Source of the DNA: Thermoleophilaceae bacterium
Lineage (GTDB): Bacteria; Actinomycetota; Thermoleophilia; Solirubrobacterales; Thermoleophilaceae
NCBI GenBank assembly: GCA_014534235.1
Contig: JACVRW010000024.1
Coordinates: 1 to 33,265, forward strand
Length of the DNA: 33,265 nt
Direction: 5' to 3'
Positions within the stretch are counted from its first letter, which is position 1, and each line of letters starts with the position of its first letter. The position numbers and the translations under genes were made by a program. The notes beneath the pieces were generated by a model, which worked only from the letters and a program-made list of their open reading frames with translations, was not told where the DNA came from and did no database searches. Below, in pieces: positions 1 through 33,265 of the stretch.

Positions 1-194
1 CTCACGTCGACCCCGTTGATCGTCCCGCTGTCGAGGTGGTAAGTGACCGCGGACTGGCAGGTTCCGCCGTCGGGGTCCTCGCCGATCCAGCACGGACAGA
101 GCACGTCGCAGTCGCAGGCCTCCAGCAGGGTTCCCTGAAGCTGGTATCCCTCGGCCGCCGGGCTTTGGCCGGCGGCGGTCTCAGTGGTTGCCAT
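1..194 (-). CDS. DUF1326 family protein, 3' end outside window
   Basis: The N-terminal about 64 residues are visible; the rest lies beyond base 1. After a short polar leader the protein reads GTLLEACDCDVLCPCW, the Cys-rich start typical of DUF1326 proteins (C-x-C-x3-C-P-C), followed by a Gly-Asp rich segment and AVTYHLDSGTINGVDV, which also fits the family. The four clustered cysteines suggest metal or redox chemistry, but the family has no established function that I know of. The ATG at 194 is chosen because an AAAGGAGA ribosome binding site lies 8 bases upstream. The frame stays open upstream for another roughly 270 bases with in-frame ATGs at 320 and 329, so a longer N-terminus is possible. 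It is divergent from the DUF1015 gene. Family call good; function unknown. Confidence 0.8.
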   Translation of the reverse strand, partial: MATTETAAGQSPAAEGYQLQGTLLEACDCDVLCPCWIGEDPDGGTCQSAVTYHLDSGTINGVDV

Positions 195-202
195 ATATGA
201 GA

Positions 203-210
203 TCTCCTTT
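203..210 (-). promoter_or_regulatory. Ribosome binding site of the DUF1326 gene
   Basis: On the minus strand AAAGGAGA sits 8 bases before the ATG at 194. It is one of the strongest Shine-Dalgarno matches in the window and favours the short form of the DUF1326 protein over the in-frame upstream starts. Confidence 0.65.
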
Positions 211-456
211 CGTCCCTCGGTCCTGAAGCGGACGGGCGAGATTTCGAGGCGAAGCCGGTGGGGCAGGATGTCCTCCGAGTCGCCGGTGAACAGGACCAGG
301 TCGTGCACGCGGTGCTGCATGGCGATCATCTCCCGATTGCCGTCCGCAGTCAACGTAGCCGCCCATAGCTCGTGGCGCTCACTTCGATGACGTCGCCGAC
401 CGCGGCGAAACTCCGCGCGGCGATCGCGCGCTGAGCAGGCGCTAGGGTCGCCATCC

Positions 457-1710
457 GTGGCCGACGTTCAGCCGCTCCGCGCGGTCCGCTACGACCGTAC
501 GAAGGTGGATTCGCTCGCCGACGTGATCGCCCCTCCGTACGACGTGATCGACGACGAGGAGCGCCGGCGGCTCGCCGCCCGGAGCCCGTACAACGTCGTC
601 GAGCTCGACCTCCCGCCGAGCTACGACAGGGCCGCGCAGACATTCCACGATTGGCGCGAGCGCGGCATCCTGATACGAGAGCACGAGCCGGCGATCTGGG
701 TCCTTCGACAGGAGTACTTGGGTCCGGGGGGAGGCGCGCGCACTCGCACCGGCTTCTTCGCCCGCGTGCGCCTCGAGGACTACGGGCCGGGCCGAATCCG
801 CCCGCACGAACGCACCCACCCGGGGCCGAAGCAGGACCGGCTCAGGCTTATGCGGGCGACGAGGGCCAACCTCTCGCCGATCTTCACGCTCTTCCCCGAC
901 CCCGACGATGCGGGAGGTCGCGCCATGGACGACATGGTCGGAGGTGAGCCGTTTGCGGAGGTCGACCAGGGCGACGGGACCGTCAACCGGCTCTGGCGGA
1001 TCGCGGATCCCGAGCTGATCGCCGAGCTTCAGAGCGCGCTCGCCGCCGCCGAGCTCCTGATCGCCGATGGCCACCACCGCTACGAGACGGCTCGCGCGTA
1101 CGCCGACGAGGTCGGGGGCGAGGGCGACCACCGGTACGTCTTGATGCTGCTCTGCTCCCTGGCCGACCCCGGCCTACTCGTGCTGCCCACGCACCGGCTA
1201 CTCGACGGGCTGAAGGACGACAGCAGAAAGCAGCTGGCGATCCGCGACGTGTTGCTGCGGGACTTCGAGGTGGAGGAGCTCCCGGCCGCGTCCGAGCTCG
1301 AGCCCCCGGTCGGCGACGGGCGCATCGCCTACGGCTACATGGACAGCTTCTTTCGCCGGCCCTACCGCGTCACCTTGAAGGACCAGGCCATAGCCGACAG
1401 CGCGCTCAACGGCACGTCCGAGGCGTACCGTCGACTCGACACCGCCGTGCTCGAGGCGCTCATCCTACGCGGCGCGCTCGGCATGTCGGAGGAGGACATC
1501 GCACAGCTCAGGGGCCTCCGCTACTCGAACCGCCTCGCGGACGCCGTCGCGGAGGTCGAGTCGGGCGCCGCCGACGCCGGCTTCTTCCTCCGTGCGACGC
1601 CGGTCGAGCAGGTCCGGGCGGTGGCCGCGGCGGGCGAGTCGATGCCTCCCAAGTCGACGTTCTTCTATCCCAAGGTGCCGACCGGCCTGCTGTTCAATCT
1701 CCTGGCGTGA
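457..1710 (+). CDS. DUF1015 family protein
   Basis: This 417-residue protein has the usual DUF1015 (COG4198) length and landmarks: VIAPPYDVI near residues 23-31, HERTHPGPKQDR at 117-128, and ADGHHRYETA at 203-212. The D-G-H-H-R motif resembles the catalytic loop of ParB/sulfiredoxin-fold enzymes, including free-serine kinases, so a small-molecule kinase role is conceivable; that is inference. No signal peptide or membrane segment is visible, so it is probably cytosolic. It starts with GTG. Its TGA overlaps the GTG of the cobalamin adenosyltransferase gene (GTGA), and that gene in turn overlaps the OsmC gene, indicating one transcript. In some bacteria DUF1015 genes lie beside serine biosynthesis genes; here they do not. 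Family call firm, activity unknown. Confidence 0.88.
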   Translation: MADVQPLRAVRYDRTKVDSLADVIAPPYDVIDDEERRRLAARSPYNVVELDLPPSYDRAAQTFHDWRERGILIREHEPAIWVLRQEYLGPGGGARTRTGFFARVRLEDYGPGRIRPHERTHPGPKQDRLRLMRATRANLSPIFTLFPDPDDAGGRAMDDMVGGEPFAEVDQGDGTVNRLWRIADPELIAELQSALAAAELLIADGHHRYETARAYADEVGGEGDHRYVLMLLCSLADPGLLVLPTHRLLDGLKDDSRKQLAIRDVLLRDFEVEELPAASELEPPVGDGRIAYGYMDSFFRRPYRVTLKDQAIADSALNGTSEAYRRLDTAVLEALILRGALGMSEEDIAQLRGLRYSNRLADAVAEVESGAADAGFFLRATPVEQVRAVAAAGESMPPKSTFFYPKVPTGLLFNLLA

Positions 1711-2261
1711 AGATCTACACGCGCAAGGGCGACGACGGGACCACCGGCCTCTGGTACGGCGGGCGCGTCCCGAAGTTCGCGGGGCGGCCCGAGGCGTACG
1801 GCTCAGTGGACGAGGCGGCGTCGGCGCTCGGCCTGTCGCGAGCGGCGGCCGAGCCTGGGAGCGAACTCTACGGGGACATCCTGCGGCTGCAGAACGAGCT
1901 GTTCGTCGCGGGGGCCGAGCTCGCCACCGCCGCCGAGGCCGCCGGACGGCTGCAGCCCGGGGTCTCCCAGGTAACGCCGGAGATGGTCGAGCGCCTCGAG
2001 TCCGACATCGACCGGTACATGGACCGCGTCGACCTCCCGCCGAAGTTCGTCATCCCGGGCGGCACCGAGCTCTCCGCCCGGCTCGACGTGGCGCGCGCCG
2101 CGGTGCGCCGTGCCGAGCGGCGGGTGAGCGAGCTGCGCCACGAGGGAGACCTCGCCGACGACACGGTGTTGATCTACCTGAACCGGCTGTCCGACGCGCT
2201 CTTCGCGATGGCGCGCTTCGCCGACGAGCCGGAACCGGAGCAATTCGAAGGAAGAGGATGA
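1707..2261 (+). CDS. Cob(I)alamin adenosyltransferase, PduO type
   Basis: This enzyme transfers the adenosyl group of ATP to cob(I)alamin to give adenosylcobalamin, the cofactor of methylmalonyl-CoA mutase and similar enzymes. The 184-residue protein begins IYTRKGDDGTTGL, the PduO/MMAB N-terminal ATP-binding signature (T-R-x-G-D-x-G-x-T), followed by the YGSVDEAASALGL segment and the C-terminal part FVIPGGTELSARLDVARAAVRRAER, the usual conserved FxxPGG...AR...RRAER stretch. Length fits the family. The GTG start overlaps the DUF1015 stop by 4 bases, and its own TGA overlaps the OsmC ATG (ATGA), so translation is probably coupled across all three genes. No B12-dependent mutase lies in this window. 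Confidence 0.93.
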   Translation: MKIYTRKGDDGTTGLWYGGRVPKFAGRPEAYGSVDEAASALGLSRAAAEPGSELYGDILRLQNELFVAGAELATAAEAAGRLQPGVSQVTPEMVERLESDIDRYMDRVDLPPKFVIPGGTELSARLDVARAAVRRAERRVSELRHEGDLADDTVLIYLNRLSDALFAMARFADEPEPEQFEGRG

Positions 2262-2653
2262 GAGCGATCGCCCGCCGTGAAAACGGCACCTTCAGGCACG
2301 ACGTAGAGATCCGGCGCCACGTCGTCGTGGCCGACGAGCCCGCCGAGAACGGCGGCGACGACTCGGGGCCGAGCCCACAGGAGCTCCTCGCCGCGAGTCT
2401 CGCCTCATGCACCGCGATCACGATGGAGATGTACGCGAAGCGCAAGGACTGGGACATCGGCGAGGTAGTGGTGGACGTGAACTACGAGCCCGCCCAGCGC
2501 GGATCACCGACTCGCTTCCGGCTGGAGGTGCATTTGTCCGAGGAGGTCCCGAAGGAGCAGCGCGAGCGGCTCATGCAGATCGCGGCGAGGTGCCCGGTGC
2601 ACCGCACGCTCGAGGGCGAGGTCATGTTCGAGGAGACCCTCCAGCCCGCTTAG
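2258..2653 (+). CDS. OsmC/Ohr family peroxide-detoxification protein
   Basis: This is a 131-residue OsmC-fold protein. The two redox cysteines that reduce organic hydroperoxides in OsmC/Ohr proteins are visible: Cys51 in ASLASCTAITMEMYA, at the start of the long central helix, and Cys112 in ARCPVHRTL. It looks closer to the OsmC/YhfA branch than to Ohr proper. The ATG at 2258 is chosen because it overlaps the preceding stop (ATGA), typical of a coupled operon; longer open frames upstream are antisense or shadow sequence. The 3' end overlaps the convergent GNAT gene by 32 bases. It probably acts in the cytosol under oxidative stress; the exact substrate cannot be told. Confidence 0.9.
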   Translation: MRAIARRENGTFRHDVEIRRHVVVADEPAENGGDDSGPSPQELLAASLASCTAITMEMYAKRKDWDIGEVVVDVNYEPAQRGSPTRFRLEVHLSEEVPKEQRERLMQIAARCPVHRTLEGEVMFEETLQPA

Positions 2654-3395
2654 GCCGCCGCCGCTCCCACATCTGCAGCGCGCCGAGCGGCCGATAGCCG
2701 AGCCGGTCGTACACCGGCCGGCCAAGCCTCGTGGCCACGAGCGTGGTGGTCTCGGCGCCGCGCTCGCGCGCGTCGGCCAGGGCGTGGGCCAGAAGCTTGC
2801 CGGACAGGCCCCTACCGCGCGCCTCGGGCACGACCGCCACCCACTCGATGTCGGTATTTCGCTCGTGGTCGAGCGTCATGAGGCACGCCACCGGCTCCCC
2901 GGCCTGGCTGGCCGTGTAGACGTGCGCCTGGTCCTCAGGGAAGCGGGCGAGTCCGCGGGTGAAGGAGTCGGTGCCGAAGGCGTACGAGCGGTCGTTGATG
3001 GAACCCACGTCGGCGATGCGCCCGGCCGCCGTCCACTCGGAGAGAGCGCGGTCCGGGGGCCGCTCGACGCCGTCGAGCTCGCGGCCCATCGCCTCTGGCT
3101 CGGCGTCGAGGAAGTGGCCCCTGGGCTCGAGCAGCGCGGCCGCGTTGCGATCGCCGTGGTGGACCCAGACCGTCCAGGTGGCGCCGATCTCGGCGTACGC
3201 GGCGGCGATCTCCTCGTAGGCGTCCGCGAGACCACCGGCCTCCGTGTACGTCACCGAGTTGAGCACGGCGCGCTCGGGACAGGCGGGCACGACCGCAGCG
3301 ACCACCCCGTCCCGCTCGAGCGTCCGCGCGCCGTCCGAGGCCTGTCCCAGCAGCCGCATGAAGTGTTGCATCGACGCACGGAGTCGCTCGACCAC
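2622..3395 (-). CDS. GNAT family N-acetyltransferase
   Basis: The 257-residue protein carries a C-terminal GNAT domain: [24 protein letters not shown] at about 183-206 contains strand beta4 and the acetyl-CoA pyrophosphate loop R-G-R-G-L-S-G-K, followed by [17 protein letters not shown], the usual final strand segment. Residues 1-110 are a weaker, possibly degenerate GNAT-like half, so a tandem-GNAT architecture is likely. The substrate is unknown. The GTG at 3395 is taken as the start; an in-frame ATG eight codons later is an alternative. Its 3' end overlaps the convergent OsmC gene by 32 bases, and upstream it is divergent from the isochorismatase-like gene with about 58 bases between starts. 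Confidence 0.85.
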
Positions 3396-3453
3396 CGGGT
3401 CAGTGTGTCATGCCCGCCGCGGCGGAACGGCCGTGTCTAGACTGGGTTCGGCC

Positions 3454-4506
3454 ATGCGCGAGCTTTCGGTCCCGGACCACTTCGACCCGGGTCGCGTCGG
3501 CGAGGTCTGGCGGGTCCCCTACGAGTACCGTGCCCGCGAGGCGTCGGCGTGGGCCGAGCGACACGGCGTCGGCCCGGCCGCCGAGGACTCCTTCCGTCTC
3601 TGTCTCTTGGCGGTCGACGTCCAGAACACGTTTTGCATCCCTGAGTTCGAGCTGTTCGTCGGGGGCCGCTCCGGCACCGGCGCCGTCGACGACAACCGCC
3701 GCCTGTGCGAGTTCATCTACCGGAACCTCGCCACGCTCACCCAGATCGTGCCGAGCCTCGACACCCACCACGCGATGCAGGTGTTCCACGCCGTGTGGCT
3801 GGTCGACGAGCATGGAAAGCACCCGCCTCCCTACACCCTCGTCTCCCACGTGGAGGTCGAGGCCGGTCGCTGGCGCGTCAACGAGGCCGTCGCCGAGGCG
3901 CTCGGGATCGACGTCGACTACGCGGCCCGCCACCTCGCGCACTACACCCGGCGGCTCGCCGAGGGGGGCAAGTACAACCTGACGATCTGGCCGTACCACG
4001 CCATGCTCGGCGGCATCGGCCACGCGCTCGTGTCGGCGGTCGAGGAGGCGGTGTTCTTCCATGGCATAGCCCGCTACAGCCGGCCGGAGTTCCAGGTCAA
4101 GGGGGAGCGGGCGCTCACCGAGCACTACTCGATGCTCGGCCCGGAGGTGACCGAGGGCCCCGACGGCGACACCCTGGGCGAGCCGAACACCGAGCTGATC
4201 GAGAAGCTCCTTGGGTTCGACGCCGTCGTCGTCGCCGGCCAGGCGAAGAGCCATTGCCTGGCATGGACGATCGACGACCTCCTGGAGGACGACGACGTGC
4301 GGGAGCGGCTCGCCGAGCGTACCTACCTCCTCGAGGACTGCACTTCACCGGTCGTCGTGCCGGGGGTGGTCGACTACACGGACGACGCGAACGCAGCCTT
4401 CGAGCGCTACGCCGACGCCGGCCTGAACGTGGTCCGCTCGACGGATCCCGTCGAGAGCTGGCCGGGGATCGCGGAGCGCGTCGCCGCGACCCGTTCGCAC
4501 GCGTGA
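3454..4506 (+). CDS. Isochorismatase/nicotinamidase-like cysteine hydrolase
   Basis: A 350-residue member of the isochorismatase-like hydrolase superfamily, larger than ordinary nicotinamidases (about 180-220 residues). The likely catalytic triad is visible: Asp55 in [10 protein letters not shown], a Lys around 173 in [12 protein letters not shown], and nucleophile Cys268 in [11 protein letters not shown]. The [14 protein letters not shown] segment matches the nicotinamidase WP-H-C-x-G pattern with an Ala in place of the second residue after H. The ATG at 3454 is chosen because homology-like sequence begins there; the open frame extends further upstream into sequence antisense to the GNAT gene. 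Substrate could be nicotinamide or another amide; not decidable here. It is followed 20 bases later by the Nudix gene on the same strand. Confidence 0.85.
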
Positions 4507-4526
4507 GCGTTGCCTCGAGGTAAGCG

Positions 4527-5099
4527 GTGCCGGAGCTCCGGGACCTGCTGCTCGCGCCCGAGGAGGCCGCAGCGCTGGACGCGCCCGGAAGCAAGGACGC
4601 GGCCGTGCTCGTCCCGCTCTATCCGGATCTCGTCGCCGTCTTCACCGAGCGCCGCGCGGACCTCCGCCGCCATGCCGGTGAAATCTCGTTTCCGGGCGGG
4701 CGCCAGGAGCATCCGAGAGAGGACCTGCGCGAGACCGCCCTTCGCGAGGCGAACGAGGAGATCGGCCTCTCCCCCCGGGACGTCGAGCTCGTCGGGGCGC
4801 TGCCGCCGGTCGGCACATTCGTCACGGGCTACCGCATCCACCCCTTCGTCGGGATGATCGAGCCGGGGCACGCGTGGACGCCGCAGGAGACGGAGGTCGC
4901 GCGAGTGCTCGAGTTCTCCCTGCACGACCTCCTCGAGGGTCACGAGATGAGGCGCCTCGTGCGCAAGGGCGTGCCGATCAAGACGCCCACCTACACGGTG
5001 GACGGTCACCTTGTGTGGGGAGCGACCGCACGGATCGTGCAGTCGCTCCTGGAGCGGGTCGGGCCGCTGCTCTCGCCGCCGGCGGACCGCCCGACCTAG
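4527..5099 (+). CDS. Nudix hydrolase, CoA pyrophosphatase type
   Basis: The 190-residue protein contains the UPF0035/CoA-pyrophosphatase signature HAGEISFPGGR (about 49-59) running into the Nudix box, G-x5-E-x7-R-E-x2-E-E-x-G-L, ending REANEEIGL near residue 81. Enzymes with this signature (YeaB/NudL, PCD1) cleave CoA or oxidised CoA to 4'-phosphopantetheine and 3',5'-ADP. The GTG start at 4527 lies 20 bases after the isochorismatase-like gene, so the two may be co-transcribed. The stop codon shares the palindrome CTAG at 5096-5099 with the stop of the convergent sulfurtransferase gene, each strand reading TAG. Confidence 0.92.
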   Translation: MPELRDLLLAPEEAAALDAPGSKDAAVLVPLYPDLVAVFTERRADLRRHAGEISFPGGRQEHPREDLRETALREANEEIGLSPRDVELVGALPPVGTFVTGYRIHPFVGMIEPGHAWTPQETEVARVLEFSLHDLLEGHEMRRLVRKGVPIKTPTYTVDGHLVWGATARIVQSLLERVGPLLSPPADRPT

Positions 5100-5938
5100 A
5101 CGTCCTTCTCGATCGGCACGTCGACCATGTTGCCCCATTCGGTCCACGAGCCGTCGTAGTTCTTAACGTCCCCGTGGCCCAGCAGCTCGTGCAGCACGAA
5201 CCAGGTGTGAGCCGAGCGCTCGCCGATCCGGCAGTAGGCGATGATCGGGTCGCCGTCGATCACACCCTTGCTCCCGTAGAGCTCGCGCAGCTCGTCCGCC
5301 GACTTGAAGGTGCCGTCCTCCCGCACTGCCTGCGCCCACGGGACCGACGCCGCGCCCGGGATGTGGCCGCCGCGCTGGGCGCCCTCCTGCTCGTAGCCGG
5401 CCATCGCGATCAGCTCGCCCGAGTACTCCTGCGGCGAGCGGACGTCCACGAGCCGCGTGCTCGTGTCGAGCGCCGCGAGCACCTCGTCGCGCCGGGCCCG
5501 GATCGCGGGGTCGCCCTCCCGGGCGACGAACTCCTGGGCCTCATAGCTCGGGACCTCGCTCGTCGTCGGCCTGCCCTCCGAGATCCACTTTTCGCGCGGG
5601 CCGTTCATCAACTTCACCTTGTCGTGGCCGTAATAGCGGAGGTACCAGTAGGTGTACGCGGCGAACCAGTTGTTGCGGTCGCCGTAGAGGACGATCGTGT
5701 GGTCTTTCGAGATCCCGCGGCTGCCGAACAGGTCGCCGAACTCGTCGGGCCCGAGGAAGTCGCGCTTCACCCGGTCCTGCAGGTCCCGCTTCCAGTCGAA
5801 CCCGATCGCCCCGGGGATGTGAGCCTCCGCGTAGAGAGCCGGATTCTCGTCGACCTCGACGATCCGGATCGAATCGTCGCCGAGATGGTTCTCCACCCAC
5901 TGCGTGTCCACGAGGACGTCCTTGGCGTAGTCGGCCAT
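5096..5938 (-). CDS. Thiosulfate sulfurtransferase (two rhodanese domains)
   Basis: A 280-residue tandem rhodanese. The N-terminal domain (about 5-125) has lost its cysteine, while the C-terminal domain (about 150-278) holds the active-site loop Y-C-R-I-G-E-R-S with catalytic Cys236, the version seen in actinobacterial CysA/SseA-type sulfurtransferases. The CH2A-like DVRSPQEYSGE at 165-175 and HIPGA at 192-196 are also present. It moves sulfane sulfur from thiosulfate or a related donor to an acceptor thiol or cyanide; the in vivo acceptor is unknown. ATG at 5938 is preceded by GGAGGGA. An AT-rich imperfect palindrome lies about 20 bases upstream and may regulate it. Confidence 0.94.
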   Translation of the reverse strand: MADYAKDVLVDTQWVENHLGDDSIRIVEVDENPALYAEAHIPGAIGFDWKRDLQDRVKRDFLGPDEFGDLFGSRGISKDHTIVLYGDRNNWFAAYTYWYLRYYGHDKVKLMNGPREKWISEGRPTTSEVPSYEAQEFVAREGDPAIRARRDEVLAALDTSTRLVDVRSPQEYSGELIAMAGYEQEGAQRGGHIPGAASVPWAQAVREDGTFKSADELRELYGSKGVIDGDPIIAYCRIGERSAHTWFVLHELLGHGDVKNYDGSWTEWGNMVDVPIEKDV

Positions 5939-5957
5939 CGCGTGCTTGTCCCTCCGG

Positions 5958-5976
5958 TTGAATTCCGCTAAATCAA
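5958..5976 (-). promoter_or_regulatory. Candidate operator/promoter palindrome upstream of sulfurtransferase
   Basis: In otherwise GC-rich DNA, an AT-rich imperfect palindrome TTGAATT-CCGCT-AAATCAA (7-5-7, six of seven positions symmetric) sits about 20 bases before the sulfurtransferase ATG. Its size and position suit a dimeric repressor such as an Rrf2-type regulator, but the regulator is not identifiable and no clear -35/-10 pair is seen. Confidence 0.35.
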
Positions 5977-5989
5977 GTCGGGATTAAGC

Positions 5990-6469
5990 CTATCGTGCCA
6001 GCACGCGGGCTACGGCGGTGGTGGTGGCGGCGAGCCACTTCCGGTGGGCGGCGGGGTCCTCCTCGACCACCTCCACCGGAATCCGCCAGGTCGCCGACGC
6101 CGCGCGGACGATCTCCGCGCCGCCAGCGAGGACGGCGCGGTCGACGCTTCCCGCGGCCTCGTAGACGAGCCCCCTGACAGGGGTCTCCACGAGCCGCGCC
6201 ATCATGGTCTGCAGGCGCGGGCCGTGCAGTTCGGGCGCGTCGGCCGCGCTGCCCAGGAGCCAGCAGATCGCGCTGACGCCCGCCAGCCGCGGGATCAGCG
6301 TGGCCAGCCGGTCGGGGTCCGCCAGCACCGCCTCGGCGCCGGCCCGCTCGATCGCGGCCTTGTGCGCGGGGTCGCGCGTCGTCCCGCGCACCGCGTGACC
6401 GTCCTGCTGCAGCTGGGCCGCCAGCGCCGCGCCACGGCAGCCGCAACCGACGATCAAGATTCGCGCCAC
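5990..6469 (-). CDS. Short Rossmann-fold NAD(P)-binding protein
   Basis: A 159-residue protein starting ARILIVGCGCRGAALAAQL, a dinucleotide-binding loop (G-x-G-x2-G) followed by GTTRDP, typical of the NAD-dependent epimerase/SDR or 6-phosphogluconate-dehydrogenase-like N-terminus. It is about half the length of an extended SDR, and the Y-x3-K catalytic pair of SDR enzymes is not evident, so it is either a minimal NAD-binding protein or a sensor-like domain. The ATG start directly follows the stop of the small membrane-protein gene (3-base gap), suggesting co-transcription. Function unknown. Confidence 0.72.
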   Translation of the reverse strand: MARILIVGCGCRGAALAAQLQQDGHAVRGTTRDPAHKAAIERAGAEAVLADPDRLATLIPRLAGVSAICWLLGSAADAPELHGPRLQTMMARLVETPVRGLVYEAAGSVDRAVLAGGAEIVRAASATWRIPVEVVEEDPAAHRKWLAATTTAVARVLAR

Positions 6470-6472
6470 GCG

Positions 6473-6766
6473 CTAGGAGCGCGCGCGGCGGCGCAGGTCC
6501 TCGCGCCAGCGCTCGTCCTCCGCCACGCGGGCGCGCACCTCGTCCTCGGTTAGCTCGCGCCGGCCGGTCGCGCGCCGGCGGGCGTTCTGGGCCTCGAGCA
6601 TCTGGTCGATGTCGTCGAGCTCGAGCTCGGCCTCGACCTCCGGTGAGCGCGTGGGTCGCCACGCCACCTGCTCGGCGCCGGACCCCGGATACCACCTGCC
6701 GAGCGCTAGGAATATCCCGACGGCGACGAGCAGGCAGAACAGGACGAAGACGGCGAACTCGCCCAC
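6473..6766 (-). CDS. Small single-pass membrane protein, hypothetical
   Basis: Ninety-seven residues. Residues about 4-23 (AVFVLFCLLVAVGIFLALG) form one hydrophobic helix; the rest is charged, with an acidic LELDDIDQMLEAQNARRR stretch and a helical Arg/Glu-rich tail ending WREDLRRRARS. No known family recognised. It resembles short helical anchors of actinobacteria whose soluble tail is cytoplasmic. GTG start at 6766. It lies directly upstream of the Rossmann-protein gene on the same strand and is probably its operon partner. Confidence 0.62.
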   Translation of the reverse strand: MGEFAVFVLFCLLVAVGIFLALGRWYPGSGAEQVAWRPTRSPEVEAELELDDIDQMLEAQNARRRATGRRELTEDEVRARVAEDERWREDLRRRARS

Positions 6767-6851
6767 GCGCCGAGTGTACGCTCCAAGCCAGTGCCCGACT
6801 CAGCGATGACCGATGCGCCGGCCGCCGTGCGCGGCCCCGCCGCGTAGCGCC

Positions 6852-7274
6852 ATGCGGCGAAACGCCGACATCGTGCGCGAGGGCATGGAGACGTGGAGCC
6901 GGGGCGACCTCGACAGGACGATCGCCCTCATCGACCCCCAGGTCGTCTGGCGACCGATCACCGCGTGGCCCGGCATCCAGCCCGAGTACCGCGGCCATGA
7001 GGGCGTCCGCCGCTTCTGGAGCGCCTTCCGCGACCCCTGGGAGACGATCACGCTCGACGCCGACGAGATCCGCGAGCTCGGCGAGCGCACGGTGCTGACC
7101 CGCTCTCACTTTCGTGGGCAGGGGCGCGCGAGCGGGGTTGAGACGGAGGCCCGCATGTACACGGTCTGGACGCTCGAGGACGGCAAGCTCGTGCGCTTCG
7201 AGAGCTTCACGGACGAGGCCCCCGCGCTCGAGGCGGCGGAGCGACAGGAGGCCGTGAGGGTCAAGGGGTCGTGA
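6852..7274 (+). CDS. SnoaL-like / nuclear transport factor 2-like protein
   Basis: A 140-residue alpha+beta barrel protein of the NTF2-like superfamily. DIVREGMETWSRGDLDRTIALIDPQVVWRP is the characteristic N-terminal helix pair and first strand, followed by GHEGVRRFWSAFRDPWE and the terminal strands VETEARMYTVWTLEDGKLVRFESF. Such proteins include small isomerases, hydrolases and ligand-binding proteins; no specific catalytic residues can be assigned. The ATG at 6852 is preferred because the 13 upstream in-frame residues from the ATG at 6813 are Pro/Ala-rich and unlike the family. Its TGA overlaps the acyl-CoA dehydrogenase GTG (GTGA), so the two are translationally coupled. Confidence 0.8.
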   Translation: MRRNADIVREGMETWSRGDLDRTIALIDPQVVWRPITAWPGIQPEYRGHEGVRRFWSAFRDPWETITLDADEIRELGERTVLTRSHFRGQGRASGVETEARMYTVWTLEDGKLVRFESFTDEAPALEAAERQEAVRVKGS

Positions 7275-8419
7275 TCGACTTCGAGCTGACGGACGAGCAG
7301 CGGCTCGTCAGGGAGACCGCGCGCGAGTTCACCGATCGGGAGATAGTCCCGCGCGTACGCGAGAACGACCGCAACGAGCGCTTCGACACCGAGCTCGTCA
7401 AGAAGATCGCCGACATGGGGTTCCTGGGGGCGATCGTCCCGGAGGAGTACGGCGGTCGCGGCGTGGACTACCGCACCTACGGGCTGATCGTCGAGGAGAT
7501 CGGCCGCGGGGACTCCGCCATGCGCACGGTGGTCTCGGTGGTCACGTCACTCGTGTGCTCGTCGATCGCGCGCTGGGGCAGCGAGGAGCAGAAGCGGGAG
7601 TGGCTGCCGCGGCTCTGCTCCGGCGAGGCGCTCGGCTGCTTCGGGCTGACCGAGCCCGACACCGGCTCCGACGCCGCGAACCTGAAGACCCGCGCCGAGA
7701 AGGTCAACGGGAGCTGGCGCATCACCGGCGGAAAGATGTGGATCTCGCTCGGGAACTACTCGAAGCTGGCTCTGGTCTTCGCGCAAACCGATCCACAGGC
7801 GAAGCACAGGGGCATCGCCTGCTTCCTCGTGCCGACCGAACAACCGGGCTTTACGAGCCAGGAGATCCACGGCAAGCTCGGGCTCCGTGGGTCCGACACG
7901 GCGGAGCTCTCGCTAGACGGCGTGGAGGGGGAGCTGATGGGCGAGGTCGGCGACGGCTTCAAGGTCGCCATGACCGCGCTCGACTCCGGCCGCTACAGCG
8001 TCGCCGCCGGCTGCGTGGGGATCTGCCAGGGCTGCGTGGACGCCTCCGTCTCGTACGCGAAGGAGCGCCGGCAGTTCGACCGGCCGATCGCCTCGTTCCA
8101 GCTCGTGCAGGAGATGATCGCGGAGATGGTCGTGGAGACCGACGCGGCCCGGGCCCTCGTGTGGCGGGCCGGGTGGCTGAAGGACACAGGCCGCCCTAAC
8201 ACAACGGAGACCTCGATCGCCAAGCTGTACGCGACCGAGGCGGCGGTCAAGTGCGCCAACACCGCGATCCAGGTGCACGGCGGCTCGGGCTACGTCGACG
8301 ACTATCCGGTCGAGCGCTATCTGCGCGACGCGCGGGTCACCACCCTCTACGAGGGCACGTCTCAGATCCAGAAGCTGATCATCGCGCGGGCCGTCACGGG
8401 CGTGAACGCGCTGAGCTGA
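7271..8419 (+). CDS. Acyl-CoA dehydrogenase
   Basis: A 382-residue FAD-dependent acyl-CoA dehydrogenase of standard length, oxidising an acyl-CoA to the 2-enoyl-CoA and passing electrons to ETF. Both family signatures are present: GCFGLTEPDTGSDAANLKT (about 122-140) and, near the C-terminus, GGSGYVDDYPVERYLRDAR followed by TLYEGTSQIQ, in which Glu361 is the probable catalytic base, positioned as in short-chain and related dehydrogenases. Chain-length preference cannot be read reliably. It follows a SnoaL-like gene with a 4-base overlap; an enoyl-CoA hydratase lies 19 kb away in this window but is not in the same operon. Confidence 0.95.
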   Translation: MIDFELTDEQRLVRETAREFTDREIVPRVRENDRNERFDTELVKKIADMGFLGAIVPEEYGGRGVDYRTYGLIVEEIGRGDSAMRTVVSVVTSLVCSSIARWGSEEQKREWLPRLCSGEALGCFGLTEPDTGSDAANLKTRAEKVNGSWRITGGKMWISLGNYSKLALVFAQTDPQAKHRGIACFLVPTEQPGFTSQEIHGKLGLRGSDTAELSLDGVEGELMGEVGDGFKVAMTALDSGRYSVAAGCVGICQGCVDASVSYAKERRQFDRPIASFQLVQEMIAEMVVETDAARALVWRAGWLKDTGRPNTTETSIAKLYATEAAVKCANTAIQVHGGSGYVDDYPVERYLRDARVTTLYEGTSQIQKLIIARAVTGVNALS

Positions 8420-8430
8420 CTGCGCGGCGC

Positions 8431-8445
8431 GGCGCCCCCGGCGCC
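8431..8445 (+). terminator. GC-rich hairpin after acyl-CoA dehydrogenase
   Basis: Twelve bases after the stop codon, GGCGCC-CCC-GGCGCC forms a perfect 6-bp stem with a 3-base loop. There is no T-tract, so termination is only a possibility; the remaining 140-base gap to the convergent PLP-enzyme gene holds no supported gene. Confidence 0.35.
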
Positions 8446-8559
8446 CGGGAATGATCCGAGCGGGCCGGACGTCCGCAACCTGTGGTTCCTCATCCGTCCG
8501 GGCAGCGCCGCGATCTGGGTGATGTGGCTCCGGGCCTTCCGGCGGCGCGCGGAGCGGGC

Positions 8560-9786
8560 TCAGACCGCCGCCAGCGCCTCCAGCAGCCGGTCCACCTCGT
8601 CCTCGGTCGTGTAGTGCACAAAGCCGGCGCGGACGGCGCCGGCCGGCCCCAGGCCGAGCGCGCGCATCGGCTCGAGCGCGTAGTAGTTCCCGTCCCAGAC
8701 GTAGATCCCGCGCTCCGCGAGCCGCGCCGCCACGCTGCGCGGCTCGTGACCGGCGAGGTTGAAGCAGAAGGTGGGCGTGCGACCCTTCGGGCGCGGGATC
8801 CCGTAGAGCGTCAGGTGGTCGGGAATGCCGGCAAGGAAGCGCTCGGCCAGGGCCGTCTCGTGCCGCTCGATCCGCTCGAAGGCGGCGTCGAGTTCGCCGT
8901 CGCCGAGCGAGCGCAGGTAGTCGACCGCCGCCGCGGTCCCGGCGATCGCCTCATGCGACTGCGTGCCGGTCTCGAACCGGTGGCCCGGCGGCGTCTCGCT
9001 CGCGGGTCTCACCCGGTCGGCCGGCAGCGACTCCGCGAGATCCGGCCGGATCGCCGCGATCCCCAGGTGCGGGCCGAAGAACTTGTATGGGGAGCAGAGC
9101 AGCACGTCGATGCCCCAGGCGCGTGCCCGCAGGCGCCGGTGCGGCGCCAGGTGGACGCCGTCGGCCCAGGCGAGTGCGCCGGCTCGGTGGGCCGCCGCGG
9201 CGATGCGCGCGGCGTTCGGGATCGACCCCACCGCGTTCGAGCCCAGCGTGAACGCCACGACGCGGGTCCGCTTGCCGATCAGCTCCTCGAGCGCGTCCTC
9301 ATCGAGCGTCACGTCGTCCGTCCGGATGGGCGCGGTCCTGACGACGAGGTCGTGGTCGCGGGCCACCAGCAGCCAGGGCGAGACGTTGGCGTCGTGGTCG
9401 AGCTGGGTGACCACGATCTCGTCGCCCGCCTGGAGCGTGCGGCCGACGGCGTGCGCCAGCTGGAAGTTGAGCGTCGTCATGTTCGCCCCGAACGCGATCC
9501 CCTGGGGCTCCGCGCCGGTGAACTCCGCGGCGTCCAACCGGGCTCGGGCCACCGAGTCGTCGGTGGCAGTCGAGGTTGCGAAGGCTCCCCCGAGGTTCGC
9601 GTTCGAGTCGCGCAGGTAGCCGGCCACGGCGTCGATCACCTCCTGCGGCGTCTGCGATCCGCCCGGCCCGTCGAGGTAGGCGGCGCCCGCGGCGAGCGCC
9701 GGAAAGCGCTCGCGCACCGCCGCGAGGTCAAGCGGCGGCGTGCTCCTTGAGGTAGTGGAGGAGGCCACCGCTTTGAAGGATCTCAC
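8560..9786 (-). CDS. Cysteine desulfurase-like PLP enzyme (aminotransferase class V)
   Basis: A 408-residue fold-type I PLP enzyme of the cysteine desulfurase-like group (TIGR01976-like). YLDGPGGSQTP (37-47) replaces the N-terminal motif of true desulfurases; WADGVHLAPH (about 207-216) holds the PLP-ring Asp209, and CSPYKFFGPHLG (231-242) contains the Schiff-base Lys235. GTQSHEAIAGTAAAVDYL is the next conserved block. The mobile catalytic-cysteine loop of IscS/SufS is not obvious, so activity on cysteine is uncertain. The GTG at 9786 overlaps the aconitase 3' end by 59 bases and its GGAAGGAG is very close; a GTG six codons later is an alternative start. It is probably co-transcribed with the aconitase. 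Confidence 0.87.
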   Translation of the reverse strand: MRSFKAVASSTTSRSTPPLDLAAVRERFPALAAGAAYLDGPGGSQTPQEVIDAVAGYLRDSNANLGGAFATSTATDDSVARARLDAAEFTGAEPQGIAFGANMTTLNFQLAHAVGRTLQAGDEIVVTQLDHDANVSPWLLVARDHDLVVRTAPIRTDDVTLDEDALEELIGKRTRVVAFTLGSNAVGSIPNAARIAAAAHRAGALAWADGVHLAPHRRLRARAWGIDVLLCSPYKFFGPHLGIAAIRPDLAESLPADRVRPASETPPGHRFETGTQSHEAIAGTAAAVDYLRSLGDGELDAAFERIERHETALAERFLAGIPDHLTLYGIPRPKGRTPTFCFNLAGHEPRSVAARLAERGIYVWDGNYYALEPMRALGLGPAGAVRAGFVHYTTEDEVDRLLEALAAV

Positions 9787-11686
9787 GCTCCTTCCGCGCG
9801 AAGTCGTGGGTCACGGCGAAGTCCTCGCCGAACTCCTCGATCCGGACGGTTATCGAATCGGCGCCGCTCTCGAGCTCGTCCCTCACGGCGGGAAGCGTCC
9901 AGGTGTCCCCCACCCTCGCCCGGTCGTAGTCCAACTCGTGCATGAACGTCAGCGCGAGGATCCCTTGGGCCACCAGGTTGCGCCGGTGGATGCGCGCGAA
10001 CGACTTCGCAAACACCGCCTTCACCCCGAGCTGGAGCGGGGCCAGCGCGGCATGCTCGCGCGACGACCCCTGCCCATAGTTGTGGCCGCCCACGATGAAG
10101 CCCGTCCCCCACTCGCGCATGCGCTTGCGGAACTCGGGGTCGCGGTGCTGGAACGTGAACTCGGCGATCGCGGGGATGTTCGAGCGGTAGCTCATGACGA
10201 TGACGCCGTCCGGCGCCAGGTCCCCGGTCGAGATGTTGTCCGGCTGGACGGTCGCGATCCGCGCGGAGAGCTCCGGCTCGAGCGGCGTGTGCTCGGGCGG
10301 CGTCTTGATGTTCGGGCCGCGAGGGATCTCGATGTCGTGGGCCTCGTCTCCCGGCGCCGGCGGGAAGATGTGCCTGTCGTCGACGTACGGCTTCAGCTCG
10401 GGCATCTCGAGCAGCTCGGGCGGATCGCCGTACTCCCGCGGGTCGCGGATCTCGCCGTGCAGCATCGACACCGCGGCGAGAGCGGGCGAGCACAGGTACA
10501 CGGAGTCGTCCGGGGTGCCGGAGCGGCCGGGGAAGTTGCGGTTGAACGTGCGCAGCGAGTTCGCGTGCGACGGCGGCGCCTGGCCCATCCCGACGCACGG
10601 GCCGCACACGGGCTCGAGCATCCGCACGCCGCCCTCGACCAGCTGGCGGTAGACGCCGGACTCGGCGATCGCCACGAGGATCTGCCGCGAGCCCGGGGTG
10701 GCGGTCGCGGTCACGCGCTCGTGCACCTCCTGCCCGCCGTTGTCGGCAAGCACGGCGCCTGGGAGCGCCAGGTCGAGATAGGCGGAGTTCACCGACGAGC
10801 CGATGCAGACCTGCTCGACCGGCGTGCCCGCCACCTCCTCCACCGGCACGACGTTGTCGGGGTTCTGTGGCTTCGCGACGAGCGGCCCAAGTTCGGCGAG
10901 GTCGATCTCGATGCGCTCGTCGTACTCGCAGCCTGGCTCTGGCCCGAACTCCGCGAAGTCGTCCTCGCGCTGCTGGCGACGCAGCCACTCCCGGGTGTTC
11001 TCGTCCGGCGGGAAGATGGCGGAGGTGGCGCCGAGCTCGGCGATCATGTTCGCGATCGTGCCCCGCTCGGGGACGGCGAGGTCGGTCGTGCCCGGCCCCG
11101 TGAACTCGAAGACCTTGTTCTTGCCCCCGCGGACGGTCAGCCGGCGCAGCAGCTCGAGGATCACGTCCTTCGCCTGCACCCACGGCCGCGGCAGGGCGTT
11201 CGTCAGGTGAACCTCAACTACCCGGGGGCAGGCGATCTCATAGGGATGCCCGGCCATCGCCACCGCCACGTCGAGGCCTCCGGCCCCGATCGCAATCATC
11301 CCGAGCGCGCCGCTCGTGGTGGTATGCGAGTCGGCGCCCACCAGGATGCCGCCGGGCTTGGCGTAGCGCTCGATGTGGACGTAGTGGCAGATGCCGTTGC
11401 CGGGGCGCGAGTAGTCGATGCCGTACTTGCGGCAGAGCGCCTGCAGCATGCGGTGGTCGTCCGGGTTCTTGAAGTCGAGCTGGATCACGTTGTGGTCCAC
11501 GTACTGCACCGCCCGCTCCACCTGAACCCGTGGGACTTCGAGCTGCTCGAACTGCATCAGCGCCATCGTCCCAGTGGCGTCCTGGAGGAGCGTCTGGTCG
11601 ACCCGCAGCGAGATGGCCGCGGCTGGTGTGAGCTCGCCCGTGACGAGGCGGTCGCGGAGGATCTGGCGAGTGAGGTTCTCGGGCAC
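9728..11686 (-). CDS. Aconitate hydratase, short (Aquifex-type) form
   Basis: A 652-residue aconitase interconverting citrate and isocitrate in the TCA cycle. The length and sequence fit the short mitochondrial/Aquifex-type class rather than the 900-residue AcnA class. 4Fe-4S ligands appear as Cys294 (QVCIGSSVNSAY) and Cys361/Cys364 (EPVCGPCVGMG). Substrate residues are seen in GADSHTTTSGALG (about 117-129) and the C-terminal swivel domain NYGQGSSREHAALAP. The GTG start at 11686 has no obvious Shine-Dalgarno sequence. It is divergent from the HhH gene with 83 bases between starts. A second, full-length AcnA-type gene lies about 2 kb away on the same strand, so the genome carries two aconitase classes close together. 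Confidence 0.93.
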   Translation of the reverse strand: MPENLTRQILRDRLVTGELTPAAAISLRVDQTLLQDATGTMALMQFEQLEVPRVQVERAVQYVDHNVIQLDFKNPDDHRMLQALCRKYGIDYSRPGNGICHYVHIERYAKPGGILVGADSHTTTSGALGMIAIGAGGLDVAVAMAGHPYEIACPRVVEVHLTNALPRPWVQAKDVILELLRRLTVRGGKNKVFEFTGPGTTDLAVPERGTIANMIAELGATSAIFPPDENTREWLRRQQREDDFAEFGPEPGCEYDERIEIDLAELGPLVAKPQNPDNVVPVEEVAGTPVEQVCIGSSVNSAYLDLALPGAVLADNGGQEVHERVTATATPGSRQILVAIAESGVYRQLVEGGVRMLEPVCGPCVGMGQAPPSHANSLRTFNRNFPGRSGTPDDSVYLCSPALAAVSMLHGEIRDPREYGDPPELLEMPELKPYVDDRHIFPPAPGDEAHDIEIPRGPNIKTPPEHTPLEPELSARIATVQPDNISTGDLAPDGVIVMSYRSNIPAIAEFTFQHRDPEFRKRMREWGTGFIVGGHNYGQGSSREHAALAPLQLGVKAVFAKSFARIHRRNLVAQGILALTFMHELDYDRARVGDTWTLPAVRDELESGADSITVRIEEFGEDFAVTHDFARKEREILQSGGLLHYLKEHAAA

Positions 11687-11769
11687 CCCGAGAGTTTTAC
11701 CGCTGCCGTACGCCCGGCGGCCCCGCGCTGCGCGCCGTGCCGCGCCCGCCGGGCGGCTACGATCGACCC

Positions 11770-12321
11770 GTGCCCGACTGCCTCTACTTCACGGACTCCG
11801 ACGAGGCCAACGCACTGATCGCGTCCGACCCCATGGCGCTCCTCATCGGGTTCGAGCTCGACCAGCGGGTCACGGTGCAGAAGGCGTTTCTGGGCCCGCT
11901 GGCGTTGCGGGAGCGCGTCGGGACCCTGGACGCCGAGGCGCTGGCGTCGGCGGATCTCGAGCCCGTGTTTCGCGCCCGGCCCGTCATCCACCGCTACCCG
12001 AAGACGATGGCCCGGCGCGTCCAGGAGCTGGCCGCGCATGTGCGAGACCGCTACGACGGCGATGCGGCCCGCGTCTGGACCGACGCGCGCGACTCGGCCG
12101 AGCTGCGGGCGAACCTCGCGGCCCTTCCCGGGTTCGGCGAGACGAAGATCAAGTCGCTGGGCGCCGTGCTCGCCAAGCACTTCGGTGTGGAAGCCGCGCG
12201 CGAGCTCGTCCCGTGGCATCCGACGCTCGGTGACGTCGACTCCCCAGAGGCCCTCGCGGAGTACGAGGCGGCGAAACGCGAGCACAAGGCCGAATGGGCG
12301 AAGGCTCCGGCGGGGCGGTAG
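11770..12321 (+). CDS. HhH-GPD family protein (TIGR03252-like)
   Basis: A 183-residue protein resembling the uncharacterised actinobacterial HhH-GPD family. DPMALLIGFELDQRVTVQKAFLGPLAL matches the family's D-P-x-A-L-L-I-G...D-Q-x-V-x-x-x-K-A-F opening, and LAALPGFGETKIKSLGAVLAKHFG (about 118-141) is a helix-hairpin-helix DNA-binding motif. The Lys of bifunctional glycosylases is not assignable. It probably binds DNA and may act in base excision repair; that role is inferred from the fold. GTG at 11770 is preferred over the in-frame GTG at 11737, whose extra residues are low-complexity. Its 3' end may overlap the methyltransferase gene if that gene starts at 12294. Confidence 0.8.
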   Translation: MPDCLYFTDSDEANALIASDPMALLIGFELDQRVTVQKAFLGPLALRERVGTLDAEALASADLEPVFRARPVIHRYPKTMARRVQELAAHVRDRYDGDAARVWTDARDSAELRANLAALPGFGETKIKSLGAVLAKHFGVEAARELVPWHPTLGDVDSPEALAEYEAAKREHKAEWAKAPAGR

Positions 12322-12344
12322 GCCACTCGCGCCGAATCGGCGAA

Positions 12345-13007
12345 GTGGCGGGCGAGGCCGTAGGCCCCTCGGACGGGAGCCGCCGACTGGCCGGCGTGGT
12401 CCGCGCTCGCGGCGTGCGGGACGAGCGACTCCTGTCGGCGATCACGGAGATGCCGCGTGCGATGTTCGTGCCACCGAACAAAGCCAGGGCCGCCTACCGG
12501 GACGAACCGATCCCTATCCCCCACGGCCTCGTCACCACGCAGCCGTCCCTGGTGGCGCAGATGGTGGAGGCGCTCGAACTGGAAGGTGCCGAGAAGGTGC
12601 TCGAGGTCGGGACCGGCTACGGATGGCAGACCGCGCTGCTGGCGACGCAGGCGGGGACCGTCTGGAGCATCGAGATGTGGCCCGACGTGGCCGACGCGGG
12701 CCGCGCGAACCTGCACGCCGCGGGCATCCGCAACGCCCACGTGGTGGTCGGGGACGGAACCGAGGGCCTGCCGGCCGAGGCGCCGTTCGACGCGATCATC
12801 GTCACGGCGGCGTTCACCAGCGTGCCTCCGCCGCTGGGGGATCAGCTCGCCGCGGGCGGCCGCCTCGTCCAGCCGATCGGGCCGGGCGGGAGGGACGACG
12901 TCACGCTCTTCGAGAAACGGCCGGACGGCTTGACCCGCGTCCGCACCATCGTGCCCGCTCGCTTCGTGCGGCTGCGCGGAAGCTACGGGTTCCGCGACGA
13001 TCGCTGA
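12345..13007 (+). CDS. Protein-L-isoaspartate O-methyltransferase-like protein
   Basis: About 220 residues with the PCMT layout: the N-terminal helix ARGVRDERLLSAITEMPRAMFVP, the substrate segment AYRDEPIPIPHGLVTTQPSLVAQM (the family's I-x-x-x-Q-T/P-S-x-P-x-x-V-A-x-M region), then the SAM-binding motif VLEVGTGYGWQTALL at about 85-99 and VVVGDGTEGLP. It methylates isoaspartyl residues in damaged proteins if it is a true PCMT; related proteins have other substrates. The start is uncertain: GTG 12345 is used because homology begins just after it, but ATG 12294 (overlapping the HhH gene) and GTG 12395 are in frame. It follows the HhH gene and is convergent with the thioesterase. Confidence 0.87.
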   Translation: MAGEAVGPSDGSRRLAGVVRARGVRDERLLSAITEMPRAMFVPPNKARAAYRDEPIPIPHGLVTTQPSLVAQMVEALELEGAEKVLEVGTGYGWQTALLATQAGTVWSIEMWPDVADAGRANLHAAGIRNAHVVVGDGTEGLPAEAPFDAIIVTAAFTSVPPPLGDQLAAGGRLVQPIGPGGRDDVTLFEKRPDGLTRVRTIVPARFVRLRGSYGFRDDR

Positions 13008-13065
13008 GCGCGGGCACGCGGCGAAGGCGGGCGCCCTCGGTGGCGGACCCACGGTGGGCGAACAG

Positions 13066-13085
13066 GCCGGCGCGGCCACGCCGGC
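13066..13085. terminator. Hairpin between convergent methyltransferase and thioesterase genes
   Basis: GCCGGCG and CGCCGGC form a perfect 7-bp stem around a 6-base loop in the 151-base gap between two convergent genes. It could act as a bidirectional terminator, but no T-tract is present. Nothing else is recognisable in the gap. Confidence 0.35.
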
Positions 13086-13158
13086 GAGGCGCTCCCGACG
13101 GGGGTGGAGCCGCGCGCGGTGAACCTGCGCCGGCGCCCGCGAGGTCAGCTCCGCGCCG

Positions 13159-13596
13159 TCAGCCTCCGTCGGCGCCCGCGCGGCCGCGCTGCGCGCGCAC
13201 GAATATCCCCCGCGCGCCCGCGACCTCGTTCCCGGCCTCGCCGAAGGCACTCGCGCGTAGTAGCACGCTCCGCTCTTCGGACCCCTCCAGCTCGGCCGCG
13301 ACGCGGACGAACGTGCCGACCGGTGCCGGCGCCAGGAGATCCACTTCGAGGCGCCCGGTTACGGCAAACACCTCCTCGCCGTGGAGGAGGAGCGCCATCG
13401 CCTCGTCCAGCGCGGCCGCCAGCACCCCGCCGTGGGCGTATCCCGGCGGGCCCTGGTGGTCCTGCTTGACGAAGAAGCGGCCCTCCACTCCGCCGCCCGG
13501 GCGGCGCTCCAGCTCGAGCTGGAGGCCGAAGAGGTTCGCCGGGCCGCAGCCGAAGCAGAGGTCGTGGTGGACAAGGCGGCTATCGCGCTTTGACAA
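13159..13596 (-). CDS. PaaI-like hotdog-fold thioesterase
   Basis: A 145-residue hotdog-fold protein. LCFGCGPANLFGLQLE (about 13-28) is the N-terminal signature of this thioesterase group and GYAHGGVLAAALDEAMALLL (about 52-71) is the central helix with the H-G-G motif that lines the acyl-CoA active site. It probably hydrolyses an acyl- or aryl-CoA; substrate unknown. The only in-frame start near the beginning of homology is TTG 13596. That codon lies inside the first unit of the 40-bp tandem repeat array, and no Shine-Dalgarno sequence precedes it, so the array appears to supply the 5' end of the gene or to have replaced the original one. Same strand as and downstream of acnA. Confidence 0.82.
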   Translation of the reverse strand: MSKRDSRLVHHDLCFGCGPANLFGLQLELERRPGGGVEGRFFVKQDHQGPPGYAHGGVLAAALDEAMALLLHGEEVFAVTGRLEVDLLAPAPVGTFVRVAAELEGSEERSVLLRASAFGEAGNEVAGARGIFVRAQRGRAGADGG

Positions 13597-13797
13597 AACC
13601 GGTCGCTTCGCTCGCCGTTCTCGAATTACTTGACAAAACCGGTCGCTTCGCTCGCGGTTTTCGAGTTACTTGACAAAACCGGTCGCTTCGCTCGCGGTTT
13701 TCGAATTACTTGACAAAACCGGTCGCTTCGCTCGCGGTTTCCGAATTACTTGACAAAACCGGTCGCTTCGCTCGCGGTTTTCGAGTTACTTGACAAG
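13591..13797. repeat. 40-bp tandem repeat array, five full copies plus a partial
   Basis: Full units start at 13591, 13631, 13671, 13711 and 13751, exactly 40 bases apart with no spacers; a 7-base sixth start is at 13791. Units are almost identical: the 13591 unit has two changes in its CGCGGTTTT arm, the 13711 unit has one T-to-C change, and the units at 13631 and 13751 read CGAGTT where others read CGAATT. Each unit contains AAAACCG and CGGTTTT arms (7 bp) around a 13-base GTCGCTTCGCTCG centre, and each begins (T)TGACA. On the minus strand each unit reads hairpin, T-run, then GTCAAGTAA, echoing the Leu-Val-Lys-stop end of acnA. The array fills the gap between the acnA stop and the thioesterase start. 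Period 40 is not a multiple of 3, so it is not coding. A tandem terminator role is possible. Confidence 0.95.
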
Positions 13798-16518
13798 GTC
13801 GCGAAGCACGAAGTGGAGGATCCCGCCGTGCCGGTAGTAGCGCCACTCGTTCGGGGTGTCGATCCGCACCCGCGCGTCGAACTCGACGCCCCTCGACGTC
13901 CGAACCCGAATCGTGCGGGCGCCCTCCTCGAGCGGGGCGAGGTCGAAGGTCTCGTGGCCGGTCAGCCCCAGCGACTCGCCCGACTCGCCCTCCGGGAACT
14001 GCAGCGGCAGCACGCCCATCCCCACGAGGTTCGAGCGGTGGATGCGCTCGTAAGACTCCGCCAGAACGAATCGAACGTCCAACAGGCGAGGCCCCTTCGC
14101 CGCCCAGTCCCGCGAGGAGCCGGAGCCGTACTCCTTGCCGGCGAGCACGCAGAGCGGCACCCCCTCGTCGGCGTACTGCATCGCCGCCTCATAGATCGTC
14201 GTGACCTCACCGTCCTTCGTGGTGAAGCCGCCCTCCGTGCCGGACGCCAGAAGGTTGCGGAGCCGGATGTTCGCGAAGGTGCCGCGCATCATCACCTCGT
14301 GGTTCCCCCGTCGCGACCCGTAGGAGTTGAAGTCCCGCGGCTCGACGCCCCGCTCGAGCAGATACCTGCCGGCCGGCGAGTCCTTCTTGATCGACCCGGC
14401 AGGCGAGATGTGGTCGGTCGTCACGCTGTCGCCCAGCAGCGCGATCGCGCGCGCTCCCTCGATCGACTCAAAGCCGTCCGGCGGCTCGGCCGGCATGCCG
14501 TCGAAGTACGGTGGCCGCTTGACGTACGTCGAGTCTGGGTCCCAGGCGTAGCGGTCGCCCCCGGGAACGTCGAGCGCGTTCCAGTTCTGGTCGCCGTGGA
14601 AGACCTCGCCGTAGCTGCGGCGGAACATGTCGGACTCGATCGCCCGCTCGATCGCTTCGTTCACCTCCCGCTGCGAGGGCCAGATGTCGCGCAGGTATAC
14701 GCCGTCCTGGAGCGGCTCCGTGACGAGGTCGACGTCCATGCGGCCGGCGAGCGCGTAGGCCACGCACAGCGGCGGCGAGGCCAGGTAGTTCATCTTGACC
14801 TCGGGGTGGATCCGACCCTCGAAGTTGCGGTTGCCGGACAGCACCGACGCGACCACCAGGTCGCGCTCCTGGATCTCACGCGAGATCTCATCTGGGAGCG
14901 GCCCGGAGTTACCGATGCAGGTGGTGCAGCCGTACCCGACGAGCCCGAAGCCGAGCTGCTCGAGCGGCTCGATCAGCGCGGCGCGCTCGAGGTACTCGGT
15001 GACGACCTTCGAGCCCGGAGCAAGCGACGTCTTGACCCAGGGCCTCCGTGTCAGGCCGGCCTCGACCGCACTCCTCGCCAGCAGCCCGGCGCCAAGCATC
15101 ACCGACGGGTTGGACGTGTTCGTGCAGCTCGTGATCGCCGCGATCACGACGGCGCCATGGTCGAGCCCCTCCCCTCGCTCCGCGACCGCCGCGCCGGCCC
15201 CGGCCGGGACCGCCCGCCCGCCGGCGTCGCCGCTGTCCCCCTGAGCGACCGGCGCCACGTGCATCGCCGGCGCCGGCGGGTCGCTCGCCGGAAACGACTC
15301 AGCGTCGGCCTCCTCATAGGTGCCGGGCTCAGGCTCGGCGGGCACGACGCCCTCGAGCGCCCTCCGAAAGTCCGCAGCCGCCCCGCTGAGGGCCACGCGG
15401 TCCTGGGGACGCCTGGGCCCCGCCAGCGACGGCTCGACGTCGCCGAGATCGAGCTCGAGCGTGTCGGAGTAGGTGGCCTCCTCGGAGTCCGCGTCATGGA
15501 AGAGGCCCTGCGCGCGGCAGTAGGCCTCGACGAGCTCCACGCGCTCGGGCCGGCGGCCGGAGAACTCGAGATACCGAAGCGTCTCGTCGTCGACCGGGAA
15601 GATGCCGCAGGTTGCGCCGTACTCGGGCGCCATGTTGCCGATCGTGGCGCGGTCGGCCAGCGGCAGGTTCGCCAGTCCCGCACCGAAGAACTCCACGAAC
15701 TTGCCGACCACGCCGCGCTCGCGCAGCATCTGGGTGACCGTTAGCACGAGGTCCGTGGCGGTCGAGCCCTCCGGCAGCTCGCCCGTGAGCTTGAAGCCGA
15801 CCACCTGCGGGATCAGCATCGACACCGGCTGACCGAGCATCGCCGCCTCCGCCTCGATGCCGCCGACGCCCCAGCCGAGCACCCCGAGCCCGCCGATCAT
15901 CGTGGTGTGCGAGTCGGTGCCGACGAGGGTGTCCGGGAACGCCTGACCGTCGCGGATCTCCACCACCCGGGCGAGGTACTCCAGGTTCACCTGGTGGCAG
16001 ATGCCCGTGTTTGGCGGGACGACCTTGAAGTTGTCGAACGCGGTCTGTCCCCACCGGAGGAACGCGTAGCGCTCGCGGTTGCGTTCGAACTCGAGCTCGG
16101 CGTTGCGCTGAAACGCGAGCCGCTCGGCGAACACGTCGACCTGGATCGAGTGGTCGATGACGAGCTCGACCGGCACCTGCGGGTTGATGCGCCTCGGATC
16201 GCCGCCAAGGGCATCCATCGCATCACGCATGGCTGCCAGGTCGACGATCGCGGGTACGCCGGTGAAGTCCTGCATCAGGACCCGCGACGGCTGGTACGCG
16301 ATCTCGTGCGACGGCTCCGCGGTCGCAACCCAGCCGGCCACCGCTTCGGCGCCGGCGTCCTCCCCGCGCCGCAGGAGGTTCTCGAGCAGGATCTTCAGCG
16401 AGTACGGCAGCCGGGCGACGTCGAACCTCGACTGGAGGCCGTCGAGACGGAAGATCTCGTAAGAACGCCCGCCGACTTCGAGCGTCGAGCGGGCGCCAAA
16501 CGTGTCCGGGTGCGCCAC
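13786..16518 (-). CDS. acnA: Aconitate hydratase A
   Basis: A 910-residue AcnA/IRP-type aconitase, the usual length for this class. The start GTG 16518 gives [24 protein letters not shown], matching the family N-terminus; the longer open frame upstream is antisense to the PHP gene. The active site includes [13 protein letters not shown] (170-182) and [20 protein letters not shown] (201-220). The 4Fe-4S ligands are Cys465 ([11 protein letters not shown]), Cys531 and Cys534 ([11 protein letters not shown]). The swivel domain shows [12 protein letters not shown] and [17 protein letters not shown] Pro/Ala/Gly-rich insertion at about 390-450 lengthens the linker. It catalyses citrate-isocitrate interconversion and in apo form may bind RNA. 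The start is only 18 bases from the divergent PHP gene; its stop abuts the 40-bp repeat array. Confidence 0.95.
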
Positions 16519-16536
16519 TCGATAGACACTACCCGC

Positions 16537-17568
16537 ATGCACGATCTGGCCTGCGTCGTCCACCTCCACTCGCTCTACTCGGACGGCACCGGCACGGTGC
16601 GCGAGATCGCGCGCGCCGCACAGCGGGCGCGTGCCGACGTCGTCCTCCTGACCGACCACGACACGCTCGCGGCCAAGCGACGCGGCGAGGAGGGCTGGTA
16701 CGGCGACGTCCTGGTGCTGGTCGGCGAGGAGGTCTCGCCGCGGAGGCGCAACCACTACCTCGCGTTCGACGTCGACGCGCCGATCGACCATAGGGGCCTC
16801 GACGGTGCGGGCATCTGCAGGGCGGTGCGCGACGCCGGCGGGTTCGGGTTCGCGGCTCACCCGTTCTCGCAGGGCTCGGCGCGCTTCAAGCGCGCCCCGG
16901 GCATGCCGTTCGAGGCGCTCGACTGCGAGGCGATCCACGGGATCGAGCTATGGAGCTTCGTCAACGACACGGCGGAGGGCGCCGGGAGCATCCGGGAGAT
17001 CGCGCGCTTCGTGGCCACGCCGAGCCGCGCCCTGGACCACCCTCCCGAGCGCAACATGCGCGCCTGGGACGATCTCTGCCGCACCCGGCGCGTCGTCGCG
17101 ATCGGCGGGCTCGACGCCCATCAGTTCGGCAAGCGCGTGGGCCCGTTCGTGCCGCTCCGCGTGATGTCGTACCGCCGCTCGTTCCGGCAGATCCGCACGC
17201 ACGTGCTCTGCGACGAGCCTCCGGCGCGCGAGCTCGACCACGACCGCGAGCAGGTCTACCGGGCGCTGCGCAAGGGCCGCTGCTACATCTCGGTGGACGC
17301 GGTGGCGCCCGCCCGCGGCTTCACGTTCGAGGGGGAGGACCTGCCGATGGGCGCCGAGGCGCCCGCCGGCCGCCGAGCGCTACGGGCGCGGACTGCGCTT
17401 CCCGCCCGGCTGCGGCTGCTGCGCGACGGCCAGGAGATCGCAGCGGCCGAGGGCACGGAGCTCGAGGACGAAGTGGAGGAGCCGGGCGCCTACCGGGTCG
17501 AGGCGTACCGGCGGGCGCGGGGCCGCGAGCGCACCTGGATCCTCTCGAATCCGATCTACCTGCGTTGA
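16537..17568 (+). CDS. PHP-domain metal-dependent phosphoesterase
   Basis: A 343-residue protein with a complete PHP metal site: HLHSLYSDG (9-17), LLTDHDTLA (37-45), a Glu in [27 protein letters not shown], and GLDAHQFGK near residue 190. These bind two or three divalent metals in PHP phosphoesterases such as histidinol phosphatase and YciV-type RNase AM. The C-terminal third (after about 245) is a beta-rich domain rich in Arg with [15 protein letters not shown], typical of the PHP proteins with an added immunoglobulin-like tail. Substrate unknown. ATG at 16537 lies 18 bases from the divergent acnA start, so the two promoters must overlap or lie within the genes. The stop is followed by decayed sequence. 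Confidence 0.87.
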
Positions 17569-17928
17569 GCGGAGTCGCGCGTCCCGCGGGGCGACCCTCG
17601 CCTGGCTCGCCGCGCCCGCGCTCGCCGCGACGACGAGCAGGATCGCCACCAGCTCGCGCGCGGCGAGGTCCCCGCTCAGGACGACGAAGCCGGCCGGCGC
17701 CGCCACCGCCGGCTCGAGGCTCATCAGCACTCCGAAGACGCCCGCCGGCATCCGCCGGAGCGCCTCCAGCTCGAGCGAGTACGGGATCGCCGAGTCGTCG
17801 AAAAGCGTCTTCGATCTCGTTAGCGGTGACGGAATCGTCCACGAGGTGGCCACCTACCGCGGGGAGGGGCGCTGCGAGGCGTGGTTTGAGCGGCGCAACA
17901 CGGCGCGCTTGTGTGTGTTCCGTTCCCT
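17569..17928. other. 360-base gap with decayed coding sequence
   Basis: No intact gene is seen between the PHP gene and the first sulfatase. The part 17596-17793 is an EamA/RhtA transporter remnant on the minus strand. On the plus strand, about 17800-17915 reads as a protein-like open frame with VFDLVSGDGIVHEVATY and AWFERRNTA, but it has no start codon of its own and I do not recognise it; it may be another fragment or chance coding-like sequence. Confidence 0.5.
17596..17793 (-). pseudogene. C-terminal remnant of an EamA/RhtA-type transporter
   Basis: Sixty-six codons read IPYSLELEALRRMPAGVFG, VLMSLEPAVAA, then a final hydrophobic helix LVAILLVVAASAGAA. This is the last quarter of RhtA/EamA drug-metabolite transporters, which normally have ten helices in about 290 residues. 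Upstream of the Ser-Ala-Ile-Pro stretch the frame turns into unrelated sequence, and downstream no proper stop follows: the frame runs on antisense to the PHP gene as far as 17380. Intact family members read AALAGF and LGERL where this has AAPAGF and SGDLA, including a proline within a helix. All of this points to a truncated, decaying gene. Function lost; the original was probably an amino-acid or metabolite exporter. Confidence 0.65.
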
Positions 17929-19608
17929 ATGCCTCGTCTCGTGCCGCTGGCCGCCCTGCTCGTCCTGCTCGTAGCCGCCTCCCCGGCCGCAGCCCAGCCG
18001 AACGTCGTGGTCCTGATGACCGACGACCAGACCGAGGCCTCGCTCAGCTACATGCGGAACGTGAACGGGCTGCTGGGCGCGGAGGGCACTACGTTCCAGC
18101 AGTCGTTCTCGAGCTTCCCGCTTTGCTGTCCGTCGCGCACCACGCACCTCACGGGTCAATACGCGCATAACCACCGCGTGCTCCACAACGCCGGGCCGTT
18201 CGGCGGCTACGCCGTGTTCGATCACGCCAACTCGCTGCCCGTCTGGCTGCAGCAGGCGGGCTACCGGACGATGCACGTGGGCCGGTACCTGAACGGCTAC
18301 TCGGCCAGGTCCGGGATCCCCGCGGGCTGGAGCGACTGGCACGGGATGCCTCACGCGAACGCCTTCAACTACGCGTCGTGGAAGGTGAACGAGAACGGCG
18401 TCATACGGTCGTATCCCGACGACCCCGGAGAGCACCAGACGGACTTCCTCGCCGAGCGCGCCGGCGAGCTGATCGAGGACGCGGCCTCGGACGACGCCCC
18501 CTTCTTCCTCTCGCTGTGGTTCTCGGCGCCCCACAGCGGCGCCCCGCGCGACCCAGACGATCCGACCTGGATCCGCACGCCATCGCCGGCCGAGCGCCAT
18601 CGCGACGCCTTCGCCGGGGCCACCATGCCGCGGCTGCCGAACTTCGACGAGGCGAACATGTACGACAAGCCGCAGGTAGTGGCAGACCGCCCGCGCTTCA
18701 CGCCCGACAAGGAGGCCGCGATCGAGGAGAACTGGCGCCAGGAGCTCGAGACGCTGCTTGGGGTGGACGAGGCGGTGGCGTACGTGATCGACGTCCTGGC
18801 GGAAACCGGCGAGCTCGAGAACACGCTCATCGTCTACACGGCCGACAACGGCTACATGCACGGCGAGCACCGCGCCCTTGCCGAGAAGGTGCTGCCCTAC
18901 GAGCCGTCGATCCGGGTGCCGCTCATCCTCCGCGGCCCGGGCGTGCCGCGCGGCCGCATAGACGACCGGCTCGTGGCGAACGTCGACGTGCCGGCCACGA
19001 TCCTCGACGTGACCGGCGCCCAGCCGGGACGGGTGCAGGATGGTCGCTCGCTCGTGGACCTCCTGACCGACCCGGGCGCCGAGTGGGGTCGGGACATACT
19101 GATCGAAAACGGGTACGGCGCCAACCGGGTGCCCGCCTATCGCGCCATCCGCAACTACCGCTTCCTCTACGTCGAGCACAACACCACCGGCGAGTACGAG
19201 CTCTACGACCTCGAGGAGGACCCGTACCAGCTCCGCAGCCGGGACGGCTCCGCGCGGTACGCCGCGGTCCAGCGGGACCTGAGGGCCCGCCTTCGCCGGC
19301 TGAAGCGCTGCGCCGGCGCGAGCTGCCTCGAGCACCCGCTGCTCAAGCTGCACGTCCGGCCGCGGCCGACCAGCTGCGTGCGGGGCGATCTGCGGGTCTA
19401 CGTCAGCGGGCCGGAGAAGCGGGCGGTGGTCGCGGCCGACGTGCTCGTCGGCCACCGCCGGGTGGCGCGCGTCAGCGCGCCGCCGCTCATGCGACGCATC
19501 CCCGAGGAAAGCCTTCGCCCGGGACGTCCGTTCCGGCTGCGGGTGCGCGCCGAGACCCGGGACGGGCGCCGGGTCACGCTCGACCGCCGCGTGCGCGCAT
19601 GCCGCTGA
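17929..19608 (+). CDS. Secreted sulfatase with C-terminal beta-rich domain
   Basis: A 559-residue type I sulfatase hydrolysing sulfate esters outside the membrane. Residues 1-22 are a signal peptide ending ASPAAA. The domain opens PNVVVLMTDDQ, with metal-binding Asp32/Asp33; FPLCCPSRTTHLTGQYAHNH holds the C-x-P-S-R formylglycine motif with Cys66 the residue to be converted. TADNGYMHGEHR and LYDLEEDPYQL are the later conserved blocks. The overall similarity is to N-acetylglucosamine-6-sulfatase-like proteins. After about residue 455 an Arg-rich, Cys-bearing tail ending VTLDRRVRACR forms an extra domain absent from its neighbour. ATG 17929 is chosen over GTG 17911 because it starts the signal peptide directly. 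No formylglycine-generating enzyme is in the window. Tandem paralogue follows immediately. Confidence 0.92.
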   Translation: MPRLVPLAALLVLLVAASPAAAQPNVVVLMTDDQTEASLSYMRNVNGLLGAEGTTFQQSFSSFPLCCPSRTTHLTGQYAHNHRVLHNAGPFGGYAVFDHANSLPVWLQQAGYRTMHVGRYLNGYSARSGIPAGWSDWHGMPHANAFNYASWKVNENGVIRSYPDDPGEHQTDFLAERAGELIEDAASDDAPFFLSLWFSAPHSGAPRDPDDPTWIRTPSPAERHRDAFAGATMPRLPNFDEANMYDKPQVVADRPRFTPDKEAAIEENWRQELETLLGVDEAVAYVIDVLAETGELENTLIVYTADNGYMHGEHRALAEKVLPYEPSIRVPLILRGPGVPRGRIDDRLVANVDVPATILDVTGAQPGRVQDGRSLVDLLTDPGAEWGRDILIENGYGANRVPAYRAIRNYRFLYVEHNTTGEYELYDLEEDPYQLRSRDGSARYAAVQRDLRARLRRLKRCAGASCLEHPLLKLHVRPRPTSCVRGDLRVYVSGPEKRAVVAADVLVGHRRVARVSAPPLMRRIPEESLRPGRPFRLRVRAETRDGRRVTLDRRVRACR

Positions 19609-19609
19609 G

Positions 19610-21052
19610 ATGGCGCGGCGTGGGGCGTTTGCGCCGGCGCTCCTAGCCGCGCTCGCCGCCGGCTGCGGTGTCGCTGGAGGCGACCCCGCGGATTCTCGTG
19701 ACGAGCGACCGAACGTGGTCGTCTTGATGACGGACGACCAGACGGTGGAGTCGGTCCGGGTAATGTCGGGGGTCCGCAGGACGCTCGTCGAGCGCGGCAC
19801 CACGTTTCGCCGCAGTTTCGTCTCGTTCCCGCTGTGCTGCCCCTCGCGGGCCACGTTCCTGACCGGGCAGTACGCGCACAACCACGGCGTTCTCGGCAAC
19901 CGCCCGCCGACAGGCGGCTACGGCCGCCTCGACACGGAGGAGACGCTCCCGGTTTGGCTCCGAAGGGCCGGCTACCGCACCATGCACGTGGGGAAGTTCC
20001 TGAACCGCTACGGCATCGACCGGCCTCCCACTGAGGTGCCGCCCGGCTGGGACGAGTGGCACGCATCGGTCGACCCGTTCACCTACGAGTACTACCGCAC
20101 CATGCTGAACGAGAACGGGACGCTGCGGACCTACCACTCCGCCTACTCGACGGACCTCTATGCGCGCCGGGCCGTGGAGCTGGTCCGCCGAGCGGCGGAC
20201 GGCGAGCGGCCGTTCTTCCTCTCGCTCGGCTTCCTCGCGCCCCACGCGGGCGGCCCGCGGCAGGCCGACGACCCGGCCGGCCTGGCCACGCCCGTGCCGG
20301 CCCCCCGCCACCGCGACCGGTTCGCCGCCGAGGCGCTGCCGCCCGGCGTGCGCGCGGCTTTCGACGAGCCGGATATGTCCGACAAGCCGGCCTACCTGCG
20401 GGCGCGCGCGCCGATCTCGGCCGAGCTGGCCGCGGGGGTCGAGGAGAACTACCGGCAGCGCCTCGAGTCGCTGCTCGCCGTCGACGAGGCGGTGGTGCAG
20501 TTGGTCGAAGCCCTGCGGGCGGTGGGCGAGCTGGACGACACGATCGTGATCTTCACCTCCGACAACGGCTTCTTCCACGGCGAGCACCGCATGGAGAGCG
20601 AGAAGATGCTGGCCTACGAGCCGTCCATCCGGGTTCCGCTGATTATGCGCGGGCCGGGGTTGCCGGCCGGCGCCAAGCGCCACCAGCTCGTGACGAACGC
20701 CGACCTTGCGCCGACGATCCTGGACCTTGCCGAGGCGACGGCTAGGAAGCCGCAGGACGGAAGGTCGCTGCTGCCGCTGCTCGCCGACCCCCGCCTCGAC
20801 TGGAGCCGCGACCTCCTGATCGAGGGGGCGGACGGATTCACGGTGGTTGCCTTCGAGGCGCTCCGCAGCCCCCGCTTCCTATACGTGCGGTACGTGAACG
20901 GGGAGCGTGAGCTCTACGACCTGCGGCGCGACCCTCATCAGCTGCAAAGCCTGCACGAGGATCCGGCCTACGAGGGGGTCCGGGCCCGGCTCGCCCGGCG
21001 GCTCCGGGCGCTGAGCGCCTGCGCGGGCCGCAGCTGCCACACCCGGCGGTGA
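19610..21052 (+). CDS. Sulfatase, probable lipoprotein
   Basis: A 480-residue sulfatase, clearly paralogous to the preceding gene: PNVVVLMTDDQTVESVRVM, FPLCCPSRATFLTGQYAHNHGVLGN with the C-x-P-S-R Cys76, YRTMHVGKFLNRYG, TSDNGFFHGEHRMESEKMLAYEPSIRVPLI and LYDLRRDPHQL. The N-terminus (LLAALAAGCG) has an Ala-Ala-Gly-Cys lipobox-like site at Cys19, so it is likely anchored as a lipoprotein, while the first sulfatase has an ordinary signal peptide. It ends soon after the sulfatase core, without the extra C-terminal domain. The ATG begins one base after the previous TGA (TGAGATG), so the genes are co-transcribed. The pair may act on the same sulfated glycan, one released and one membrane-bound. Confidence 0.92.
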   Translation: MARRGAFAPALLAALAAGCGVAGGDPADSRDERPNVVVLMTDDQTVESVRVMSGVRRTLVERGTTFRRSFVSFPLCCPSRATFLTGQYAHNHGVLGNRPPTGGYGRLDTEETLPVWLRRAGYRTMHVGKFLNRYGIDRPPTEVPPGWDEWHASVDPFTYEYYRTMLNENGTLRTYHSAYSTDLYARRAVELVRRAADGERPFFLSLGFLAPHAGGPRQADDPAGLATPVPAPRHRDRFAAEALPPGVRAAFDEPDMSDKPAYLRARAPISAELAAGVEENYRQRLESLLAVDEAVVQLVEALRAVGELDDTIVIFTSDNGFFHGEHRMESEKMLAYEPSIRVPLIMRGPGLPAGAKRHQLVTNADLAPTILDLAEATARKPQDGRSLLPLLADPRLDWSRDLLIEGADGFTVVAFEALRSPRFLYVRYVNGERELYDLRRDPHQLQSLHEDPAYEGVRARLARRLRALSACAGRSCHTRR

Positions 21053-21060
21053 GCCGCTGT

Positions 21061-21100
21061 GGCTACGCGCTACCGGGGGGAGCACCCGCCGCGTGTAGCC
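21061..21100. terminator. Hairpin between convergent sulfatase and trxB
   Basis: GGCTACGCGC (21061-21070) and GCGTGTAGCC (21091-21100) are inverted repeats with 9 of 10 positions paired, and the 20-base loop holds a GGG/CCC pair. It lies 8 bases after the sulfatase stop and 39 bases from the stop of the convergent trxB, a natural place for a bidirectional terminator. No T-tract. Confidence 0.5.
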
Positions 21101-21139
21101 GTCCTCGAACGTCAGCGCCCGTCGCGCGCCGACGCCCGC

Positions 21140-22165
21140 CTAACTCGCCGCGGACTCCGCTGCCTCCTCCACCCGCTCCGGGCGCCCGGCCCAGTGCGCC
21201 TCGGCGTCCACGGGCGTGTCGCGCAGGTAGGCCTCCGCGTCGAGCGCCGCCATGCAGCCGGTGCCGGCCGCGGTTACCGCCTGCCGGTAGACGTGGTCGG
21301 TGAGATCGCCGGCGGCGAAGACGCCCGGCCGCGCGGTCTTCGTCGTGCGCCCGACCACCTCGACGTAGCCGTTCGGGTCCATCTCGAGTTGGCCCTCAAC
21401 GAGCTGCGAGTTCGGACGGTGGCCGATCGCGACGAACGCGCCCGTGATCGAGACCTCCTTCAGCGAGTCGTCGTCGACGTTCCTGAGCGCCGCCTTCGAG
21501 AGCGACCCGTTCCCGCCGGGCTCGAACCGGTCCACCACATAGGGGGTGAGGAGCTCGATGTTGTCGGCGTCCTTGGCCCGCTGGAGCATGATCGCGGAGG
21601 CCCGGAACTGGTTCCGACGGTGCACGATCGTCACCTTCTCAGCGAACTTGGAGAGGAACGTGGCGTCCTCCATGGCGGTGTCGCCGCCGCCGACGACGAT
21701 CGTCTCGGCGCCACGGAAGAAGGCGGCGTCGCAGGTGGCGCAGTAGGAGACTCCACGGGCGGCCAGCTCCTCCTCGCCGGGGACGCCCAGCTTCTTCGGC
21801 TCGGCGCCCATCGCCAGGATGACCGCGCGGGCGCGGATCTGGCGGTCGCCGACGTGCACGACATGGATTCCGCCGGGCTCGTCCGCCAGGTCGATCCGGG
21901 TGGCGTCGTCGGTGAGGAACCGCGTGCCGAAGCGCTCGGCCTGGTCACGGAAGTCCTGCATCATCTGTGGGCCGAGGACTCCTTCGGGATAGCCCGGGTA
22001 GTTCTCGACGTCGGTCGTCTGCTGGAGCAGCCCACCCCAGGCGAAGCCCTCGACCACGAGCGGCTCGAGGTCCGCGCGCGAGGTGTAGAGCGCCGCGGTG
22101 TATCCGGCGGGGCCGCTGCCGACGACTACGACCTGCTCCATGTCCTTGATCTCCGTACTCGTCAC
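21140..22165 (-). CDS. trxB: Thioredoxin-disulfide reductase
   Basis: A 341-residue low-molecular-weight thioredoxin reductase, which uses NADPH through FAD to reduce thioredoxin. The FAD loop VVVVGSGPAGYTAALYTSRA (12-31), redox-active Cys142-Ala-Thr-Cys145 in SYCATCDAAFF, NADPH loop VVGGGDTAMEDATFL and HRRNQFRAS, and the second FAD motif VFAAGDLTDHVYRQAVTAAGTGCMAAL are all present in order. The length is slightly above the usual 310-330, with about 20 extra C-terminal residues. GTG 22165 overlaps the upstream membrane-protein stop (GTGA); the ATG eight codons later is an alternative start. A thioredoxin gene usually follows trxB in actinobacteria but none lies here; the next gene is the convergent sulfatase. 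Confidence 0.96.
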   Translation of the reverse strand: MTSTEIKDMEQVVVVGSGPAGYTAALYTSRADLEPLVVEGFAWGGLLQQTTDVENYPGYPEGVLGPQMMQDFRDQAERFGTRFLTDDATRIDLADEPGGIHVVHVGDRQIRARAVILAMGAEPKKLGVPGEEELAARGVSYCATCDAAFFRGAETIVVGGGDTAMEDATFLSKFAEKVTIVHRRNQFRASAIMLQRAKDADNIELLTPYVVDRFEPGGNGSLSKAALRNVDDDSLKEVSITGAFVAIGHRPNSQLVEGQLEMDPNGYVEVVGRTTKTARPGVFAAGDLTDHVYRQAVTAAGTGCMAALDAEAYLRDTPVDAEAHWAGRPERVEEAAESAAS

Positions 22166-23349
22166 TTTACTTTTTGAAGTATAGAGCGGCGCGCGGCCTC
22201 CTCCTCACGCTCGCGCTCCCAGCGCGACACCGTCTTCCGCAGCTGGAAGAAGGCGACGATGCCCGGGGGGATCGGCAGCCAGAAGGCGATGATCCGGTAC
22301 GTCAAGACCGCAGGGAACACGATCGCACTGGGGACGTCGAACAGGACGAATGCCCCGATCATCCCCGCGTCCACGGATCCCACACCACCGGCCGGAGAGG
22401 GGATCAGGTTGGCGGCCATCCCTACGAAGAAGCCTTGGACGAGGACGCCGACGGAGACGTCTCCACCGAAGGCCTCGAAGCTCGCCCAGAGCACGCCGAT
22501 GTTGGCCGCCCAGAAGCCGACGGCGCCGCCCACCGCCAGCGCGCCGCGCCGCGGGCTCCCGATGTACGCGATCGCCGTCCGCACGCCGCTCGCGATCGTG
22601 GCCGGGCCCTTGGCGAGCCGCGTCAGGTAGCGGGTGTGGCGGTAACCGGCTCCGAAGCGCTGGATTCGCCGCTCCATGTCGTTCGGGATCAGGGCGATCA
22701 GCAGGAAGACGCCGATCACCGCCGCGGCGAGCACCGCGGGGACGATCGTGCCGGCCAGCGGCGCGCTGCCCGGCAGCACGCCCGTGCGCAGGAGGATCCC
22801 GAAGACGATCAGCGTGGCGAGGTAGACGAAGTACGTCATGACGAGGAAGGCGACCATCCGGCAGCCCGCGCGGCGGCGAAGCATTCCGGCCTTGCGCAGG
22901 GCCCAGTACGTGAGCACGATGCCGCCCGCGCCGGCCGCCGAGAAGATGCGCGTCGCGGCAAGGCCCGCCATCGTTATCTGGTAGGAGGCGCGCACGTCCA
23001 GGCGGCGACTCACCTCGTCCTCGATCCTGCCGGATAGGACGCCCCTGAACAGCGCGACGTAGGCGGCGAACGCGCCGACGTCCAGGGCGATCGCGATCAA
23101 TATCCAGTACCAGACCGCGTTCCCCAGGTTGTCGACCGCCTCGTCGGTGCCGACGATCGTCGGGAAGAGCACGTAGATGGCGACCACGACGAGCGCGATC
23201 ACGGTGGCGCCCACGAGCAGCCTGCGCCGATCCTGGAGCAGCGCCTGGAAGCGGCTTACCTCGAGCTCTTCCTCAGCGCCCTCTTCCTCCTCCTCGACGT
23301 CGTCGAGCTGGGGCTCCTCGTACCGCAGGCGGCGCTGGTCCGCCCCCAT
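22162..23349 (-). CDS. LPG synthase TM / UPF0104 family membrane protein
   Basis: A 395-residue polytopic membrane protein. An acidic, cytoplasmic N-terminus (EEEEEGAEEELEV near 19-31) precedes about eight hydrophobic helices. FSAAGAGGIVLTYWALRKAGM and the C-terminal IPSPAGGVGSVDAGMIGAFV match the conserved glycine-rich blocks of the lysylphosphatidylglycerol-synthase transmembrane/YbhN (UPF0104) family, whose MprF relatives flip lipids. No synthase or tRNA-dependent domain is attached, so a flippase-like or lipid-binding role is the most likely guess. The ATG at 23349 is chosen because its A is also the last base of the upstream PAP2 stop (TGATG); the longer open frame is antisense sequence. 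Both gene ends overlap neighbours, so PAP2, this gene and trxB form one operon. Confidence 0.85.
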   Translation of the reverse strand: MGADQRRLRYEEPQLDDVEEEEEGAEEELEVSRFQALLQDRRRLLVGATVIALVVVAIYVLFPTIVGTDEAVDNLGNAVWYWILIAIALDVGAFAAYVALFRGVLSGRIEDEVSRRLDVRASYQITMAGLAATRIFSAAGAGGIVLTYWALRKAGMLRRRAGCRMVAFLVMTYFVYLATLIVFGILLRTGVLPGSAPLAGTIVPAVLAAAVIGVFLLIALIPNDMERRIQRFGAGYRHTRYLTRLAKGPATIASGVRTAIAYIGSPRRGALAVGGAVGFWAANIGVLWASFEAFGGDVSVGVLVQGFFVGMAANLIPSPAGGVGSVDAGMIGAFVLFDVPSAIVFPAVLTYRIIAFWLPIPPGIVAFFQLRKTVSRWEREREEEAARRSILQKVK

Positions 23350-24263
23350 CAGCCGGCCCGCGGCTCGAGCCGACGAATCGCACCCGCCACCAGGCGGGCC
23401 GCGGGCTCCATCGCGGGTGCCCCCCGCCAGATCGCCTCCGCCAGCGCGAGGCCGGCCACCAGGTCGACCACGTAGTGCTCGCCCAGATACACGAGACCGA
23501 AGCCGAGCGCCAGCGCATACGCCCATCCGAGCGCGCCGTGGCGACGCCCGACCTGCGATAGGACGCGGGCCGCCATGATCGACGTGCCGAAGTGAAGTGA
23601 GGGCATTGCGGCGAACGGGTTCCCTTCAAGGGAATGGTAAAGCGGACGCCAGAGACGTCCCCAGGCACGCTCGCCGGCCTCCGCCATGATGCGGCGGACC
23701 GGCGGCATGTTGCCGTTCCGCGCGGCCCACCAGGGCGGCGCAGTCGGTACGAGCCAGTAGATCATGCAGCCGAGGTCGAAGCACGCGGACATCAGCACGG
23801 CGGAGCGCGGGTAGTGCCGGCGGTGCCGGAGGAGGATGTAGACGAGCGTCCCGTGCGGCACGGCGAACCAGCTCCAGTGGACGGCCGACAGGGCGTAATC
23901 CAGGATCCCGACATGTCCCTCTCGGCCGAGCGCGTGCTGCAGCCGGGTCGTCGGGCAATCCCCGAGCCCGAGCGCGCGGTCCCAGCGGATCGGGTAGTCG
24001 ATCCGGAGCCGCTCGAACAGCACCTCGGCGTCGTCGTCGGGCATGTCGTAGTGCGCGAAGTAGGCCCACATCTGCACTGCGTAGATGCCCACGTCCCTGA
24101 GCGGCGTGCGGGGCGCGGCGAGCGCGAGCGCGGCGGGGGCCGGCCACGTCAGCGCCGACACCACCGGCACCGGGAGCTTCAGGCGATGCCGAACGAGCGG
24201 CGTGGCGAGTCCGACCGCCACCGCGCCCCACGCCAGCAGGCGGAGGGCGCGGGTGCTTCGCAA
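23349..24263 (-). CDS. PAP2-family membrane enzyme (Aur1/IPC-synthase-like)
   Basis: A 304-residue integral membrane protein of the PAP2_3 type. Conserved blocks: VPTAPPWWAARNG (172-184), MPSLHFGTS (220-228) with His224, and LGEHYVVDLVAG (260-271) with His263 and Asp267. These match the C2 and C3 motifs of acid-phosphatase-like phosphotransferases such as inositol phosphorylceramide synthase and bacterial relatives. It probably transfers or removes a phosphate or phospho-head group of a membrane lipid on the outer face; the substrate is not known. The start is TTG 24263; an inverted repeat lies right before it. Its stop overlaps the ATG of the UPF0104 gene, which supports a joint lipid function. 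Confidence 0.85.
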   Translation of the reverse strand: MRSTRALRLLAWGAVAVGLATPLVRHRLKLPVPVVSALTWPAPAALALAAPRTPLRDVGIYAVQMWAYFAHYDMPDDDAEVLFERLRIDYPIRWDRALGLGDCPTTRLQHALGREGHVGILDYALSAVHWSWFAVPHGTLVYILLRHRRHYPRSAVLMSACFDLGCMIYWLVPTAPPWWAARNGNMPPVRRIMAEAGERAWGRLWRPLYHSLEGNPFAAMPSLHFGTSIMAARVLSQVGRRHGALGWAYALALGFGLVYLGEHYVVDLVAGLALAEAIWRGAPAMEPAARLVAGAIRRLEPRAG

Positions 24264-24292
24264 GGCCGAGCAGCATAACCCGCGCCTCGGCC
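24264..24292 (-). promoter_or_regulatory. Inverted repeat before the PAP2 start
   Basis: GGCCGAG (24264-24270) and CTCGGCC (24286-24292) are perfect 7-base arms separated by 15 bases, directly before the TTG start and inside the 94-base gap after the R2lox-fusion gene. It could be a leader hairpin or an operator. No promoter hexamers are recognisable in the gap. Confidence 0.3.
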
Positions 24293-24357
24293 ACCGCGCC
24301 CCGCAAGCCGGTGCGCGGGACCCGCCTGCCGCGCGACCCCGCCGGCGCGGCGGCCGC

Positions 24358-26106
24358 TCACCGCGCCGGCTGCGGCGTCGGCTCCTCGATTGGACCGGGC
24401 ATGAGCTCCTCCGCCGGCGGGATCTCGATCCCCAGCACCCTCATTCGCCGCTTCAGCGTGCGATACGCAAGGCCGTAGATCTGACGCGAGCTGTAGCCGT
24501 AGGACACGTAGTCGGACGGATCCTGGACGTAGGGCGGGGCGAAGACGTACGCCGCGCGCCGGGCCAGGTCCGTCACGACCCGCTCCACCGTGTGGCGGTG
24601 GCGGGCGTCCTCGGCGATCGCGTCACGGAGGAAGCGGACCCCGAAGGCGACGTGGCGGTGCTCGTCGCGCTCGACGAGGCCGAAGCCCTCGCAGAACCCC
24701 GGATACAGGGAGTGCTCGAGCATGTACTCGCGGATCAGGGTCTGGCCGGTCACCGCCAGGAACCCCTCGATCACGAGGTGGTAGGTCGCGATCCCCTCCA
24801 CGAACAGGCCAAGGTCGTCGGGCCGCGCCTTGATCCGTCGCGCGACGTCGCGGAGGCCGTCGTCGAACACCTCCCGCCACGGCGGCAGCAGGATCTGCTC
24901 GACCTCGCTCATCCGGCCACGGATGTCGTCGGCGGACAGGCACATCACCTCGGCCCCGAAGCGGTCGAAGAAGGCGGCGTGACGGGCCTCATCGACGAGC
25001 TGGGTTGCGAGGAAGAGCTCGATCTCTCCGCTCGGCGCGGCCGGGAGGAACGGCGCCAGGTCGGCCGTCACCCGCTCCTCGCCGACGAAGAACGAGCCGA
25101 GGGTCCAGATCGTGCTCTCCTGTGCCTCGCGCGGGGTCGTCACCCACTGCTCGCGGTCCACCGCGAAGTCGATTTCCTGGACCTTCCAGTTCTCGCGCTC
25201 CCAGAGCGCATAGAGCTGGCGGTAGTCGAGCAGCGCGCGGCCGTCTCGCGCGGCCTCCCGCTCGTGCCCGGGATCGCCCTGGCCCTGCCCGGCGCCGTCG
25301 GCGGCGTAGAGCCCGGCCCGCCAAGCCTGCAGCCGGCGCTGCGCCTCCTCCCGCCTGAGCTCGGCCTCGTCGCCGCCCTGCGAGCGGTCGATCCAGCGCC
25401 CGAGCACCGTGATCGGGTGGATCTGTCCCTCGATCGTCGTCAGCTGCGACTGCATCGCCCGGATGGGCGTGACCTCGCCGGCGGCCATGCGCTGGTACGC
25501 CTCGAACGACACGCGGGCGGTGCCGACGACCTCGCGGTCCTGGGGCGGCTGATGCGTCACCGCGAGTCGCTCGCCGTCGCGCGCCTGTATGTACCAATCG
25601 CCGCCGCCGTGCCCGGTCACCTGGTAGCGGACGGTGAAGTCGTGGCCGCGGGTCCATTCGGGCTCGACCAGGTAGGGCAGGATGCGGAAGAGGACGTCCG
25701 GGTCGAGCGTCCCGCCCGCGCCGACGATGTCGCCCAGCGCCACGCCGGTGGCGGACATCCGGCGCAACCGCAGCGCGTGGCGACGCTTGCCGCGGATGCG
25801 GAGGCGCCCGCGGAGGATCAGCCGGACCGGCCCGGAGTGCCCGGTGGCCAGGTCGACGAGCGTCCGCGGATCGGTGTGGAGCCTGAAGTCGGCGCCTCCG
25901 CGACCTCCGGCCTCCTCGACCCGCGCCCGGCCATCCAGTATCGCGACCCGCCTCGGCTCGAGCCGGTCGACGTCGATGTCAAAGCTGAGCGGGCCGCGGA
26001 TGTGTCCCGCCGCCGCCGGCAGCGTCATCAAGATCAGCCGAGCCGCCAGCTCGGGTTCGTGCGCCGCGATCCGCTCGAGCGCCGCGGCCTGACGGTCGGC
26101 GTCCAT
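24358..26106 (-). CDS. SCP2-like domains fused to an R2lox-like di-metal oxidase
   Basis: A 582-residue fusion. Residues about 10-125 and 140-240 look like two SCP2 sterol-carrier modules: each has the late pattern of D-P-x-x-x-x-x-L-A-T-G or FEAYQRMAAGEVTPIRAMQSQ, with GRLRIRG as the SCP2 G-x-L-x-x-x-G strand. Residues about 295-530 are a ferritin-like ribonucleotide-reductase R2 fold. Metal ligands are Glu343 (FFVGEERV), Glu373 and His376 (VDEARH), Glu447 (VIEG), Glu482 and His485 (RDEHRH). Val346 and Tyr442 sit where Val71 and Tyr162 of M. tuberculosis R2lox make their ether cross-link. R2lox binds a long-chain fatty acid near a Mn/Fe centre; the SCP2 modules could deliver the lipid. ATG 26106 begins 5 bases after the MBL gene stop. 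Function unknown; the fold assignments are strong. Confidence 0.88.
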   Translation of the reverse strand: MDADRQAAALERIAAHEPELAARLILMTLPAAAGHIRGPLSFDIDVDRLEPRRVAILDGRARVEEAGGRGGADFRLHTDPRTLVDLATGHSGPVRLILRGRLRIRGKRRHALRLRRMSATGVALGDIVGAGGTLDPDVLFRILPYLVEPEWTRGHDFTVRYQVTGHGGGDWYIQARDGERLAVTHQPPQDREVVGTARVSFEAYQRMAAGEVTPIRAMQSQLTTIEGQIHPITVLGRWIDRSQGGDEAELRREEAQRRLQAWRAGLYAADGAGQGQGDPGHEREAARDGRALLDYRQLYALWERENWKVQEIDFAVDREQWVTTPREAQESTIWTLGSFFVGEERVTADLAPFLPAAPSGEIELFLATQLVDEARHAAFFDRFGAEVMCLSADDIRGRMSEVEQILLPPWREVFDDGLRDVARRIKARPDDLGLFVEGIATYHLVIEGFLAVTGQTLIREYMLEHSLYPGFCEGFGLVERDEHRHVAFGVRFLRDAIAEDARHRHTVERVVTDLARRAAYVFAPPYVQDPSDYVSYGYSSRQIYGLAYRTLKRRMRVLGIEIPPAEELMPGPIEEPTPQPAR

Positions 26107-26111
26107 CCCGG

Positions 26112-26762
26112 TCACTCCCGCTTGGTCATGATCCGCACCTCGACCGGCGCCCGCTCGGCGAAGACGCGGGCGTCCTCCTCGGTGCCGATGTGCTCCCCCC
26201 AGTGCATCGGCACGGCCACGCGGGGCTGAATGCGCCGGGCCGCCTCGGCGGCCTCCTGGGCGGTCATGACGTAGACACCACTCACGGGAAGCAATGCGAC
26301 GTCGACACCCGTGACACCGTCCATCTCGGGGATGACGTCGGTGTCGCCGGAATGGTAGAGCCGCTCCCCGCGGACGGTCAGCTCGTATCCGACCCACCCG
26401 GCCTCTCGCGGGTGGAACGGGTTGCCCTCGCCGTCGCGCTTCGAGGTGTTGTAGGCGGCCACGGCACTGACGTGCAGGCCCCGCACGAGCTCGTCCTCGA
26501 GCGTCTCCCCCGGAGCGATCGAATGGACCTGTCCGCTCACCCGCTCGGCGACGGCGGCGGGGCCCACGAGCCGGGTGCCGCTCGCCGACAGGCGCTCGAG
26601 GTCCTGCGGCGAGAAGTGGTCGTAGTGCCCGTGCGTGATGAGGATCAGATCCGCGGGCGGCGAGTCCGGGCTCACGCGGTAGGGATCGATGTAAACCACG
26701 GCCCTCCCCACCCGGATCCGAAAGCCCGAGTGGCCGAGCCACTCGAGCGAATCCAGCAGCAT
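26112..26762 (-). CDS. MBL-fold metal-dependent hydrolase (UlaG-like)
   Basis: A 216-residue metallo-beta-lactamase-fold protein of the short UlaG/YtnP-like type. The metal motif T-H-G-H-Y-D-H is at 43-49 (His44, His46, Asp48, His49); further ligands are in LYHSGDTDVIPEM and PMHWGEHIGT. The opening SLEWLGHSGFRIRVGRAVVYIDPY is typical of the branch. It is a hydrolase of unknown substrate; lactones and phosphodiesters are common in the family. It is the first gene of a minus-strand run, and its stop is 5 bases from the SCP2/R2lox start, so co-transcription is likely and its substrate may relate to the lipid product of that oxidase (inference). Confidence 0.88.
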   Translation of the reverse strand: MLLDSLEWLGHSGFRIRVGRAVVYIDPYRVSPDSPPADLILITHGHYDHFSPQDLERLSASGTRLVGPAAVAERVSGQVHSIAPGETLEDELVRGLHVSAVAAYNTSKRDGEGNPFHPREAGWVGYELTVRGERLYHSGDTDVIPEMDGVTGVDVALLPVSGVYVMTAQEAAEAARRIQPRVAVPMHWGEHIGTEEDARVFAERAPVEVRIMTKRE

Positions 26763-26787
26763 GCGGCCCAGGATATGACGGGTCGGC

Positions 26788-27033
26788 TTACGCGGCGCGG
26801 GTCACGACGCGACGCGCCGAGTCCCGGCGGGCCAGCGACACGAGCTCCGCCTCCGGCGAGTCGAGGCAGCGGCGTGCCTCGCCGAGGAGCATGTCGCCCG
26901 CCGACGCGGATGAGCGGGACAACAGCTCGGCGGTGGCTTCGGCCAGAGCGAAGAGCGCGTCGCGCTGCGCGACGGCCCGATCGAGCTCGGACCCGGCGGT
27001 GACTCGGTGCGCCTGTGACCTCGGATTCCCCAT
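26788..27033 (-). CDS. Small hypothetical protein
   Basis: Eighty-one residues, largely helical and Ala/Arg/Glu-rich: ELDRAVAQRDALFALAEATAELLSRS, then LLGEARRCLDSPEAELVSLARRD. No family recognised and no signal peptide or membrane helix. The start is supported by AAGGGGAG about 8 bases before the ATG at 27033. It lies 25 bases upstream of the MBL-fold gene on the same strand and may be the first gene of that operon. The product could be a small regulator or antitoxin-like helical protein, but this is not supported by any motif. Confidence 0.58.
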   Translation of the reverse strand: MGNPRSQAHRVTAGSELDRAVAQRDALFALAEATAELLSRSSASAGDMLLGEARRCLDSPEAELVSLARRDSARRVVTRAA

Positions 27034-27109
27034 TCTCAGGCTCCCCTTCTCGTGGGATTCCTTTGTACCCCCTGGTTCGGACGGCAGGGCTGGCCTCGGA
27101 GAGCATCGC

Positions 27110-27217
27110 CTCGTCCCGGGGCAACCGGCGCTCCTGCTCGGCTACGGCCGCATCGCCGAGGCGGCGATCGAGCCCGGGGTCCCGGAGCTCGCGGTGGCTG
27201 TAGGCTCGCGGCCGTGA
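27110..27217 (+). pseudogene. 3' remnant of a MocR/GntR-type PLP regulator
   Basis: The plus frame reads HRLVPGQPALLLGYGRI then AEAAIEPGVPELAVAV and a TGA. This is the C-terminal end of MocR-type GntR/aminotransferase regulators (the L-L-L-G-Y/F-x-x-x-x-E-x-x-I-x-x-G-V block that closes the aminotransferase fold). The remaining 400 or more residues are missing; further upstream the frame is antisense to the small hypothetical gene. The TGA at 27215-27217 overlaps the GTG start of the enoyl-CoA hydratase, the pattern of a former coupled operon. Most likely a truncated gene whose 5' part was deleted or replaced. Confidence 0.6.
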
Positions 27218-28005
27218 GCTACGACACCGTCATCTGGGAGCAGGCCGGCGCGGTGGGGCGGGTCACGCTCAACCGTCCCGAGACGCTCAACGCCTGGACG
27301 GCCGACCTCGGGCGCGACCTGAAGCGGGCGATCACGGTCGACGCGGCCGATCCCTCGGTGCGCGCCGTGCTCGTCACGGGGGCCGGCCGCGGCTTCTCGT
27401 CGGGCGCCGATCTGCGGGAAGGCTTTCACCCGGCGGACGACGGGCTGCCCGACGTGCGCAAAGAGCTCCACCAGCTCTACCACCCGATCATCGTGGGCGT
27501 GCGCCGGCTCGAAAAGCCGGTCGTCGCCGCGGTGAACGGTCCTGCGGTCGGGATCGGCGCCTCACTGGCGTTCGCCTGCGATCTCCTCCTCGCCGCCGAG
27601 TCGGCGTTCTTCGGGCTCGCCTTCGTGAACATCGGCCTCATGCCGGACGGTGGCTCCACGCTGTTCGTGCCGGCCGCCGTCGGCAAGGCGCGGGCGTTCC
27701 AGATGGCTCTCCTCGGCGAGCGGGTCCCGGCGCGGCAGGCGCTCGAGTGGGGCCTCGTCAACCAGGTCGTGCCGGACGACCGCCTGACGGACGAGGCGGG
27801 GAGCTTGGCCGAGCGGCTGGCGGGCGGCCCCACCCGCTCGTACGCCTCATCGAAGAAGGCGCTGGGCAGAATGCTCTACCCGGAGCTCGAGGCCCAGCTC
27901 GACCTCGAGGCCGAGCTCCAGCATGCGCTCGCGCGCACGCGCGACTTCCAAGAGGGCGTGGCGGCGTTCGTGGAGAAGCGCGAGCCGTCGTTCCAGGGGG
28001 CGTGA
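27214..28005 (+). CDS. Enoyl-CoA hydratase/isomerase family protein
   Basis: A 263-residue crotonase. GRVTLNRPETLNAWT opens the fold, GRGFSSGADLREG is the oxyanion-hole segment, and VNIGLMPDGGSTLFVPAAVG carries Asp in place of the second catalytic Glu, as in PaaG-type (epoxyphenylacetyl-CoA) isomerases and other atypical crotonases. The C-terminal AFVEKREPSFQG is standard. It could be a 2-enoyl-CoA hydratase or isomerase in fatty-acid or aromatic degradation; the Asp suggests isomerase-type chemistry, but the substrate is unknown. GTG 27214 overlaps the TGA of the MocR remnant. The gene is followed by a strong hairpin. Confidence 0.92.
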   Translation: MSYDTVIWEQAGAVGRVTLNRPETLNAWTADLGRDLKRAITVDAADPSVRAVLVTGAGRGFSSGADLREGFHPADDGLPDVRKELHQLYHPIIVGVRRLEKPVVAAVNGPAVGIGASLAFACDLLLAAESAFFGLAFVNIGLMPDGGSTLFVPAAVGKARAFQMALLGERVPARQALEWGLVNQVVPDDRLTDEAGSLAERLAGGPTRSYASSKKALGRMLYPELEAQLDLEAELQHALARTRDFQEGVAAFVEKREPSFQGA

Positions 28006-28081
28006 GGGGGCCTGCGGGCTCGGGCCGGGCTTGGGCTGGGTGAGGGTGAGGGAGGCGGCCGGCGGCGCCGGCGTTCGCGGT

Positions 28082-28106
28082 GCTCCGCGAGTCGCACTCG
28101 CGGAGC
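28082..28106 (+). terminator. Perfect 11-bp hairpin after enoyl-CoA hydratase
   Basis: GCTCCGCGAGT (28082-28092), loop CGC, ACTCGCGGAGC (28096-28106) form a perfect 11-bp stem with a tight 3-base loop in the 147-base gap before the HAD gene. Most likely a transcription terminator without a T-tract, as is common in high-GC actinobacteria; an attenuator for the next gene is the alternative. Confidence 0.6.
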
Positions 28107-28152
28107 GGTGGCGCCGAGGTGTGGAGGCCGCCTCAGCGGGAAGAGAAGAGAC

Positions 28153-28896
28153 ATGTTGGACCTCCCCGAGCGCATCACCGCGTGCCTGTTCGACCTCGAT
28201 GGGGTGCTCACGAAGACGGCCGAGGTCCACGCCCGGGCGTGGAAGCAGATGTTCGACGACTTCCTGAGGGAGTGGGCCGAGCGGACTGGCACCCCGTTCG
28301 AGCCGTTCGACCGCCCCACCGACTACGACGAGTACGTCGACGGCCTGCCTCGCCTCGACGGCGTGCGCTCATTCCTCGCGTCGCGCCGAATCGAGCTGCC
28401 GATGGGCTCGCCCAGCGACCCGCCCGAGATGGAGACCGTGCACGCGCTCGGCACGCGCAAGAACAACCTAGTGCTCGAAATGATCCGTGAGGAGGGGGTC
28501 GAGCCGTACGAGGGGTCGGTTCGCTTCGCCGAGAAGGCGCGGGATCAGGGGCTCCGGCGGGCGGTCGTCTCGTCGAGCACCAACTGCCAGGACGTGCTCG
28601 TCGCCGCGGGGATCGATCACCTCTTCGAGGCCCGCGTCGACGGCGTCGTCGCCGAGCGCGAGGGGCTCGCCGGCAAGCCCGCGCCCGACACCTACCTGGC
28701 CGGCGCGCGCATGGTCGACGCCGAGGCGTCGGAGGCCGCGGTGTTCGAGGACGCGCAGGCGGGCGTCGAGGCGGGGCGGGCCGGGCACTTCGGGTGGGTG
28801 GTCGGGGTCGATCGCACCGGGCAGGCCGAGGCGCTCAAGCGCCGCGGCGCCGACGTCGTCGTGCAGGACCTCGAGGAGCTGCTGGAGCGCAAGTGA
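28153..28896 (+). CDS. Beta-phosphoglucomutase family HAD hydrolase
   Basis: A 247-residue HAD protein. ITACLFDLDGVLTKTAEVHARAWK begins with the nucleophile Asp14 and acid/base Asp16 (D-L-D-G-V-L-T); VVSSSTN is motif II, GKPAPDTYL motif III with the Lys, and AVFEDAQAGVEAGRAG motif IV. This is the beta-PGM branch, which converts beta-glucose-1-phosphate to glucose-6-phosphate. ATG 28153 is preceded by a purine-rich GGAAGAGAAGAG. Its TGA overlaps the GTG of the GH65 gene (GTGA), which makes a disaccharide phosphorylase plus beta-PGM module like M. tuberculosis Rv3400-Rv3401. Confidence 0.93.
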   Translation: MLDLPERITACLFDLDGVLTKTAEVHARAWKQMFDDFLREWAERTGTPFEPFDRPTDYDEYVDGLPRLDGVRSFLASRRIELPMGSPSDPPEMETVHALGTRKNNLVLEMIREEGVEPYEGSVRFAEKARDQGLRRAVVSSSTNCQDVLVAAGIDHLFEARVDGVVAEREGLAGKPAPDTYLAGARMVDAEASEAAVFEDAQAGVEAGRAGHFGWVVGVDRTGQAEALKRRGADVVVQDLEELLERK

Positions 28897-31247
28897 TCCG
28901 CGAGGACGTCTTCGCGGTCGAGGCCTGGGCGGTGCCCGAGCGGGAGCTTCACGTCGACCTGCTCCGCCAGACCGAGTCGATCTTCGCGCTGTCGAACGGC
29001 CACATCGGCCTGCGCGGCAACCTCGACGAGGGTGAGCCCTCGGGGATACCGGGGACCTATCTCAACGGGTTCTACGAGATCCGCCCGCTGCCCCGCGCCG
29101 AGGCGGCCTACGGCGATCCGGAGGCCGGCCAGACGATGATCAACGTGACCAACGGCAAGGTACTGCGGCTGCTGGTCGACGACGAGCCGTTCGACATCCG
29201 CTACGGCAAGGTCGTTCGCCACGAACGCGTGCTCGACCTGCGGGACGGCGTCCTCCGGCGAGAGGTTGAGTGGGTCTCCCCCGCCGGGCAGGCGGTTCGG
29301 GTGCGCTCCACGCGGTTGGTCTCCTTCGTGCAACGCGCCGTGGCCGCCGTTCGCTTCGAGATCGAGCCGGTGGGCGAGCCCGCGCGCATCGTCGTGCAGT
29401 CGGAGCTTGTCGCCAACGAACCCGTGCCCGAGGCGGAGGACGACCCGCGTGCGGCCGCGGCGCTGCGGGCGCCGCTCGCCTCCCAGCTCCACGCCCACAC
29501 CGAGCTCCGCGCCGTCCTCGTCCATCAGGCGCGGGCGAGCAAGCTCCAGATGGCGGCCGGCATGGACCACGTCGTCGAGGGACCCGACGGGACGGTCACC
29601 GCCGCGGAGAGCGAACCGGACCTGGCGAGGGTGACGGCGAGCACCGAGCTCGACACCGAGCAGAAGCTCGAGATCACGAAGTTCGTGGCGTACGGATGGT
29701 CCAGCCGGCGCTCGCTGCCGTCGCTGCGCGATCAGGTCGACGCGGCGCTGGCCGCGGCGAAGCGCACCGGGTGGGACGGCCTGCGGCGCGGCCAGCGCGA
29801 GTACCTCGACCGCTTCTGGGAGCACGCCGACGTGGAGCTCGAGGGCGATCCCGCGCTCCAGCAGTCGGTGCGCTTCGCGGTCTTCCAGGTGGTCCAGGCC
29901 GCCGCCCGCGCGGAGCGGCGGGCGATCCCGGCCAAGGGCCTCACCGGGCGCGGATACGACGGTCACAGCTTCTGGGACATGGACACATACACGGTCCCGG
30001 TCCTGACATACATCGCTCCCGAGGCGGCGGCCGACGCGCTCCGGTGGCGCCACGAGACGATGGACCTCGCCGAGGCCCGCGCCCGCGAGCTCGGCCTCGC
30101 CGGCGTCACGTTTCCGTGGCGGACGATCCGCGGACAGGAGTGCTCCGGGTACTGGCCCGCCGGAACCGCGGCCTTCCACGTCAACGCCGACATCGCCGAC
30201 GCGGTCCGGCGCTACCTGAACGCCACGGGCGACGAGGAGTTCGCGGAGGGTCCCGGGATCGAGCTGCTCGTCGCCACGGCGCGGCTCTGGCGCGCGCTCG
30301 GCCACCACGACACCGAGGGCGGATTCCGGATCGACGGCGTGACGGGACCCGACGAGTACACCGCCCTCGTGAACAACAACGTCTTCACGAACCTGATGGC
30401 CGCGCGAAACATGCGCGCGGCCGCCGACCTCGCCGTTCGCCACCCGAAGCGCGCCGCCGGCCTCGACGTCGACCAGGAGGAGATCGCCAGCTGGCGGGAC
30501 GCCGCCGACGCGATCGTGGTCCCGTTCGACCGCGAGCTCGGCGTGACCGCGCAGTCCGAGGCATTCACCCGCTACCGGCAGTGGGACTTCGAGGAGACGC
30601 GGTCCGACGAGTACCCGCTCCTCCTGAACCACCACTACTACGCGCTGTACAGCAGCCAGGTGGTGAAGCAGGCCGACCTCGTGCTGGCGCTGTACGCGTG
30701 CGGCGACTGCTTCGACGCCGAGCAGAAGGCCCGCGACTTCGACTACTACGAGCGCATCACGGTTCGGGACTCGTCTCTCTCGGCGGCCATGCAGGCGATC
30801 GTGGCCGCCGAGGTGGGGCACCTCGATCTCGCCTACGACTACCTGTCAGAGACCGCCTTCATCGATCTGCGCGACCTGGCGTTCAACACCAAGGACGGCC
30901 TCCACCTCGCCTCGCTGTCCGGCAGCTGGCTGGCCGCCGTGGCGGGCTTCGGCGGGATGCGCGACTATGGCGAGGGCCTCGAGTTCGCCCCGCGCCTGCC
31001 GTCCCGGCTGACGCGCATGAGCTTCCGCCTGCTCTATCGCGGGCGCCGGCTTCGCGTCGAGGTCCGTCCCGGCGAGGCGACCTACGAGCTGCTCGACGGA
31101 GAGCCCCTCGAGGTGAAGCACCACGGTGACGCGCTGACCCTCGGCGCGGACTCTCCGGAGCCCCGGCCAGTGCCGCCACCGCTGCGCCGGCCCCGCCCCG
31201 AGCAGCCGCCGGGGCGCTCGCCCCCGAGGCGGCACAGCGAGGCCTGA
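28893..31247 (+). CDS. Glycoside hydrolase family 65 disaccharide phosphorylase
   Basis: A 784-residue GH65 enzyme, which by phosphorolysis splits an alpha-glucoside (trehalose, maltose, kojibiose or nigerose) into beta-glucose-1-phosphate and glucose. ESIFALSNGHIGLRGNLDEG (about 28-47) is the N-terminal signature; HSFWDMDTYTVPVL (about 358-371) is the catalytic-domain block; TGPDEYTALVNNNVFTN (484-500) carries the general acid Glu488; KQADLVLALY follows, and the C-terminal beta domain reads LPSRLTRMSFRLLYRGRRLRVEV. The disaccharide cannot be assigned by eye; a non-hydrolytic phosphorylase is favoured by the coupled beta-PGM gene. A Pro/Arg-rich tail of about 30 residues ends the protein. Confidence 0.93.
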   Translation: MIREDVFAVEAWAVPERELHVDLLRQTESIFALSNGHIGLRGNLDEGEPSGIPGTYLNGFYEIRPLPRAEAAYGDPEAGQTMINVTNGKVLRLLVDDEPFDIRYGKVVRHERVLDLRDGVLRREVEWVSPAGQAVRVRSTRLVSFVQRAVAAVRFEIEPVGEPARIVVQSELVANEPVPEAEDDPRAAAALRAPLASQLHAHTELRAVLVHQARASKLQMAAGMDHVVEGPDGTVTAAESEPDLARVTASTELDTEQKLEITKFVAYGWSSRRSLPSLRDQVDAALAAAKRTGWDGLRRGQREYLDRFWEHADVELEGDPALQQSVRFAVFQVVQAAARAERRAIPAKGLTGRGYDGHSFWDMDTYTVPVLTYIAPEAAADALRWRHETMDLAEARARELGLAGVTFPWRTIRGQECSGYWPAGTAAFHVNADIADAVRRYLNATGDEEFAEGPGIELLVATARLWRALGHHDTEGGFRIDGVTGPDEYTALVNNNVFTNLMAARNMRAAADLAVRHPKRAAGLDVDQEEIASWRDAADAIVVPFDRELGVTAQSEAFTRYRQWDFEETRSDEYPLLLNHHYYALYSSQVVKQADLVLALYACGDCFDAEQKARDFDYYERITVRDSSLSAAMQAIVAAEVGHLDLAYDYLSETAFIDLRDLAFNTKDGLHLASLSGSWLAAVAGFGGMRDYGEGLEFAPRLPSRLTRMSFRLLYRGRRLRVEVRPGEATYELLDGEPLEVKHHGDALTLGADSPEPRPVPPPLRRPRPEQPPGRSPPRRHSEA

Positions 31248-31306
31248 GCCGGTGCCGCGAGCACACCGATTCCAGGGACTTCGGGGCACCCGCCACGAAG
31301 TAGAGC

Positions 31307-31314
31307 GGAGGTGA
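31307..31314 (+). promoter_or_regulatory. Ribosome binding site deciding the coxB start
   Basis: GGAGGTGA, a near-perfect Shine-Dalgarno sequence, lies 11 bases before ATG 31326. The in-frame GTG at 31311 falls inside it, so the ATG is the likely start. Confidence 0.7.
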
Positions 31315-31325
31315 GGGCCGGAGTT

Positions 31326-32219
31326 ATGATCCGCCGCGCCTTGCAGGCACGCCGCACACGCGTTGCCCTCTCGGCCGCCCTCGCCGCGGCACTCGTCGCA
31401 TTGCTGCTCGTCGCGCCGGGCGCCTCCGCCGACCTCTTCACACCCGAGTCGGGCGGCTCGCAGAACGCCGACGACATCGACACGCTCTACAAGATCACGC
31501 TCTACATCGCGATGGTGATCTTCCTGATCGTCGAGGGCACGCTGATCTGGTCGCTCGTGAGGTACCGATGGCGGCGCGCGGGCCCGCAGGCGGTGCAGAT
31601 CCGTGGCAACACGCCACTCGAGCTCAGCTGGACGGTGGGTGCGGCGCTCATCCTCGTCGTGCTGACGACGGTCACGTTCATCTATCTCGACGACATCGAG
31701 AACCCGCCTCCATCGGGGCCGAACGGCCTCCGGGCGGAGCAGGCGCGGTTCGCCTCGATCGACCAGCCGCCGGCGCCGACGAGCGGCGGTCCGACCTTGA
31801 CGATCGACGTCGACGGCCTGCAGTTCCTGTGGCGTTACGACTACGCGGGCCGGGCCCAGCTCTACAGCTACGAGGAGATGGTGGTGCCGACCGACACGAC
31901 CGTGGTGCTCGACGTCACGGCCACGGACGTGATCCACTCCTGGTGGATCCCCAAGCTGGGCGGCAAGGTCGACGCCGTGCCCGGCCACGTGAACAAGACG
32001 TGGTTCAAGATCCCCGCGAGCAGGGCCGGCCACGAGTTCTACGGCCAGTGCGCCGAGCTGTGCGGGGCGGGACACGCCGACATGCGCGCCACGGTGCGCG
32101 CGGTGACGCCTGACCAGTTCGAGGAGTGGGCCGAGCAGCAGCGGGCCGACATCAGGGCGGCGGGCGAGGCGCTCGCCGAGCAACGCAGGCAGCGCGCGCA
32201 GGAAGGCGGGCTCGAGTAG
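31326..32219 (+). CDS. coxB: Cytochrome c oxidase subunit II
   Basis: A 297-residue subunit II of a caa3/aa3-type heme-copper oxidase, the part that receives electrons from cytochrome c. Residues 10-36 are a cleavable signal-like helix ending GASA; two membrane helices follow at about 55-78 and 102-121. The periplasmic cupredoxin domain has every CuA ligand: His204 (VIHSWWIPKLGGK), Cys242, Glu244, Cys246, His250 and Met253 (CAELCGAGHADM). The aromatic LQFLWRYDY at 165-173 is the electron-entry region. No cytochrome c domain is fused at the C-terminus. Its TAG overlaps the GTG of coxA. The ATG at 31326 is chosen from the Shine-Dalgarno position. Confidence 0.96.
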   Translation: MIRRALQARRTRVALSAALAAALVALLLVAPGASADLFTPESGGSQNADDIDTLYKITLYIAMVIFLIVEGTLIWSLVRYRWRRAGPQAVQIRGNTPLELSWTVGAALILVVLTTVTFIYLDDIENPPPSGPNGLRAEQARFASIDQPPAPTSGGPTLTIDVDGLQFLWRYDYAGRAQLYSYEEMVVPTDTTVVLDVTATDVIHSWWIPKLGGKVDAVPGHVNKTWFKIPASRAGHEFYGQCAELCGAGHADMRATVRAVTPDQFEEWAEQQRADIRAAGEALAEQRRQRAQEGGLE

Positions 32220-33265
32220 TGGAGGCGGGGACCGCCCGCGAGACGCGCATCGTGCGCCCTGAGGTCGTCCTGCACGGCCTCCCGGCGCGGCCGCGCGGCT
32301 GGCTCGAGTGGCTCACGACCACCGACCACAAGAAGATCGGGATCCTCTACCTCTTCGCGACGTTCCTGTTCTTCGTCCTCGGCGGCGTGGAGGCGCTCGT
32401 GATGCGCCTCCAGCTCGCCCAACCGAACAACACGCTTGTCGACCCCGAGACCTACAACGGTCTCGTGACCATGCACGGCACCACGATGGTCTTCCTGTTC
32501 GTGGTGCCGGTGTTCGCGGGCTTCGGGAACTACCTCGTGCCGCTCATGATCGGCGCGCGCGACATGGCCTTCCCCCGCCTAAACGCGCTGTCGTTCTGGC
32601 TCCTCTTGTTCGGCGGCATCGCGTTCTACGTGAGCATCTTCTTCGAGCCGCCTCAGGCCGGCTGGACGATGTACCCGCCGCTCTCGGACGACGCCTTCTC
32701 GGCCGGGGGCGGGGTCGACGCGTGGATCCTCATGATCCACCTCACCGGCCTCTCCTCGATCGTGGGCGCGATCAACTTCATCGCGACGATCCACAACATG
32801 CGGGCCAGCGGCATGAGCTGGGGCCGCATCCCGCTGTTCGTCTGGACGATCCTGATCTACAGCTACCTACTGGTGGCGGCGCTGCCGGCGGTGGCCGCAG
32901 CCGTGACGATGCTGCTCACCGATCGCCACTTCGGCACCGCCTTCTTCGATCCGGCCGGGGGTGGGGACCCGATGCTCTGGCAGCACCTCTTCTGGTTCTT
33001 CGGCCACCCCGAGGTTTACATCATGGTGCTGCCTGCCTTCGGGATGGTCTCCGAGGTGCTGCCGGTCTTCGCCCGGAAGCCGATCTTCGGCTACAAGGCC
33101 ATCGTCATCGCGACCGTCGCGATCGGGTTCTACTCGATGCTCGTGTGGGCGCACCACATGTTCACCGTCGGGATGCCGGACGTCCTGAACGGCTTCTTCA
33201 TGGTGTCGTCGTGGATCATCGCCGTGCCGACGGGGGTGAAGATCTTCAACTGGCTCGCGACGCTC
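32219..33265 (+). CDS. coxA: Cytochrome c oxidase subunit I, 3' end outside window
   Basis: The first 349 codons are present. After a 30-residue N-terminus, LTTTDHKKIGILYL begins the subunit I fold. TMHGTTMVFLFVVPVFAGFGNYLVPLMIGARDMAFPRLNALSFWL is the heme-a His block (His in MHG); GWTMYPPLS, WFFGHPEVYIMVLP (A1-type oxidases have this Glu), VWAHHMFTVGM (the CuB His pair) and AVPTGVKIFNW (with the K-channel Lys) follow in order. It is the catalytic subunit of an aa3-type proton-pumping oxidase. GTG 32219 overlaps the coxB stop by one base. The frame is open to the window edge. The missing part should hold the last CuB and heme residues and perhaps coxC. Confidence 0.96.
   Translation, partial: MEAGTARETRIVRPEVVLHGLPARPRGWLEWLTTTDHKKIGILYLFATFLFFVLGGVEALVMRLQLAQPNNTLVDPETYNGLVTMHGTTMVFLFVVPVFAGFGNYLVPLMIGARDMAFPRLNALSFWLLLFGGIAFYVSIFFEPPQAGWTMYPPLSDDAFSAGGGVDAWILMIHLTGLSSIVGAINFIATIHNMRASGMSWGRIPLFVWTILIYSYLLVAALPAVAAAVTMLLTDRHFGTAFFDPAGGGDPMLWQHLFWFFGHPEVYIMVLPAFGMVSEVLPVFARKPIFGYKAIVIATVAIGFYSMLVWAHHMFTVGMPDVLNGFFMVSSWIIAVPTGVKIFNWLATL

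What the first reader, a model, noticed from the sequence alone, without database searches (positions are those of the whole stretch)
24358..26106. SCP2 lipid-carrier domains fused to an R2lox-like oxidase
The protein joins apparent tandem SCP2 modules (about 10-240) to a C-terminal R2-type di-metal domain. All six ligands are seen (Glu343, Glu373, His376, Glu447, Glu482, His485), and the spacing Glu447 to Glu482 is 35 residues, as I recall for Glu167 and Glu202 of M. tuberculosis R2lox. Val346 and Tyr442 occupy the positions of the ether-cross-linking Val71 and Tyr162. R2lox binds a long-chain fatty acid, so a fused lipid carrier would explain how substrate reaches the centre. R2lox proteins known to me are single-domain; the fusion is the strongest candidate here for an undescribed system.
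Basis: partly seen in the sequence, partly recalled or inferred. Interest (0 to 1): 0.78.

Follow-up and report, generated by a model that had tools for sequence, protein, structure and literature searches.

The report
Lipid-carrier domains fused to R2lox-like oxidase
An uncultured actinobacterium makes a single protein that joins two lipid-holding SCP2 domains to a metal-and-oxygen oxidase of the R2lox type; relatives keep the fusion, and a separate branch of the same oxidase family has an SCP2 domain on its other end, which suggests that this poorly understood oxidase works on a carried lipid.

Summary
The minus-strand ORF at 24358-26106 encodes 582 aa: two tandem SCP2 modules (about 1-120 and 124-242), a poorly ordered linker, and an R2-type di-metal domain (about 291-570). 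All six ligands and the Val/Tyr pair align with G. kaustophilus R2lox. The fusion is real: it is found in ten genomes of six genera (Thermoleophilaceae and Solirubrobacterales MAGs).

The interpretation needs two corrections. (1) The oxidase is R2lox-like, not a textbook R2lox. It belongs to an actinobacterial subfamily in which the cavity tyrosine Y175 is Gln, and it scores below NCBIfam's R2lox cut-offs. It keeps the R2lox-specific Ala (A171) that is Phe in ribonucleotide reductases. (2) The fusion is not unique. A second, more widespread architecture carries one SCP2 domain at the opposite, C-terminal end. The tree separates the two, so SCP2 joined this oxidase family at least twice.

The conserved neighbourhood is no evidence of function: relatives lacking the gene keep the same neighbours. 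Best reading: a two-electron lipid oxidase whose SCP2 domains capture and present the lipid. Chemistry and substrate are inferred. No paper on either fusion was found in the library searched. New variant of a known kind.

The parts
24358..26106 (-). CDS of the 582-aa SCP2-SCP2-R2lox-like fusion protein
   Evidence: homologues
25747..26106 (-). SCP2 module 1 (residues about 1-120)
   Evidence: Pfam PF02036 2.5e-06 on the isolated piece; model elements H3-16 H18-33 E40-46 E52-57 E60-65 E74-78 H80-88 H93-98 E102-106 H108-117
25381..25737 (-). SCP2 module 2 (residues about 124-242)
   Evidence: Pfam 0.0027 alone, 5.8e-08 for the same piece of L008; hhalign to module 1 E 1.7e-6 and to the C-terminal SCP2 of R2-SCP2 proteins 1.9e-9; PDB profile hits to lipid-transfer proteins 5e-4
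25237..25380 (-). linker (residues about 243-290), partly helical, variable in length between relatives
   Evidence: pLDDT mostly 40-66, about 87 at its end; gaps in alignment
24397..25236 (-). R2lox-like di-metal domain (residues about 291-570)
   Evidence: Pfam Ribonuc_red_sm 1.1e-10; 34 best PDB fold matches all R2lox, TM-score up to 0.82 normalised by target
25078..25080 (-). codon of E343, site-1 ligand (= GkR2lox E69)
25069..25071 (-). codon of V346 (= cross-linking V72)
   Evidence: invariant Val in 61 of 61 covering subfamily members and 3 references
24988..24990 (-). codon of E373, bridging ligand (= E102)
24979..24981 (-). codon of H376, site-1 ligand (= H105)
24781..24783 (-). codon of Y442 (= cross-linking Y162)
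   Evidence: invariant Tyr in all rows
24766..24768 (-). codon of E447, site-2 ligand (= E167)
24754..24756 (-). codon of A451 (= A171, Ala in R2lox, Phe in RNR R2)
   Evidence: meaning from PMC6399176
24742..24744 (-). codon of Q455 (= Y175 of GkR2lox; Tyr replaced by Gln)
   Evidence: Y175 described in PMC4118035
24661..24663 (-). codon of E482, bridging ligand (= E202)
24652..24654 (-). codon of H485, site-2 ligand (= H205)
26112..26762 (-). upstream MBL-fold metal-dependent hydrolase, 5 bases before the fusion gene; ancestral neighbour, not specific to the fusion
   Evidence: Pfam Lactamase_B_3 3.4e-28; present without the fusion in relatives
23349..24263 (-). downstream PAP2-family protein; ancestral neighbour, not specific to the fusion
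   Evidence: Pfam PAP2_3 9.3e-27

Best explanation
The gene encodes a self-contained lipid oxidase. The two N-terminal SCP2 modules bind a hydrophobic molecule (take it from the membrane or hold it in solution) and, across a flexible linker, present it to the ligand tunnel of a C-terminal R2lox-like domain. There a di-metal centre (Mn/Fe or Fe/Fe) bound by E343, E373, H376, E447, E482 and H485 activates O2 and carries out a two-electron oxidation (hydroxylation or desaturation) of the lipid; V346 and Y442 can form the R2lox ether cross-link during cofactor maturation. Shown by computation: the domain architecture, the ligand set, occurrence in ten genomes, and a separate fusion of SCP2 to the other end of sister proteins. 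Inferred: metal identity, cross-link, lipid cargo, substrate transfer and the reaction. The substrate cannot be named from sequence.
For: SCP2 and R2 domains both above Pfam cut-offs. All ligands plus V72, Y162 and A171 equivalents invariant in classes A, B and C and in three solved R2lox. Best fold matches are R2lox only. Fusion conserved at 50-65% identity across 6 genera. A second architecture with SCP2 at the opposite end, supported by Pfam 8e-9 and a model with pLDDT 91, pTM 0.89, groups apart (100/99) from the window clade (100/100). SCP2 matches are few here (3 places in the window's genome), so repeated joining to one oxidase family is unlikely to be neutral. [quoted passage not shown] GkR2loxI was reported to hydroxylate alkanes (PMC10867098); the SCP2 domain of UbiJ holds hydrophobic quinone intermediates for O2-dependent hydroxylases (PMC6747719). 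The genome encodes a B12-dependent (class II) ribonucleotide reductase, so the R2-type protein need not serve that role.
Against: No substrate, metal or activity data. The cavity tyrosine Y175 proposed to take part in substrate oxidation is Gln, so the chemistry may differ from R2lox. SCP2 folds also sit in regulators and in a coiled-coil protein, so the fold alone does not prove lipid carriage. Single-domain members (class B) manage without SCP2 in the same genomes. No electron-donor gene specific to it was found.
Confidence: 0.6

Rival explanations
1. The SCP2 modules are scaffolds or membrane anchors: they bind lipid or a partner protein to place the oxidase in a complex (as UbiJ organises the Ubi complex) but do not hand the substrate to the metal site.
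For: UbiJ both binds intermediates and organises a complex (PMC6747719); tandem SCP2 also ends a long coiled-coil protein next to dnaE, a scaffold-like context; the linker is poorly ordered.
Against: The domain sits at opposite ends in two architectures, in one case with a confident relative placement on the R2 domain (pTM 0.89), which fits a direct role; no conserved partner gene was found once ancestral synteny is discounted.
Confidence: 0.2
2. It is a lipid-gated sensor or a protein that only oxidises itself: O2 activation makes the Val-Tyr cross-link and the SCP2 modules report lipid state; there is no catalytic turnover.
For: The physiological function of R2lox is stated to be unknown (PMC6060897), apart from the alkane report (PMC10867098); SCP2 pairs occur in HxlR-type regulators; Y175 is replaced by Gln.
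Against: The ligand-tunnel Ala (A171 equivalent) is kept in all 62 members of classes A-C, which argues for a ligand reaching the metals.
Confidence: 0.12
3. It is a ribonucleotide reductase R2 subunit with an added domain.
For: Pfam Ribonuc_red_sm match; database names of related plasmid-borne proteins say 'ribonucleotide-diphosphate reductase subunit beta'.
Against: Best profile, sequence and fold matches are R2lox; position A451 is Ala, where RNR R2 has Phe; the RNR beta profile scores 25 bits against a cut-off of 309; the genome has a vitamin B12-dependent RNR.
Confidence: 0.02
4. The conserved neighbours (MBL-fold hydrolase, enoyl-CoA hydratase, PAP2, flippase-like protein, cytochrome oxidase) form one pathway with the fusion protein.
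For: Same gene order in most fusion-bearing genomes, and a divergent cox2-cox1 pair also in the more distant g30 genomes.
Against: Relatives without the fusion (L167, L168, L170, L172) keep MBL, ECH, COX2 and the flippase-like gene in the same order, with PAP2 too in all but L170, and tblastn of the fusion finds nothing there. The cluster is older chromosomal synteny into or out of which the gene has moved.
Confidence: 0.06

Closest known systems
R2lox (R2-like ligand-binding oxidase; G. kaustophilus GkR2loxI 4HR0, M. tuberculosis 3EE4/4AC8, S. acidocaldarius 6QRZ and 7QBK, Saccharopolyspora 7QBP)
   Same: Fold, six metal ligands and spacing, V72/Y162 pair, A171 and G68 equivalents
   Different: Q455 replaces Y175; about 20-25% identity in fold matches; below curated NCBIfam cut-offs; carries two N-terminal SCP2 modules
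R2-SCP2 proteins of Actinomycetota (class C of this report, about 425 aa; e.g. L033 1840-3120)
   Same: Same R2lox-like subfamily incl. Gln at the Y175 position, plus SCP2 homologous to the window's modules
   Different: One SCP2, at the C-terminus; separate group in the tree; wider spread
UbiJ / UbiT (SCP2 proteins of ubiquinone synthesis)
   Same: SCP2 domain that holds a hydrophobic substrate for hydroxylases (UbiJ shown, UbiT proposed; PMC6747719)
   Different: Separate protein, flavin or U32 hydroxylases, quinone substrates
Luciferase-like monooxygenase with C-terminal SCP2 (own genome, L100, 584 aa)
   Same: An oxygenase-type domain joined to SCP2
   Different: Luciferase-like (PF00296) domain, not a di-metal protein

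Membership tests
R2lox (R2-like ligand-binding oxidase) | Six metal ligands 4 Glu + 2 His in R2lox spacing | tested here: met
   E343, E373, H376, E447, E482, H485 align to E69, E102, H105, E167, E202, H205
R2lox (R2-like ligand-binding oxidase) | Cross-link-forming Val and Tyr (V72, Y162) | tested here: met
   V346 and Y442; invariant in classes A, B, C. Formation of the bond itself not testable here
R2lox (R2-like ligand-binding oxidase) | Ala in the ligand tunnel (A171) where RNR R2 has Phe | tested here: met
   A451; criterion from PMC6399176
R2lox (R2-like ligand-binding oxidase) | Conserved cavity tyrosine Y175 | tested here: not met
   Q455; Gln in 61 of 62 members of the subfamily, Tyr in the three references; criterion from PMC4118035
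R2lox (R2-like ligand-binding oxidase) | Score above the curated NCBIfam R2lox models | tested here: not met
   Best 115 bits against 194; the single-domain and C-terminal-fusion relatives tested also fail
R2lox (R2-like ligand-binding oxidase) | R2lox fold | tested here: met
   34 best Foldseek PDB matches are R2lox
R2lox (R2-like ligand-binding oxidase) | Mn/Fe or Fe/Fe centre, bound long-chain fatty acid, ether cross-link in the purified protein | not testable with these tools
   needs purified protein
SCP2 domain (PF02036) | Profile match above the gathering score | tested here: met
   40.2 bits against 21.3 for the whole protein, two stretches; module 1 alone 28.2; module 2 of the window alone 18.4, of L008 33.4
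SCP2 domain (PF02036) | SCP2 secondary-structure order (helix, strands, helices, strand, helix) | tested here: met
   Seen twice in the model, compared by hand with general knowledge of the fold; no Foldseek match of the N-terminal part was isolated
SCP2 domain (PF02036) | Binds lipid in a hydrophobic cavity | not testable with these tools
   model coordinates and binding data not available
Ribonucleotide reductase R2 subunit (class I) | Score above a curated RNR beta model, and Phe in the position of A171 | tested here: not met
   25 bits against 309; Ala not Phe; B12-dependent RNR in the genome

The most novel reading that the evidence does not exclude
Actinomycetota hold a distinct branch of Mn/Fe- or Fe/Fe-dependent lipid oxygenases (Gln in place of R2lox Tyr175) that has twice, at opposite ends of the chain, acquired its own SCP2 carrier, so that a water-soluble enzyme extracts, holds and oxidises a bulky membrane lipid in one polypeptide. 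The SCP2 cargo would reveal the long-sought natural substrate class of R2lox-type proteins.
Probability: 0.4. Interest if true: 0.77.

Novelty: new variant of a known kind. Interest (0 to 1): 0.6.

Why it matters
The natural role of R2lox proteins is largely open; their one consistent clue is a fatty acid in the metal-site tunnel. Finding SCP2 lipid-carrier domains fused to R2lox-like proteins in two separate ways is genetic evidence, independent of what co-purifies from E. coli, that the branch acts on lipids, and it gives constructs (SCP2 alone, R2 alone, fusion) with which substrate identity and transfer can be tested directly.

Tried and rejected
Gene-call or assembly artefact: rejected, since six further full-length and three partial copies exist; one of the partial copies (G025) is broken near residue 357 by a frame change, cause unknown. 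Neighbourhood as pathway evidence: rejected, ancestral synteny. RNR role: rejected. 'Only known fusion': rejected, as class C shows. Plasmid search for named R2-SCP2 records found only R2-part matches, none covering 80%. Literature: 'R2lox' with 'SCP2', 'sterol carrier protein' with 'ribonucleotide reductase' and 'domain fusion', and others gave no paper on either fusion; most subscription papers were not searchable. The genome-contig scan found only nine loci because its patterns came from the class A R2 region. The distance from V346 to Y442 in the model could not be measured (no coordinates).

Full report
OBSERVATION. The ORF at 24358-26106 is on the minus strand, starts with ATG and encodes 582 aa. 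Every residue number in the finding is right. Pfam finds SCP2 (4.5e-10, two stretches) and Ribonuc_red_sm (7.6e-10), both above the gathering score. The five best NCBIfam models are all R2-like ligand-binding oxidase (4e-33), but below their curated cut-offs. The best PDB sequence matches are R2lox structures.

THE N-TERMINAL HALF. Cut into two pieces, piece 1 passes the SCP2 cut-off. Piece 2 of the window protein does not on its own (0.0027), but piece 2 of relative L008 does (5.8e-08). A profile of the N-terminal halves finds lipid-transfer proteins, sterol carrier protein 2 and SCP2 domains of peroxisomal enzymes in the PDB: module 2 against 2c0l and 1qnd at 5e-4, module 1 against 1c44 and 4uei at about 2e-3. 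Profile comparison links module 1 to module 2 (E 1.7e-6) and both to the C-terminal SCP2 of other R2 proteins (1e-13 and 1.9e-9). The AlphaFold model (33 sequences, mean pLDDT 88.4) repeats one order of helices and strands twice, which fits two SCP2 folds, followed by a low-confidence linker (residues about 231-290) and the helical bundle.

THE C-TERMINAL HALF. Foldseek puts 34 R2lox structures ahead of any ribonucleotide reductase. Alignment of 62 subfamily members (classes A, B, C) and three solved R2lox shows all six ligands, V346, Y442, G342 and A451 invariant wherever covered. A451 matters: that position is Ala in R2lox and Phe in RNR R2 (PMC6399176). But Q455 stands where R2lox has the cavity tyrosine Y175 (PMC4118035), and Gln is found there in 61 of 62 members. 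In the tree the references are separated from the actinobacterial subfamily by a very long branch. So the domain works like R2lox on the evidence of its site, but two membership tests (Y175; curated score) were not met, and I do not file it as R2lox proper.

DISTRIBUTION. In 151 genomes of the same order the fusion occurs in ten: seven full-length (the window's genome, G037, G034, G031, G094, G029, G026), two cut by contig ends (G049, G018) and one split by a frame change (G025). They belong to five genera of the window's family and one of another family. Public titles name them Thermoleophilaceae, Solirubrobacterales or unclassified Actinobacteria MAGs. A class-wide search of 399 genomes found none outside the order. 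Single-domain relatives of about 305 aa (class B) are common, and the window's genome has one on contig C19 (L002).

A SECOND FUSION. Many relatives with open frames of about 430-450 aa turned out to be R2-SCP2: R2 domain first, one SCP2 last (Pfam 8e-9; 19-row alignment; model pLDDT 91, pTM 0.89). They occur across the order and in other classes (families f13, f18) of the phylum. In the wider tree the R2-SCP2 proteins form one group (100/99; the one 'B' inside it, L135, is cut by a contig end), the SCP2-SCP2-R2 proteins another (100/100), and the single-domain proteins fall in neither. SCP2 is at opposite ends and in different number, so at least two joining events are the simplest account. 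The window's genome has only three places matching PF02036, which makes repeated joining to one oxidase family unlikely to be accidental.

NEIGHBOURHOOD. TrxR-like, flippase-like, PAP2, [fusion], MBL-fold hydrolase | enoyl-CoA hydratase, COX2, COX1 is the conserved order. In relatives without the fusion the same neighbours are in the same order (L167, L168, L172; L170 without PAP2), with no trace of the fusion by tblastn. L166 has an unrelated gene in that slot. The gene is therefore a presence/absence cassette in older synteny, and the neighbours say little about function.

MECHANISM. R2lox binds a long-chain fatty acid in a tunnel to the metals and makes the Val-Tyr cross-link on O2 activation (PMC6060897). 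GkR2loxI was reported to hydroxylate alkanes (PMC10867098). UbiJ shows that an SCP2 domain can hold hydrophobic intermediates for O2-dependent hydroxylases (PMC6747719). The most likely reading is that the SCP2 modules capture and present a lipid that the R2 domain oxidises. Steps shown: architecture, site, conservation, repeated fusion. Steps inferred: metal identity, cross-link, cargo, transfer, product. The loss of Y175 means that the reaction may differ from R2lox. The genome's ribonucleotide reductase is B12-dependent, so an RNR role is unlikely.

NOVELTY. No paper in the library joins R2lox with SCP2, though most subscription papers are not held and database architectures could not be looked up. 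It is a new variant of a known kind: a recognisable oxidase type with a new domain architecture and a changed cavity residue.

Noticed in passing
L101 1927-4668 (-); L102 1793-4711 (-): A tandem SCP2 module clearly related to the window's N-terminal half (E 4e-42 for L101, 7e-16 for L102) ends a 913-972 aa coiled-coil-like protein encoded next to a dnaE-like gene in two genomes of the same order.
   Followed up: partly
L100 1453-3207 (-), own genome contig C13: Luciferase-like monooxygenase (PF00296) with a C-terminal SCP2 domain, 584 aa; similar proteins in L084, L087, L093, L095. A second oxygenase type joined to SCP2.
   Followed up: partly
L097 1453-2367 (-); L099 847-1761 (+): HxlR-type regulator followed by two SCP2 domains (304 aa), possibly a lipid-responsive regulator.
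   Followed up: no
L173 (own genome contig C1): B12-dependent ribonucleotide reductase whose first part carries matches to intein-bearing models, suggesting an intein.
   Followed up: no
L003 1408-2283 (+), own genome contig C23: A third, very divergent R2-type protein with all six ligands, Val and Tyr kept, but Phe at the A171 position and Gln at Y175.
   Followed up: partly
window 9728-11686 (-) and 13786-16791 (-): Two different aconitase-family genes within 7 kb.
   Followed up: no
window 17941-19608 (+) and 19715-21052 (+): Two neighbouring genes whose products share the N-terminal motif VVVLMTDDQT; the first is a Pfam sulfatase (PF00884), the second was not scanned.
   Followed up: no
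L029 8160-9856 (+): The fusion gene of G025 is broken by a frame change near residue 357; whether assembly error or decay is not known.
   Followed up: no
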